DNA from: Deltaproteobacteria bacterium
GTDB taxonomy: Bacteria; SZUA-79; Acidulodesulfobacterales; Acidulodesulfobacteraceae
Assembly: GCA_023489335.1 (NCBI GenBank)
Contig: JAMDCP010000011.1
Coordinates: 62,001 to 126,000 of the forward strand
DNA length: 64,000 nucleotides
Direction: 5' to 3'
Shown: piece after piece, positions 1-64,000 of the stretch
Layout of the letters: the number at the start of each line of letters is the position of its first letter
Position numbering within the stretch: the stretch's first letter is position 1
Notes under the pieces: generated by a model
What the model was told of the DNA's origin: nothing
The model's database searches: none
Seen by the model: only the letters and a program-made list of their open reading frames with translations
Position numbers and translations under genes: made by a program

Positions 1-25
1 TCTACCTGCAATTTTAGGGATAAAA

Positions 26-1639
26 TCAGTGCCTAAAATGCCTTATGTTTGTAAATATCATCGGGATATTTAATTTATCCGCCTCGCGGGTAACCTCGTC
101 ATCCCTGATGGAACCGCCGGGTTCTATAATCCCGCTCACCCCTATCTTACCCGCATATTCCACGGAATCCTTAAATGGAAAAAATCCGTCCGAAGCCATA
201 ACAAAACCCCTGACATCCCCGTAAGAATCTTTCATTTTTTGGTAGGCAAATTTAGCGCTGTCTATTCTCGACATCTGCCCAGCCCCGACACCCATAGTAA
301 CGCAGTCTTTTGCATAAACTATAGCATTGGATTTGACATGTTTTGCAATCTTCCATGCAAAAATCAGGTCGTTTAATAAATAATCGTCCGCCTTTTTATC
401 CGTAACCGTTTTAAAAGAAAGCATATTTTCCGGCGCATCGTCTTTTTCCTGAACAAGAACCCCGCCCGAAGCGCTTCGTAAAGAAAATTTCTCTTTTTTA
501 AGAATATAATCATTAAAATATTCGATGATTATCGTATTTTTCTTGGATTTTAAAATTTCGAGGGCATCCCCTTCATAACCCGGGGCTAAAATAATTTCAA
601 CAAAAAACGGCTTGATTTCGAGGGCGGTTTCTTTATCCACCTTCTTATTAAAACCTATTATTCCTCCATAAGATGAAATCTCGTCGGTCTTTCTTGCCTT
701 AAGGAATGCGTCTTTTAAAGATATTTTACTTAATGCGGCTCCGCAAGGGTTGGTATGTTTCACGATTACGGAGAACCAATCGTCCGTGGCATAAAAATCC
801 CTTATTATATTGAGAGTCGAATCTATATCTAACAGGTTGTTATATGAAATATCTTTTCCCGAGATCTTTTTGAAAGCGGGGTAATCGTCCCTCTTTTGTC
901 CTGCCGCGGCAATCCCCTTTAAGTTTTCTTCAAACTCCGCCTCGTAAAATGCGGCTTTCTGGTGAGGATTCTCACCGTATCTTAAAGGCGATAATTTTTT
1001 AAGATTTAGATTTAACTCTCCCTTAAAAGATTCATCCCTTTTTTCTTTTTTTGAACCCAAAAAATTGGAAATTTCACTGTCGTACTCTGCCGTAAGTTTG
1101 AACGCCTCGTACGCAAACACCTTTTTAATCTCTACCGGTATTTCTTGTTTGTTTTTAAGAAATTCTATTATATCGGGGTAGTAAGCGGGGCTTGTCGCTA
1201 CCGAAACATGCCTGAAGTTCTTTGCCGCCGCCCTTATTAAAGAGACGCCGCCTATATCGATAAACTCAAGCTTTTCTTCGAATGTTATATCTTTATCTTT
1301 CATTTCTTTAAACGGATACAGGTTTACTACAACGAAATCTATGGGGTTTATATTATTTTTTTTCATATCTTCTATATGGTTTTCATTGTCCCTGATCGAC
1401 AGAATTCCTCCAAAAATAGCGGGATGCAATGTTTTCACCCTTCCATCCATTATCTCGGGAAAATTTGTTATCTCGTCTATTCTTTTTAAATCCGTGAGAC
1501 CCGAAGATTTTAATGCATTATAAGTATTTCCCGTTGCAATAACGGTATAACCGGCTATCTCTAGGTGGGTTGCAAGCTCCACAATACCTGTTTTGTCATA
1601 AACGGATATAAGGGCATATCTTTTTTTGGACATAAGCAA
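26..1639 (-). CDS. purH: Bifunctional AICAR transformylase/IMP cyclohydrolase
   Basis: 537 aa ORF; MGS-like N-terminus, KTLHPAIFGGIL, RYGENPHQKAAFY, KHTNPCGAA and SDGFFPF motifs. Confidence 0.97.
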   Translation of the reverse strand: MLMSKKRYALISVYDKTGIVELATHLEIAGYTVIATGNTYNALKSSGLTDLKRIDEITNFPEIMDGRVKTLHPAIFGGILSIRDNENHIEDMKKNNINPIDFVVVNLYPFKEMKDKDITFEEKLEFIDIGGVSLIRAAAKNFRHVSVATSPAYYPDIIEFLKNKQEIPVEIKKVFAYEAFKLTAEYDSEISNFLGSKKEKRDESFKGELNLNLKKLSPLRYGENPHQKAAFYEAEFEENLKGIAAAGQKRDDYPAFKKISGKDISYNNLLDIDSTLNIIRDFYATDDWFSVIVKHTNPCGAALSKISLKDAFLKARKTDEISSYGGIIGFNKKVDKETALEIKPFFVEIILAPGYEGDALEILKSKKNTIIIEYFNDYILKKEKFSLRSASGGVLVQEKDDAPENMLSFKTVTDKKADDYLLNDLIFAWKIAKHVKSNAIVYAKDCVTMGVGAGQMSRIDSAKFAYQKMKDSYGDVRGFVMASDGFFPFKDSVEYAGKIGVSGIIEPGGSIRDDEVTREADKLNIPMIFTNIRHFRH

Positions 1640-1721
1640 ATTTTCCTTTGATTTTAAAATATTATGTAGTAGAATATAAAAAAATTTTATTAATTTTACT
1701 AATTTTAAACATTTATTTCAA

Positions 1722-1883
1722 ATGAAAAGATTGAAATTTTGGGTTTTATTATTTTTAATTTTTTTTACGATGAATTTTCTGACAGGGTGCGCGCTTTTGC
1801 TTGTCGGCGGTCTTGCGGGAACCACAGGCTATCTTGCCGCAAAGCAGGGTTATGGCGTTCAATCGCCGGTAACGAAAAAATAA
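1722..1883 (+). CDS. Small lipoprotein (53 aa)
   Basis: ATG at 1722 in a frame not in the ORF track: MKRLKFWVLLFLIFFTMNFLTGCALLLVGGLAGTTGYLAAKQGYGVQSPVTKK; lipobox LTGC. Confidence 0.6.
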   Translation: MKRLKFWVLLFLIFFTMNFLTGCALLLVGGLAGTTGYLAAKQGYGVQSPVTKK

Positions 1884-1960
1884 AAGCCTTGCCGCTTGCT
1901 CATTGCGCCACAGAAGGCAATTAGAATTAATAAATAATAAATAACAAGAGGGAAGACGAT

Positions 1961-2458
1961 ATGGAAGTTTTAATTATCGTAGGGTCTAAAAACGATCTGA
2001 CCGAGATGGAAGGGGCGGTTCAAATATTAAAAAAGTTTGATGCCGCCTTCGAAATTCATGTTTCATCCGCGCACAGGTCGCTTAAAAGAACTATCGGGCT
2101 GGTAGAATCTGCCGAAAAAAACGGGGTCAAGGTAATCATAGCGGCGGCAGGGATGAGCGCTCATCTCCCCGGAGTTATAGCTGCTTTAACCGTAATCCCG
2201 GTTATCGGCGTTCCTCTTGATTCTTCCGCTCTAAACGGCCTCGATAGTTTGCTGTCCATTGTCCAGATGCCTTCGGGCATTCCTGTCGCAACTACCGCCA
2301 TCGGTAAAAGCGGGGCAACAAATGCCGCTCTTTTAGCAATCTCCATTCTTGCCATTAATAATACAACCTTAACCGAAAAACTTAAAAAATACAGAAAAGA
2401 AATGGAAGAATCCGTCACTTTGGCGGATAACGAACTGAACTCGAAGATAACGAACTAA
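1961..2458 (+). CDS. purE: 5-(carboxyamino)imidazole ribonucleotide mutase
   Basis: 165 aa; VGSKNDLTEM, SAHRS, AAAGMSAHLPGV, MPSGIPVAT motifs. Confidence 0.96.
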   Translation: MEVLIIVGSKNDLTEMEGAVQILKKFDAAFEIHVSSAHRSLKRTIGLVESAEKNGVKVIIAAAGMSAHLPGVIAALTVIPVIGVPLDSSALNGLDSLLSIVQMPSGIPVATTAIGKSGATNAALLAISILAINNTTLTEKLKKYRKEMEESVTLADNELNSKITN

Positions 2459-2466
2459 ATTTAAAG

Positions 2467-2491
2467 TCGGACTGCTTTAGTCCGGGTTTTT
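2467..2491 (+). terminator. Hairpin plus T-rich tract after purE
   Basis: CGGACT-gcttt-AGTCCG followed by GGTTTTT. Confidence 0.5.
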
Positions 2492-2518
2492 ATCTTTAAG
2501 CCGCCGGGGATAAAATTT

Positions 2519-2965
2519 ATGGCAAAAATTAAATTAAAACCTTCCATATATCTTAATCTGGCAGTTTCGATTTTTACGGGGGTTTTTGCGCAACTTTTTA
2601 TGAAATACGGGATGAGCGGCTTAAAGAAAAATATCCATTTAACCGTAATAGGTTCAGATGCGTCTTCAGGCTTATTTTTGAAAATTATCAAAATTTTGTT
2701 TATTATTTTTACGAATAAATTTGTAATTATAGGTATTGTTTTATATCTAATATCGATGTTTTTTTGGATTAGCGTGCTATCAAAAATCGACTTATCGGCG
2801 GCATATCCGTTTGTGAGCATCGGGGTTATTTTAACCGTAATACTTGCCGCGATTACACTTCATGAATCCATACCGCTGTTAAGATGGATAGGAATATTCA
2901 TTACTCTTTCGGGGGTTTATTTGATCGTTTCATCCCATCAAGATAATAATGATAATAATGCTTAA
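2519..2965 (+). CDS. EamA/SMR-like (DMT superfamily) membrane protein
   Basis: 148 aa, four hydrophobic segments, SAAYPFVSIGVILT motif. Confidence 0.8.
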   Translation: MAKIKLKPSIYLNLAVSIFTGVFAQLFMKYGMSGLKKNIHLTVIGSDASSGLFLKIIKILFIIFTNKFVIIGIVLYLISMFFWISVLSKIDLSAAYPFVSIGVILTVILAAITLHESIPLLRWIGIFITLSGVYLIVSSHQDNNDNNA

Positions 2966-2983
2966 GTTAGAGAAGAAGATTAA

Positions 2984-3625
2984 ATGAAAATATATAGCCA
3001 GGACAGTTTAACCGAAAATGATTATATAGCTCTCGGGAAATACTTAAGTTCATCAGGCATTTTGATTTATCCGACCGAAACATCGTACGCAATAGGCGCT
3101 AATGCCCTTGACAATGCTGCGGTAAAAATGATTTATGATATTAAGGGAAGGGATTTTGTAAAACCGCTTCCCGTCTTAGTTAAAGATTTAAATATGTTGA
3201 TTAATATAGCTTATGTCGGCAGGCAGGAAGAGGATATTATTTCAAAATTTTGGCCGGGACCTTTAACTATACTTTTTAAGTCTAAAATAAGCGGCAAATA
3301 TTTGTTTACTTCCAATTCTGAATTTGTTGGGGCAAGGATTTCTCCACATCCTTTTCCCGAAATCCTGTTTAACAACATCGATTTTCCGGTAACTGCGACA
3401 AGCGCAAATATTTCGGGAGAAGATGGCTTAACGGATGTAGGAAGCATAAAAAGGGTTTTTAAGGGATTTGAAGAAAAAATTGTGCTGATAGACGGCGGGG
3501 ACCTTACAGGGGGCGCATCTACGATAATAAGAATCGAAAAAAAGAAAGTTATAATTGTGAGGGAAGGCGAAAATAATATAAAGGAACGGTTAGTCTGCTA
3601 TATGAAAAACAAAAAGATTTTATAA
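2984..3625 (+). CDS. L-threonylcarbamoyladenylate synthase (Sua5/YciO/YrdC family)
   Basis: YPTETSYAIGANA, KGRDFVKPLPVLV, WPGPLTILF, TATSANISGE, STIIRI motifs. Confidence 0.93.
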   Translation: MKIYSQDSLTENDYIALGKYLSSSGILIYPTETSYAIGANALDNAAVKMIYDIKGRDFVKPLPVLVKDLNMLINIAYVGRQEEDIISKFWPGPLTILFKSKISGKYLFTSNSEFVGARISPHPFPEILFNNIDFPVTATSANISGEDGLTDVGSIKRVFKGFEEKIVLIDGGDLTGGASTIIRIEKKKVIIVREGENNIKERLVCYMKNKKIL

Positions 3626-3651
3626 TAAAGCATATAAAAGGGAGATGAGCA

Positions 3652-4521
3652 ATGAACGAAAGTAAAGACATATTGGGGATAATCGGCGGCAGCGGATTAT
3701 ACCATATGGACGGATTAAAAAATGTAAAAGAAGAGTCTTTTGACACGCCGTTTGGCAGTCCTTCGGATAAATTGGTTTTCGGGGAGATAGACGGGAAAGA
3801 GCTTGTCTTTATCCCAAGACATGGAAAAGGACATAAGATTTTACCCTCCGAAATAAATTATGCCGCAAATATTTATGCGCTTAAAGCGGCCGGGGTTAAA
3901 AAAATTATATCCGTTAGCGCGGTCGGAAGCCTTAAAAGAGGTATTAAGCCGGGAGATATGGTTATTATCGACCAATTTTTCGATTTCACAAAGAACAGAA
4001 AGAACACCTTTTTCGGGGATGGTTTGGTGGCACATGTTTCGATGGCCGAACCCGTTTGTCCGTACTTAAGAAAAGTCGTGATAAATTCATGTAAATCTTT
4101 GGGAATACCTTACCATGCTCAAGGGACATATTTTTGCATCGAAGGTCCGCAATTTTCCACAAAAGCGGAATCTTTTTTTTACAAAAACAGCAATTTCGAT
4201 GTCATAGGAATGACAAATGCGACAGAGGCTAAACTCGCCAAAGAAGCCGAACTTTGTTATGCCACGATTGCTATGTCGACGGATTACGATTGCTGGCACG
4301 AGGAGGAAGACAATGTCAGCGCCGATATGATACTTAAAATTCTTAACGAAAACGCCCAAAAGGCTAAAAATATAATTAAAGAAGCGGTTAAGACAATGAA
4401 CTTTGAAGAAAGGGAGTGCGGGTGCGGGTCGTCCCTTAAACAGGCGGTAGTTACCGCAAAAAACGATGTTCCGAAAAGGACATTGGAAAGGCTTTCTATT
4501 TTTAATTTGTATGGGAAGTAA
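3652..4521 (+). CDS. mtnP: S-methyl-5'-thioadenosine phosphorylase family
   Basis: [71 protein letters not shown]. Confidence 0.95.
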
Positions 4522-4562
4522 TATTTAATAAAATAATTTATGTTAATTTTGCGGAGTGGCAA

Positions 4563-5474
4563 ATGGCTATAACTGTTGTTGGTTCTGTAGCTCTTGATAA
4601 TGTAGAAACGCCGTTTAAGAAGATGGTGAACATTCTCGGCGGTTCGGCCTCGTTTTTTTCTTTAGCCTCGTCGTTTCTTGCGGATGTAAAAATAATAGGC
4701 GTAATAGGCGAAGATTTTAATCAAGCATATTTAGATATTTTTAAGGACAGGTCAATCGATATTACCGGTTTGAAGACTGAAAAAGGAACTACTTTCCACT
4801 GGGAGGGGAGATATGGGTACGACCTGTCGGACCCCGAAACATTAGAAACGGAACTTGGAGTTTTTTCTTCTTTCAAGCCGATAGTGCCTCATGATTTTAA
4901 AAATGACGCACTCTTTCTTGCCAACATAGACCCCGATATTCAGTTTGATGTTTTAAGCCAAATGAATTCGCCAAAATTGATTGCCCTCGATACTATGAAT
5001 TTTTGGATTGAAAGAAAAAGAGAAAAACTTATCAAAGTAATCGAAAAATCCGATATTTTTATTATAAATGAGTCGGAAGCAAGGCTTTTGACGGGCGAGT
5101 CGTCCATATTTTTAGCCGCTAAAGCCATACATAATTTCGGGGCAAAAATATTAATCTTAAAAAGGGGGGCTTACGGCGCCACAATGTTTTTAGACAGCCA
5201 TTTCTTTATTGTTCCCGCTTATCCTTTAGAAGACATTAAAGACCCGACCGGCGCCGGAGATTCATTTGCGGGAGGTTTTTTGGGGTATATAGATAATACC
5301 GGCGATATGTCGTTCGAAAATTTAAAAAAGGCCCTTGTTTTCGGAAATATTATGGCTTCCTTTGCCGTCGAAGATTTTTCGGTAAATAGATTATTGGCGA
5401 TAAAAATGGGCGAGATTAAGGACAGGTTTAAAAAGTTTAGGGATATGACATATTTCGGAGAGCTTTCGCTTTAA
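4563..5474 (+). CDS. PfkB family sugar/nucleoside kinase
   Basis: GGSASFFSLA and DPTGAGDSFAGGFLGY motifs; adjacent to mtnP. Confidence 0.92.
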   Translation: MAITVVGSVALDNVETPFKKMVNILGGSASFFSLASSFLADVKIIGVIGEDFNQAYLDIFKDRSIDITGLKTEKGTTFHWEGRYGYDLSDPETLETELGVFSSFKPIVPHDFKNDALFLANIDPDIQFDVLSQMNSPKLIALDTMNFWIERKREKLIKVIEKSDIFIINESEARLLTGESSIFLAAKAIHNFGAKILILKRGAYGATMFLDSHFFIVPAYPLEDIKDPTGAGDSFAGGFLGYIDNTGDMSFENLKKALVFGNIMASFAVEDFSVNRLLAIKMGEIKDRFKKFRDMTYFGELSL

Positions 5475-5488
5475 ATTTAATTTGATTA

Positions 5489-6295
5489 ATGTTATTATTA
5501 TTTATTATGTTTAAATTAAATAATCGTTTCAAATTAATTTATATAATCCTTTTAATAACAGGCTTATCCGCCGTATTGTACGGCTGCGGGCTGTCCCAGG
5601 TTTCCGAAACAAATAAACTTAAATCAAACCTTTATTATAGGCTTGGCGCCGGGTATTATCAAAATGGAAATTATGTAAAGGCAATGCAGGAATTTATTAA
5701 AGCAAAAGCATCGAATCCATACTCGGCAAAAAATTTCAATGCTATCGGAATGGTTTATATGATGACCCATAGGGAGGGTAAAGCTATAATTAACTTTAAA
5801 AGGGCGATTAGTTTGGACCCAAAATTTTCCGATGCGTATTATAACTTAGCGCTTATTTACATAAAAAAACATAACTATAAAACGGCTAAAATCAACCTAA
5901 AAATGGCATTGAAAAACCCGTTTTATAACCAGCCTTATAACAGCTATACCCAGCTTGCAAGAATTTACATTAAGGAAAATAAATTAGAAAAGGCAAAAAA
6001 ATTGTTATTGATTTCAGAGTCGTTAGACAAGGGATATTTTCTAACTTATTATTACCTTGGAGAATTTTATTTTATCAAAGGGAGATTAAATCACAGTTTA
6101 TTTAATTTTCAAAAAGCCTTAAGCCTTGCTCCATTTTTTTCCACTGCAAAATATAAAGAGGGCGTAATATATTTTAAACTTAAAAAATATAATAAAGCAA
6201 AATTAATCTTTGATTCTATTTACAAACAGTACGGGAGCAACGAGATTGGAGTAAAATCGCTTGATTATTTAAAAAAAATTAAATCGCGCCATTAA
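5489..6295 (+). CDS. TPR-repeat lipoprotein (PilF-like)
   Basis: Signal peptide with cysteine (VLYGCG) and several TPR units (AIGMVYMMTHREGKAIINFKRAISLDP). Confidence 0.8.
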   Translation: MLLLFIMFKLNNRFKLIYIILLITGLSAVLYGCGLSQVSETNKLKSNLYYRLGAGYYQNGNYVKAMQEFIKAKASNPYSAKNFNAIGMVYMMTHREGKAIINFKRAISLDPKFSDAYYNLALIYIKKHNYKTAKINLKMALKNPFYNQPYNSYTQLARIYIKENKLEKAKKLLLISESLDKGYFLTYYYLGEFYFIKGRLNHSLFNFQKALSLAPFFSTAKYKEGVIYFKLKKYNKAKLIFDSIYKQYGSNEIGVKSLDYLKKIKSRH

Positions 6296-6316
6296 TTAAT
6301 TAAAATATTACAACTT

Positions 6317-7078
6317 ATGGAAACGATAGGGGAATATTTTAAATTAAAAAGAGAAGAAAGCGGTCTGACTTATGGCAGAATTTCCGAAATAACAAAAATA
6401 AGACCTCAATATATCGAAACTATCGAGAAAAATGATTTTTCTTTGTTTTCTTCGCCGCAAATATTAAAAGGATACATTAAATTAATAGGCAAAACGGTAG
6501 GCGCCGATGAGGAATACGCTTTCAGCCTGTTGGAGCCGCAGCTTAAAGAAGGTTTCAAGGATAAAAGTATCGAAGATATCGTAGGCATGAGGTTTAAGGA
6601 AGAAAAGCAAAAATCTTACAAATTTAAAAAAAGAATTCTAATAACTATAGCCGCCGGCATATTTATTATAATTTTGTCTTTTGCGTCTTTAAAAGTTTTT
6701 GAATTCTTTAAGTTTCGGCATCGGGGTTTAACTGTCACTTCATTTCATTTATCCCCAAAAATTGCTCCAGGCAATAGTTTAAATAAAAGAAAAAAAAGTA
6801 TTTTAGAATACGCCGTTATATTAAAAGGAAGCGTGATAAAAAAAACATGGGTTGCCGTCAGGATAGACGATAAAGGGCAAAAGACTTATATGTTATATCC
6901 CGGGGATGTCGAAACATGGAAGGCGAAAAAAGACATGAGGATTAAAATAGGAAATGCGGGCGGAATCCGCCTGAATTATAACGGAAAGAGTCTGGGAAAA
7001 TTGGGCAAAGAAAAGGAAGTTATAACTTTAAATTTTCCGGCTAAGGGCAAAGCGGCAGGTCCTCATCCAAAGAAGTAA
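6317..7078 (+). CDS. RodZ-like helix-turn-helix membrane protein
   Basis: N-terminal HTH (GEYFKLKREESGLTYGRISEITKI), one TM segment, C-terminal DUF4115-like domain. Confidence 0.85.
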   Translation: METIGEYFKLKREESGLTYGRISEITKIRPQYIETIEKNDFSLFSSPQILKGYIKLIGKTVGADEEYAFSLLEPQLKEGFKDKSIEDIVGMRFKEEKQKSYKFKKRILITIAAGIFIIILSFASLKVFEFFKFRHRGLTVTSFHLSPKIAPGNSLNKRKKSILEYAVILKGSVIKKTWVAVRIDDKGQKTYMLYPGDVETWKAKKDMRIKIGNAGGIRLNYNGKSLGKLGKEKEVITLNFPAKGKAAGPHPKK

Positions 7079-7095
7079 AAAACTTCAAGGCGCTT

Positions 7096-7845
7096 TCACG
7101 CTAAATTATCCTTTTTGTTTTTAACTTTATGCCCAACTTTATCTAATAATAATGAAAATATAAATAAAACCCCGCCGACCATAGGGATAATTAAAATTAA
7201 GTCTTCGTCCTCTATTTTAATTTTTAAACCCTGGAAACCCCAATAAATTGCAAAACTAATAAGCAAAACAGATGCTATTCCTTTAATCCAGTGCGAGGGA
7301 ATTTTCTTAAAGTATTTTCTTAGATGCAAAGATAAGATTAAAATAAGACAGGAGCTGACAACAAGCGAGGAAATTACCGAAATCCATTGATTGTCCGTAA
7401 TTGCAAACGGAACGGCTACCACGCCGACCTCGAAAGCCTCCACTATAACCGCGCTAAAGGCAACGAAGAAGGAGTGGGGCGAGCATTTTTTATGCGCAAC
7501 GGTTGCGGTTTCCATCTTTTTAAAAAGCGGTTTTCCTCCTAATTTTGACGAAAACGGCGTCATATAAAATATGAAACTGAGCAGTTTATAAGAAAAATAC
7601 AGTCCTATGGTAAGAAGGATAGCCGCTATTATTAATTTGACGGTGGAAATGGGAACGGATTTTATAAGGGTTATGCCGCCTATAAAAAGAATGAGCAATG
7701 AGCCGAAAAATCCTGTTATTCCGCCGGCAAGAGCGCTCGATAAGCCGACATCTTCGCCGACGACGAATATTATTGCCGCCACTTCGCTTAGTTCGATAAC
7801 CGCTACGGAAAAAACGGCTATAAATATAAGTATGCTTAAATTCAT
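7096..7845 (-). CDS. COG4280-like multi-TM membrane protein
   Basis: 249 aa, conserved ELSEVAAIIFVVG and EAFEVGVVAVPFA repeat motifs, multiple TM segments. Confidence 0.65.
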   Translation of the reverse strand: MNLSILIFIAVFSVAVIELSEVAAIIFVVGEDVGLSSALAGGITGFFGSLLILFIGGITLIKSVPISTVKLIIAAILLTIGLYFSYKLLSFIFYMTPFSSKLGGKPLFKKMETATVAHKKCSPHSFFVAFSAVIVEAFEVGVVAVPFAITDNQWISVISSLVVSSCLILILSLHLRKYFKKIPSHWIKGIASVLLISFAIYWGFQGLKIKIEDEDLILIIPMVGGVLFIFSLLLDKVGHKVKNKKDNLA

Positions 7846-8053
7846 AGCGCATATTATACCAGATTGCTAATATAAAAAACAAGGGAACAAGAAAATCAAA
7901 ATAAGAAGCGGTAATCCGGAGCAGCATCCTTATTTTATTTTTTCTTTACTATCCGGTAAGTTTATAATAAAATACCTTAAAAATAAAAACACGAATGACC
8001 TTTTTAATGGATTTTAAAAGATTAACAAATAGGCGATTTAATAAAATAAAATT

Positions 8054-8785
8054 ATGTTAGACAATCTTATCTTAAACAAAAAATCTATAGAGAGTATTTA
8101 TAAAACGATTTGCGAATTTTACGAAAAATATCTGAAGCAATTCGGCGTAAAATTGCCAAAACTTTATGACTCACAGGGCAATTTTACAAAAGATGCCCTC
8201 GTTTTGGTTTATCTTGCTTATGATTATCCGAATACTCGTAAAGTTAGCAAAGAAGAATTAACAAAATTTGTCAGAAGTTATTATCCGAATACAAATGACG
8301 TTCAACAAGCAAGGCATCTAGGTGCGCAAGCAGGATGGTGGATAATTGCCGGTGGACGCGATAACATTGTTGTAAAAATAAAAAGAGGTTTGTATCAACT
8401 TTATACATTAGAACAACCTTATCCAGGATTTAAAAAAGGGCATAGAATTTCAGAAACTGATAATTGGGACGAGATAAAAGAAAAATACAGTTTTCGCTGT
8501 GCCACTTGTGGCTCACAAGAAGGGAAACCCCATTTTCATTGGCCGGCGACAAAGACAATTTTACAAAAAGCACATATGGACCCAAACAAGCCATTAGTTG
8601 CCGGCAATATTATTCCGCAGTGCCAGAAATGTAATAGAGGCGACAGAAACAGATGGGTTTATGATAATAAGGGAAGGGTGATAAAATTGGCGAACGCAAA
8701 TTTCGTTAGAAATTTTGATAAAGATGTAAGAGAAAAGATTTACAAAATATTATATAATGAATTTAATAGAAAAAATCCTAATTAA
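8054..8785 (+). CDS. HNH-type endonuclease, probable restriction enzyme
   Basis: CATCGSQ...KAHMDPNKPLVAGNIIPQCQKCNRGDRNRW: two CxxC knuckles plus HNH core; next to a DNA methyltransferase. Confidence 0.85.
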   Translation: MLDNLILNKKSIESIYKTICEFYEKYLKQFGVKLPKLYDSQGNFTKDALVLVYLAYDYPNTRKVSKEELTKFVRSYYPNTNDVQQARHLGAQAGWWIIAGGRDNIVVKIKRGLYQLYTLEQPYPGFKKGHRISETDNWDEIKEKYSFRCATCGSQEGKPHFHWPATKTILQKAHMDPNKPLVAGNIIPQCQKCNRGDRNRWVYDNKGRVIKLANANFVRNFDKDVREKIYKILYNEFNRKNPN

Positions 8786-8788
8786 AAA

Positions 8789-9823
8789 ATGAAAAATAAC
8801 CAATTCATAAATAAAATTATCTGGGCAGATGCGTTAAAATTGCTTCCTCAAATTGAGGATAATTCTATTGACGTTGTTTTAACTGACCCGCCTTATTTTT
8901 TAGACAAGATGGATAACAATTGGGAAGATAAAAAAGTATCGAGCGTTAAATATCATCACACCGTCAAGTCTTTGCCCGCTGGAATGAAATTTGACCGCGA
9001 ACAGGGGAAAAGATTTTATTCTTGGTATCTTGAGGCGTCAAAAGAGATTTTTAGAGTATTAAAACCGGGCGGATTTTTCTTTTCTTTTTCAAGTCCAAGG
9101 CTTTATCATAGAATGGCTTCGGCAATTGATGATGTGGGTTTTGAAATAAGGGACGTGTTTATGTGGCTTTATACCCAAAATCAGGCCAAAGCAATGGGTA
9201 TAAACCATTTTATTAAAAAGATGAATATAAGCGAGAAAGAAAAAGAAAAAATTAGAGAAAAATTGAACGGCTGGAAAACTCCGCAAGTAAAATCCTGTTT
9301 TGAACCAATTGCGATGGCTCAAAAACCTGCTGACCAAACATATCTAAATAATATGTTGAAGCACGAGGTTGGTTTAATGAATACTAATATCAAGATTGGT
9401 AATAATATGTATCCCGCAAATGTCTTTACAGTCGATAATATAAATGAACTGATTGACAAGGCTTTTCTATTGCCAAAACCGACAAAGAAAGAAAAAGGAG
9501 AGTATAACGACCACAAAACCGTAAAACCGCTGGCAATTTGTGAATATTTAATTAAACTATCCGCTTTTTCAAAGAATGCAGTTGTGCTCGACCCATTTAT
9601 TGGAAGCGGGACAACGGCGGTAGCGGCAAAGAAGCTTGGGAAAAATTATATTGGAATTGATATAAACGAAAAATATGTAAAAATTTCCGAGAAGAGATTA
9701 AAAGAATTGAATGAAAAGCCCGATTTATTCGAAACACCAAAAGAAACAAAAGAGAAGTTAGAAAACACAAATACTCAAATGGAATTTCAATATTTTAAAA
9801 CCTCGTCATCGCTTCTAACCTAA
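8789..9823 (+). CDS. DNA (N4/N6) methyltransferase
   Basis: DPPY motif (VVLTDPPYFLDKM) then DPFIGSGTTAVAAKKLGKNYIGIDI (motif order of beta-class MTases). Confidence 0.93.
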   Translation: MKNNQFINKIIWADALKLLPQIEDNSIDVVLTDPPYFLDKMDNNWEDKKVSSVKYHHTVKSLPAGMKFDREQGKRFYSWYLEASKEIFRVLKPGGFFFSFSSPRLYHRMASAIDDVGFEIRDVFMWLYTQNQAKAMGINHFIKKMNISEKEKEKIREKLNGWKTPQVKSCFEPIAMAQKPADQTYLNNMLKHEVGLMNTNIKIGNNMYPANVFTVDNINELIDKAFLLPKPTKKEKGEYNDHKTVKPLAICEYLIKLSAFSKNAVVLDPFIGSGTTAVAAKKLGKNYIGIDINEKYVKISEKRLKELNEKPDLFETPKETKEKLENTNTQMEFQYFKTSSSLLT

Positions 9824-9850
9824 TCCCGTTCAGAACATACACAAAAACGG

Positions 9851-9887
9851 TTTCTAAATTGGTAAGAAGGGGACATTTCTAAATTGG
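9851..9887. repeat. Short direct repeat TTTCTAAATTGG x2, possible mobile-element scar
   Basis: TTTCTAAATTGG at 9851-9862 and 9876-9887 around ggggaca. Confidence 0.55.
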
Positions 9888-9986
9888 CTTGACAGACTTA
9901 AAAACTTTATTGACTTTTCGGGAAATAAATAATAAACTTAAAAAAGTTTTAAAAATTAAAATGTATATTCCTAAGGAGGTAACATT

Positions 9987-10220
9987 ATGGCAGTATCCCC
10001 CAACAAAACTCTTGACGCAAGCGGTTTATCATGCCCATTGCCGATTGTTAAGACCAAAAAAGAAATCGATACGATGAGTTCAGGGCAGATTTTAGAGGTA
10101 ATCTCAACTGATCCTGGTTCTAAAAACGATATGACGGCATGGTGTAAAAGAACCGGCAACGAACTTTTAGAATCGATGGAAGAGGGCGGAAAGTTTAAGT
10201 TTTATGTCAAGAAATCTTGA
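9987..10220 (+). CDS. TusA family sulfurtransferase
   Basis: LDASGLSCPLPIVKTKKEI motif; 77 aa; SD AAGGAGG upstream. Confidence 0.93.
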   Translation: MAVSPNKTLDASGLSCPLPIVKTKKEIDTMSSGQILEVISTDPGSKNDMTAWCKRTGNELLESMEEGGKFKFYVKKS

Positions 10221-10251
10221 TTAAATCTTAAATTTATATAAAAAAAATCGG

Positions 10252-10298
10252 AGGCCATGCTTTAAAATTTTATAAAAATTTCGAAGCATGGCCTTTTT
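10252..10298 (+). terminator. Rho-independent terminator
   Basis: AGGCCATGCTT ... AAGCATGGCCT followed by TTTT; perfect 11 bp stem. Confidence 0.88.
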
Positions 10299-10346
10299 AT
10301 AAAAAATCTAATTCCTGATTCAATTTTTTTGTTATAATAATTCATA

Positions 10347-10751
10347 TTGTTCTTTATCTCACATTTAATTAACGAAAAGATGAAAAAGGAAAACAAAGGT
10401 TATCGAAGTTCATTTTCGATTTTTTCGATTGTTATTATAGCTGTAATTTTATCGCAGTTTATAAATACGGGAACTTGTTTTGGGCTGAAAAACCCCTTTA
10501 TATCCCCTTTCAAACCGAAGCAATATAAAAGCATGGAAAATCCGCTAAACGGCATAACCCTTCAGGCAATAGTCAGCAGTTCAAATCCAAATAAAAATGT
10601 TGCAATAATTAACGATAAGCCTTATTATATAGGTTCGAAGATTATGGGAAAAACGGTTGTCGGAATATCGTCCAAAGCCGTTATGATTCAATTAGAAAAT
10701 GGAAAAATCGTTAAACTTTTATTAGTACGGTATGAAGGATTTAAAAAATAA
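10347..10751 (+). CDS. PilP/GspB-like pilus assembly protein
   Basis: Signal/TM then NPLNGITLQAIVSSSNPNKNVAIINDKPYYIGSKIMGKTVVGISSKAVMI pattern; directly upstream of secretin. Confidence 0.7.
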   Translation: MFFISHLINEKMKKENKGYRSSFSIFSIVIIAVILSQFINTGTCFGLKNPFISPFKPKQYKSMENPLNGITLQAIVSSSNPNKNVAIINDKPYYIGSKIMGKTVVGISSKAVMIQLENGKIVKLLLVRYEGFKK

Positions 10752-12126
10752 TTTACCGAAAACGGATAAAAAATATGTGCCGATTAAACCTGAGCATATT
10801 ATTGCAGCCCTTTTTTTTATCTCTGTTTTTTTCATATTAATAATATTAATAACTGCCAAATTTTCCTTTGGTTTTAACAATTATAACGATTCTTACGGTA
10901 TATCCCGCATTAACGGAATTAAGCTGCCCGATAAAAGAATTACAATAGAGGGCAACAATATTCCCTTAAGGCCACTGATAATAGGAATAGCCTACAAATT
11001 TCATCTTAATTATGTTCTAAGCAGTGCGGTAAAAGGATATGTTACATTGCATATACGAAAGGTTCCGCTGCCGTCCGCTTTATCCATTATCTTTAAGGCG
11101 GGGGATTTAGGTTATAGCGTCAGTAACGGAATTTTATTTATCGGTCCGAGGTCTTCGCTCGCAAACAGCTATGTCGATTACAGGATAAATTTAAAATACA
11201 TACAGGCTAAAAATGTTCTACCCGTTTTAACGCCGGTTTTACCGGCAGGGGCAAAGGCTTATGCCTCCCCCCATGGAAATTCGATACTTGTTTACGATAT
11301 ACCCTCGAATATTCAAAAAATAAGGCAAATTATAAAAAGCATGGATGTCAAAAAGAGGGTCGTTCTTTTAAATGCAAGGATAGTGGATGTGACGGATAAT
11401 TTTGTCAGGAATTTAGGCGTAGCATGGTCTTTTACCCCGCAAATAAGCACTAATACAAATACAATCACCAGCACGTTAGGAAGCCCTACAGGGTTTTCAG
11501 GAGCAGTTTCCTCGGCTGCAGGATCAAATTATGGAAATATAAGTATCGGAACGGCATGGCAAAATTTTGGGCTTATATCTGCGCAACTTTCTGCAGGGCA
11601 GCAGTTAGGATGGGATAAGATTATCGCCTCTCCGAGTGTTTCCGTCGTAAGCGGCCAACCAGCTACGATAAATTCCGGTGTTACATTATATTATGTGGCT
11701 TATACCGCTTCGGGAGGAGCGTCGTCTTCGACGCCTTCGAGCGGTACGACCGTTATAGCCCAGCAGCCTATAACATCGACGCTTCAAACTATCACTCTCG
11801 GGCTTACGTTAACCGTTACACCGATAGTCGAAAGTAAAAATAATATACTGCTAAAAATTACCGTTACAAATTCCGAGCCCAATTTCGGACAAGAGGTAAA
11901 CGGATTTCCTGCTGTCAACAATAAAAGCGTTACAACCACCGTCGTGGTTAAAAATAATTCCACCTTGGTTATCGGGGGAATTTTATATACCGATAAATCC
12001 CATTCCAATAACGGCGTTCCATTTTTATCCACCATACCTGTTATCGGATACCTGTTTTCTTCAAGGAATAGAACCATCTCTAAAGAGCAGTTAATGGTAT
12101 TTATATCCCCTAAAATAGTAAATTAG
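10732..12126 (+). CDS. pilQ: Type IV pilus/type II secretin (PilQ/GspD family)
   Basis: STN-like domain, secretin domain (VTNSEPNFGQEVNGFPAVNNKSVTTTVVVKNNSTLVIGGI... PFLSTIPVIGYLFSSR). Confidence 0.93.
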   Translation: MKDLKNNLPKTDKKYVPIKPEHIIAALFFISVFFILIILITAKFSFGFNNYNDSYGISRINGIKLPDKRITIEGNNIPLRPLIIGIAYKFHLNYVLSSAVKGYVTLHIRKVPLPSALSIIFKAGDLGYSVSNGILFIGPRSSLANSYVDYRINLKYIQAKNVLPVLTPVLPAGAKAYASPHGNSILVYDIPSNIQKIRQIIKSMDVKKRVVLLNARIVDVTDNFVRNLGVAWSFTPQISTNTNTITSTLGSPTGFSGAVSSAAGSNYGNISIGTAWQNFGLISAQLSAGQQLGWDKIIASPSVSVVSGQPATINSGVTLYYVAYTASGGASSSTPSSGTTVIAQQPITSTLQTITLGLTLTVTPIVESKNNILLKITVTNSEPNFGQEVNGFPAVNNKSVTTTVVVKNNSTLVIGGILYTDKSHSNNGVPFLSTIPVIGYLFSSRNRTISKEQLMVFISPKIVN

Positions 12127-13065
12127 ATGAAGGATAATATAAAAGATAATATAAAAAAAGAAAAAAGCGGGGATGCAAGATTGCTTCGCTCCGCTCGCAA
12201 TGACGGGAAGGGCGGGAGCGCCAAAAATGAGGAAGGCAGGATGGCCTTTCTGGAGCATTTTTCGGAATTAAGAAAAAGGATAATTTATATTTTTATTGCC
12301 CTTGTTATCGGAATGGGGTTTTCGTGGCACCTGTCTTATACCGCCATTGACTTTATAGAACTTCCTCTAAACAAGCCGACCTATATTACATATTTATCGG
12401 GAGAAGCAAAGACATTAATCAAAAAGGATGCCCCGTCCGTTTATTATACCTTTGGTTTAAATAAAACGCCGAAGAAATTCGTAAAACATATTTTACACTA
12501 TTCAAGGCCATTGGAGCCGTTTTTTATGCAGGTCAAGGTCTCCCTTATCCTTGGATTTATGCTCGCTCTTCCATTCATACTTTTTGAAATATGGCAATTT
12601 ATAAAGCCCGGTTTGTTAAAGAAAGAAAGAATGTATCTTGTTCCTTTTTTATTTTTCGGGACGCTCTTTTTCATTGCGGGGATGATATTTATGATTTTGT
12701 ACATCTGGCCTGCCGTTATTAACTTTTCGTTAAGCTATCAAAGCCCTAATTTATCCCCCCTTATCAATTTAACGCATTATATTAATTTTGCATTAAGGTT
12801 GAGTCTTATATTCGGCCTGATATTCGAGCTTCCGTTAATATCGGCTCTTTTTTCCTTAGCCGGCATACTTAAACCACATTTTTTAAAAAAATACAGGAAA
12901 TGGGCTCTCCTATTAAGCCTTATTATTGCCGCTTTTCATGCCGACATAGTTACGATGTTTTTTATAGCGATTCCGTTATATTCGATGTACGAGATAAGCA
13001 TTTTAATATCTTCTATTATATGGCGGATTAAGAAAAAGCCCGCCCCGGCTCCTAATCCTGCATAG
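12127..13065 (+). CDS. tatC: Sec-independent translocase TatC; start may be 12241
   Basis: MAFLEHFSELRKRIIYIF... multi-TM TatC fold; the first ~38 codons contain a dispersed repeat. Confidence 0.93.
   Translation: MKDNIKDNIKKEKSGDARLLRSARNDGKGGSAKNEEGRMAFLEHFSELRKRIIYIFIALVIGMGFSWHLSYTAIDFIELPLNKPTYITYLSGEAKTLIKKDAPSVYYTFGLNKTPKKFVKHILHYSRPLEPFFMQVKVSLILGFMLALPFILFEIWQFIKPGLLKKERMYLVPFLFFGTLFFIAGMIFMILYIWPAVINFSLSYQSPNLSPLINLTHYINFALRLSLIFGLIFELPLISALFSLAGILKPHFLKKYRKWALLLSLIIAAFHADIVTMFFIAIPLYSMYEISILISSIIWRIKKKPAPAPNPA
12176..12208. repeat. Dispersed palindromic repeat (GATTGCTTCGCTCCGCTCGCAATGACGGG)
   Basis: Same family as the 60348-60465 element (CCGTCATTGCGAG...GCGAAGC.ATCT). Confidence 0.75.
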
Positions 13066-13642
13066 AAAAAACAGCCCCTTTTATATCGGCTTTAATATCG
13101 GGAAAAGATTTTTTACTTGCTTTAACGGATATGTAATCTATTACAAAAATTCTTTTTAACGAATTTATATTTTTAACGAATTTTATCGACTTATTAAAAC
13201 CGCCGACAATTGAAATGCTAACCGGCAGGGCAGTCACGCCCAAGGTTTTAACCGGTTTTCCAAAATATATTTTTTCGATAATAAAGTTCGATGCCGGGGC
13301 GCTTTCGGAAATCTCCTTTATTAATGTTGAAACCATAAAGGTTTTTGGGAGTTTTGCCCCCTCCTTTTTTAACTCTGCCTTCAGGCTTTTTATCTGGTTT
13401 TCAAGATTCGACAAGCCCTGTTTTTCATTCGTTAAAGATACGGTTATATTTTTTAATGTTCTAATTTTATCGTTAAGCCTTATTATAGCGCTATTATTTG
13501 TTTTCAAAGCGCTGCCCATGTTATTTAAAAATAAATCCTGGTTTACAAGGTATATAAACACAAATATCATCAAAATAACGACGGCTATTTTATTTGTCCT
13601 TAAATAGCCCGGAATTTTTTTTAATTCTTCGGATAATTTCAT
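13052..13642 (-). CDS. pilO: Type IV pilus inner membrane protein PilO
   Basis: Single TM, coiled coil, PilO-like C-terminus; third gene after pilM and pilN. Confidence 0.85.
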   Translation of the reverse strand: MKLSEELKKIPGYLRTNKIAVVILMIFVFIYLVNQDLFLNNMGSALKTNNSAIIRLNDKIRTLKNITVSLTNEKQGLSNLENQIKSLKAELKKEGAKLPKTFMVSTLIKEISESAPASNFIIEKIYFGKPVKTLGVTALPVSISIVGGFNKSIKFVKNINSLKRIFVIDYISVKASKKSFPDIKADIKGAVFSMQD

Positions 13643-13665
13643 TTTTCGCTTTTGCTTTTGTTCTT

Positions 13666-14253
13666 TTATTTTATAACCGCGGTTAAAGTTGCTTTCAATT
13701 GAAAGCGGTAAAAGGTGTTTCCTCCGATAATTTCTCTGCCCGCATCGGTTAAAATAATCTTTTTAAACATATTCGTTGCTTTCAGCCTATCCATATATAC
13801 AGATATTCCATTGAGGGATATAGAGTTTCCGTCTATCGTAATGACGCCTTTTTGAAGCAATAGTCCGCTCATCCAAACCCCCGCGGGCGATGCCTGAACC
13901 ATGCGTCCTATCTTTTTATTCCATGCGACCTTAAGTTTCTCGAGATTTTTTATGATTAAAATCCTTTTTTTGATTGTGTTTCTAAGATTTTTTCTGTTAT
14001 TTATTGCCGATTCAAGCGATTTATTAAGAATATTTTTGGTTTTCATCAGCGTTAGTTTTTGGTTTAGCCTCGAAATATAAATTCTTTTTGAGCTATTTTC
14101 AAGGTATGCCGTAAAATCCAGCAAAAAGATAAAAAATCCATATGCGATAATTATAGAAAGTATTATTGCCTTTTTCCTGTTTTTTATAAACCTTTCTTTA
14201 TCGGCAGCCGGTAATAAATTAATCCTTGTTTTATTCCAATTTTTCTTTTTCAT
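13666..14253 (-). CDS. pilN: Type IV pilus assembly protein PilN
   Basis: RINLLPAADKERF N-terminal motif, TM, between pilM and pilO. Confidence 0.88.
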   Translation of the reverse strand: MKKKNWNKTRINLLPAADKERFIKNRKKAIILSIIIAYGFFIFLLDFTAYLENSSKRIYISRLNQKLTLMKTKNILNKSLESAINNRKNLRNTIKKRILIIKNLEKLKVAWNKKIGRMVQASPAGVWMSGLLLQKGVITIDGNSISLNGISVYMDRLKATNMFKKIILTDAGREIIGGNTFYRFQLKATLTAVIK

Positions 14254-14255
14254 TT

Positions 14256-15203
14256 TTATCTGTTAACGATCAGGCCGAAGGTTGCCCACATTTCTTCGAG
14301 AGGCTTAAAGAAATCATAGTTTTCGTCTATATCATATTTTATTAACCTTTTCGATAAAAATATTTTTCTTTCTTTTAACAGGCTGATAATCGAAATAGAA
14401 TATGTTTTTAGGCGCATCAGATACATTATTTTGCCGTTAAAACCTTCATTTTCGGAATAAATGCCGGTTAGTATTATACTGTCTATCGGAGCAATAGATT
14501 TTCCCGCAAAATAAAAATCTACGGTCTTTTTTAGTTCATCTCCTATTAAAAGTGCCGATTCGTCGTCATTTAGATCTTTTAGATTAATTCCTTCTATCGT
14601 CCTTTCAAAATTAACCGCATTATCCCTGACAATAACAATTTTTGCCGCCTTCTCGCCGATATCGCACAACAATAAATGGTCAACCTTATTGTTGCTTAAA
14701 AACATAATGTTATTATAAACTGAAGCGGTTTTGCATTCAATTGACTTTAATTTAATACCGGCGCTTGCAAATATTTCTTTGAAGTTATTTATATCTTCCG
14801 CCTTAGAGGCAAATGCGGTTATGTTGAGGGTTGAACCGTTTTTGGCAAATATGTAATCGAATATGCAGGAAGATATAGGGAATGGAATAAGCTTTTTTAT
14901 TTCATATTCCACCGCTTTATTTAAATCGTTCCGGGGCATATCGGGCAGCTCGAAATTGTAGCTGTGAACGGCATTATCGTTAATATTCGCAAATACATTT
15001 TTTTTGCTTATTTTGTTGTCGTTCATTAATTTGCTAAGATTAATAGCAACCCCGCTAATATCCTCATGATTTAAGCCGGGAAATTTAGCGTTGACAAAAT
15101 TGTTCAGAAAGTAGCCGCGCCCTTTTTTTACGACTTCAAGTATTTTAAAATGCTCATGGTCAATCTCGATAGCCGTAAAAAATTTTGCAAAAAACATATG
15201 CAC
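14256..15203 (-). CDS. pilM: Type IV pilus assembly ATPase-fold protein PilM
   Basis: Actin-like fold motifs, AVEYEIKKLIPFPISSCIFDY. Confidence 0.85.
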   Translation of the reverse strand: MHMFFAKFFTAIEIDHEHFKILEVVKKGRGYFLNNFVNAKFPGLNHEDISGVAINLSKLMNDNKISKKNVFANINDNAVHSYNFELPDMPRNDLNKAVEYEIKKLIPFPISSCIFDYIFAKNGSTLNITAFASKAEDINNFKEIFASAGIKLKSIECKTASVYNNIMFLSNNKVDHLLLCDIGEKAAKIVIVRDNAVNFERTIEGINLKDLNDDESALLIGDELKKTVDFYFAGKSIAPIDSIILTGIYSENEGFNGKIMYLMRLKTYSISIISLLKERKIFLSKRLIKYDIDENYDFFKPLEEMWATFGLIVNR

Positions 15204-15228
15204 AAAAATGGAATTAAAAATTAAAAAA

Positions 15229-17349
15229 TTAAATAAAATTTAGTATTTTAATATATCCGTTAAAAAATTCGAATATAATGCCGTCAACGGGAATTTTATT
15301 TTTATAACCCTTATCTTTATTTTCGGCGCCGAAAATACTTTCCGCAGTCTCATATTCACCGCTTTTATCGCCTCCTCCTTCTATCACCTTCCCGAAGGCG
15401 CCCATAAAGGCTTTGCTTTTATTAAACAAAAATGCCTTGGGTTTTATATTGCTTCTGCCGGAGGAACATTCGATATTAAGCGTAAAATAACAGTTAAATA
15501 AGCCGTTTTTTTTTGAATTTGCGTTTTTATTCTTAAACTCTCTTTTATTAATATTTAAAAGCGTAATATCCCTGATTAAAAATCTTGGCTGTTCGTTCAA
15601 GGGTCCATGCGGGGACATCAGCTTAATTAAATCCGTTAAATCTTTTTTGCAGGCGGCGCTTAAATCGATTTCTTCGTCGTAATCAAGAATTTTATTAATT
15701 TCGGGGGCGGAATTATTTAAATAATCGGGATTAAGATTAACGCTAAGTTCGGGAATTCGGGCGGCATTTTTGGAAATGTGAGACATAAAGCCGTCGAAAG
15801 CCTGCCCCTTTTTTATTGTGAGCCCGCAAGCCATTTTATGCCCTCCGAACTTGGCAAAAAATGATTCATAATTTTTTAAAAACGCATAAATGTCGATATT
15901 GCCGCAGGACCTGGCAGATCCGATATATACGCCGTCTTTATAACCGGTAAGAAGTAAAACAGGTTTTTGTAAATAGTCGACTAATTTTGACGAAACAATT
16001 CCGATAACGCCGGGATGCCACGACTGCCCGTTTAAAATGAGAATTGGAGCACCGTCCTCCTTTAAGTTTTTTTCGTTAATTTGGCTTATTGCCTCGTTAA
16101 AACAAATGTCTTCTAGCGCCTGTCTTTTTCTGTTAGCGGCTTCCAATTCCTGAGCGAGCCTATAGACTTCTTCGGGGTCTCTTTGCGTTAAAAGTTCAAC
16201 GGCTATGGATGGGTCGGAGACCCTGCCGGCCGCATTAATTTTCGGGGCGATTTTCCATGCAACATCGGATTCGTTAACATTGTCGAAATGGAGGCCGCAA
16301 ATCCTCTTAAGCTCCTTTATACCGGGTCTGGGGCTGCCGTTAATTTTCTTTAATCCGTAATATGTGAACGTCCTGTTATCTCCATACATAGGAACAATAT
16401 CCGCTATAATGCCGAGGCAAACGATATCGAGATAATCCTTAAGGTTTAGCACGGTGCGAACCTCGTTCGGGCGGGTATTAATTAAACCGTTTATCACTAA
16501 CCGTTTTCTTAATGCAATCCCCAAATTAAAGGCAATGCCGACCCCGGGTAAAAGTTTAAAAGGAAACTTATCGCCTTTTCGCTTGGGATTAAGTATCGCA
16601 TGCGCATCGGGCAAAATTTCCTCGAAGCATGCTTCTTCTTCCTTAACAGCGCCGCCCTCGCTTTCCGTAAATAATGATTTGTCGTCCTGTTCGGAAGTTT
16701 GCATTTTAACGGGGATTTCGTGGTGGTCGCATATTATTACATCTATATTTTTTGAATTTGCATACGATACCTCTTTAACATTCGTTATGCCTAAATCGAC
16801 GGTTATCAGCAGGGTTAGAGGTTTGCCGCCCTTTTGGTTTATGAAATCATAAATCTCGTCAATCGGCTCTATTCCAAGTCCATAGCCGTCTTTTATTCTG
16901 TCCGGCAATTTATAAAAAATAGTGTTGTCACCCCCGCCCGCCTTCATCAGGTTTTTTATTTCCCTTAAAAAAGAAACAAGAAAAGATGTCGAAGTTATTC
17001 CATCCACATCGTAATCCCCATAAATGCAAATGTTTTCATCTTCTATTAACGCTTTAGTTATACGCTCTACGGCCTTATCCATGTCTTTAATTAGAAAAGG
17101 GTCGCTCAAGGATTTTAGGGATGGGTTTAAATAGTTGGATACGAAGTTATTTAAGTAGTCATCTATGGAGGCTTTGGCGGGATTATCTTTGCAAAACTCT
17201 TCCGAAAAAAAGGGATCGAAGTTTAACTGGGAATTAATTCTTTTTAGGACTAAAGATGCAACAGTGGTGTTTGAAGCGGCCGGGTATATTTGGGCAAATG
17301 TTTTTTTTAGATATTCTTCTATATATTCTTCAACATAATTTTTTTGCAT
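15229..17349 (-). CDS. recJ: Single-stranded-DNA-specific exonuclease RecJ
   Basis: IYGDYDVDGITSTSFL, ICDHHE, PKINAAGRV, GGHKMACGLTI motifs. Confidence 0.96.
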   Translation of the reverse strand: MQKNYVEEYIEEYLKKTFAQIYPAASNTTVASLVLKRINSQLNFDPFFSEEFCKDNPAKASIDDYLNNFVSNYLNPSLKSLSDPFLIKDMDKAVERITKALIEDENICIYGDYDVDGITSTSFLVSFLREIKNLMKAGGGDNTIFYKLPDRIKDGYGLGIEPIDEIYDFINQKGGKPLTLLITVDLGITNVKEVSYANSKNIDVIICDHHEIPVKMQTSEQDDKSLFTESEGGAVKEEEACFEEILPDAHAILNPKRKGDKFPFKLLPGVGIAFNLGIALRKRLVINGLINTRPNEVRTVLNLKDYLDIVCLGIIADIVPMYGDNRTFTYYGLKKINGSPRPGIKELKRICGLHFDNVNESDVAWKIAPKINAAGRVSDPSIAVELLTQRDPEEVYRLAQELEAANRKRQALEDICFNEAISQINEKNLKEDGAPILILNGQSWHPGVIGIVSSKLVDYLQKPVLLLTGYKDGVYIGSARSCGNIDIYAFLKNYESFFAKFGGHKMACGLTIKKGQAFDGFMSHISKNAARIPELSVNLNPDYLNNSAPEINKILDYDEEIDLSAACKKDLTDLIKLMSPHGPLNEQPRFLIRDITLLNINKREFKNKNANSKKNGLFNCYFTLNIECSSGRSNIKPKAFLFNKSKAFMGAFGKVIEGGGDKSGEYETAESIFGAENKDKGYKNKIPVDGIIFEFFNGYIKILNFI

Positions 17350-17379
17350 ATCATATTTTAAATTTGTGTTCCGAATAAT

Positions 17380-18330
17380 TCAATCTTTTTTATTATCCGA
17401 AGAATAATGTTTTAAGCTCCGCTTATTTTCTTTTTCATGCAACATAATCATTACGGGGCTTGCGATGAATATCGAAGAGTATGTCCCGATTAAAACCCCC
17501 CATAATAATGTAAAAGCAAAGTCATGAAGAACTATGCCGCCGAGGAAAAACAAAGATAAAACCACTAAGATTACCGTAAGCGATGTAACGACTGTTCTTG
17601 TCAAAACCTCGTTTATACTTTTATTTACCAGGTCATTTAAATTAATTTGCTCCGATTTCTCCGCTCTTTTTTTTAAGTTTTCCCTGATTCTGTCAAAAAC
17701 AACGACTTTATCGGTAAGGGAATAACCCGCAACAGTTAAAATCGCCGTAATAACAAGAAGGGTTATTTCTTTCTGAAAAATAAAAATAATTCCCATAAGC
17801 GCAAGGACATCGTGGGCAAGACCGACAGCGGCGGCAAGCCCGAATCTAAACTCGAATCTCCATGTTATATAAAGTATGATTGCAATAATCGATATTATAA
17901 TTGCGACAATAGCGTCTTTAGCTAATTTTTTACCGACGGAGGGACCGATCATTTCATTATTTAATACTTTAGATGGATTGTTTTTAAAGGCATTTTGTAC
18001 AGTTGTTTTTATTTCATCCGTATATTTATTTAAATCCCTGGCTACCGCTTTGGTTTGAATTATAATATCGTTTTTACCTTTTATTTTTACGATTTTTACA
18101 TCCTTAAACCCCTTTGCCAGAAGTTCCCTTCTAACATCCGCGACGGATATTTTATGTTTAAACGAAAGCTGCAAAGACAGCCCGCCGGTAAAATCTATTC
18201 CGATTTTTGCCATGCCTAAAATCATCGTAATCAGTTCGATTAATCCAAGTATTACAAGAATAGACGACAAAGCGAACGAATATTTTTTTTTGCCGATAAA
18301 ATTAAAATTTGTGTTTTTTATAAATTCCAA
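17380..18330 (-). CDS. secF: Protein translocase subunit SecF
   Basis: GIDFTGGLSLQL, GYSLTDKVVVFDRIREN motifs. Confidence 0.97.
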   Translation of the reverse strand: MEFIKNTNFNFIGKKKYSFALSSILVILGLIELITMILGMAKIGIDFTGGLSLQLSFKHKISVADVRRELLAKGFKDVKIVKIKGKNDIIIQTKAVARDLNKYTDEIKTTVQNAFKNNPSKVLNNEMIGPSVGKKLAKDAIVAIIISIIAIILYITWRFEFRFGLAAAVGLAHDVLALMGIIFIFQKEITLLVITAILTVAGYSLTDKVVVFDRIRENLKKRAEKSEQINLNDLVNKSINEVLTRTVVTSLTVILVVLSLFFLGGIVLHDFAFTLLWGVLIGTYSSIFIASPVMIMLHEKENKRSLKHYSSDNKKD

Positions 18331-18349
18331 TTTTTCTAAACTCCTTGAG

Positions 18350-19915
18350 TTAAATACTTAATTTGTTAAGTTCCCTTTTGTTCGATATAATGTCGAATAT
18401 AACTTTCGTGCCGACTAACGAGGTAAACAGATTTATAATAATGCCAAGGGATAATGTTACGGCAAAGCCCTTTACCGGACCTGAACCAAAGTAAAATAAA
18501 ACGGCGGCAGTTATAAGAGCGGTGACATGGGAATCTAAAATAGTAAAAAATGCTTTGTTATAACCGTTTTCGATAGCGATAACCACAGGTTTATTTTCTC
18601 TTAATTCCTCCCTTATCCTTTCAAAAATGAGGACATTCGAATCAACCGCCATACCTATGGTAAGAATTATTCCAGCTATGCCTGGAAGAGTTAAAGTTGC
18701 GCCAAACAAGGATAGGGCGGCCATAAGAAATAATACATTTTCGATAAGGGCAAAATCTGCGATTAATCCCGATAGTTTGTAATAAAATACCATAAATCCG
18801 ACAACTAAGATAGTTCCGACAATGGCGGCAAGTATGCCGGCATGTATAGAGTCTGCTCCCAGAGTAGGGCCTACCGTTTCATTCTGTATTATTTTTACAG
18901 GAGCGGGTAATGCCCCTGAACGAAGGGCTATTGCGAGATTACTCGCCTGGGCCATGGTAAATCTTCCGGAAATAGAAGCGTTTCCGCCCAATATAGGTTC
19001 TTCTATAACGGGAGCCGATATTACATTGTCGTCGAGTATAATGGCAAGCCTTTTGCCCGTATATTTTGTAGTTATATCCCCAAATTTTTTTGCCCCGTCC
19101 GAATTTAAAGCGACCTCGACAATAGGCTGATTGTAACGGTTTATCTGGACATTTGCGCTTGAAATTTCGGCCCCGCTCATTAAAATCGGCTTTTCTATAA
19201 GATACGGCCTTTTTGTTGTTTTATGGGAAAATTTGTTATAGGTGGTGTGGTAGAGAATTTCGTCTCCTTTTGGAATTTTTCCGTTTAATGCTTTCAGCAG
19301 GTTGTGTTTATCGTCAACTAATTTAAATGTCAATCTTGCAGTTTTTCCTATAAGCTTAACGGCCTGTTTAACATCCTTGACGCCGGGCAGTTCCACGACT
19401 ATTAAATTTTTGCCCTGTCTGGCAATTTTTGGAGCGACTAAGCCAAACTGGTCGATCCTGTTTCTCATAACCTCTACGGCGCCGCTCACAGCCTCTTCTT
19501 TATATTTTGAAAGAGCCGGTTCTTTAAAATTTATTTTATCGCCCATGAGCTGCAGGGAAGGGTGATGTTCCGCAAGGTATTTTACCAGTTCCTGTGTATT
19601 TTTTAAAAGTTTCCCCTTAATTTTTATATGTGAATCTACGAAACTAACGGCATCTTTGCCGTAGCCTTTATTTTCAACGAATGATTTTATATCCGTATAA
19701 TCCTTATAAAGTTTTTCTTTTACGGCTTTGCCGGTCTCGACTCTTTCGACAAGGTAAACGCCGCCTTGAAGATCGAGTCCTAAACGCATCTCCGCGTTAC
19801 CGATGACGGCTTTCCACCAGCCCGGCGTGTTTGGATAAATCGAGGGAATTACCGAAAAAATAGATATAACTATAAGGGAAATTATTAAAATTAATCTGGT
19901 TTTAACAGGTTTCAT
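18350..19915 (-). CDS. secD: Protein translocase subunit SecD
   Basis: LGLDLQGGVYLV, AVDSNVLIFERIREEL motifs. Confidence 0.97.
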   Translation of the reverse strand: MKPVKTRLILIISLIVISIFSVIPSIYPNTPGWWKAVIGNAEMRLGLDLQGGVYLVERVETGKAVKEKLYKDYTDIKSFVENKGYGKDAVSFVDSHIKIKGKLLKNTQELVKYLAEHHPSLQLMGDKINFKEPALSKYKEEAVSGAVEVMRNRIDQFGLVAPKIARQGKNLIVVELPGVKDVKQAVKLIGKTARLTFKLVDDKHNLLKALNGKIPKGDEILYHTTYNKFSHKTTKRPYLIEKPILMSGAEISSANVQINRYNQPIVEVALNSDGAKKFGDITTKYTGKRLAIILDDNVISAPVIEEPILGGNASISGRFTMAQASNLAIALRSGALPAPVKIIQNETVGPTLGADSIHAGILAAIVGTILVVGFMVFYYKLSGLIADFALIENVLFLMAALSLFGATLTLPGIAGIILTIGMAVDSNVLIFERIREELRENKPVVIAIENGYNKAFFTILDSHVTALITAAVLFYFGSGPVKGFAVTLSLGIIINLFTSLVGTKVIFDIISNKRELNKLSI

Positions 19916-19995
19916 CGGGTTTTCCTTGTGAATTTGTGAATATATGGTTTTAATTTTTGTAAAATAATAGGCGCCGCAGGGCCTGCGAAGCCCAT

Positions 19996-20346
19996 TTATG
20001 ACTTGGAAGTCTTTGTCGCTATTGCATTTTTCGCAATTTTGATTTTAACGTCTTTCGCTATTTCTATTGTAAAGACCTGTTCCGCTATTCCGGATATAAT
20101 GCCATAAATACCGCCGTTGGTAAGAATCTCGTCTCCTACTTTTAAAGAATCTATCATTTTCCTATGGTCTTTTGTCCTTTTTTGCTGGGGCAATATTACC
20201 AGAAGATAAAAGATAACTACGATAGCGATTAACGGGGCAAAACTCCATAATGTGCTCTCCCAGCCGCCCTGTCCGGAGACGGCAGCGGACGCTGCATAGG
20301 CATTTTTTACGGTAAATAGGTTAAACGGATTGGATAAATTTTCCAT
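19996..20346 (-). CDS. yajC: Preprotein translocase subunit YajC
   Basis: FYLLVILPQQKRTKDHRKMIDSLKVGDEILTNGGIYGII. Confidence 0.95.
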   Translation of the reverse strand: MENLSNPFNLFTVKNAYAASAAVSGQGGWESTLWSFAPLIAIVVIFYLLVILPQQKRTKDHRKMIDSLKVGDEILTNGGIYGIISGIAEQVFTIEIAKDVKIKIAKNAIATKTSKS

Positions 20347-20460
20347 AATAGTTTAAAGGCTTAATGCCGTTTTAAGTTTTAGATTAAGCCCTGATACCTC
20401 CTTTTGATTTTATAAATTTTTATTCGATTTTATTAATATTATATTTAAATTAAAATAAAG

Positions 20461-21576
20461 TCAAAACAAAGATGAAGGTTTTTGTATATTTATTTTGTTT
20501 AACATATCAAGAAAACTGTTTTCCTTTATCGATTGCCTTATTTTTACAATTAGATTCTGATAAAAATGAAGATTATGCAGTGTTAAAAGCCTTTGCGAAA
20601 ATATTTCTTTTGTCATAAAGATATGCCTTACATAAGCGGTGCTAAAATTTTTACAGCAAAAACAGCCGCAATCCGGGTCAAGCGGTCCAGTTTCGGATTT
20701 ATACTTAGAATTTTTAATGTTCAGGGTACCAGAGGATGTAAACACGAAACCGTTTCTTGCATTTCTTGTGGGCATTACGCAGTCAAACATATCTACGCCC
20801 AAAGATACCGCATTTATAATATCTTCCGGCGTTCCGACGCCCATAAGGTATCTTGGCTTATTTTCGGGAAGATTTGATACCGACGAGGCTAACATCCTGA
20901 ACATAACTTCTTTTGTTTCCCCGACAGCTAACCCGCCTATCGCATAACCGTCGGCATCCAACCCCGACATGATTCTGGCCGATTTTTCCCTCAGGTCTTC
21001 AAAAAAGTTGCCCTGGGATATAAGAAAAAGGAGATTGCCGTCCTTTTTCTTTGCGGACATCGACCTTTCCGCCCATTTTATCGTTATGTCAAGGTCTTTT
21101 TCCGCCTTGTCTCTCGAGGCTTCGGGTCCGGAGAATACATCCAGCTGCATCATTATGTCGGAACCCAACGCTTCCTGTATCCCGATGACGCGCTCGGGGG
21201 TAAAAAAGTGCGTCTCTCCGTCTATATGGGACATAAATGAAACCCCGTCGTCCACAACTTTGGCAAATTTGGCAAGGCTAAAAATTTGAAACCCGCCGGA
21301 GTCGGTTAAAATCATTCCTTTATATCTTGTAAAATTTCTTAAAGAGCCGAATTTTTTTATTATGTCTATGCCGGGACGCAAAAAAAGATGGTAAGTGTTT
21401 CCGAGCATAACCTTAAAACCCTCGTCATAGATTTCGAAAGGGGATAGCGATTTTACCGTTCCTATTGTTCCGACAGGCATAAAAACCGGCGTTTCTATAA
21501 TGCCGTTTTTAGTGGAAAGCTCGGCTATTCTGGCGCTCGTGCGTTCATCTTTTTTAATTATTTTAAACATCGTCAA
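20461..21576 (-). CDS. tgt: tRNA-guanine transglycosylase
   Basis: TPVFMPVGTIGTVKSL, LTDSGGFQIFSLAK, YLMGVGTPEDI, DCVMPTRNARNG motifs. Confidence 0.97.
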   Translation of the reverse strand: MTMFKIIKKDERTSARIAELSTKNGIIETPVFMPVGTIGTVKSLSPFEIYDEGFKVMLGNTYHLFLRPGIDIIKKFGSLRNFTRYKGMILTDSGGFQIFSLAKFAKVVDDGVSFMSHIDGETHFFTPERVIGIQEALGSDIMMQLDVFSGPEASRDKAEKDLDITIKWAERSMSAKKKDGNLLFLISQGNFFEDLREKSARIMSGLDADGYAIGGLAVGETKEVMFRMLASSVSNLPENKPRYLMGVGTPEDIINAVSLGVDMFDCVMPTRNARNGFVFTSSGTLNIKNSKYKSETGPLDPDCGCFCCKNFSTAYVRHIFMTKEIFSQRLLTLHNLHFYQNLIVKIRQSIKENSFLDMLNKINIQKPSSLF

Positions 21577-21612
21577 GAATTATATAATAAAAAAATTAAT
21601 TTTTAAATATTA

Positions 21613-22692
21613 TTAAATATTATATAGATACATGGCATCGCCGTAACTAAAAAGGGAATAGCCGTTTTTTACAGCCTCTTCGTAAACGGCTTTTGTTTTG
21701 CCTATGCCTATTAAGGCGCAAATCATAATAAATAGGGATGATTTTGGCTGATGAAAGTTTGTTATAAGATTTTTTGTTATTTTAAATTTATAGCCGGGGC
21801 GGATATACAAAGATGTCCTTTTTTTTGCGGCGGGAATTAAAATTCCGCTACTATCCGCACTTGATTCGAGGCACCTGACCGAAGATGTTCCCGTAATTAT
21901 GATTTTATTACCCGATTTTAATGTTTTGTTAATCAAACGGGCCGTTTTTTCCGAAATCGTATAAGTTTCGGGGTGCATATTATGCTTGCTTATGTCTTTT
22001 TCCCTGACGGGCATAAATGTTCCAAGCCCGATATTTAAAGAAACATCCGCAAAAATTCCACCTTTTCCGTTAATTTTATTTATCAGCTCGCCGGTAAAAT
22101 GAAGTCCGGCTGTTGGAGCCGCAACGGAAGAACCGCTTAAATTATCGGCGTAAACCGTTTGATAGTACGACTCGTCTATATTCTCGGGACTCCTTTTAAG
22201 GTAGGGAGGAAGGGGTATTTCCGCGCATTTATCGAAAATAAAATCGCTGTCTTCTTTGTTATTTATCAGAATATCGTAATTTCCGTTTCCGTAATTCTTT
22301 AAAACTATAATTTTGGGCCCGCCTTCGGCTTCGCTATTTTGATTTTCTTCGGTTATTAATATTTCTTCACCCTCTTTAATGGCTTTATGGGATTTTAAAA
22401 GGGCGTTCAGTCTAAGCGGAAATGATATGTTAAAAGGAAATTCCGTGATAAATATTTCTACTTTTCCGCCCGCCTTTCTTCTGCCGAAGATTCTCGCTTT
22501 CTTGACAAAGGAGTTATTGACTACAATAACATCGTTTTTATCTATATAATCCGTTATGTCGTAAAATTTCCTGTGCTCCATTTTAAAATTTTTTACATCT
22601 ACCGCAAGAAGCCTTGCCTCGTCGCGATTTTTAAGCGGATATTTTGCGATCAATTTTTCGTCGAATTTATAATCGAATAAATCTAATTCCAT
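21613..22692 (-). CDS. queA: S-adenosylmethionine:tRNA ribosyltransferase-isomerase
   Basis: MELDLFDYKFDEKLIAKYPLKNRDEARLL; SVAAPTAGLHFTGEL, TNFHQPKSSL; start chosen at MELDLF. Confidence 0.96.
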   Translation of the reverse strand: MELDLFDYKFDEKLIAKYPLKNRDEARLLAVDVKNFKMEHRKFYDITDYIDKNDVIVVNNSFVKKARIFGRRKAGGKVEIFITEFPFNISFPLRLNALLKSHKAIKEGEEILITEENQNSEAEGGPKIIVLKNYGNGNYDILINNKEDSDFIFDKCAEIPLPPYLKRSPENIDESYYQTVYADNLSGSSVAAPTAGLHFTGELINKINGKGGIFADVSLNIGLGTFMPVREKDISKHNMHPETYTISEKTARLINKTLKSGNKIIITGTSSVRCLESSADSSGILIPAAKKRTSLYIRPGYKFKITKNLITNFHQPKSSLFIMICALIGIGKTKAVYEEAVKNGYSLFSYGDAMYLYNI

Positions 22693-22800
22693 AAATGTAA
22701 AACCTTGCCGCCCCATTATATTTTTTTAATTTTTGTGTTATTATATGGCTTTGAATTTTATGTAAACTTTTTAATTATAGCATAATTACGGGAATTTATC

Positions 22801-23487
22801 GTGGGAATTTTTATAACGCTCGAAGGTATAGACGGGTCGGGCAAAACCACCGCCGCAGATCTGATAGCGGGTTCTTTAAGGGAGGCGGGATACAGGGTTT
22901 TACTTACGCAGGAGCCGACAGGCGCTTATCTTGGAACGGTTGTCAAAGATATTGTTATCGGGAGAGACTCAGGGAAGAATATCGACCTATCCTTTTTAAA
23001 AACATTGAGCAAAAAAACAGTCTCCATTATGGCGTTATTTTTATTTTCGGCGGATAGAATAGTCCATTTAGACGAAATTTCAATAAAACTAAATGATTTC
23101 GATGTTATATTGTGCGATAGGTTTATCGATTCCACATATGCTTATCAGGCGGTTTATCCAAATGGTAAAAACGATAAAAGTTTTGAAGAGCTTATTTTGA
23201 CTATAAACGATTTTGTTCTCAGGCAAAAAAATGTTGAAATAAACAGAACTTATCTTTTCGATTTAAAGCCGGAGGATGCTTTAAAGCGGCTAAACGGAAG
23301 GCTCGGCAAGTTTGACGGTTTTGACAGCGAACCTCTGGATTTTTTCGAACGGGTTAGAACTAATTATATATATCTTGCAGACAGGTTTAAAAGCAGAATT
23401 AAAAAAATCGACGCATCCGCTCCCGCAAAAGATACGGCGGCTCTGATAGTCAAAGATATTATAAAATTAATTAATACCCTATATTAA
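22801..23487 (+). CDS. tmk: Thymidylate kinase (GTG start)
   Basis: ITLEGIDGSGKTTAADLI, DRFIDSTYAYQ. Confidence 0.95.
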   Translation: MGIFITLEGIDGSGKTTAADLIAGSLREAGYRVLLTQEPTGAYLGTVVKDIVIGRDSGKNIDLSFLKTLSKKTVSIMALFLFSADRIVHLDEISIKLNDFDVILCDRFIDSTYAYQAVYPNGKNDKSFEELILTINDFVLRQKNVEINRTYLFDLKPEDALKRLNGRLGKFDGFDSEPLDFFERVRTNYIYLADRFKSRIKKIDASAPAKDTAALIVKDIIKLINTLY

Positions 23488-23530
23488 TTTTTCGAATTCG
23501 GGATAAATATAAAATTTACGGATTATATAT

Positions 23531-24727
23531 ATGGATTACGGCATTTCTAATATAATAGGGCATGAAAAACCTATAAGGTTCTTAAATGAGCTGTTTGTGA
23601 ACGATAGGATACCCTCCGGGCTTTTATTTTACGGGCAAAAGAATATCGGAAAAAGATTTGTCGCAATATCGTTTGCCGCTTCCGTTTTATGCAGAGACTA
23701 CTCATATTTCACGGGCGGCCGTGCCGGGATTAACGGGATTAACCAAATTGCCGAAAATCCTCCCGCTTTGTCTCTTTTCGAAGAGGAAAATTCCAAAGAT
23801 TCCGGGAATGAGGAACCGGGCGGCCATAAAACCACGGACGCTAAGGCATTAAGCGGGTATTTTTGCGGAAAATGCCCTTCGTGCAAGGGAGTATTAAACG
23901 GAACAAACCAAAATCTGATAATTGTGGAACCTGCGGGAAATTCAATAAAAATTGAAAAAATTAACCAGGTTAACTCGCTTTTAAGTTTAACCCCGGCATT
24001 CGAGGGGCACAGGTTTGTCATAATAGACGATGCGCAGGCAATGAACCCAAACGCAATGAATGCCCTTTTGAAAATTCTGGAAGAGCCTCCGGATAAGACC
24101 GTTTTTATTTTAATTTCATCGAACATAAACAGCCTTCTGCCGACCATTATTTCGAGATGTTCCCTGCTTGCTTTTAAACCCATTCCAGACGAGGTTTTAT
24201 TCGGCGCTTTTAAGGCAGAATTAACGGAAACGGCGGACGATATTTTGACGGTTTATTCAAGGCTTGCGAAAGGCAGTTATTCAAATTTCGAAAAGTTTGC
24301 AAGCGGCCAGTATTTTGAAACAAGAAAAAGGGTTTTAACGCTGATTTTTAACGAACCCTTTTACGGCAATTCGGCATTGCTTGGGTATGATATGTCGGAC
24401 GAGTTTAACAGGGTTTTAAAAAATTCGAACGAAAAGAATAAAGATAAAGATAACGAAAATAAGGTCGAATTATTTGAGATATTTTTGTTCATTTTGAGGG
24501 ATATTTATATTTATCGCATGACAAAAAATGGAAAATTATTATATAATATAGATATTTGCAAAGATATCGAAAAATTTATAAAAGATTCTAAAATTACGCC
24601 GCAAAGATTATTAAATATGATTGAATTAACGGCGGAATATATAGATAAAACCGGTTACAATTTAAATAAAACTATCGGTATGGATGCCTATTTTTCGGAT
24701 CTTTTAGCGCAAAATATATTGCGGTAA
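23531..24727 (+). CDS. holB: DNA polymerase III delta' subunit
   Basis: CGKCPSCKGV zinc module, NAMNALLKILEEPPDKTVFILISS. Confidence 0.93.
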   Translation: MDYGISNIIGHEKPIRFLNELFVNDRIPSGLLFYGQKNIGKRFVAISFAASVLCRDYSYFTGGRAGINGINQIAENPPALSLFEEENSKDSGNEEPGGHKTTDAKALSGYFCGKCPSCKGVLNGTNQNLIIVEPAGNSIKIEKINQVNSLLSLTPAFEGHRFVIIDDAQAMNPNAMNALLKILEEPPDKTVFILISSNINSLLPTIISRCSLLAFKPIPDEVLFGAFKAELTETADDILTVYSRLAKGSYSNFEKFASGQYFETRKRVLTLIFNEPFYGNSALLGYDMSDEFNRVLKNSNEKNKDKDNENKVELFEIFLFILRDIYIYRMTKNGKLLYNIDICKDIEKFIKDSKITPQRLLNMIELTAEYIDKTGYNLNKTIGMDAYFSDLLAQNILR

Positions 24728-24783
24728 TTTTAATTTTTTTAAATTTTAAATGATCAAAGGTCGAGGAGATATATACTATAAAT

Positions 24784-25500
24784 ATGAGAATAGCAGGAGT
24801 AAAGATACACGAAAAAGCCAATATAGAGGAATTTAATGCAAAAGCGCTGCAATTAAAGCTCGATGATAAAGTGCTTGTCGAGAAAGATAGCGGAATTTTT
24901 TTGGGGACGGTTGCGGAAGACATTAAAATTGCCGATAAAGACCCAAAAACCACGCCCAGGATAATCAGAAAAATTTACAGTTTCGAAACGGGAGAAAGGT
25001 TTGCATTTTATCCTATCGAAACGGAGGGTTTCTCTTTCTGCAAGGAAAATATAGACAATCTTAAAATTATAATGAAACTCCTTAAGGTTAAATATTTGCC
25101 TTCCGAAAACAAACTTATATTTTTTTATAGCGCCGAAGAAAGGGTCGATTTTAGGGAGCTTGTAAAAATACTTGCGGGAAAATTTCATTTACGAATCGAA
25201 ATGCGCCAGATTAATATCAGGGATGAATGTAAACTTCTGGGGGGAATAGGCGTATGCGGAAGGGCATGCTGCTGCAGCTCGGTTGGCCAGGAGTTAAATT
25301 ATGTAGCCTCAAAAATTACAAAACTTCAATGCCAGAATGCGGGCAAACTTGTAGGATATTGCGGCAGGCTTTTATGCTGTCTTGCTTTTGACCCGCTAAA
25401 TCCCGATGAGGATATTTGCAAAACGGTAAAGGAGAGCAGCGATGTTTTTTACCATAGCAGTTTTGACCCGTATAACGATAATCCGGATAAACAGGAGTGA
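24784..25500 (+). CDS. PSP1 domain protein (RicT/YaaT family)
   Basis: ECKLLGGIGVCGRACCCSS...NAGKLVGYCGRLLCCLAFD motifs. Confidence 0.92.
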   Translation: MRIAGVKIHEKANIEEFNAKALQLKLDDKVLVEKDSGIFLGTVAEDIKIADKDPKTTPRIIRKIYSFETGERFAFYPIETEGFSFCKENIDNLKIIMKLLKVKYLPSENKLIFFYSAEERVDFRELVKILAGKFHLRIEMRQINIRDECKLLGGIGVCGRACCCSSVGQELNYVASKITKLQCQNAGKLVGYCGRLLCCLAFDPLNPDEDICKTVKESSDVFYHSSFDPYNDNPDKQE

Positions 25501-27101
25501 AGAAGAATAAAGTTATGGCAAATAAAGATAATTATAAAAACTATTTTTATGTTACGACGCCTATTTATTATGTGAATGATAAACCCCATATCGGCCATGC
25601 GTATTCAACTGTTATCGCCGATTCTATTGCAAGATTCAAAAGGTTATCCGGTTATAAGGTATTTTTTCTGACCGGGACGGACGAACACGGGTTAAAAATA
25701 GAAAAAGAAGCAAATGCAAGGGGTATAACCCCAAAAGAGCTTGCGGATACCGTTCATGTCAAGTTTAAAGAACTTTTTGGGATGCTTTCCATATCTTATG
25801 ACAGGTTTATTAGAACTACCGATGAAGACCACATAAAAACGGTTCAACTTGCATTTTCGGCGTTAATGGAAAAGGGGGATATTTATCTTTCCGAATTTGA
25901 GGGCTGGTATTGCACTCCCTGCGAAACCTTCTTGACCGAAAGGCTACTTATAGGCGGCAGTTGTCCGGAGTGCGGAAGACAGGTATCGAGGGTCAAAGAG
26001 GAAAGTTACTTTTTAAAATTGGGCAAATATGAAAAAAGGCTTGTGGAATATATCGAAAGCCGTCCCGAATTTATTAAGCCGCCTTTTAGAAAAAAAGAGG
26101 TTTTATCGTTTATCAAAGAAGGGTTAAACGATTTAAGCATTTCAAGGACATCTTTCAGGTGGGGCATTCCTGTTCCGGGGAACGATAAACATATCATATA
26201 TGTCTGGTTCGATGCCCTTTTAAACTATCTTACGGCGATAGGCTTCGAAGAGTTTCGGAAGAAAGGGGATAACGATTTTAATTTGTTTTTTAAAACCGCA
26301 AACCACATCGTGGGCAAGGATATTCTTAAATTTCACGCCGTTTACTGGCCCATTATGCTTTTTGCTTTAGATTTGCCGCTTCCAAAAACAATATTTGCTC
26401 ATGGCTGGTGGCTTATGGACAATAAAAAGATGTCAAAATCCCTCGGCAATGTTATAGACCCGGTTTATTTGATAAATAATTACGGAGCGGATGCCTTAAG
26501 GTTTTATCTTTTAAGAGAGGTAACATTGGGCCTGGACGGCGATTTTAATATGGATAATTTCATTACAAGATATAATTCGGAGCTTGCAAACGATTTGGGA
26601 AATTTAGTTTCAAGGACAACTGCCATGCTTCAAAAATATACGGAGGGCAAACTGCCGGATTTCAGTGAAGCGGGGGATATCGACGAACATTTGAGCGGAG
26701 CGGTTTACAATATAACCTCTGCCTTGAACGAAAGATACGACAATTACGATTTTGCAAGGATTTTGGAAGAAACCTTTAAATTTATCAATATGGTAAATAA
26801 ATATATAAACGATAGCGCTCCATGGAAAATAAACATCTCTTCGCCGGAAGGCAAAAGAAATTTATATAAAATTTTAAGAAGCGCTGTTGTTTCGATATAT
26901 TGCATATCATATTTAATATACCCGTTTATGCCTGATACGGCGGCAAGAATTAACAAGATATTGAATATAGAGGCTTTTGCATTTTTTAAATCCCGTGTTG
27001 CTCCAGAAGATATTTTTGGCAGCCACCGGGTATTGTTTAAAGACGGTCATAAAATTAGCGAAGACAAGCATATTTTATTCCCAAAGATAGTAAATATATA
27101 A
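25497..27101 (+). CDS. metG: Methionyl-tRNA synthetase
   Basis: TTPIYYVNDKPHIGHAYST, CxxC...CPECG zinc motif, KMSKSLGNVIDP. Confidence 0.97.
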   Translation: MKKNKVMANKDNYKNYFYVTTPIYYVNDKPHIGHAYSTVIADSIARFKRLSGYKVFFLTGTDEHGLKIEKEANARGITPKELADTVHVKFKELFGMLSISYDRFIRTTDEDHIKTVQLAFSALMEKGDIYLSEFEGWYCTPCETFLTERLLIGGSCPECGRQVSRVKEESYFLKLGKYEKRLVEYIESRPEFIKPPFRKKEVLSFIKEGLNDLSISRTSFRWGIPVPGNDKHIIYVWFDALLNYLTAIGFEEFRKKGDNDFNLFFKTANHIVGKDILKFHAVYWPIMLFALDLPLPKTIFAHGWWLMDNKKMSKSLGNVIDPVYLINNYGADALRFYLLREVTLGLDGDFNMDNFITRYNSELANDLGNLVSRTTAMLQKYTEGKLPDFSEAGDIDEHLSGAVYNITSALNERYDNYDFARILEETFKFINMVNKYINDSAPWKINISSPEGKRNLYKILRSAVVSIYCISYLIYPFMPDTAARINKILNIEAFAFFKSRVAPEDIFGSHRVLFKDGHKISEDKHILFPKIVNI

Positions 27102-27107
27102 ATATAC

Positions 27108-28559
27108 ATGATAGATTCACACTGCCACTTAGAAATGCGGGATTTTGAAAGCGATTTTCAATCCGTTCTGGACAGAATGCGCGAAAACGGCGTAACGCAC
27201 GCCATTTCCATAGGTTCTTTAGCTCAAAACGAAAGAATAGAAAAAACCATGGATATTGTCAAATCCCGTGATTTTATTTATACCACGCTCGGGGTTCATC
27301 CTAAAAGTCCTTATACTAATTTTGAGGACATCCTGAAATTGTTTGAAAATTACTATTCGAATAACAGGGAAAAGATTGTTGCCGTGGGCGAAATTGGGCT
27401 TGATTATTTTTTTAACGGCGGCGTAACCGGAGATATTAATAAAATCAAAAGATTGCAGGAAGAACTATTCAGGTTTCAGATAGAGCTTGCTTTAACCAAC
27501 AGGCTTCCCGTTATAGTTCACATAAGGGATGCCTATAAGGAGGCGTTGGGTATTTTAAAGAGCTATATAAATGCGCCGGCAGGATTTTTTGGCGGAGTTA
27601 TACACTGCTTTTCGGCCGGCGATTTAGACATTGCCATGGAATTTATAAAACTTGGCTTTTTTATTTCTTTTTCGGCAAATATTACATATAAAAAAAATGA
27701 AAATATCAGGTTAATAGCAAAGAATATTCCGGACGAAAAGATTTTGCTGGAGACCGACAGCCCTTATCTTGCGCCGCAGGCTTTTAGGGGTAAAAGGAAC
27801 GAGCCGTCATATGTTCGTTTTGTCTTGCAGGAGATTGCGGGATTAAAAGGGATTGAACAAAAAAGATTCGATGAGCTTACGGTGCAAAACACCGTAAATC
27901 TTTTTTCCATTGGCGGGGTGCAAGGCTTTTATCCCGCCGTTGCTTATAAAATTAGAAACTCGGTTTATATAAATTTAACAAATAAATGCACCAACCGCTG
28001 CTCCTTTTGTCCGAAATATCAAAATCAAAACGGGCAAAATAATTTCAATGTCCGGGGTTATAATCTTGAATTAAAAAAAGAACCCTCTGCTTCGGAGGTT
28101 ATTTCGTCCGTTTTTCATTATTATAATTTTAACGAGGCGGTGTTTTGCGGACTCGGGGAACCGACGCTGCGGTTAGCAACCCTTAAGGCCGTTGCGAAGG
28201 CTATTAAAGAAAAGGAAGGCGGAGGAATAAAAGTGAGGCTCGATACGGACGGGTTAGCCAACGCCGTTTATAACCGGAATGTTGCGCATGAATTAGAAGG
28301 GCTTATAGATAGCGTGAGTATCAGCCTTAACGCCCATAGCAGCGATTTTTACGATAAGATTTGTCTTCCAAATTTAAACAGGAAAGGGGTGAATGCTTAT
28401 GCAGAGGTTACCTCCTTCATAAAAGAATCAAAAAAATACATAAAAGAGGTTACCGCAACCGCCGTAGATTTACCGGGACTCGATGTTTCATATGTCGAAA
28501 GCCTTGCCCATAACCTGGGCGTACAGTTTAAGCTTCGCAAGTATAATGATGTAGGGTAG
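27108..28559 (+). CDS. TatD-family nuclease fused to radical SAM domain
   Basis: N-terminal TatD (MIDSHCHLE, LLETDSPYLAPQAFRGKRNEP); C-terminal radical SAM (NLTNKCTNRCSFCPKY, FCGLGEPTLR). Confidence 0.93.
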   Translation: MIDSHCHLEMRDFESDFQSVLDRMRENGVTHAISIGSLAQNERIEKTMDIVKSRDFIYTTLGVHPKSPYTNFEDILKLFENYYSNNREKIVAVGEIGLDYFFNGGVTGDINKIKRLQEELFRFQIELALTNRLPVIVHIRDAYKEALGILKSYINAPAGFFGGVIHCFSAGDLDIAMEFIKLGFFISFSANITYKKNENIRLIAKNIPDEKILLETDSPYLAPQAFRGKRNEPSYVRFVLQEIAGLKGIEQKRFDELTVQNTVNLFSIGGVQGFYPAVAYKIRNSVYINLTNKCTNRCSFCPKYQNQNGQNNFNVRGYNLELKKEPSASEVISSVFHYYNFNEAVFCGLGEPTLRLATLKAVAKAIKEKEGGGIKVRLDTDGLANAVYNRNVAHELEGLIDSVSISLNAHSSDFYDKICLPNLNRKGVNAYAEVTSFIKESKKYIKEVTATAVDLPGLDVSYVESLAHNLGVQFKLRKYNDVG

Positions 28560-29675
28560 TCAAAACAATTCGCCGGTAAATACTTCGTTTGAATTATTAT
28601 CGCCGTCCTTATCCTTTACGGCGCCGCCGTTTTCTTCTTCGGCATCCGGATAACCATTAAGGCCGCTCTTCGTCCCCCTCTGTGCGTCATCTGTTTCTTT
28701 TAATTTTTGCGAATAAAATATTTTTGAATTTAGCAAGTATCTGTCAAGCTGTTTTGAATATGGACTCCAGGGCGCGTTCTGGCCTTCCGTCGCATCTATA
28801 AATTGATTTGTTTTTGCATCCATGTTATCTATAAAATGAAGTAAAAGAGCCTCGACGGTTTTTGGCCTTTTTGGCGAACCGAATTCTAATTCCCCATGAT
28901 GTGATATAATGGAGTGAAGCAGCAGCGTCCTTAAATTTTTAGGAAAACCTTGAATTTCGTCGATTTTTTTATCTATAATGTTTGCCCCAAGAACTATATG
29001 TCCCAATAGTTTTCCGTCATCGGAATATTCGGTTATATTATTTTTATTGCTTAACTCTTCCATTTTACCGACATCGTGAAGGAGAATGGACGCAATCAGG
29101 ATATCCTTATTTACATATTTTTCATAGTGTTTCGAGAGAAAAATCCCGATATTTAACATGCTCAAAGTATGCTCGAGCAGCCCCCCTATATAGCCGTGAT
29201 GAATGGATTTTGCGGCCGGCATTGTTTTTAATTTTTTAATGTAATTCTCGTCGTTCAAAAATTTTTTTGCGAGTTTTATAATATATTCATCGGACAGGGT
29301 TTCGTTTAAAAGATTTGAAAGTTCGGAAAACATGGCATCTATATCATATTTGGTTGATTTTAAAAATAGCCTGAGAAGATTTTCGCTTATGTCTTCCCCG
29401 CCTAACTTTTCCAGTTCCGAAATGCTGAGCTGAAGTTCATTCTGAAATATAGTCGATTTTGATTTTATTTTAATTAAGTCTCCGGCATCGAAGAGTTCAT
29501 TGTATTTTTCGATGTTATCCCAAATATAACCCTTAATTTCACCTGTTTTATCGGCTAATTTGAGGTATATATAAGGTTTTCCCGTTTTTCCGGCAGCCCG
29601 GGATTTGCTTTTAACAAGAAAAATAGATTCGACTTTTTGATTTTCTTTTATATCCGAAACCAAAATCTTTTCCAT
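28560..29675 (-). CDS. OB-fold/HD-domain 3'-5' exoribonuclease (YhaM-like)
   Basis: OB-fold N-terminus, HD motifs HHGYIGGLLEHTLSML and ASILLHDVGKMEEL; start reset to MEKILVSD. Confidence 0.88.
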   Translation of the reverse strand: MEKILVSDIKENQKVESIFLVKSKSRAAGKTGKPYIYLKLADKTGEIKGYIWDNIEKYNELFDAGDLIKIKSKSTIFQNELQLSISELEKLGGEDISENLLRLFLKSTKYDIDAMFSELSNLLNETLSDEYIIKLAKKFLNDENYIKKLKTMPAAKSIHHGYIGGLLEHTLSMLNIGIFLSKHYEKYVNKDILIASILLHDVGKMEELSNKNNITEYSDDGKLLGHIVLGANIIDKKIDEIQGFPKNLRTLLLHSIISHHGELEFGSPKRPKTVEALLLHFIDNMDAKTNQFIDATEGQNAPWSPYSKQLDRYLLNSKIFYSQKLKETDDAQRGTKSGLNGYPDAEEENGGAVKDKDGDNNSNEVFTGELF

Positions 29676-29806
29676 AGCTATCCATATTAGCAAAACTGGC
29701 ATTAAAAAGCAAAATTAACTTTTTTGTTGCCAAAAAAGAGAAGATAGTATAACATCGTAAAAGATATTTGAATAAAAACCAAAAAAAATTCTATTTTATA
29801 TGATAA

Positions 29807-30856
<1,050 letters not shown>

Positions 30857-30858
30857 TT

Positions 30859-31683
30859 GTGGGAAAATTTTTTAAAAATGTAAGAATTAAAAAATATAAG
30901 GATGTAATAGTCCTGCTTGTAATAATTGCAATATCCGTTTCGTTATATATCCTCTCTATCAGCGGCTTTAAATTCGGCGGTTTGTTTTCTAATTTTATAA
31001 ATAACTCTTTATATAATATATATAAAGTGGTCGATTATCCGTTAAATATTTCCCAGAAATTATATAAAAATTATTTAAATATCCTGTCCGTCAAAAGCGA
31101 TAATAAATTACTTAAAGCCAGAATAAAAATCATTAAATATAAATTAAACAAATACAGGGCTTACAAGATAGAAAATGAAAAACTTAAATCCCTTTTATTT
31201 TTAAAAGACGCCATATCCAAAAAATCCATCCCTGCATCCATTACCCTTCACGGGATAGAAGGGTGGTGGAATAGCCTTTATATAGATAAAGGGAAGAAAG
31301 ACGGGGTTAAAGTGGGAGACGGGGTTATTTCTTATAGCGGCGTTGTCGGAAGGGTTGTTTACGAAGGAAATAATAATGCCAAAGTTATTCCCGTTACCAA
31401 TCCTAAATGCGTCTTTTCCGTGGTGGATGCAAATACCGGAACCCTTGGCATAGCGCAGGGGCTTGGAAACGGTTATCTTAAAATGCGGTTTGTGTTTAAT
31501 TCCCAAAAAGTCGACGTGGGCGATGAAATTTTAACCTCGGGATTAGGAGGGATTTTCACCTCGGGCATAAATGTCGGCAAAGTGTCTTCGGTAAAAAGAA
31601 AAGGGTATAAAATATTCCAAAGAATAACGATAACACCCCATAAAAATTTATTTAATGCCAAACATGTCCTTGTCGAAGAATAA
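30859..31683 (+). CDS. mreC: Rod shape-determining protein MreC (GTG start)
   Basis: TM, coiled coil, VGRVVYEGNNNAKVIPVTNP; follows mreB. Confidence 0.93.
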   Translation: MGKFFKNVRIKKYKDVIVLLVIIAISVSLYILSISGFKFGGLFSNFINNSLYNIYKVVDYPLNISQKLYKNYLNILSVKSDNKLLKARIKIIKYKLNKYRAYKIENEKLKSLLFLKDAISKKSIPASITLHGIEGWWNSLYIDKGKKDGVKVGDGVISYSGVVGRVVYEGNNNAKVIPVTNPKCVFSVVDANTGTLGIAQGLGNGYLKMRFVFNSQKVDVGDEILTSGLGGIFTSGINVGKVSSVKRKGYKIFQRITITPHKNLFNAKHVLVEE

Positions 31684-32209
31684 TACGGTAAAATATATTT
31701 ACATATTTTGTTTTTCCTTGTTTTTAATACTAATATCCTTAGTATTAACAAATAATTTTAATAATTTTAATAAAATCGGCATTTTCCCAAATCTTTCCCT
31801 TATAGCTTTAATATATATTTCGGCATATTTAGATGTCTATCCCGGCGCCATATTAGCCTATCTGTTGTTTTACATTTACGGTTCTATGACCGTTTTGAAT
31901 CCGGTGGTTTTCTCGCTTGCCGGCGTCGTCTCTTACGGTGTTTCTTATATTCTATGGCGGAAAGTTTCGGCAGAAAATTCTATGAACGAGATTTTAATAA
32001 CCTTTTTCTCGTCCATAATTTATTATCTCATGCTCTTTTTAATAGTTTTTTACTCCATCGGCATTCATTTTAATTTCTTGAATTTTTTTCTTTTATACAG
32101 CCTTCCCGCATCCATAACTACTTCATTAATTTCTCCGCTGGTATTTTTCGTCTTTAAAAAGTTCGGTTACAAAATTTTTTTAAAAAGAAATAAAATAATT
32201 TTTGATTAG
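31655..32209 (+). CDS. mreD: Rod shape-determining protein MreD
   Basis: Multi-TM ~180 aa protein directly after mreC. Confidence 0.8.
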   Translation: MPNMSLSKNNTVKYIYIFCFSLFLILISLVLTNNFNNFNKIGIFPNLSLIALIYISAYLDVYPGAILAYLLFYIYGSMTVLNPVVFSLAGVVSYGVSYILWRKVSAENSMNEILITFFSSIIYYLMLFLIVFYSIGIHFNFLNFFLLYSLPASITTSLISPLVFFVFKKFGYKIFLKRNKIIFD

Positions 32210-32351
32210 CATTGATTAGATTTCAGGCATATTTCATTTTTTATTTGCATAAAATTGTATTGCCGTATAAAATAAAACTTACAGTATTTGCGTTCACTTC
32301 GCTAATCGGGACAAAAAAATAGATAAAATATTTAAGGGGTTTTAAACCATT

Positions 32352-33395
32352 ATGCTGGATTTTTTAAGAAAATTTTATGCCTCCGCCTTGGGCAAGGTTA
32401 TTACAATCCTTGTAGGCGTGCTATTTGTCGTGGGCTTTAGCTTTCTTCCTTACATCCTCGGGACGGGCGGAGGAGTTTCGCCCTCGGATGTTGCCACCGT
32501 GGGCGGCAAAGGAATTTCTATGGATGAATTTAACAGGTATTACGGGTCGCTTGAAAATGAATATGAACGGCTATACGGCAATAAATTAAGCCAAAAACAA
32601 TTAAAAGAACTAAACTTATCGGGGGAGGCGCTATCCTCTTTAATCGCGGATAAAGTTCTTGAATCGAAAACGGCTGCATTTGGAATTTATGTTTCTAAAG
32701 GTTTTATAGCAAGAAATATCGCCTTATTTCCCGCATTCCAAAAAAACGGGGAGTTTAGCAATAAACTATTCAATTCCGTTTTGCTGGCAAACCACACCAC
32801 TCCGTCTGCTTTCGAAAAGACTTATAAATCTGAAATAGCAAGATCTTACATTAGAAGAATAATAGAAGAGTCTTTCAGTATGGTTGACGGACAGTTTTTT
32901 GACAATTACAGGATAGACAATAAATCCGTTGCTTTTGAAATTGCGATTTTTAAATCTCAAAAGGACGCAAATAGTTTTCTAAGGAGGTCTATTTTATCTA
33001 ACAATAATTTTAAAGGGTTGGCAAAAGAATTTAAAGGAACCGTAAAATCTGCCCCGTTATATTCCGAAATCGACCTTGTTAAATCAAATTATTTTAAAAA
33101 GTACGGGTTGAATGAAGATGTACCTGCGGCTATCTTTTCAACCCCGGTTAATGCCGTGATAAGCAGGATTTTTCCCGTGAAATCCGGGTTTGCCGTAATT
33201 AAGGTTTCGAAGGTTTATTTTCCGAAGTATGTAACCGTACAGGGCGGTAAAAATAAAAAGAATGCAATGTTAAAGCAAAAGGAGGCATACGCGCTTCAAA
33301 AGGAGCAGGAATTTTTATATAATTATGTAAACTATCTTGAATCGAAAACAAGCATCAAGATAAATAAAAAAGCGCTTGCCGCCTTTAATTTCTGA
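32352..33395 (+). CDS. SurA/PpiD-like peptidyl-prolyl isomerase family, membrane-anchored
   Basis: N-terminal TM, SurA_N-like helices (VGGKGISMDEFNRYYG), degenerate parvulin-like C-terminus. Confidence 0.8.
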   Translation: MLDFLRKFYASALGKVITILVGVLFVVGFSFLPYILGTGGGVSPSDVATVGGKGISMDEFNRYYGSLENEYERLYGNKLSQKQLKELNLSGEALSSLIADKVLESKTAAFGIYVSKGFIARNIALFPAFQKNGEFSNKLFNSVLLANHTTPSAFEKTYKSEIARSYIRRIIEESFSMVDGQFFDNYRIDNKSVAFEIAIFKSQKDANSFLRRSILSNNNFKGLAKEFKGTVKSAPLYSEIDLVKSNYFKKYGLNEDVPAAIFSTPVNAVISRIFPVKSGFAVIKVSKVYFPKYVTVQGGKNKKNAMLKQKEAYALQKEQEFLYNYVNYLESKTSIKINKKALAAFNF

Positions 33396-33396
33396 G

Positions 33397-34188
33397 ATGG
33401 AGAATATCTTAAAAGATAAGATAAACAATCTCGAAAAGTTAATAGAAAAGACAGGAAGAATTGCCGTTGCATTTAGCGGCGGAATCGATTCTACTTTTTT
33501 ATTATTTATGTCGAAAAGGGTTCTCGGCAATAAAAATGTTATCGCTATTACTGGAAATTCTTTTGCCATTCCCGAAAAAGAGCTTAGTTTTTGTAAAGAA
33601 AGGGCTAAGGAACTTGAAATAAAACACATAGTCGTAAGAACTTCGGAATTTTTAGAGGAATCTTATATTAAAAATGACAGGCTCAGGTGTTATTTTTGTA
33701 AACTTTCGCTGTTTAAAACGATAACGGCTTATATCCCGAAAACATACGGCGCGGCGGTTGGAACCAATGCGGACGATGCTTTGAGGGTAGAAGGCAGACC
33801 CGACATACTTGCCGAAAAGGAATTCGATATTTTGTCTCCTCTAAAAGAGGCTTATTTTAGCAAGTCGGATATAAGGCAGGCATCGAAATTTTTTGGCATA
33901 GACATATGGGATAAACCTCAAATGACCTGTCTTGCGACAAGAATACCGTTTGGGAACATAATAACGCATGATAAAATTAAGATGATTGCCGCATCGGAAG
34001 AGATTTTGGCGGAAAATGGTTTTAAAGAGGCTAAGGTTCGTCATTACGGTAAACTTGCTAAAATAGAAGTGCCCAAGGAACATGTGGCGTTACTTGTTAA
34101 TTCAGGGCAGATAGACAGCCTGATAAAAGAGATTAAGGATACCGGTTTTAAATATGTTGCGATAGACTTAGAAGGTTACACAACATAG
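33397..34188 (+). CDS. larE: ATP-dependent sacrificial sulfur transferase LarE
   Basis: AVAFSGGIDSTFLL PP-loop, RCYFCKLSLF, TCLATRIPFG; start reset to ATG 33397. Confidence 0.92.
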   Translation: MENILKDKINNLEKLIEKTGRIAVAFSGGIDSTFLLFMSKRVLGNKNVIAITGNSFAIPEKELSFCKERAKELEIKHIVVRTSEFLEESYIKNDRLRCYFCKLSLFKTITAYIPKTYGAAVGTNADDALRVEGRPDILAEKEFDILSPLKEAYFSKSDIRQASKFFGIDIWDKPQMTCLATRIPFGNIITHDKIKMIAASEEILAENGFKEAKVRHYGKLAKIEVPKEHVALLVNSGQIDSLIKEIKDTGFKYVAIDLEGYTT

Positions 34189-34222
34189 CCCATATTAAAA
34201 ACGGAAAATATCAAAGAGGTTC

Positions 34223-35038
34223 ATGCCGCGCCTAATGTTAAGACCCGGCTCTGATTCAATAGATATGGAAAAATTTTTGGATTTTGCAATATCGCTTGCA
34301 AAAGATTGCGGCAAAATTATATCTAAATCCTTCAGAAAAACACATTCCATTAAATATAAGGGGCCCGTGGATATAGTTACGGAGGTTGACATTGCCTCTC
34401 AGCATTTAGCCACCTCCCGCATTAAAAAAGCATTTCCGCACCATTCTATTTTGGCGGAAGAAGAAAACACCCTTATTTCGAACGGAACTAAATTTAAATG
34501 GATTATAGACCCCTTAGACGGAACCACCAATTATGCCCATGGGGTTCCTATTTTTTGTTTTTCCGTAGCGCTTGAAGTAGATTCGGAAATTGTATTGGGA
34601 TGTGCCTATAATCCTGTTCTAAAGGAACTTTTTTATGCTTATGAGGGGCATGGGGCATATTTCAACGGGAAACAGGTAAATGTTTCAAAAAGCGATTGTT
34701 TCGAAAAAAGCCTTTTATCGACGGGATTTCCTTACGATAAAAAGACAAACCCGGATAACAATTTTGACCATTTCAGGGATATTTCTATCAGCGTCAGAGG
34801 GATTAGAAGGCTGGGGTCCGCCGTTCTCGATTTATGCTATACCGCTGCGGGTTTTCTCGACGGATATTGGGAACTCAATTTAAATCCGTGGGATATGGCT
34901 TCCGGGAGCTTGATGGTTAAGGAAGCGGGGGGAGCCGTAAGCGATTTCTGCAAAAAACCGCTTAATATTTATAACAGGAGAATACTTGCGTCTAACGGCC
35001 TTATCCACGATGAACTGTCAAAAATTTTATGCGTATAG
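34223..35038 (+). CDS. suhB: Inositol monophosphatase family protein
   Basis: DIVTEVDIASQ, LAEEE, WIIDPLDGTTNYAHG, NPWDMASGSLMVKEAGG. Confidence 0.95.
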   Translation: MPRLMLRPGSDSIDMEKFLDFAISLAKDCGKIISKSFRKTHSIKYKGPVDIVTEVDIASQHLATSRIKKAFPHHSILAEEENTLISNGTKFKWIIDPLDGTTNYAHGVPIFCFSVALEVDSEIVLGCAYNPVLKELFYAYEGHGAYFNGKQVNVSKSDCFEKSLLSTGFPYDKKTNPDNNFDHFRDISISVRGIRRLGSAVLDLCYTAAGFLDGYWELNLNPWDMASGSLMVKEAGGAVSDFCKKPLNIYNRRILASNGLIHDELSKILCV

Positions 35039-35078
35039 AAACGGTAGAACAAAAGGAAAAGTTTGGTGAAAATGTAAT

Positions 35079-36986
35079 ATGTCGTCATTTTATAATGAAA
35101 ATGGAATATTAAAAGGACAGAAAAACAGGATTAATTTATTAGCTATCATATTCACGGTATTAATTTTCATTTTAATTATCAGATTGTTTTATTTGCAAAT
35201 AATCAAGGGCGGCTATTATTATAAATTGGCAAAGAATAATGCCACCAGAATTATATATCTTACGGCTCCAAGGGGCGATATACTTTCAAGCAGCGGTAAA
35301 ATTTTCGTAGATAACGAATCCTCGTTTAACATTGCAATTACTCTTGCGCATGTAAAAGATTTAAAGCCGGAATTAATATTTTTAGCAAGGCTAATGCATC
35401 AAAATTATAATAAGTTTTTAAAAACGGTTAAAAAGGAGGAGTTTTTACCCTCTTACGAACCAATCATTCTTATGCGTAATATTTCCGTTAAAGAGTTATC
35501 GAGGTTCGAGGTAAACAAGCTATTTTTACCGGGTTTTTTTATCGCAAAGATTCCAATAAGACACTACCCTTATAAGAAAATGGGAGCTCAAATTTTTGGA
35601 TATGTCGGGCCTATTTCGCCAAATCAACTTAAAGAAAAAAAATACGATTATCTTAATTCTTCCGATATTCTCGGCGAAACTGGACTTGAATATTATTATC
35701 AAAAATATTTGCATGGCAAGGACGGGGAAAAACGGGTTGTCGTAAATTCCCATGGCGAGCCTATCGGCAAAATTATTATCGAAAAGCCTGTTATGGGGGC
35801 AAATTTATATACGACTCTTGATTTGCCGCTCGAAAGGCTTGCGTATAAACTTATGAAAAAAAGGGAAGGGGCGGTAATTGCCATGAACCCAAACAACGGA
35901 AAAATACTTGCCATGGTTTCCACACCTTCTTTTAATCCGTTTTACTTTTCCGAAGGCATCAGTCAAAAGCGTTGGGATAAAATTATAAAAAACGACCAGC
36001 ATCCTTTAGAAAACAAGGCTATTCAAAATGCGCTCGCCCCCGGTTCTACTTTTAAAGTGGTAGGCGCTTTAGCAGCCCTTTCTTTGCATTTAATAACGCC
36101 AAAAGAAAAAATTTATTCCGGTTCCACTTTTAAATTGGGCAATGCCGTTTTTTACAACTGGAACCCCAACCAGAAATCTAAAATAAATCTCTACAGGGCA
36201 ATTGCGGAGTCCGTCGATACTTATTTCTATTCCCTGGGGGTAAAAATAAGCATGGATAAACTAGCAAGTTATGCGTTTAAGCTTGGTTTTGGAAAAAAGA
36301 CAGGAATAGACCTGCCCGATGAAAACCCCGGTTTTATACCGACAAGGCAGCTTGTTTATAAAATATATCACAGGCACTGGTATAAAGGTTCCACCCTTTC
36401 GGCAATTATCGGGCAAAGCTACGATATTGTTACCCCGATTCAGCTTTTAACGGCATATAGCTCCATCGCCAACGGCGGAAATATATACAGGCCATATTTA
36501 TTAAAAAAAATTGTTTCACAGAACGGCATGGTTTTAAAAGAGATGAAGCCGGAACTTATCAAACATATAGATATTAAAAAAAGTTATTTAACGGCGGTAA
36601 AAAAGGGGCTTTGCGATGTCGTAAACAAAGACTACGGAACTGCGGTAAACGGCAGAATTAACGGTATAACTTTTTGCGGAAAAACTGGAACGGCACAGAT
36701 CATATCGAAAACCTATTCTATTTACGACATTAAAAAGATACCGAGAAAATACAGGGATAATGCCTGGTTTGTCGGGTTTGCCCCGCTTAAAAATCCAAAA
36801 ATAGCCGTCGTCGTTTTGGATATGCATGCAAATCTTCTTGGCGCAAATGCGGCGGTTATAGCTAAAAAAATAGTTGAAAAATATTTAGAACAAAAAGGCT
36901 TATGGAAACCGCCCGTTCGTAAAAAAGTTAACGGCAAGGTTAAGAGTAAAAGCAAGTTGCCGGGCTTTATCTATACAAGATTTTAA
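35079..36986 (+). CDS. mrdA: Penicillin-binding protein 2
   Basis: APRGDI, APGSTFKVVGALAAL (SxxK), FCGKTGTAQI (KTG). Confidence 0.97.
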   Translation: MSSFYNENGILKGQKNRINLLAIIFTVLIFILIIRLFYLQIIKGGYYYKLAKNNATRIIYLTAPRGDILSSSGKIFVDNESSFNIAITLAHVKDLKPELIFLARLMHQNYNKFLKTVKKEEFLPSYEPIILMRNISVKELSRFEVNKLFLPGFFIAKIPIRHYPYKKMGAQIFGYVGPISPNQLKEKKYDYLNSSDILGETGLEYYYQKYLHGKDGEKRVVVNSHGEPIGKIIIEKPVMGANLYTTLDLPLERLAYKLMKKREGAVIAMNPNNGKILAMVSTPSFNPFYFSEGISQKRWDKIIKNDQHPLENKAIQNALAPGSTFKVVGALAALSLHLITPKEKIYSGSTFKLGNAVFYNWNPNQKSKINLYRAIAESVDTYFYSLGVKISMDKLASYAFKLGFGKKTGIDLPDENPGFIPTRQLVYKIYHRHWYKGSTLSAIIGQSYDIVTPIQLLTAYSSIANGGNIYRPYLLKKIVSQNGMVLKEMKPELIKHIDIKKSYLTAVKKGLCDVVNKDYGTAVNGRINGITFCGKTGTAQIISKTYSIYDIKKIPRKYRDNAWFVGFAPLKNPKIAVVVLDMHANLLGANAAVIAKKIVEKYLEQKGLWKPPVRKKVNGKVKSKSKLPGFIYTRF

Positions 36987-36992
36987 TTCCTT

Positions 36993-37027
36993 ATTCCCCT
37001 CCCCTTGACGGGAGGGGTTAGGGCAGG
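36993..37027. repeat. GC-rich hairpin repeat, copy 1 (CCCCTCCCC..GGGAGGGGTTAGGG)
   Basis: ATTCCCCTCCCCTTGACGGGAGGGGTTAGGGCAGGG; second copy at 38176. Confidence 0.75.
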
Positions 37028-37034
37028 GTGATTT

Positions 37035-38150
37035 ATGAAATTATTAGATAACGAATATGCAAAAAATTTTGATTTTGTAATATTTTTTACCGTTATTATA
37101 ATCTCTTTTATAGGTATTATAAATCTTTACGGGTCGTTAAGCGTAAATCATAAAGACTTTTTTGACCCTTATGCGATTAAGCAGATTATCTGGCTTATAA
37201 TAGCTTATTTCCTGATGTTTGCAATTATATCAATCGATTATAACACCCTTATAGAAGTTGCCTATTATATTTACGGATTTATATTTATATTAATAATAGC
37301 CGTGCTGCTAAAAGGCAGAATCACTCACGGCGCTTCCCGCTGGATTTCTCTTGGCATGCTTTCGTTTCAGCCGTCCGAATTTATGAAAATTGGATTGGTA
37401 TTCGCCCTTGTTAAATATTTAACCTCTTATGAAAACAGAAATTGTTATTCAGTTAAGGAATTAATAATCCCGTTTATTATAATCCTTTTGCCCGCGCTGT
37501 TAATTGCTAAAGAGCCTGATTTAGGGACGGCGTTAATAGTTTTTTTTGTCGGTATTATCATAATTTACCTTGCAGGCGTTAAAAGAAGCGCTATTTTAAT
37601 TTTAACGGGTATAGCGCTTTTTTTAGGACCTGTTTTATGGTTTCATTTAAAGTCGTACCAAAAAAGCAGGATACTGATTTTTTTACATCCCGCTAAAGAT
37701 TATTTGGGAGCAGGCTATAATATAATACAGTCGGAGATTGCGGTTGGAGCGGGAAGGCTTTTTGGGGACGGGTTCGGCAACGGTTCCCAGAGCACCTTAA
37801 ATTTTTTACCCGCAAAGCATACCGATTTTATATTTTCCACATTTTCCCAGCAGTTTGGTTTTCTCGGAGGATTAGTTCTTATCGCGTTATATTTCATACT
37901 CATAATAGGGGGATTTAAAATCGTATATCAGACAAAAAAATTACAGGGATTTTTGCTTGGGGCCGGAGCGCTCAGCATACTTGCGCTTCATACGGTAATA
38001 AATATCTATATGACGATTGGCCTGCTGCCGGTCGTCGGTGTTCCGCTGCCGTTTTTTAGTTACGGCGGAACATCCATTATCGTAGATATGTCGGCGGTTG
38101 CGATACTTTTAAATATAAAAATGAGAAGGTATAAATTCCAGTCCCCATGA
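37035..38150 (+). CDS. rodA: Rod shape-determining protein RodA
   Basis: SEDS-family TM protein; FQPSEFMKIG, GVPLPFFSYGGTSIIVDM. Confidence 0.97.
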   Translation: MKLLDNEYAKNFDFVIFFTVIIISFIGIINLYGSLSVNHKDFFDPYAIKQIIWLIIAYFLMFAIISIDYNTLIEVAYYIYGFIFILIIAVLLKGRITHGASRWISLGMLSFQPSEFMKIGLVFALVKYLTSYENRNCYSVKELIIPFIIILLPALLIAKEPDLGTALIVFFVGIIIIYLAGVKRSAILILTGIALFLGPVLWFHLKSYQKSRILIFLHPAKDYLGAGYNIIQSEIAVGAGRLFGDGFGNGSQSTLNFLPAKHTDFIFSTFSQQFGFLGGLVLIALYFILIIGGFKIVYQTKKLQGFLLGAGALSILALHTVINIYMTIGLLPVVGVPLPFFSYGGTSIIVDMSAVAILLNIKMRRYKFQSP

Positions 38151-38175
38151 TTTTTATGTGTTAGGGGATGCCCTC

Positions 38176-38210
38176 ATTCCCCTCCCCTAATGGGAGGGGT
38201 TAGGGGAGTG
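38176..38210. repeat. GC-rich hairpin repeat, copy 2
   Basis: ATTCCCCTCCCCTAATGGGAGGGGTTAGGGGAGTG, same orientation as copy 1. Confidence 0.75.
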
Positions 38211-38232
38211 CGAAAGATATAATAATACAATT

Positions 38233-38718
38233 ATGGAAAAGCAAAAGAAATTTAATTTATCGATATTTATTTCAACTTTTTTTTATGCCGGCTTATTCCC
38301 TTACGCGCCGGGAACGGCGGGTTCTATTGCCGGTTTTATTATATATATCTCGTTAATGAGGCTGTTAAATCCATATGAATATATAATAATCTGCCTGCTT
38401 ATTTTTGTTGCGGGGGTGTATTATTCCTCTAAAGCGGAAAAGTTAATAGGGGTCAAAGACCCGCCGTCCCTTGTGATTGACGAGGTTTTGGGGTATTTTA
38501 TAACCATGATGGGCGGATTCTGGGCGCCCTTTTCGATTCTTTACGCGTTTGCAGGGCTTTTGCTGTTCCGGTTTTTTGATATATTAAAGCCCTTTCCCGT
38601 CAGGTATGTGGATAAAAAAATAGGCTCCGGATTAGGCATAATGCTCGACGATGTCGTTGCCGCCATATTTTCGGCAATTATTTTAAGGTTTATAATTGTT
38701 TTAACCGCCGGTATTTAA
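38233..38718 (+). CDS. pgpA: Phosphatidylglycerophosphatase A
   Basis: GLFPYAPGTAGSIAG, DPPSLVIDEVLGYF, RFFDILKPFPVR, GIMLDDVVA. Confidence 0.96.
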   Translation: MEKQKKFNLSIFISTFFYAGLFPYAPGTAGSIAGFIIYISLMRLLNPYEYIIICLLIFVAGVYYSSKAEKLIGVKDPPSLVIDEVLGYFITMMGGFWAPFSILYAFAGLLLFRFFDILKPFPVRYVDKKIGSGLGIMLDDVVAAIFSAIILRFIIVLTAGI

Positions 38719-38746
38719 TTTTTAACTTTGAGGCAGATAAAAATAG

Positions 38747-40012
38747 ATGGATATTAATATTAAGATTCTTGTCATAGCGGATAATTATAATTTTGTTGAC
38801 GCAGGAGAGGCCCTGAAAGGCCTATCGGAGGTGCTTTTACACTATAACCTTAGATTTAAAGAGGCTGTCGTACTTCCCCAAACCGAAAGGGACAGCATTT
38901 ACAAGGTAATGTCGTATATGGCATCGGAGGGTTCATTTGTTATAGTTTGCGGCGGAATGAAAGAAGATGCCTGTATTACTCAAAATATCGCCGCCGAGGT
39001 TTTTAAAAAAGGGCTTGCGAGAAGCAAGGATGCCGCAGATTTAATGAGACTTGTGTATGAATTTAATAAAAAGCAGTTAAACCCCTCGGATGAAAAGGCG
39101 TGTTATTTTCCGGAGAATTCTTTTATTATTCCCAATCAAAACTCCGGAATTTCCGGTTTTTATCTGACAGAGCCTATATTTTTTGCCGCTATGCCGCTTG
39201 AACCTAAAAACGCCGTCAACATGTTCAAAAGCCATATTTTGGGAAAAATGCTCGGGAAATTGGGAATTAATTATTTTATAAAATCCAGAAAATATAAGCT
39301 ATTTGGCTTAAAAGAAAAGGAATTCGAAAGGCTTTTAGTAAGATTAAAGAACGATTCGGAATATAATTTTAATTTTAAATATTCTTTCGGCGAGATTATT
39401 TTGAGCGTCTATATAAACGGGATTTCAACGCAAAAACTTAACGAAAATATAAAAGCGGTAGATGCGGCAGTCCTTGGCATATTTAAAGAATATCTTTACG
39501 GTTATGACGACGACGAGCTTAATATAGTCTGTTCGTATTTACTTAAGGAAAAAGGGGTCAGCATTGCCGTGGCGGAGTCTTTGACCGGGGGTTATATATC
39601 CAATAAACTTACCGATTTACCGGGGGCATCAGGCTATTTTATTTATGGCGGCGTAGTATATTCAAATTATTCCAAAACCGATATACTGGGGGTGGATAGC
39701 GGTATTATAGAAAAAGAGGGGGCGGTTTCCGAAAGCTGCGCTATGGAGATGGCAAATCAGGTGAGAAAAAAGGCTTCAAGCGATATCGGTCTTGCGGTAA
39801 CAGGTTTTGCGGGACCTAAAACCCCGCACGACAATGAGCCGGTGGGAACGGTTTTTATAGCCTTATCCTCGACCAAAGTAAAAGAAGTAAGGAAATATTT
39901 GTTTACAGGCTCGAGGCTGGATATTAAGGCTTATACGGCAAAAATGGCTTTGTTTTGGATTTACAGGCTGCTTAGCGGAACCCCTTTGTCTCTGATAAAG
40001 GAAGAACGCTAA
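38747..40012 (+). CDS. cinA: CinA family protein
   Basis: C-terminal PncC-like domain VAVAESLTGGYISNKLTDLPGASGYFIYGGVVYSN; divergent N-terminal MoCF-like domain. Confidence 0.88.
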   Translation: MDINIKILVIADNYNFVDAGEALKGLSEVLLHYNLRFKEAVVLPQTERDSIYKVMSYMASEGSFVIVCGGMKEDACITQNIAAEVFKKGLARSKDAADLMRLVYEFNKKQLNPSDEKACYFPENSFIIPNQNSGISGFYLTEPIFFAAMPLEPKNAVNMFKSHILGKMLGKLGINYFIKSRKYKLFGLKEKEFERLLVRLKNDSEYNFNFKYSFGEIILSVYINGISTQKLNENIKAVDAAVLGIFKEYLYGYDDDELNIVCSYLLKEKGVSIAVAESLTGGYISNKLTDLPGASGYFIYGGVVYSNYSKTDILGVDSGIIEKEGAVSESCAMEMANQVRKKASSDIGLAVTGFAGPKTPHDNEPVGTVFIALSSTKVKEVRKYLFTGSRLDIKAYTAKMALFWIYRLLSGTPLSLIKEER

Positions 40013-40154
40013 ACTAATAATATTAACCATAATTTAACTTGATATTATTTTCTTTTTAAGCTATAACTTTTAAATAAAAGCTCAATCTGGATTGCCTATA
40101 ATTTAATCAAATAATAATTATATAAAATTATATAATAAATAGAGGGGAGTTAAA

Positions 40155-41195
40155 ATGTCTTCAAAATCGGCGGATAACAGGGATAATAAGGTTAAGGAGC
40201 TTGTAAACGAGCAAAAGCTTAAAGCTTTGGACTTAGCCATTTCTCAAATAGAAAAGCAGTTTGGCGTAGGCGCCATAATGAAACTCGGCGGCAAGCCGCC
40301 TGCCGAAAATATTCAAGCCATTCCGACGGGGTCTTTATCCCTTGATATCGCTCTGGGTATAGGCGGAATACCTAAGGGCAGGGTTATTGAAATATTTGGC
40401 CCGGAGTCCTCCGGTAAAACCACCCTTACGCTTCAAATTGTCGCTCAAGCCCAAAAAAAAGGAGGGATTGCCGCTTTTATCGATGCAGAGCATGCCCTCG
40501 ATTTACATTATGCCAAAAAAATCGGAGTTAATGTTGACGATTTATTGGTTTCTCAGCCAAGCACCGGTGAAGAGGCGTTAGAAATTGCGGATTCGCTTGT
40601 CCGTTCGGGCGGGGTAGATGTGCTGGTCATAGATTCCGTTGCGGCGCTTGTTCCAAAGGCCGAAATAGAAGGCGAAATGGGGGATGCCCATATGGGCCTT
40701 CAGGCAAGGCTGATGTCGCAGGCTTTAAGAAAGCTCACATCGGCAATAGCAAAGTCTAACACCTCCGTTATTTTTATAAATCAGATAAGGATGAAAATAG
40801 GAGTTATGTTCGGTTCTCCGGAAACTACGACAGGCGGAAACGCCCTGAAGTTTTATTCTTCGGTAAGAATAGACATAAGGAGAATAGGTTCCATTAAAAA
40901 AGGGGATGAGGTAATCGGTTCCCGCACAAAAGCAAGAATCGTTAAAAATAAAGTTGCCCCCCCGTTTAAAGAAGCCGAGTTTGATATAATATATGACAGC
41001 GGAATATCGCTTGAGGGGGATGTGGTCGATTTGGGGGCGGATAACGGCATAATAGAAAAGGCGGGAACATGGTTTAGCTACGGCAAGGAAAGGTTAGGGC
41101 AAGGAAGGGAAGCGGCTAAGGAAACGCTTAAAAATAATCCTGCTTTGAGGGACGAGATATATTCTAAAATTATGGGAAAATTTAACCTTAAGTAA
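40155..41195 (+). CDS. recA: Recombinase RecA
   Basis: [64 protein letters not shown]. Confidence 0.99.
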
Positions 41196-41256
41196 ATATA
41201 TAAATAAAAAATATTATTTCCGGCTTCTGGCAAATATTAACTTTAGGAGAATACCT

Positions 41257-42411
41257 ATGGGCGAACAGCCGTCTTTTATAGAAAAGCTTTTGAAAACAGC
41301 TACAGATATGAGGGCATCCGATGTGCACCTTAAGGTAAATTCATACCCTATATTTAGAATAGACGGGGAAATTTATCGTCAAGAAGGTTTTGGCATATTG
41401 TCGCGGGATGTAATCGAAAAAATTGCATCTAGCATGATGGATAAACATCAGCTTCAGGTGTTTCAGGAAAACAGGGATGTGGATTTGGCTTATAGCCTGT
41501 CCGATGTCGGCAGATTCAGGGTAAATATATTTTCCCAAAGAAATTCCCTAAGCGTGGCAATGAGGTACATACCGTTTAGCGTTCCTTCTTTCGATTCTTT
41601 AAATCTTCCGAAAGTTATCAAATCTATTGCGCTAAAGGAAAGAGGACTTGTTCTTGTAACGGGTATTACGGGAAGCGGGAAATCGACTACGCTTGCATCA
41701 ATGATAGATTATATTAACAAAAATAAAGCAGTTCATATGGTAACGATAGAAGATCCGATAGAGTATTTGCATAAAGACATAAAAGCTGTGGTAAACCAGC
41801 GTGAATTAGGTATGGATGTTTATTCCTTTTCGCACGGCTTAAGGGAAGCGTTAAGGCAGGACCCCGATGTTATTTTAGTCGGCGAAATGAGGGACCTTGA
41901 AACTATCGAGACCGCGATAACGGCGGCCGAAACGGGCCATCTTGTTATGAGCACGCTTCACACCCTCGATGCGCAGGAAACCATTAACAGAATTATCGCG
42001 GCTTTTCCGCCGTACCAGCAAAAACAGGTCAGAATGCAGCTTGCGTCGGTAATTTCAGCCGTAATATCGCAGCGCCTTATTATCAGGGCTAATAAGCAAG
42101 GCAGGCTTCCGGCCATCGAGGTAATGGTTGGAACGGAGACGATAAAAGACTGCATTGCCGATGAAAATAAGACGGCAAGCATTAGGGACTATATAAAAAG
42201 CGGCAATATTCAATATGGAATGCAGACATTTGACCAATCCCTCTATAACTTTTATAAGGCAGGTTTGATTACTTATGAAGATGCGCTGGCGCAATCCACT
42301 TCGCCAAACGACCTTGCATTATTAATATCCGGCGTAAACGCAACGGATGAAGGTATGGCCGGGTCTTTGTCTCTAAGCAATAAGGCAGCCGTTTGGGGTA
42401 GCAAGAGTTGA
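41257..42411 (+). CDS. pilT: Type IV pilus twitching motility ATPase PilT
   Basis: TGITGSGKSTTLASMI, RQDPDVILVGEMRD, AETGHLVMSTLHT. Confidence 0.97.
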   Translation: MGEQPSFIEKLLKTATDMRASDVHLKVNSYPIFRIDGEIYRQEGFGILSRDVIEKIASSMMDKHQLQVFQENRDVDLAYSLSDVGRFRVNIFSQRNSLSVAMRYIPFSVPSFDSLNLPKVIKSIALKERGLVLVTGITGSGKSTTLASMIDYINKNKAVHMVTIEDPIEYLHKDIKAVVNQRELGMDVYSFSHGLREALRQDPDVILVGEMRDLETIETAITAAETGHLVMSTLHTLDAQETINRIIAAFPPYQQKQVRMQLASVISAVISQRLIIRANKQGRLPAIEVMVGTETIKDCIADENKTASIRDYIKSGNIQYGMQTFDQSLYNFYKAGLITYEDALAQSTSPNDLALLISGVNATDEGMAGSLSLSNKAAVWGSKS

Positions 42412-42911
42412 AAGTACCTTCGAGTAATATATCTAAAAGAAAATTAAAAACAACCGGGACGCCTTTGGATTATTCTCTTAAGCTTCTTTCCATAAGATCT
42501 TATTCGGAAAAATCGATACTGGAAAAGTTGATTAAAAAAAAATTTTCAACCTGCGAGATAAGCAAGGCGGTCAAAAAATTAAGGGAATACGGCTATATAA
42601 ACGATGAAACCTTCGCCGAGAGGCTTATAGAAAGCGGCAAGAGGAAGCTTATCGGAAGAATAAAATTAAGTTATGATATATATAAAAAAGGAATAAATAA
42701 GCAGCTCGCGGATGAACTTATCGATAAATTTTACACCAAAGACGAAGAAAAGGATATAGCCGTCAAAGCGTTAAGCAAAAAAACGGTTTCGCTAATTAAA
42801 TATAAAGAAAACGACCTGATATTTAAAAAAAAGTTATATGATTTTTTGCAGCGCAGAGGGTTTTCTTCTAATGTTATCGAAAACATTTTAAATATAAGTT
42901 CAGCCGATTAG
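42408..42911 (+). CDS. recX: Regulatory protein RecX
   Basis: LKLLSIRSYSEKSILEKL, LREYGYINDETFAERLIES; located between recA/pilT and alaS. Confidence 0.9.
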   Translation: MKVPSSNISKRKLKTTGTPLDYSLKLLSIRSYSEKSILEKLIKKKFSTCEISKAVKKLREYGYINDETFAERLIESGKRKLIGRIKLSYDIYKKGINKQLADELIDKFYTKDEEKDIAVKALSKKTVSLIKYKENDLIFKKKLYDFLQRRGFSSNVIENILNISSAD

Positions 42912-42932
42912 AAGGGTCAAGGGTTTTTACCG

Positions 42933-45581
42933 ATGAAAAATTTACTGTCAGGCGAATTAAGAGAGATATTTATAAACTTTTTTAAGGAAAGAGGGCATAC
43001 CTTTGTGGCAAGCTCGTCTTTAATTCCCGCGGGCGATGAGTCCATTATGTTTACTAACGCCGGCATGGTTCAATTTAAAGAATATTTCACGGGTCAGGTT
43101 AAACCGCCGTTTTTAAGGGCAGTAACAGTCCAAAAATGTATGAGAGCGGGCGGCAAGCATAACGATCTGGAAAATGTGGGCAGGACTTCCCGCCATCATA
43201 CCTTTTTTGAGATGCTTGGAAATTTTTCTTTTGGGGATTATTTTAAAAAGGATGCCGTGAGCTTTGCTTATGAATTTTTAAAAGACATTCTGGAGATGGA
43301 CGAAAATCGTCTTTATGTCTCAGTTCACAAAAAAGATGAGGAGGGGTATTCGATATGGAGAGATATTATCGGATTTGACGAAAGTAAAATTTATAAGCTT
43401 GGAGACGATTCGAATTTCTGGCAGATGGGGGAAACGGGTCCGTGCGGCTATTCCAGCGAGATATTTTTTGATACGGGTTATTCCGAGTCGGGTCATGAAG
43501 AGTGTGATATAAATTGCGATTGCGGGAGATATTTGGAAATTTGGAATCTTGTTTTTATGGAATTTAACAAAGAAAGGGACGGTTCCGTTGCAAGGCTTCC
43601 TGAACCGTCGATAGATACTGGCATGGGGCTAGAACGAATCGTGAGGGTTTTACAGAATGTAAAATCAAATTATGACACCGATGTCTTTAAGCCGTACATA
43701 AGCGGGATAGACGGCATCACGGGCAGAATGTATAACGGCGGCGACGAAAATTACGATACAGCCGTCAGAGTGATAAGCGACCATATCAGGACATCGATGT
43801 TTTTGGCCGCGGAATCGGTTTTTCCGTCAAATGAAGGCAGAGGATATGTCTTTAGAAGGATAATGAGGCGGCTTATCAGATTTTCTTTAAAGCTAAATCT
43901 AACACTTGAAAACTTAATATATTTGGGAAATATCGTCGTAATTACAATGGGCGGATTTTATCCCGAGGTTAGAGACGGTATCATGGTTTTTGAAAAGATA
44001 ATGTCCGAGGAGTACGATAAATTTAACGATACGGTCGGTTTCGGCTTAAAACTTCTCGAAGAAAAAATATCGGAATTAAAAAATAACAGGGAGAAAATTA
44101 TACCGGGCGACTTTATCTTTAAACTTTACGACACTAACGGTTTTCCCTTAGATATGGCCATAGATATCGCATCGGAAAATAATCTGTCTTTAGATTTAAA
44201 AAGATTCGATGAACTTATGAATGTTCAGAAAAGCGGTTCAAAACAAAAAAAGGAGAAATTTAACATTTTAGATATCGATTTAAGTTTTCCAAAAACAAAT
44301 TTTACAGGGTATAGCAATCTTGACGCTCACGGCAAAATCCTTGGTTTTTTGAATGAATCGGGTGAATTAACGGGGAGGCTGGAAGACGGCGATGTCTGCT
44401 ATGCAATATCCGATGCCACCCCGTTTTATCCGGACGGGGGCGGCCAGTCGGGGGATAAGGGGATAATAGAATGGGAAGACGGAAGTTTAAGGGTTTCCAA
44501 TACCTTTAAAACAAAAAGCGGCATAATATTGCACTACGGAAGGATATTCGGTAAATGTACTGCACCGGCCCCGGCAAGATTTACGGTCGATAAAAAGAAC
44601 AGGAAAAAAACGGCATCGAATCACAGCGCCACACACCTTTTACAGAGCGCTTTAAGAACCGTTCTTGGAAGTTATGTCGTCCAGCAGGGTTCGTCCGTGG
44701 ATTCGGAAAGATTGAGGTTTGATTTTACGCAGGCAAAGCCTATTTCGGACGATGAATTGCGCAAGGTGGAATCCCTGACGAATGAATATATTTTTTCCGA
44801 TTTAGAGGTCAAAGTCGAAGAGCTTGATGTCAAATCCGCGCTTAATGCAGGGGCGCTTCATTTTTTCGACGAGAAATATGAGGATACGGTCAGGGTCGTT
44901 TCGATGGGGGATGTTTCGAAGGAGTTTTGCGGGGGAACGCATGTGTCGAGAACCGGAGAGATAGGATTTTTTAAGATAATGCGCGAGTCTTCCATTGCTT
45001 CGGGTATAAGAAGGATTGAAGCGGTTACAGGCTACAACTATTTAAACCAATTATATATCGAAGAGGACAACTTGAATAATATCGCCTCGCTCTTGGGCGC
45101 TTCAAAACCGGATGTGTATAATAAAATAATCAATCTTTATTATGATTACGAATATTTAAAAAAGGAGAATAGCGATATTAAGTTAAAGCTAAACACCTTT
45201 GAATCCGAAAGGCTTATTAGAGAATTTAAAAACATCGGTCCTGCCTCCTGCGTAATCTCTAAATTCGAAGATTCATCCCAGGACGATCTTAAGGAATTGA
45301 TTAACATATTAAAATCGAGGCGGGATTTTCCCGGGGGGGACAGCGCCGTGATTTTTGTTTCTTTAATTAATAAAGAGAGGTTAATTTATATCTGCTCCGC
45401 CGAAGGTAATATAGACGCATCTAAAATAGTTAAACTTCTAAACGGGCAGGTCGGCGGAAAAGGCGGGGGGAAGAGGGACTTTGCCCAGGGCGGCAGTACT
45501 GATATTTCAAAATTTAACGAAATCGAAAAAATATTGGAAAAAGTCCTGAAAGATTTATTTTTGCATAAAATCCAGGCTTAG
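42933..45581 (+). CDS. alaS: Alanyl-tRNA synthetase
   Basis: FTNAGMVQFKEYFTGQ, RTSRHHTFFEMLGNFSFGDYFK, NHSATHLLQSALR, CGGTHVSRTGEIG. Confidence 0.98.
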   Translation: MKNLLSGELREIFINFFKERGHTFVASSSLIPAGDESIMFTNAGMVQFKEYFTGQVKPPFLRAVTVQKCMRAGGKHNDLENVGRTSRHHTFFEMLGNFSFGDYFKKDAVSFAYEFLKDILEMDENRLYVSVHKKDEEGYSIWRDIIGFDESKIYKLGDDSNFWQMGETGPCGYSSEIFFDTGYSESGHEECDINCDCGRYLEIWNLVFMEFNKERDGSVARLPEPSIDTGMGLERIVRVLQNVKSNYDTDVFKPYISGIDGITGRMYNGGDENYDTAVRVISDHIRTSMFLAAESVFPSNEGRGYVFRRIMRRLIRFSLKLNLTLENLIYLGNIVVITMGGFYPEVRDGIMVFEKIMSEEYDKFNDTVGFGLKLLEEKISELKNNREKIIPGDFIFKLYDTNGFPLDMAIDIASENNLSLDLKRFDELMNVQKSGSKQKKEKFNILDIDLSFPKTNFTGYSNLDAHGKILGFLNESGELTGRLEDGDVCYAISDATPFYPDGGGQSGDKGIIEWEDGSLRVSNTFKTKSGIILHYGRIFGKCTAPAPARFTVDKKNRKKTASNHSATHLLQSALRTVLGSYVVQQGSSVDSERLRFDFTQAKPISDDELRKVESLTNEYIFSDLEVKVEELDVKSALNAGALHFFDEKYEDTVRVVSMGDVSKEFCGGTHVSRTGEIGFFKIMRESSIASGIRRIEAVTGYNYLNQLYIEEDNLNNIASLLGASKPDVYNKIINLYYDYEYLKKENSDIKLKLNTFESERLIREFKNIGPASCVISKFEDSSQDDLKELINILKSRRDFPGGDSAVIFVSLINKERLIYICSAEGNIDASKIVKLLNGQVGGKGGGKRDFAQGGSTDISKFNEIEKILEKVLKDLFLHKIQA

Positions 45582-45582
45582 T

Positions 45583-45621
45583 AGAAAAACTGGTCGGAAT
45601 TCAATTCCGACCAGTTTTTCT
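45583..45621. terminator. Perfect 39 nt palindrome, bidirectional terminator
   Basis: AGAAAAACTGGTCGGAATTcAATTCCGACCAGTTTTTCT. Confidence 0.93.
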
Positions 45622-45650
45622 CGTAGAAATTTTATGCGCGCTAAAACAAT

Positions 45651-45860
45651 ATGGTAAAAATATACGGAAGGCTGGGTTCGGGAATGCCCGCGGTCGAGGG
45701 TTTAATAAGGGAGTTCTTACTTAAAAGGGAGAGTTTCAAGCTTTATAATATCGACAATTTTGAGCAGGCGTACATTGAGTTTTCGGATATTACCAGAGGA
45801 GACATTAACGCGCCGGAGGTATTGGTAATAGACGAGAAAGGAGATATTTATAAAAATTAA
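45651..45860 (+). CDS. 69 aa conserved-looking protein, glutaredoxin-like pattern without CxxC
   Basis: MVKIYGRLGSGMPAVEGLIREFLL...APEVLVIDEKGDIYK. Confidence 0.55.
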   Translation: MVKIYGRLGSGMPAVEGLIREFLLKRESFKLYNIDNFEQAYIEFSDITRGDINAPEVLVIDEKGDIYKN

Positions 45861-45872
45861 ATTAATAAAATT

Positions 45873-46658
45873 TTGGAATCTTTAAAGCTAAAATATATAA
45901 CTATACCCGCTATTCTTACTATTTTAATTTTTTCATCTTTAGGTTTTAGCGGATGTGGCTATTATATTAAAAAAACCGAAAAGTTTAAAAAACCCGTTAA
46001 CACCCTCTATAAAACCAAAAAAGAAGTTTTAACGGGGCTCGCAAAGAATTATGAAAATTTTAAAGGAATGTCCGGAAGATTTGTAATAACGGCGTATGGC
46101 AGCTATTTTCCCTTCGAGGAAGCAGGGCTTTATAAATATGTTAAAGACAAATATATAAAGTTTACCATTCTCGACATGTACGGCGACCAGCTTTTTTATG
46201 CTAAAATAATCAAGGGCAAAGATAAAGTTTTTTTTCTTGTTCGCGGGAAAAAATATCAAGGAAAAAGGCTTTTGCATGAAAAGCTTTTTCGGGCGTTTAG
46301 AATTTTTTTAAATTTAAACAGCCTTTATAAAATCAAGAATTCCGATGTTTTCTATAACACTGGCAGCGGATTCTTTTTTGAATACCATAAAAAAGGCAGC
46401 GGCCGTCACGGCCATAATAATGCTTATTATATTTATGTTGACAGAAAATACCTTATTAAAAAAATTACCGTCGTAAAACATAAAAAGATGCTCGAGACTA
46501 TCTATTTTAAAGATTATATCCCAAAGGGCGGGGTCAGGATTCCTTTAAAAATAGTGGTTGACGATTATCTTTATAATGTTAAAATAAAAGTGGCGGTTTC
46601 CAAAGGCAGCAAGGTATTTTATATGAACGATTTTAATGGGGAGCAATATGAAAAGTAA
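45873..46658 (+). CDS. DUF4292/LolB-like outer-membrane lipoprotein (TTG start)
   Basis: Lipobox-like FSGCGYY; LolB-like beta pattern; next to bamD. Confidence 0.65.
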   Translation: MESLKLKYITIPAILTILIFSSLGFSGCGYYIKKTEKFKKPVNTLYKTKKEVLTGLAKNYENFKGMSGRFVITAYGSYFPFEEAGLYKYVKDKYIKFTILDMYGDQLFYAKIIKGKDKVFFLVRGKKYQGKRLLHEKLFRAFRIFLNLNSLYKIKNSDVFYNTGSGFFFEYHKKGSGRHGHNNAYYIYVDRKYLIKKITVVKHKKMLETIYFKDYIPKGGVRIPLKIVVDDYLYNVKIKVAVSKGSKVFYMNDFNGEQYEK

Positions 46659-47397
46659 AATATACCGGCTATCGGTTATAGCTATAATGGCAATAACAAT
46701 ATCTATGGCATCTTCTATCCTTTTAGCGGGATGCGCTAAAAATGTCAAAAAACCTGTCCTGCCACCCGATGTTTATTACAAAAAAGCCCTTTTTTATGCA
46801 GGGAAACATGATTATTCCAATGCGGCTAAAAACTTTAAAGCCCTTATCGAAAACTATCCCACATATCACAATACACAAGAGGCGGAGTTAAAGCTTGGCG
46901 ATGCCTATTATCTTGGAGGAAAGTTTATAGAGGCGCAGGGGGCTTATATGGATTTTATCCGCCTCCACCCCAACTCTAAATATACCCCTTTTGCTATGTA
47001 TTATGCGGCCATGTCATATTACAAAAGGAAAGAAGCGGTTGGGAGAACCCAGAGCCCTTTAAGGCACGCCAAGCTTATGTTCGAAGAGTTAGTATCGAAA
47101 TATCCTTATTCGGAATATTCTAAAAAGGCTCTTAAATATATTAAAATGATAAATATAGATTTATCCGAAAACACTTTTTTTACAGGGCTTTATTATTTTA
47201 ACGCAAGCCTTTGGAAACCTGCCGCTTACATATTTAAGGCCGTTCTTAAACAGTACCCCGGTACGCCTGTTATTCCAAAGACTTTATATTGTTTAACGGT
47301 ATGCTATAGAAACTTAAACGATAAGAAGACGGAAAATTATTATAAAAATATTTTGAGGACAAACTATCCGCAAAGTAAATATGCGAAAATGGCATAA
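46636..47397 (+). CDS. bamD: Outer membrane protein assembly factor BamD
   Basis: Lipobox LLAGCA; YKKALFYAGKHDYSNAAKNFKALIENYP...HPNSKYTPFAMYYAAMSYYK TPR pattern. Confidence 0.92.
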   Translation: MGSNMKSKIYRLSVIAIMAITISMASSILLAGCAKNVKKPVLPPDVYYKKALFYAGKHDYSNAAKNFKALIENYPTYHNTQEAELKLGDAYYLGGKFIEAQGAYMDFIRLHPNSKYTPFAMYYAAMSYYKRKEAVGRTQSPLRHAKLMFEELVSKYPYSEYSKKALKYIKMINIDLSENTFFTGLYYFNASLWKPAAYIFKAVLKQYPGTPVIPKTLYCLTVCYRNLNDKKTENYYKNILRTNYPQSKYAKMA

Positions 47398-47426
47398 CGA
47401 ACGGCATAGCGATATGTTAAATTTTC

Positions 47427-47455
47427 TTGACACTAAGCGTGAATTATGCAATAAT
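47427..47455 (+). promoter_or_regulatory. Sigma70-type promoter for infC operon
   Basis: TTGACA-17 nt-AATAAT. Confidence 0.65.
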
Positions 47456-47487
47456 TTTAAAACTATAATTTAATAAATAAAGGAGAG

Positions 47488-48027
47488 ATTCGCATACAAA
47501 AAAATATTAAAACAGATATCAACGAAGGCATCAGGGCAAAAGAAGTCAGGGTTATAGACGAGGAAGGTAAACAGATTGGAATAATGCCTTTATTTGCCGC
47601 TATTAAACTTGCAAAGGAAAAATCTTTAGACCTGGTTGAAATGTCCAAAGATGCCGTGCCTCCCGTTTGCAGGATAATGGATTATGGCAAATTTAGGTAT
47701 GAGCAAAGCAAAAAACTTCAGGAAGCCAGGAAAAAGCAGGTTGTTGTCCACATAAAAGAGGTTAAGTTTAGACCCAATACCGATGAGCATGATTACAGGT
47801 TTAAGCTAAAAAATATAATTAACTTTCTTAAAGAGGGAAACAAGGTAAAGTTAGCCGTTACATTTAAAGGCAGGGAACTTGTGCATACCGATTTAGGAAT
47901 TAAGGTAATATTAAGGGTCATAGAAGATATTAAAGAATTCGGCATTCCCGAATTCCCGATTAAGCCGGATGTTAAAAGAACATTTAGCACCGTAATCGTT
48001 CCGGTTAAAGCAAAAAAGGTGCAATAA
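47488..48027 (+). CDS. infC: Translation initiation factor IF-3 (non-canonical start, ATT 47488 or ATA 47494)
   Basis: In-frame N-terminal extension INEGIRAKEVRVIDEEGKQIGIM of the ORF-track call; IF3 motif PPVCRIMDYGKFRYEQSK; no ATG/GTG/TTG between the stop at 47458 and ATG 47584. Confidence 0.92.
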   Translation: MRIQKNIKTDINEGIRAKEVRVIDEEGKQIGIMPLFAAIKLAKEKSLDLVEMSKDAVPPVCRIMDYGKFRYEQSKKLQEARKKQVVVHIKEVKFRPNTDEHDYRFKLKNIINFLKEGNKVKLAVTFKGRELVHTDLGIKVILRVIEDIKEFGIPEFPIKPDVKRTFSTVIVPVKAKKVQ

Positions 48028-48056
48028 GCCAGTCTATTTATCGCAAAATATATTAT

Positions 48057-48116
48057 TAATTCCCCTTTTTTAAAAGGGGTGGCATTTTGCCTCAAGGCAA
48101 AATGACGGGGTATTTA
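48057..48116 (+). repeat. CCCC-hairpin modular repeat, copy a
   Basis: TTAATTCCCCTTTTTTAAAAGGGGTGGCATTTTGCCTcAAGGCAAAATGACGGGGTATTTA. Confidence 0.9.
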
Positions 48117-48144
48117 TTTTAAAATTATTTTAAGGGGTTCTAAA

Positions 48145-48348
48145 ATGGCAAAAATAAAGATCAAGACCAACAGGGGAGCAAAGAAGAGGTTTAAGATTAC
48201 GGCTAACGGAAAGGTGGTTCATTATAAGGCTAACAAAAGCCATATATTAACTTCAAAGGCTCGAAAAAGAAAGAATAAACTTAAGAAAAGCGCCATCGTT
48301 AATTTGGTTGACGCTATGAATATCAAAAGGCTTGTTCCTTATTTATAA
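48145..48348 (+). CDS. rpmI: 50S ribosomal protein L35
   Basis: [20 protein letters not shown]...[11 protein letters not shown]. Confidence 0.97.
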
Positions 48349-48364
48349 TAAAAGGAGTTAAATA

Positions 48365-48715
48365 ATGTCAAGGGTAAAAAGAGGGGTTTTAACAAAAAAA
48401 AGGCATAAAAAAGTTTTAAAACTTGCAAAGGGTTATTACGGCGCAAGAAGCAGGCTTTTTAAGTCGGCGCAGGAAACTGTCTTAAAGGGGCTTAATTACG
48501 CTTATAGAGATAGAAAGGTTAAAAAAAGGCAGTTCAGAGGGCTATGGATAGTTAGGATTAATGCCGCATGCAGGGCGAACGATATATCTTATTCAAAATT
48601 TATTAATGCGCTTAATAAGAAAGGGATTAATTTAAACAGAAAGGTTTTGGCTGAAATTGCGTTAACCGATCCGGCTGCGTTTTCCGGTTTGGTTAAAGAA
48701 ATAACATCCAATTAA
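48365..48715 (+). CDS. rplT: 50S ribosomal protein L20
   Basis: [33 protein letters not shown]. Confidence 0.98.
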
Positions 48716-48827
48716 TTCCCCTTTTTTACATACCCCGTCGGTCAGCTTGCGGCTGACCGCCACCCCTTTTGAAAAAGGGGAATGGGGGTGTCATTTTGCC
48801 TTAAGGCAAAATGACGGGGTATTTATA
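48714..48827. repeat. CCCC-hairpin modular repeat, compound copy b (reverse plus forward unit)
   Basis: TACCCCGTCGGTCAGCTTGCGGCTGACCGCCACCCCTTTTgAAAAAGGGGAAT then GGGTGTCATTTTGCCTTAAGGCAAAATGACGGGGTATTTATAA. Confidence 0.9.
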
Positions 48828-48910
48828 ATTAAACCCTTCAATTAAGATTAAAAACTTATTATTAAATTTACCCCCAAGTTAAACCTTATAAACGAGGGCC
48901 TTGATAATAA

Positions 48911-49216
48911 ATGTCTTTAACAAAATCAGACTTAACGAACAAGATTCGCAGTAAGGTTGGCTTGTCCTCTGCCGAATCCTTAACATATGTAAACTCTTTT
49001 TTTGATTTTATAAAATCGGAAGCGGAAAAAGACGGACAGGTTAAATTGACCGGTTTTGGAAGCTTTCTCATCAAAGAAAAAAAGAGAAGGAAGGGCCGGA
49101 ATCCTCAAACAGGCGAACCTATTTATATCAGCGAAAGAAAGGTGCTAAAGTTTAAGTCCTCGGTTGTCTTGAAATCGAAAATAAATAAAAAATATAAAAA
49201 TGGATCCGGTGGATGA
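48911..49216 (+). CDS. ihfA: HU/IHF-family DNA-binding protein (IHF alpha-like)
   Basis: GQVKLTGFGSFLIKEKKRRKGRNPQTGEPIYISERKVLKFKSS. Confidence 0.93.
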   Translation: MSLTKSDLTNKIRSKVGLSSAESLTYVNSFFDFIKSEAEKDGQVKLTGFGSFLIKEKKRRKGRNPQTGEPIYISERKVLKFKSSVVLKSKINKKYKNGSGG

Positions 49217-49532
49217 GAAGCTTTATTATAAAATTGGGGAAGTTGCAAAAATAATAGAAATTGAGCCTTATGTCATAAGATACTGGGAAACGGAATTCAA
49301 TTTCTTAAAGCCGCATAAATCCAAAAGCTCTCACAGGCTTTATTTAAAATCCGATATCGAAAAGCTTTTGCTGATAAAGGATTATTTGTATAATAAAAAA
49401 TTTACGATAGAAGGGGCAAAAAAGGCGATAAAAGCAAAATCATCTCAAAAAGACGATAATATTAAGCTTATAAAAAATATTCATAACGAACTTAATTCCG
49501 TTAAGTCCCTTTTGTTATCGAGAAAAAAATAG
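49200..49532 (+). CDS. MerR-family transcriptional regulator
   Basis: YYKIGEVAKIIEIEPYVIRYWETEFNFLKPHKSKSSHRLY. Confidence 0.92.
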   Translation: MDPVDEKLYYKIGEVAKIIEIEPYVIRYWETEFNFLKPHKSKSSHRLYLKSDIEKLLLIKDYLYNKKFTIEGAKKAIKAKSSQKDDNIKLIKNIHNELNSVKSLLLSRKK

Positions 49533-49534
49533 TA

Positions 49535-50344
49535 ATGAACATACTTCTTTCAAATGATGACGGGGTTTATGCAACAGGTATAAATATTTTATTTGAAGAG
49601 CTTAAAAAGTTTGCCGATGTCGTAATTGTCGCTCCCGATAGAGAAAGAAGCGCAAGCTCACATTCTTTAACCATAGACAGGCCGTTAAGAGTTAATGAAA
49701 TCAAGCCGGATATATTTTCAGTTGACGGCACGCCTACGGATGCCGTTAACATTGCCGTTCACTCCGTTTTAAAGTCCAAGCCTGATTTAATCATATCGGG
49801 TATAAATTACGGGGGCAATATTTGCGACGATGTCATCTACTCAGGAACCGTGTCTGCGGCAATGGAGGGGGCTATTATGGGGATAAAGTCGATAGCCGTT
49901 TCATTAGTTGTAAATAAGGGCGGCGGGTATCTGCCGAAAGACCCCTCTCTTGAAGACAATCTTGAATTATCGTTCCAAAAGGCGGCAGAATTTGTTTCTA
50001 ATCTTGCCTCTGCCGTCCATAAGCATTCTTTGCCTGAATACACACTGCTCAATGTGAATATACCCCAAACGATAATAAATAAGCAAAACAGCTTCGAATA
50101 TCTTGTTACGAGGCAGGGAAAGCGTTATTTCGAGGACTTTGTCGTCGAAAAGATAGACCCCCGCGGGAGAAAATATTACTGGATTTGGGGTAAAAATATC
50201 AGGTTCGAAGATGTGGAGGGAAGCGATTACGAGGCCGTCCATAACGGTCTTATTTCCGTTACGCCCATACACCTCGATATGACAAATTATAAAGCAATGG
50301 AAAAATTAAAAAATATCGATTTTCTTTATAATATTAAATCCTGA
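49535..50344 (+). CDS. surE: 5'-nucleotidase SurE
   Basis: ILLSNDDGVYATGI, VVAPDRERSASSHSLT, VDGTPTDAVN, GINYGGNICDDVIYSGTVSAAMEG. Confidence 0.98.
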   Translation: MNILLSNDDGVYATGINILFEELKKFADVVIVAPDRERSASSHSLTIDRPLRVNEIKPDIFSVDGTPTDAVNIAVHSVLKSKPDLIISGINYGGNICDDVIYSGTVSAAMEGAIMGIKSIAVSLVVNKGGGYLPKDPSLEDNLELSFQKAAEFVSNLASAVHKHSLPEYTLLNVNIPQTIINKQNSFEYLVTRQGKRYFEDFVVEKIDPRGRKYYWIWGKNIRFEDVEGSDYEAVHNGLISVTPIHLDMTNYKAMEKLKNIDFLYNIKS

Positions 50345-50386
50345 ATGGGGAAATTAAATGGGACACCTTTTCACCTTTCAATCCCG

Positions 50387-50526
50387 TTTTCGTCTTTAAT
50401 TCCCCTTTTTTAAAAGGGGAATTTGTTATTGCGGGCATAGCTCTTCAATCTAGTTTTCGTTTTTAATTCCCCTTTTTTAAAAGGGGTGTCAGTCCACCCA
50501 CGGCGGACTGACGGGGTATTTATAAA
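50387..50526 (+). repeat. CCCC-hairpin modular repeat, tandem copy c
   Basis: Two TTTTCG(T/C)..TTTAATTCCCCTTTTTTAAAAGGGG units, then TGTCAGTCCacccacggcGGACTGACGGGGTATTTA. Confidence 0.88.
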
Positions 50527-50550
50527 ATAAATTTAACACCTATAAATTTT

Positions 50551-51195
50551 ATGGTAAATTTTAAAAACTCCGCAGGCAGGGTTACCGAACAGGCTCTTGT
50601 TTCGCAGGGAATTACCGATAAAAATGTGCTCTACGCGTTAAGAACGGTTCCGAGGGAAAAATTTGTCGAGGAATCGTTAAAAGAATTAAGTTATACGGGT
50701 GCGCCGCTTCCCATAGGCCATAATCAAACAATATCCGGTATTTACACTGTTGCTTTAATGACGCAGTCTCTTTGTTTAAATAAAAGCCATAAAATTCTTG
50801 AAATAGGAACAGGTTCGGGCTATCAGGCGGCGATTTTATCCAAGCTTTGCATGAGTGTTTTTACGATAGAACGGATAAGGGAACTATCTTTAAAGGCAAG
50901 GGATATTCTTGGAAAACTTAACATTCATAATGTGACATTTATTATCGGAGACGGAACAATCGGGTTTAAGGAATACGCCCCTTACGATAGAATAATTGTT
51001 ACAGCCTGTTCTCCCGATGTTCCCGAGGCGCTTTTCGCCCAGTTAAGCGAGGGCGGCATAATGGTTATGCCCCTTGAAATGAGCGGTTCGCAAAATATCT
51101 TTGTAATAGAAAAAAAAAATGGTAAAATGTATTCTAATAATATTGCCCCTGCAAATTTTGTCAGGCTTATAGGCAAGGATGGTTTTAAATCCTGA
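50551..51195 (+). CDS. pcm: Protein-L-isoaspartate O-methyltransferase
   Basis: VPREKFVEESLKELSYTGAPLPIGHNQTISGIYTVALM, EIGTGSGYQAAIL. Confidence 0.96.
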   Translation: MVNFKNSAGRVTEQALVSQGITDKNVLYALRTVPREKFVEESLKELSYTGAPLPIGHNQTISGIYTVALMTQSLCLNKSHKILEIGTGSGYQAAILSKLCMSVFTIERIRELSLKARDILGKLNIHNVTFIIGDGTIGFKEYAPYDRIIVTACSPDVPEALFAQLSEGGIMVMPLEMSGSQNIFVIEKKNGKMYSNNIAPANFVRLIGKDGFKS

Positions 51196-51273
51196 CCGTT
51201 CTTCCATATATGGTTTTCTTTATTATATTTGTATTATTATAAATAATTATAATCTTTTATCTTACTATTTATA

Positions 51274-52188
51274 ATGTCGAGAACAAAAATTAATAAAGAT
51301 GAAGAAAAGCCTGTAGTTTCGGAAAACAGCGAAAAAGCCTCCACACCGCCGTTTTATGATAATATTATATCCCGGCAATATTTAAAATATCTTAAAAAAA
51401 ACCCTCTTTTAACAAAGGAAGAGGAGTATGAACTCGCCTTAAAAGTTCAGGAAGGGGACAAAGAAGCCAGAGATTTAATGATTAAATCTAATCTTGGGCT
51501 TGTCATCAATGTGGCAAAAAGATTTCTTGGGAGAGGGCTTTCATTCGATGATTTGATTATGGAAGGAAATATCGGCCTTATGAAAGCTGTCGATAAATTT
51601 ATCCCTAAAAAGGGTTTCAGGTTTTCGACTTACGCTATATGGTGGATAAGGCAGTCCATCGAAAGAGGCATATTAAATTCAGGCAGGCTTATAAGGCTTC
51701 CTATACATATTTCCGAAAACCTTTTTAAATATTCAAGGGCGACGAAAGAGATGACGGGCGAGTTGGAAAGAGAGCCGAATATGGGCGAAATTGCAAAACA
51801 CATGGGAATCGAGGAAAAAAAGCTTGAAAAGATTTTAGGTTTTATCGGAAATGTTTATTCTTTAGATACCTCCTTTCCGCAAAATCAGGACGGCGAACAA
51901 AATTTAGCCCTCGCAAATATTATAAAAGAAGATGAGGAAAGCACATCCTCTTTTGATATGCTCGATAAAATAGAAACATTAAAACTCTTAAACAAATGGC
52001 TTTTAATGCTTGGGGATATAGAAAGAAAGGTCATAATATTAAGATACGGGCTTAACTATGAAAAGCCGAGAACGCTTAACGAGATAGGGTTAATTTTTAA
52101 CCTCACCAAAGAGCGTATCAGGCAGATTGAGGTTAAGGCGTTAAAAAAGCTTAAAAAAATGGCAGAGGAAGCAGGTATGGAGGGGTAA
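51274..52188 (+). CDS. rpoS: RNA polymerase sigma factor, RpoS/RpoD family
   Basis: GNIGLMKAVDKFIPKKGFRFSTYAIWWIRQSIERGI; HTH NLTKERIRQIEVKALKKL; surE-pcm-sigma synteny suggests RpoS. Confidence 0.88.
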   Translation: MSRTKINKDEEKPVVSENSEKASTPPFYDNIISRQYLKYLKKNPLLTKEEEYELALKVQEGDKEARDLMIKSNLGLVINVAKRFLGRGLSFDDLIMEGNIGLMKAVDKFIPKKGFRFSTYAIWWIRQSIERGILNSGRLIRLPIHISENLFKYSRATKEMTGELEREPNMGEIAKHMGIEEKKLEKILGFIGNVYSLDTSFPQNQDGEQNLALANIIKEDEESTSSFDMLDKIETLKLLNKWLLMLGDIERKVIILRYGLNYEKPRTLNEIGLIFNLTKERIRQIEVKALKKLKKMAEEAGMEG

Positions 52189-53954
52189 TGTTAAGAACTA
52201 ACCCCGAGGAAACCCAAAAAATTATTAACGCTATATCGAAATATGAAAAAATCCATTCAAACTTAATCCGCGTTACCCAAACCCACATATCGCGCGTTTT
52301 TATAACACCCAAATTTGTCTATAAGCAAAAAAAAACCGTTAATTTTGGATTTGTCGATTATTCGTCCTTAGAAAAAAGAATATTTTTTGCAAGGCGTGAG
52401 CTTTCTTTAAACAGAAGGGCTTGCTCAAGCATTTATATAGATTTGCAGGAATTAAGGCAAAACGGCGGCAGTTATTTTATCGGCTTTAAAGGCGGGCTCT
52501 TAAAAGATGTTTTTGTAAGAATGAGGTATGCGGCTGACGAAAGGTTTTTAAATAATATATTGGATTCGTTTAATAAAAACGGCGTTGAAAATTATAAATT
52601 TAATAAATTGGTTGTTTTAAAAAAGGTTGCCAAAAGAATTTATCTATTTCATAAAAACGCAAAATCCTCAAAAAGGATAAGCGGCTTTGGTAAAACCCGG
52701 GTCTACAAGGAGAACTGGGACGATAATTTTTTAGCTGTCAGGGAACTTCTTGATAGTTTTAAAGACGCTCCGAAGGGACAGGTAAATATAAGAAGTTTTT
52801 TTGATATTTTGAACTATGCGGAGAAGTTTTACAATGGGTTTTTGCAATCTGGGATGTTTAACGAGTTTGTAAACTCCAGAATCGAAAACGGCTTCATCAG
52901 GGACCTTCACGGCGACCTGAGAATGGAACATATTGCCGTGGGCGGCAGGGAAGGGGTTAAAGGCGTATGTTTGATGGACTGCGTGGAGTTTAACGAGAAG
53001 TTTAGAAATCAGGATTTATATTTAGATATTGCATTCCTGCTTATGGATTTCGAGTTTCACGGTTTTTTTTACGAATCCGTAGAATTTTTTGATTATTATA
53101 AGGGATTTTTCAACTATAAAAAAGATATAGAAGGGTATGAAAAATACGAACCTTCTATAATCCCTTTTTTTAAGGCATACCGGTCCGTCGTAAGAACCAA
53201 AATCGACCTTCTTTCAGGCAGGCTTGAAGGAGGCTTAAAACATTTAAGTTTAGCCCTGTTTTATATCAAGTGTATTAACAAACCCGTTGTCATTCTTAAT
53301 ATCGGATTGTCCGGCAGCGGAAAGACTAATCTTTCTAATTTACTGGCAAACTATTTTTACGCTAAACACATAAAATCTGATAGATTAAGGCAGGAAATGT
53401 TTGGTTTTACGGATAAAATATTTAAATACGGCAGGAAGGCAAGCGAAACGGTTTATAACAATATGTTTCAGGAGGGGGCGCAGGGGGTTAACGAGGGTAA
53501 AAGCGTAATATTCGACGCAACCTTTTTAAAAAAAGAGCATAGGGAAAAATTTATTAGCTATTTTGAAAAAAAAGACTGTAATTTTGTCGTTATATACTCT
53601 AAAATATATGGAGATAAAGAGCATGTTATATTAAAAAGACTTGAAGACAGGCGGTCGTCCGGACATCCGGCAAATAAAAATGCCGCCAGGGACTTAAAAA
53701 AGGGGAACGGAGGCGGGGAAGGGAAATTCGCGAAAGAATATTCGGAAGCCGATGTTTCGGTTTATCTTAACCAGAAAAAGGTATTCGAGGAGCCTGAGCC
53801 TCAAGACTCGTCATCACTTAAAAATCGTACGGAAACGCGGGGTTTTTGCTTTATAACCGTGGATGCATCTTTGGAATTAAACGAGCGGTTTAATTATGTA
53901 ATGGAAGCCTTACGCATTGAAAAGCGCAACAGACAAAATTTTGGATTATTTTAA
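52188..53954 (+). CDS. Bifunctional aminoglycoside-phosphotransferase-like/AAA kinase protein
   Basis: APH-like HGDLRMEHIAV and DCVEFNEKFR; C-terminal P-loop NIGLSGSGKTNLSN. Confidence 0.85.
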   Translation: MLRTNPEETQKIINAISKYEKIHSNLIRVTQTHISRVFITPKFVYKQKKTVNFGFVDYSSLEKRIFFARRELSLNRRACSSIYIDLQELRQNGGSYFIGFKGGLLKDVFVRMRYAADERFLNNILDSFNKNGVENYKFNKLVVLKKVAKRIYLFHKNAKSSKRISGFGKTRVYKENWDDNFLAVRELLDSFKDAPKGQVNIRSFFDILNYAEKFYNGFLQSGMFNEFVNSRIENGFIRDLHGDLRMEHIAVGGREGVKGVCLMDCVEFNEKFRNQDLYLDIAFLLMDFEFHGFFYESVEFFDYYKGFFNYKKDIEGYEKYEPSIIPFFKAYRSVVRTKIDLLSGRLEGGLKHLSLALFYIKCINKPVVILNIGLSGSGKTNLSNLLANYFYAKHIKSDRLRQEMFGFTDKIFKYGRKASETVYNNMFQEGAQGVNEGKSVIFDATFLKKEHREKFISYFEKKDCNFVVIYSKIYGDKEHVILKRLEDRRSSGHPANKNAARDLKKGNGGGEGKFAKEYSEADVSVYLNQKKVFEEPEPQDSSSLKNRTETRGFCFITVDASLELNERFNYVMEALRIEKRNRQNFGLF

Positions 53955-55671
53955 TACATATTACGATAGGTACAGGTACGAATTTTATTTAGTTTTATTA
54001 TCCATACTTGCATTTATCGTTCATCTGCACCTTGCCTCCACTTTAAACCTGGGCAATGATGAAGCCCATTATTATGTTTGGTCGCTAAAACCGTCATTGG
54101 GTTATCTCGACGACGCCCCGTTCGTCGGCTATGTTATTTATTTTTTTACGGGGCTTTTGGGAAAAAGCGAGCTTAATGTCAGGCTTGGTGCGGTTATTTT
54201 TTCGTTTTTCGACGGCTTTTTAATATACTATCTTACATATATGCTCTTTAAAAATAAAAGGGCGTCTTTTTTTGCTTTTTTGTTTTTTTTATCGGCGGTA
54301 ATATTTAGCACCGTCCTATCCGTTATGATGCTGCCCGACGCATCCCTGCTGTTTTTCTATCTGTGTTTTCTGATTATATTTTATAAAGCCCTTGAGCATA
54401 AAAACAAAAACAGGAGCAAATATAGTCTGATTTTATGGATGCTTACAGGCCTGTTTTTAGGCCTTGCATTTTTAAGCAAATATACCGCCGCTTTAATCCC
54501 CCCTTCCATTCTCTTATATCTATTGGTTTCTAAGAAAAATAGAGCCGTTTTAAAAACTTTTTATCCGTATCTGGCTCTTGCCGCCGCCATTGTCGTTTTT
54601 TCGCCCGTAATCTATTGGAATTTTACCCATAATTTTATATCCTTTAAATTTCAGCTCTCGCACGGCTTTTCGCGCCCGGAACCCGGAATATCTTTATTTA
54701 TGCAAGGGTGGCTGGGACAATTTTTAGTGGTTACGCCGTTCATCTACCTGTTTCTTATCGGAACATTCGTTTATTCCCTAAAATTTATTTCGCAATGGTT
54801 CGGCAGGAATATAAAGGGGTCTGATTTAGACCCCTTTATAGATAATGCGGATATTGCCGGGGGCTTTTTGTACTCCGTTTGCCTGTCTCTTCCTATACTG
54901 GCTTTTTTCATCGTAAACGGATATTCCCACAGAATACTCGTTCACTGGCCGGATATAGGCTATATGCCGGCATTTTCCATTATGGGATATGTTGCGGATA
55001 GGATTAGTAAAAGTAGAAAACAAACGAAGCTATTGGAAAAATTCAAATCTAAGGCTGCTAAATCATATGTGTATTTTGCGCTCTTTTCCGGTTTTTTCTT
55101 AAGTTTTGTATTATACAATCAAATATATTATAATTCGATACCAATAGGAAAAATAATAAGATATATCGATAAGGAGAAAAGCCTTAAAAGACGCTGGTTC
55201 TTTTCATTGATTCCCCACATACCGGGAAAACCCAAAACGGCCGACATAACAAACGACCTTTTCGGGTGGGGGAAAGGGGCAAAATATATCGGTATTGTTT
55301 ATAAGGGATATGAGGCGGTTTATCATCCGCTTTTCATCCTGACCCACCATTATGCCATTGCGGACGAGTTAGTATATTACGGGGGTTATAAGCCTGCGGC
55401 GAATATTTATAATATATCGGGGTTTTTAAACCAATACGACCTGTGGCAAAATTTAAACAAAATAAACGGAAAAAATGCCCTTTTTATAATGGATAATAAA
55501 TATATGGTAAATCCGGTGCGGATATATAAGAAGGATTTTAAATCGATAAAAAAAATCGGCAGGCTGGATATTTACATTAAATTTAGACCAGTCAGGGTTT
55601 ATTACCTGTATTTAATGAAAGATTTTAACGCGAAAAGGGCTGTAAGGCATATCAAAAAAAGGATGTTTTAA
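53917..55671 (+). CDS. Glycosyltransferase family 39 (ArnT-like) membrane protein
   Basis: NLGNDEAHYYVWSLKPSLGYLDDAPFVGY, many TM segments; true start may be downstream. Confidence 0.88.
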   Translation: MKSATDKILDYFNTYYDRYRYEFYLVLLSILAFIVHLHLASTLNLGNDEAHYYVWSLKPSLGYLDDAPFVGYVIYFFTGLLGKSELNVRLGAVIFSFFDGFLIYYLTYMLFKNKRASFFAFLFFLSAVIFSTVLSVMMLPDASLLFFYLCFLIIFYKALEHKNKNRSKYSLILWMLTGLFLGLAFLSKYTAALIPPSILLYLLVSKKNRAVLKTFYPYLALAAAIVVFSPVIYWNFTHNFISFKFQLSHGFSRPEPGISLFMQGWLGQFLVVTPFIYLFLIGTFVYSLKFISQWFGRNIKGSDLDPFIDNADIAGGFLYSVCLSLPILAFFIVNGYSHRILVHWPDIGYMPAFSIMGYVADRISKSRKQTKLLEKFKSKAAKSYVYFALFSGFFLSFVLYNQIYYNSIPIGKIIRYIDKEKSLKRRWFFSLIPHIPGKPKTADITNDLFGWGKGAKYIGIVYKGYEAVYHPLFILTHHYAIADELVYYGGYKPAANIYNISGFLNQYDLWQNLNKINGKNALFIMDNKYMVNPVRIYKKDFKSIKKIGRLDIYIKFRPVRVYYLYLMKDFNAKRAVRHIKKRMF

Positions 55672-55683
55672 TCTCAATCTTAT

Positions 55684-55819
55684 TAAATTCCCCTTTTTTA
55701 AAAGGGGAATGCGGGTGACATTAAAGATATCGCAGCCGATAAATAGAAATTGCTTTTAATTCCCCTTTCTCTGAAAGGGGTGTCATTTTGCCTTTCAGGC
55801 AAAATGACGGGGTATTTAT
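55684..55819 (+). repeat. CCCC-hairpin modular repeat, compound copy d
   Basis: Units at 55684-55709 and 55754-55819 with spacer containing AAAGATATCGCAGCC. Confidence 0.9.
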
Positions 55820-55855
55820 AAATAAATTTCTTTTTTCAAAATTTAAATTAAACAT

Positions 55856-56596
55856 ATGAAAATACTTGTTGCGATACCGACATATAACGAAAGAGAAAAT
55901 ATCGGAAGGATGATAGAATCGGTTCTGAATTTGAACGAGAATGAAACGGTTAAAGGGTTGAATGCCGTTATTAACCTTGTAATAATCGACGATAATTCGC
56001 AGGACGGAACCCAGGAAATCGTAAAGGGTTTTATTGGGATTGGCAGAGGAAATCTGTTTCTTATTTCGAGGGAAAAAAAATTAGGTCTTGGGACGGCTTA
56101 TGTTGCGGCATTTAAGTTTGCCATAGACGGGGGCTTCGATTATGTTATTACGATGGATTGCGATTTTTCCCATAATCCGGATGAGATTATCGGTTTTATT
56201 GAACTTATGAATGCTCAAAAGTGCGGAATGATTGTAGGTTCAAGATATATCGGGGGGATAAGGATAATAAACTGGAGTATGAAGAGGCTTTTGATTTCCT
56301 ATTTTGCAAATATTTACGCCAAATTGGTTACGGGAGTTAAAATCGGCGATTTGACGGGCGGTTTTAATATGTATGATGTAAACTGCCTTAAAAAGGTAAA
56401 TTTAAACGGCATCAGTTCGAGGGGATACGCCTTTCAAATCGAGATGAAATACAGGATAAAAAAAGCGGGCTGCGGCTTAGAGGAATATCCCATAATATTT
56501 TACGAAAGAACTAAGGGTAAATCCAAGATGTCGAACGGCATTATTTTTGAGGCTTTTTTCGCGGTAATAAGGCTCAGGCTTGGGCTTTATAAGTAA
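55856..56596 (+). CDS. Polyprenol monophosphomannose synthase-like GT2 glycosyltransferase
   Basis: VAIPTYNERENIGRMIESV, VIIDDNSQDGTQEIV, TMDCDFSHNPDEI, DLTGGFNMY. Confidence 0.93.
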   Translation: MKILVAIPTYNERENIGRMIESVLNLNENETVKGLNAVINLVIIDDNSQDGTQEIVKGFIGIGRGNLFLISREKKLGLGTAYVAAFKFAIDGGFDYVITMDCDFSHNPDEIIGFIELMNAQKCGMIVGSRYIGGIRIINWSMKRLLISYFANIYAKLVTGVKIGDLTGGFNMYDVNCLKKVNLNGISSRGYAFQIEMKYRIKKAGCGLEEYPIIFYERTKGKSKMSNGIIFEAFFAVIRLRLGLYK

Positions 56597-56716
56597 TGCC
56601 CCAATTTTTAAGTTGGGTATTTAATTTCCCTTTTTGGTATTGTTTTTGTATTTGAATTTCATTTTATGATATTGTATAATAGTTTAGTTTTTTTTAAGTC
56701 GGGGTAAATTTAAACT

Positions 56717-57277
56717 ATGGATAAAACTATGGATAAGTTAAATGTCGTCAATTCAATCAATGATTTAAAGGGTTTTGTCAGGGAGATTCCCGATTTCCCC
56801 CAAAAAGGGATTAATTTTAAAGATATAACGCCCCTTCTTGCAAACCCCAAGGCTTTTGCATTTTCCATCGATAGCCTTGCAAACAAATATCTAAACGAAA
56901 GGATTGATTATGTCGTTTGCATAGAGGCAAGGGGTTTTGTGGTGGGTTCTGCGCTTGCTTACAGGCTGGGGTCGGGTGTAATAATTGTTAGAAAGCCGGG
57001 CAAACTTCCGTACGAGTGCAATTCTTTATGCTACGACTTAGAATACGGAAGCGCAACGCTTGAAATTCATAAAGACGCATTAAAAAAGGGGGACAGGGTA
57101 ATTATCGCCGATGATGTTTTGGCAACCGGCGGTACGGCTCTTGCCGCAATCAACCTTGTAAAAGAGTTTGGCGCAGAGGTGGCGGATGCGGCGTTTTTAG
57201 CCGAGCTTTCGTTTTTAAACGGAAGAGGCAAATTAAAGCCATATACTATTAATTCCTTGATGAAATTTGATTATTAA
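56717..57277 (+). CDS. apt: Adenine phosphoribosyltransferase
   Basis: IPDFPQKGINFKDITPLL, EARGFVVGSALAYRLG, VIIADDVLATGGTALAA. Confidence 0.97.
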   Translation: MDKTMDKLNVVNSINDLKGFVREIPDFPQKGINFKDITPLLANPKAFAFSIDSLANKYLNERIDYVVCIEARGFVVGSALAYRLGSGVIIVRKPGKLPYECNSLCYDLEYGSATLEIHKDALKKGDRVIIADDVLATGGTALAAINLVKEFGAEVADAAFLAELSFLNGRGKLKPYTINSLMKFDY

Positions 57278-57316
57278 CGATATATAAATAAAATCAACAT
57301 TATTTAAGGGGGGTTT

Positions 57317-57706
57317 ATGAAAAAGGGTTTTACGATTATTTTTATCGTTCTTGTCATTGTTTTAGGTTATATTGTCGTTCATGCAATTACTGCTCCGGTT
57401 AAGTTATCGGCCGCGCAGCTTGGAGCCGAACTCATTCATTCCCATAAAAACGGCATCGATTGCTTTGCCTGCCACGCAATAAACGGCAAGGGCGGTAATG
57501 TCGGCCCAGATCTTTCGAAAGAAGGAGCTCTTAAACATTCTATTAAATGGCTCGAGGTTCAAATTGCAACACCGGCAAAGCATTTTAAACCCGGTTCCAT
57601 GGTTAAGATAAACGGCAAAACATATATGGCTATTATGCCCGACCACAAGATGCTTTCCAAAAAAGAGCTTTTTGAGCTTGCGTCTTATCTGGATTCGTTG
57701 AAATAA
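57317..57706 (+). CDS. Membrane-anchored class I c-type cytochrome
   Basis: N-terminal TM; CFACHAINGKGGNVGPDLSKEG; IMPDHKMLSKKELFELASYL. Confidence 0.92.
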   Translation: MKKGFTIIFIVLVIVLGYIVVHAITAPVKLSAAQLGAELIHSHKNGIDCFACHAINGKGGNVGPDLSKEGALKHSIKWLEVQIATPAKHFKPGSMVKINGKTYMAIMPDHKMLSKKELFELASYLDSLK

Positions 57707-57725
57707 ACAAATCAGACCCTTTTTT

Positions 57726-57886
57726 TAAATACCCCGGCATTCAGCTTGCGGCTGACTGCCACCCCTTTTAAAAAAGGGGAATAGGGGAATCATCAAAGAT
57801 ATCGCAGCCTATATGCCTTTGCCTTTAATTCCCCTTTCTCTGAAAGGGGTGTCATTTTGCCCTAAGGCAAAATGACTGGGTATTTA
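57726..57886. repeat. CCCC-hairpin modular repeat, compound copy e
   Basis: Reverse unit 57726-57782 and forward unit 57823-57886, same AAAGATATCGCAGCC spacer as copy d. Confidence 0.9.
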
Positions 57887-57891
57887 GATTT

Positions 57892-57924
57892 TTTGAGGGG
57901 GGGCGAACCCCCTCAAATTTTTTT
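57892..57924 (+). terminator. Terminator-like hairpin
   Basis: TTTGAGGGGGGGCGAACCCCCTCAAA followed by T tract. Confidence 0.85.
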
Positions 57925-57930
57925 GCAATA

Positions 57931-57955
57931 ATACTTGACTAATTTAGTAAAGTAT
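57931..57955. promoter_or_regulatory. IscR/Rrf2 type-1-like operator overlapping a putative promoter
   Basis: ATACTTGACTAATTTAGTAAAGTAT, near-palindrome; -35 TTGACT at 57935, 17 nt spacer, -10-like TTTACT at 57958. Confidence 0.7.
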
Positions 57956-57978
57956 GTTTTACTTAAAGAAAGTGAATT

Positions 57979-58002
57979 GTCATTCCTGCGTACACAGGAA
58001 TC
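57979..58002. repeat. Short palindrome GTCATTCCTGCGTACACAGGAATC
   Basis: ATTCCTG/CAGGAAT inverted repeat, REP-like. Confidence 0.5.
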
Positions 58003-58030
58003 GATAAAATAAAGCGGATGCCTTTTCGTC

Positions 58031-58137
58031 TTTAATTCCCCTTTTTTAAAAGGGGTGTCAGTCCGCCAACGGCTGTATCTTTGCCTGCGTTTATAAAACC
58101 AACGGTTTTATGCAGGCGAAGATGGACGGGGTATTTA
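58031..58137 (+). repeat. CCCC-hairpin modular repeat, copy f, with nested palindrome 58077-58123
   Basis: 107 nt, near-identical inverted partner at 60211-60318. Confidence 0.93.
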
Positions 58138-58191
58138 GGATATCTTTTTATTTTAATTAATTTAATTTATATTTTAGATTTGGAGGCAAAA

Positions 58192-59388
58192 ATGAAGATA
58201 ATAAATTTTGACCATTTTGCGGCAACAAAAATGAGGCCTGAGGTAAAGGATGCAATGGAGCCTTTCTTTATGCAGGAATACGGCAATCCCCAGAGCATTC
58301 ACACATTGGGGGACGAGCCGAGAGAGGCTCTCAATAAGGCAAGGCTTCAGGCGGCGGAGCTTTTAGGCGCAGCAAGCAACGAGGTGATATTTACGGGGAG
58401 CGGTTCGGAATCCAACAATCTTGCAATTAAAGGAACGGCTTTTGCCAGAATGGATAAAGGGAAACATATAATCGTTTCTAAAATCGAGCATTTTAGCGTG
58501 TTAAATGCCGTTAAGGCTCTGGTTAAACTTGGTTTCGAGGTCAGCGAAATCCCTGTTGACAAATACGGTTCGGTTGACCCTCAGGATGTCAAAAACGCCT
58601 TAAGAAAGGATACGATTCTTGTCAGCATAACGCATGCGTCAAATGAAATAGGCACTATTCAGGATATTAAAGAAATTTCAAAGATAGTCCATGAAAACTC
58701 CGGGGCATATATGCACACCGATGCAAATACTTCATGCGGCTTTATTGAAACCGATGTCAAGGAACTCGGCGTCGATATGCTTTCCGCCGCACCGCACAGG
58801 TTTTACGGTCCAAAGGGAACGGGGCTTTTCTATCTTAAAAAGGGAACCAGAATAATGCCTTTAATAGACGGCGGCATTCAAGAGTTCGGAAGAAGGGCGG
58901 GTACTGAGAATGTTCCTGCCATTGCAGGCGCCGGTGTTGCGTGCGAACTGGCGAAAAAGGAGTTAAAGGCTCGGACCGCGCATCTTCTGCCTATTCAAAA
59001 ATATATAACAAGCGGGGTATTAGGTTCTCTCTACGAGGTGTATCTTAACGGGCATCCCGAAAAAAGGCTACCTAATAATTTAAACTTTGTGGTGAAATAC
59101 ATCGAGGGCGAATCTATGTTGATGTGGCTTAATAACAAGGGAATTATGGTCGCAAGCGGTTCCGCCTGCACATCCAAAATTTTAAAGTCGTCCCATGTGT
59201 TAAACGCTATAGGGGTTGACCCTGCGCTTGCGCAGGGCTCGCTGCTTATTTCTCTGGGCGAGGACAATTCGCTGCAAGATGCCGCTTATTTTGTGAAGGA
59301 GCTTCCGCCGGTGGTGAATAAATTAAGGCAGATGTCCCCTCTTTACGAAGAAGTTATGAAAAACAGGATGCAATCCGTGCAAGTGTGA
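58192..59388 (+). CDS. nifS: Cysteine desulfurase (NifS/IscS family)
   Basis: NFDHFAATKMRPEV, FTGSGSESNNLAIKG, ASGSACTSKILKSSHVL; SD GGAGG before ATG 58192; ORF-track upstream extension is repeat-encoded. Confidence 0.95.
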   Translation: MKIINFDHFAATKMRPEVKDAMEPFFMQEYGNPQSIHTLGDEPREALNKARLQAAELLGAASNEVIFTGSGSESNNLAIKGTAFARMDKGKHIIVSKIEHFSVLNAVKALVKLGFEVSEIPVDKYGSVDPQDVKNALRKDTILVSITHASNEIGTIQDIKEISKIVHENSGAYMHTDANTSCGFIETDVKELGVDMLSAAPHRFYGPKGTGLFYLKKGTRIMPLIDGGIQEFGRRAGTENVPAIAGAGVACELAKKELKARTAHLLPIQKYITSGVLGSLYEVYLNGHPEKRLPNNLNFVVKYIEGESMLMWLNNKGIMVASGSACTSKILKSSHVLNAIGVDPALAQGSLLISLGEDNSLQDAAYFVKELPPVVNKLRQMSPLYEEVMKNRMQSVQV

Positions 59389-59479
59389 AACTTGGCTTTT
59401 GGTAATGTATGGCTTAATTTACATAACACATATAATTTAATATAAAGTAATATAAATAATAAAATAAGGAGGCAGCATT

Positions 59480-59926
59480 ATGCCGGTATATTCGGAAAAA
59501 GTTATGGATCACTTTCAAAATCCAAGAAATGTGGGAGAAATCGAAAATGCGGACGGGGTAGGGGAGCTTGGCAATCCGACCTGCGGCGATATAATGAAAA
59601 TATATATCAAAGTCAAAGACGATAAAATCGACGATATAAAATTTAAAACATTCGGCTGCGGAGCGGCTATCGCAACAAGCTCGATGGTAACCGAACTTGT
59701 AAAGGGAAAGACGCTCGAAGAGGCGGAAAGGGTATCTAACGAGGTTGTTGCCGAGGCTTTGGACGGACTTCCTCCCGTTAAGATGCACTGCTCCAATCTT
59801 GCGGCGGATGCGCTTCATCTTGCCGTGGAGGATTACAAGGCAAGAAAGGCGGGCAAAGGTCCGCTCGGCAGGGTCGAAACACCGGAACATGACGAAAGCG
59901 AACACGATTTGCTCGAGCATGCGTAA
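59480..59926 (+). CDS. nifU: Fe-S cluster scaffold NifU/IscU N-terminal type
   Basis: YSEKVMDHFQNPRNVGEIENADGVGELGNPTCGDIMKIYIKV, FGCGAAIATSSM, KMHCSNLAADAL. Confidence 0.96.
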   Translation: MPVYSEKVMDHFQNPRNVGEIENADGVGELGNPTCGDIMKIYIKVKDDKIDDIKFKTFGCGAAIATSSMVTELVKGKTLEEAERVSNEVVAEALDGLPPVKMHCSNLAADALHLAVEDYKARKAGKGPLGRVETPEHDESEHDLLEHA

Positions 59927-59957
59927 TATATAAAGAATACAAGGGACTCGTGAAGTT

Positions 59958-60182
59958 ATGAATTACGATTACGAACTTGATACATTCGGACTTTCCTGCC
60001 CGATGCCTATCATAAAGGTGAAGGAGGAGTTTAAAAACATACCCGAGGGCTCCGTCCTAAAGGTAGTGGCTTCGGACGAGGGTATAGTCGAGGATTTAAA
60101 AAGCTACTGCAAAAAAACCAACCACGAGTTCCTGTCTTATGAAATAAACCTTCCCGAATATGTAGTCTATGTTAGAAAATAG
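59958..60182 (+). CDS. TusA family sulfurtransferase
   Basis: LDTFGLSCPMPIIKVKEEFKNIPEGSVLKVVASDEG. Confidence 0.94.
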   Translation: MNYDYELDTFGLSCPMPIIKVKEEFKNIPEGSVLKVVASDEGIVEDLKSYCKKTNHEFLSYEINLPEYVVYVRK

Positions 60183-60210
60183 AATAGCGAAAGGTATCCG
60201 ATTTATTTTA

Positions 60211-60318
60211 TAAATACCCCGTCCATCTTTGCCTGCATAAAACCGTTGGTTTTATAAACGCAGGCAAAGATACAGCCTAAAGGCGGACTGCCACCCCTTT
60301 TAAAAAAGGGGAATTAAA
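60211..60318 (-). repeat. CCCC-hairpin modular repeat, copy g, with nested palindrome 60225-60271
   Basis: Reverse complement of copy f with about 3 substitutions and one 1-nt indel. Confidence 0.93.
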
Positions 60319-60347
60319 AAATAAAGGATACCTTTTTCTTCCTTATA

Positions 60348-60465
60348 CCGTCATTGCGAGATATCTTTACCGGCGGCCAATAAAAGCCAACGGCTTTTAT
60401 GCCGGTAAAGATGGGTAGCGACGGACGAAGTCCAGCGAAGCTCACCAATCTCGCGGTTATTATGC
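60348..60465. repeat. CGTCATTGCGAG-type dispersed repeat containing nested palindrome 60363-60412
   Basis: CCGTCATTGCGAGat[ATCTTTACCGGC...GCCGGTAAAGAT]gggTAGCGACGGACGAAGTCCAGCGAAGCTCACCAATCTCG. Confidence 0.85.
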
Positions 60466-60525
60466 TAAATACTAAGGATTGGTTTGCCAAGTACATAATT
60501 CCAAAAAAATATTTTATTTTAAGTA

Positions 60526-60554
60526 TTGACAAAGGGTAATTTTAAGTATATATA
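60526..60554 (+). promoter_or_regulatory. Sigma70-type promoter upstream of porin-cytochrome
   Basis: TTGACA-17 nt-TATATA. Confidence 0.65.
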
Positions 60555-60824
60555 TTATATATATTAAATCATATATTGCCCATAACGGTGCGTTTTAAGC
60601 CTTTCGATGCAGGGCGTATGTGTGGAACGGAAACGGTTAAAAAGCGAATGCAATCTGGAAAATAAATTAAAATCTTTATTAATTTAAGGAGGTGGAGAGG
60701 GAGAAATAGATTAAAGCATGTCGTCCCCGCAGAGCATATGAACGGGGATTTGCAGTTTAATGAATGTTTGTTAGTTCTGTTTTTTTATTAATTTTTAATT
60801 TTAACTTTAAGAGAGAGGAAAGTT

Positions 60825-62216
60825 ATGAAAAAGAAATTGGTAATAACTATGGTTGCTTTGTTTGTTTTAGCGCTTTCTTTCGCTATGGCGCCGAAAAAAG
60901 CAAACGCAATTCCGGCTTTTGCTCAAAAGTATCATTTTTCATGCGCAGTTTGCCACACGGTTTTCCCGAACCTTAACCCGTTCGGAAGAGCGTTCTGGAG
61001 AAACGGCTTCAGGCTTCCCGGAACAAACGGAACTCCGTCCGACGCAACACAGATTACCGAAGGTTTGAGTCTTCCGAACCCATGGCCGGTTCCGATAATG
61101 GTCGAAGGTATAATTACCTATCAGCATTATACGAATGAAAATGTAAGTAATGCAATTCCCCAGCAGACAGATGCCTTTGGCATTGATGGCGCCATAGTTA
61201 CAGGCGGCGCATTTAAGCTTTACACCCCGCTTGCGGATTCGCTTTCTTTTTATACACACTGGACTGTCGGCGGTAATGTAAAGTTAAAGCAGGTTTTCGC
61301 ATCTTTAAACGGGCTCGGAACTGGTTTTGGTCTTCCATCACACCTGTTTAATTTAAAATTAGGCCAGGTAACAACCGCATCCCCGTACTTTTATAGACAG
61401 GCGCCTTTCTATCTTACCGCAGGTCCTGTGCAGAATGGCCAGGGGTTAGCAGTCGGTTATGACACTGAAGCCGGTAACTTAATTCATAAAAGAAACGCGG
61501 GTTTTGCCCTTTACGGAACGCCGGGCTATCATTTGTGGTATAAAGTAAGCGTTACTAATGATGCAGGCGGAAGTACCGTGAATGCCAATTCAAACACCAC
61601 GGGCGTAAGCAATGCAATGGAGTATTCTTACCAGTTAAAAGAATATGCTCCAATCCCGATGGGTCAGCTTGAGTTCGGGTATTACGGAGCCTCAATATCC
61701 CAGCCGCTTTATAACGCAGCCATTGGCGCTTGGAATACCAGTGTTCAGGTTAATGGCGTGGATGTTGACCTTGCAAACGATATTTATGAACTTGGTTTAA
61801 CCTATATGCAGCAAAGAGATAACCATCCTTACGGTCCTAACGGTATTACTTTTAACGGCAATACCCAGAATTCAAACGGTTATGATACATTTGAAGTTTA
61901 CGGCAGATATTTATTCCCGCAAATTGGTAATGGCTTAATGCTCTCTGCGGATTACGCGGCATACAGCTGGACGCATAAAGATGCGCAGGAAGCCTATAAT
62001 GGTAATAATCCTGGAGCCAGTTGTTCCAACGCCAGTCTTTATCAGTCAGGAACATATACATCATCCAACGGCTGCACCAACGAAGGCATAAAGGATGCGT
62101 TTGCCATTAATGCCGAATACAACCTGGCATACAACGCTCATTTGTACCTTGGATATTTGTTCACCAATAAATCTGAGGACAATACAGTTGGCGCAGGTCT
62201 TGACTTTGCATTCTAA
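60825..62216 (+). CDS. Outer-membrane single-heme cytochrome-porin fusion (Cyc2-like architecture)
   Basis: Signal peptide ...ANA; one heme motif CAVCH (60942-60956) in FSCAVCHTVFPNLNPFGRAFWRNGFRLP; long beta-rich region ending VGAGLDFAF with C-terminal Phe. Confidence 0.82.
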   Translation: MKKKLVITMVALFVLALSFAMAPKKANAIPAFAQKYHFSCAVCHTVFPNLNPFGRAFWRNGFRLPGTNGTPSDATQITEGLSLPNPWPVPIMVEGIITYQHYTNENVSNAIPQQTDAFGIDGAIVTGGAFKLYTPLADSLSFYTHWTVGGNVKLKQVFASLNGLGTGFGLPSHLFNLKLGQVTTASPYFYRQAPFYLTAGPVQNGQGLAVGYDTEAGNLIHKRNAGFALYGTPGYHLWYKVSVTNDAGGSTVNANSNTTGVSNAMEYSYQLKEYAPIPMGQLEFGYYGASISQPLYNAAIGAWNTSVQVNGVDVDLANDIYELGLTYMQQRDNHPYGPNGITFNGNTQNSNGYDTFEVYGRYLFPQIGNGLMLSADYAAYSWTHKDAQEAYNGNNPGASCSNASLYQSGTYTSSNGCTNEGIKDAFAINAEYNLAYNAHLYLGYLFTNKSEDNTVGAGLDFAF

Positions 62217-62260
62217 TCCGGCTAACGCAGGGTTGTGATTGCAATTGCAATAAAAATTAA

Positions 62261-62297
62261 AGCGGAAGCGGCTTTCTAAGCCCTTCCGCTTTTTTTC
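62261..62297 (+). terminator. Rho-independent terminator
   Basis: AGCGGAAG-cggctttctaagcc-CTTCCGCT followed by TTTTTT. Confidence 0.92.
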
Positions 62298-62397
62298 TCC
62301 TTCTTTCCTATCTCATAAAATCCCGTTATGAAAGCATTATTTTTTGTGGTATAATAAAAAAATAAATAAAATTGTTCCATAACTTCAATAATCAACC

Positions 62398-62649
62398 ATG
62401 TCATCCAGGGCATTTAAACACACTGATTACTTTGCTTTTACAAAAGAACGGCCTGATAGGAAAATTATTAAGGATGACTGGATATTGGAAACTATCAAAT
62501 ATCCTCAAAAAATTGAAATTCAGAAGGACGGAAGGATAAGAAAATGGAAATATATTAATGAAGTTGAAAAATATTTGAGGATAATTTTACTGGAAGACGG
62601 CGAAACCGTCCATAACGCTTTTTTTGATAGAAATTTTAAGGAGGAATAA
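62398..62649 (+). CDS. DUF4258-like small protein (putative toxin-like partner)
   Basis: 83 aa; WILETIKYPQKIEIQKDGRIRKWKYI...LRIILLEDGETVHNAFFDRNF; 2 nt from a DUF2283 gene. Confidence 0.6.
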   Translation: MSSRAFKHTDYFAFTKERPDRKIIKDDWILETIKYPQKIEIQKDGRIRKWKYINEVEKYLRIILLEDGETVHNAFFDRNFKEE

Positions 62650-62651
62650 CA

Positions 62652-62873
62652 ATGAAAATAAGATATTTTTCCGATACGGACACGGCATTTATAGAATTTT
62701 CCGACAAACCTGTTATGGAAACTAAAGAGATATCAGAAAATCTTTACATCGATACGGATGAAAGCGGAAACATAGTCAGCATGACCATAGAGCATGCAAA
62801 AGAAAAAGCCAATATGTCAGAGATAACTTATTTGCAGATGGATTCTAATAGCCAAAAGACAGCCCACGCTTAA
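62652..62873 (+). CDS. DUF2283 family protein
   Basis: MKIRYFSDTDTAFIEFSDKPVMETKEISENLYIDTDESGNIVSMTIEHAKE. Confidence 0.85.
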   Translation: MKIRYFSDTDTAFIEFSDKPVMETKEISENLYIDTDESGNIVSMTIEHAKEKANMSEITYLQMDSNSQKTAHA

Positions 62874-62877
62874 TAAA

Positions 62878-62894
62878 GGGGACAGATCTATTTT
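62878..62894. repeat. GGGGACAGATCTATTTT motif, possible transposon scar
   Basis: Resembles sequences often adjacent to REP-associated/Y1 transposases; no transposase here. Confidence 0.4.
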
Positions 62895-62974
62895 ATATTC
62901 CAATCCCGCCCGCATTTGCCGGCTTTATCCGTAATACGCTTTAATATAATGTTTAGAATTTAGATTTTAAAATG

Positions 62975-63012
62975 TTGACAAATAAAAATATATGGTATAT
63001 TATACCATATAT
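62975..63012 (+). promoter_or_regulatory. Promoter with overlapping 25 bp palindromic operator
   Basis: TTGACA(62975)-17 nt-TATTAT(62998); ATATATGGTATATTATACCATATAT at 62988-63012. Confidence 0.8.
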
Positions 63013-63042
63013 AATGGAAAAAGAACATAAATACATATAAAT

Positions 63043-63330
63043 ATGGGAGCTAAATTATTATTCCGTCAAAAGAATATCTATCCTAACGGGGATATTGTCG
63101 AGATGAAGATATGGCGGGTGCCGGACTCGGACGATAAGCCGCATGGATTAAAATATTCGCTCGTCTATATTCAAAACGGCAAAATAATTTTGGGATTCGA
63201 TAACGCCGAGGGCAAAGGCGACCATAAGCATTATAAAGGTAGAGAATACAACTACGATTTTAAAAGTGTAGATAAATTAATTAAAGATTTTTATGGTATT
63301 ATCGAAAAAATAAGGAGCGGCAAACAATGA
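63043..63330 (+). CDS. TumE/DUF6516-like toxin
   Basis: 95 aa; DIVEMKIWRVPDSDDKPHGLKYSLVYI...GFDNAEGKGDHKHYKGREYNYDFKS. Confidence 0.75.
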   Translation: MGAKLLFRQKNIYPNGDIVEMKIWRVPDSDDKPHGLKYSLVYIQNGKIILGFDNAEGKGDHKHYKGREYNYDFKSVDKLIKDFYGIIEKIRSGKQ

Positions 63331-63701
63331 AAGTAAAAAAAATAAATATAGGCATAAAAAGTTTAAACGAAAGCCTCGAAAATTTTGCCGATACATGGAA
63401 ACAACTTGAATCCGGCAAAAAAGTTAAGAAAGAAGAGGCAATATATTTTGAATCTATAGATGCCGTAAGGTCGGTTCTTACGAACAACAGGCTCTTAATT
63501 CTTAAAACAATCAAAGAAAAGCATCCTAAATCCATATATGAACTATCAGGGATGCTGGGAAGAAATTTAAAAAACGTTAATCAGGATTTAGATATGCTTG
63601 TTAGAATAGGGCTTGTGGAACTTAAAAAAGAAAAAACCGATAAAGACCGTGTTATTCCCTTTGTGAATTATAATGAAATTATGCTTGCGATACCCGTATA
63701 A
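63327..63701 (+). CDS. HTH antitoxin/transcriptional regulator (TumA/HVO_A0114-like)
   Basis: VLTNNRLLILKTIKEKHPKSIYELSGMLGRNLKNVNQDLDMLVRIGLVEL winged HTH; overlaps toxin by 4 nt. Confidence 0.8.
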   Translation: MKVKKINIGIKSLNESLENFADTWKQLESGKKVKKEEAIYFESIDAVRSVLTNNRLLILKTIKEKHPKSIYELSGMLGRNLKNVNQDLDMLVRIGLVELKKEKTDKDRVIPFVNYNEIMLAIPV

Positions 63702-63913
63702 CTGGACGAAAAAAGCTGTCCGAAAAATTGAAAAATGGTATCCGATTTATGATATAAGATATAATTAGTAACATAATTAAAAAAGTTTTATTGTTTAACA
63801 CAAAATAAATTTTGAATAAACGTATTTTTATATAATATAAAAGGCATAATATAAAAGGTGTCCGATTTATTTGTTACATTTATTTATTTCATTTCAAATG
63901 GGGGGCAGGGTGT

Positions 63914-64000
63914 ATGGACTATGGTTTAAAAAACAGGCTTTCGAGAATCATTAAGCCAGAGGATAACAGGACGGTTATGCTTGCGATAGACCACGGTTAT
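63914..64000 (+). CDS. Class I aldolase-like (LsrF/DeoC superfamily), truncated by window end
   Basis: [29 protein letters not shown], resembling the LsrF N-terminus. Confidence 0.65.

Follow-up and report, generated by a model that had tools for sequence, protein, structure and literature searches.

A gene for a Cyc2-like single-heme porin-cytochrome, 463 aa long, lies at positions 60825–62216 of the window, that is, of the 64,000-nucleotide stretch of DNA that we analyzed (ATG start; all features given below are on the forward strand unless noted). From its sequence and modeled structure we consider the protein a probable outer-membrane, Cyc2-like iron oxidase, one that probably takes electrons from dissolved iron in an uncultured, acid-loving bacterium. 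Cyc2 serves as the principal marker gene for iron oxidation by microbes, and Fe2+ is abundant at low pH. As predicted directly, the protein is exported and carries a single heme c site at its mature N-terminus, fused to a 16-stranded porin barrel.

The ORF is as the preliminary description had given it: 463 aa with a signal peptide, exactly one CxxCH (CAVCH), and a C-terminal Phe. The signal peptide (residues 1–28; 60825–60908), Lys-rich and then with a hydrophobic core and an AxA, was recognized by eye, as was its cleavage between ANA and IPAF, and it is kept among the aligned relatives. It is followed by the Cyc2 signature region AIPAFAQKY (60906–60932), the heme site (residues 40–44; 60942–60956), PNL (residues 48–50; 60966–60974), and the predicted barrel (residues 91–463; 61095–62213). 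I29, C40, C43, H44, L50, and G54 are among the residues invariant in 26 aligned relatives; because of this invariance and because the gene is present in 28/30 genomes examined of the phylum (GTDB SZUA-79), the ORF is not a chance one. All of the good genomes of the phylum (19/19; completeness ≥90 percent, contamination ≤5 percent) contain the gene. Full-length relatives, with 47–73 percent identity, are found in MAGs including Candidatus Acididesulfobacter diazotrophicus AP1 (L013), and fragments of relatives in the isolate SZUA-79; these matches assign the window to the Candidatus Acidulodesulfobacterales lineage. Pfam, NCBIfam, and PDB sequence searches with the protein returned nothing usable; Pfam and NCBIfam are also blind to those Cyc2-like relatives that were tried.

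In the published description (PMC8406198), Cyc2 has a signal peptide and one CXXCH, with the motif AXPXFAR[Q/K][T/Y] upstream of this heme site and a PXL motif four residues downstream of it; a porin is fused to the heme domain, and the protein is no shorter than 365 residues. The window protein, with the N-terminal heme region AIPAFAQKYHFSCAVCHTVFPNL, resembles Acidithiobacillus ferrooxidans Cyc2 and Mariprofundus Cyc2-PV1 in the signal peptide (by eye), the single N-terminal CXXCH, the P-x-F-A-x-K-Y region before the heme, the PXL after it (as PNL, with its Pro four residues past the heme His), and the C-terminal 16-stranded porin (predicted here); its 463 aa exceed the minimal length, and profile HMMs reveal homology over the whole length to Cyc2-type relatives. 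Column comparison with the published consensus (PMC8406198) leaves one deviation from the strict AXPXFAR[Q/K][T/Y] motif, that is, Gln in place of Arg in AIPAFAQKY. At this position (residue 34) the lineage has Gln (26/27) or Glu (1/27, a paralogue), whereas the relatives outside the phylum have Arg (39/46) or, in the remainder, Lys, His, or Ala; the Cys, Cys, and His of the heme site are invariant both in the 27 lineage members and in the 46 outside relatives. Because every member has Gln or Glu at the signature Arg, the window protein is, on its sequence, a Cyc2-like variant and not a canonical Cyc2. The lineage also differs from Cyc2 in an extra invariant residue, His37, just ahead of the heme site, in forming its own deep clade, and in having an upstream cytochrome c gene instead of a rus-type operon (vide infra). 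All 27 lineage members, the paralogue included, share His37, His101, and His173, which are not conserved outside; from this pattern they are candidates for the distal heme ligand. In a subgroup of the relatives (L025 3325–4722 and L026 6001–7398), an insertion follows the heme site (CAVCHINGYGGGASLNPFG), the Pro of PXL is lost, and a gene for a related cytochrome c is located downstream.

The relatives outside the phylum are single-heme proteins of ~370–500 aa from many families across the domain (profile search of 386 genomes), and most carry the canonical FAR[Q/K][T/Y]. An HMM built from 46 extra-phylum sequences matches residues 1–463 of the window protein with an E-value of 1e-47; in a profile–profile comparison, the heme region matches plasmid-borne proteobacterial Cyc2-type proteins with a probability of 98.2. 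The outside set was mostly found via the lineage's own profile and chosen by motif; since its profile matches are almost only in the heme region, the match of the barrel is largely independent of that selection. With the heme region removed, the barrel alone matches the 46-sequence HMM with an E-value of 1.7e-14 (best shuffled control, 0.08; best reversed barrel, 0.28), and a barrel-only HMM matches the window protein with 1.4e-11 and the best of 970 unrelated ORFs with 2.2; the controls scored are thus shuffled, reversed, and unrelated sequences. At the level of sequence profiles, an ancestry common to the window protein and the Cyc2-type fusions is thereby shown over the whole length.

Plasmid-borne relatives were located with tblastn in Caballeronia, Paraburkholderia, Ralstonia, Ideonella, and Methylocystis, and then in Acidiphilium and Polymorphobacter; those on annotated proteobacterial plasmids have a c-type cytochrome gene nearby, one of them together with a HiPIP gene. 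Two Cyc2-like genes, on plasmid CP084173.1 (L101 2890–4257; assigned to Acidithiobacillus ferrooxidans YQ-N3) and on NC_009469.1 (Acidiphilium cryptum), have equal match scores, and the CP084173.1 copy adjoins a transposase; their likeness may reflect either transfer or contamination.

A quick maximum-likelihood tree (59 proteins; midpoint root, which does not fix the nearest sister) has the lineage as one clade (support 100, starred), the FARQT group as a second (99, starred), and the remainder as the FARKY group (83). The lineage clade has a long branch and is located outside the FARQT-motif group; since the signature Arg is missing as well, function by kinship is a weaker argument here than for Cyc2 cluster 1. 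A phylogeny that places the protein with non-iron porins lacking heme ligation had been named as evidence against the Cyc2-like reading, and we looked for it; the relatives are instead porin fusions that bear heme at a single CxxCH and have the Cyc2 signature, a result in support of that reading.

Leptospirillum Cyt572 (Cyc2 cluster 3) has a special heme that absorbs at 572 nm, and the window protein might be its plain orthologue; this would be a matter of family placement, compatible with iron oxidation, and we regard it as distinctly unlikely. PMC6776010 (2019) reports cyt572-like genes in all four of the first MAGs of the order Candidatus Acidulodesulfobacterales, AP1 among them; one such gene, in AP4, ranks within the top 20 transcripts of that MAG, and the abundance of the order correlates with ferrous iron. 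Because an orthologue of the window gene is present in AP1 (L013), the cyt572-like gene described there very likely belongs to the window gene's family, so that the family and the function proposed for it were known in outline before. Both Cyt572 and the window protein are outer-membrane cytochromes of acidophiles (as predicted here for the latter), and the lineage's gene was annotated as cyt572-like. Plain orthology is disfavored because Cyt572 branches long and atypically and has an unusual heme (PMC8406198), and because the lineage forms a fully supported clade of its own in the 59-protein tree of lineage, FARQT, and FARKY sequences. The literature that we searched yielded no paper that treats SZUA-79 and cyc2 together.

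A predicted structure other than a barrel would have counted against the same reading. The two AlphaFold2 models, one of the full and one of the mature protein (26 sequences), have 16 long strands from residue 91 onward, with a mean pLDDT of 66–67, mostly 70–86 in the barrel strands and below 50 in the heme region; given the latter value, the placement of the heme domain proposed below is not taken from the model. Foldseek matches the barrel in the PDB to OmpF, OmpC, OmpK36, and PorB, all 16-stranded, with E-values down to 2e-11 and TM-scores (normalized by query length) of 0.42–0.53. The predicted topology is like that of OmpF, OmpC, and PorB; these differ in having no heme domain, and the identity is only about 10–16 percent. 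The fold search of BFVD identified only phage-encoded porins and other barrels.

The genome neighborhood supplies a putative partner. Upstream of the Cyc2-like gene, the window encodes an apt-like phosphoribosyltransferase (56717–57277; PF00156), which marks the syntenic block, and a monoheme c-type cytochrome of 129 aa (57317–57706; PF00034, E-value 3e-8). The order phosphoribosyltransferase, monoheme cytochrome c, Cyc2-like gene is found in 20/20 orthologous loci that could be checked, that is, those on contigs that reach far enough upstream; because some genomes are represented by two loci, the number of independent cases is below 20. The cytochrome c gene is followed by the Cyc2-like gene either directly or, as in the window, with nifS and nifU between them, here a NifS/IscS-type cysteine desulfurase (58189–59388; PF00266, start codon inferred from homologue alignment) and a NifU-N/IscU scaffold protein (59480–59926; PF01592). 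Across loci the 129-aa cytochrome is 75–92 percent identical and thus more conserved than the porin; it is the likely redox partner of the Cyc2-like protein.

The window's own genome encodes cbb3 oxidase subunits, CydAB (by eye), and 18 PF00034 matches. Cytochrome b of the bc complex is present in 26/30 genomes of the phylum and in 19/19 of the good ones; the PF00033 search of the window's own genome did not find it, because a contig end cuts the gene. With the cytochrome c neighbor, the oxidase, and the bc genes, a path from Fe(II) through the Cyc2-like heme and cytochrome c to the oxidase is therefore available, and for the sequence of its steps we infer the following. The heme domain would be positioned at the mouth of the barrel on its periplasmic side, and dissolved Fe2+ would enter the barrel from the outside and reduce the heme; the electron would then pass to the small cytochrome c encoded upstream and from there either downhill to the cbb3 oxidase or uphill via the bc complex to the quinone pool. 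A narrow test for a tandem diheme pattern found none in the genome. The Cyt579 family was rejected; its one weak match is inside a cbb3 subunit II/cytochrome c protein.

The same architecture could also serve another flow, that is, electrons sent outward (e.g., for Fe(III) or sulfur reduction) or taken from reduced sulfur species instead of Fe(II). The direction of electrons is not readable from sequence, the lineage carries dsrAB and is versatile in its sulfur metabolism (PMC6776010), and the function of Cyc2 homologues far from the tested ones has been called uncertain (PMC8406198). However, tested Cyc2 representatives of three clusters oxidize Fe(II) (PMC8406198), the neighbor in the block is a small monoheme cytochrome and not a multiheme conduit, and the abundance of the order tracks ferrous iron (PMC6776010); we therefore hold such a flow to be unlikely, though not negligible, and prefer iron oxidation.

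Paralogues occur in other contexts. One in the same genome (L086 10270–11895; G000:C8:210269–211894) is a protein of 541 aa with FAEKYHF; genes nearby encode a NorB-like nitric oxide reductase, a small cytochrome c, and a DsbD-like protein of cytochrome c biogenesis, with cydAB upstream. Another, in a related MAG (L023 777–13445), is surrounded by four secreted proteins, each of which has several CxxCH motifs, and has Rieske and cytochrome b genes in its vicinity; the block looks like a larger extracellular electron-transfer cluster. Could the window protein be a heme-bearing porin with a non-respiratory role, e.g., sensing or detoxifying NO or peroxide, or taking up heme or metal? The location of the same-genome paralogue, in one block with the small cytochrome c and the nitric oxide reductase, would fit such a role; we nonetheless judge it very improbable for the window copy, which is in conserved linkage with a class I cytochrome c and has no uptake genes in its block, and the cyt572-like gene is reported as highly transcribed (PMC6776010). 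Iron oxidation is again the reading that we retain.

An own promoter, a long leader, and a strong terminator had also been ascribed to the gene, and all three hold. The promoter, TTGACA-N17-TATATA (60526–60554), has clear counterparts in 13/24 other orthologous loci, and the form that these share with the window can also be written TTGACA-N17-ATATAA; a generic promoter scan located nothing strong upstream of the gene on the forward strand. The position of the promoter implies a leader of about 270 nt. The intrinsic terminator, a stem-loop and T run (62259–62300), was identified by folding: 62259–62292 folds at −22 kcal/mol (z −5.3), and the T run follows; a generic scan missed it because the loop limit of the scan is 8.

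The ribosome-binding site AGAGAGGAAAGTT, or a near form of it, precedes the ATG in most relatives. Comparison of the orthologous leaders identifies a second, anti-16S-tail box, AAGGAGGTG (60686–60694), and TTTTAAGGAGGTG is the most constant block of the leader apart from the promoter. GGAGGTG occurs at −91 to −160 from the start codon in 23/25 orthologous loci (the window and 22 others) and in 0/5 paralogues; the TTWAAGGAGGTG box has three sites in the genome and none in the reversed control. An upstream ORF was ruled out by eye for the listed leaders, which have no start codon at a usable spacing past GGAGGTG. A search of Rfam with the leader gave no match at either threshold, and a structured riboswitch is unsupported because the leader folds no better than shuffles.

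The box resembles the STAB-SD of Bacillus thuringiensis cry3A, which is located near position −129, binds 30S subunits, and blocks RNase J1 (PMC4113751): both are SD-like boxes about 130 nt before the start that start no ORF, and the genome analyzed here also has an RNase J gene. The host differs in being Gram-negative. By analogy with cry3A, the box may stabilize the mRNA; the conserved promoter and this possibly mRNA-protecting ribosome-binding box would together keep the protein abundant.

New in this analysis are the lineage's standing as a clade of its own, its lack of the signature Arg, its likely cytochrome c partner, and the box in the leader. We propose tentatively, at less than even confidence, that the phylum has an unrecognized fourth kind of Cyc2 that is universal in it, inherited vertically, missed by a PXFAR[Q/K][T/Y] screen, and with its mRNA protected by a STAB-SD leader of Gram-positive type. 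The clade agrees with Cyc2 in every other sequence feature tested, yet the published motif screen would drop it; therefore, estimates of the potential for iron oxidation in acid mine drainage could be too low. Together with its conserved cytochrome c partner, the protein offers a two-protein pathway that is concrete and open to testing, in bacteria that have genes for sulfate reduction as well, and the conserved leader box is a testable case of mRNA stabilization of a probably highly expressed gene in a Gram-negative bacterium.

Elsewhere in the window, the repeat-like start GTCATTGCGAG occurs twice (60350–60360 and, on the reverse strand, 12194–12204), slightly above chance; the copy at 60350 opens a hairpin-rich intergenic stretch. 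Downstream of the Cyc2-like gene are a DUF2283 gene (62652–62873) and, at 63043–63701, genes for the toxin TumE (PF20126) and an HVO_A0114-type DNA-binding protein (PF25212), likely a toxin–antitoxin pair.
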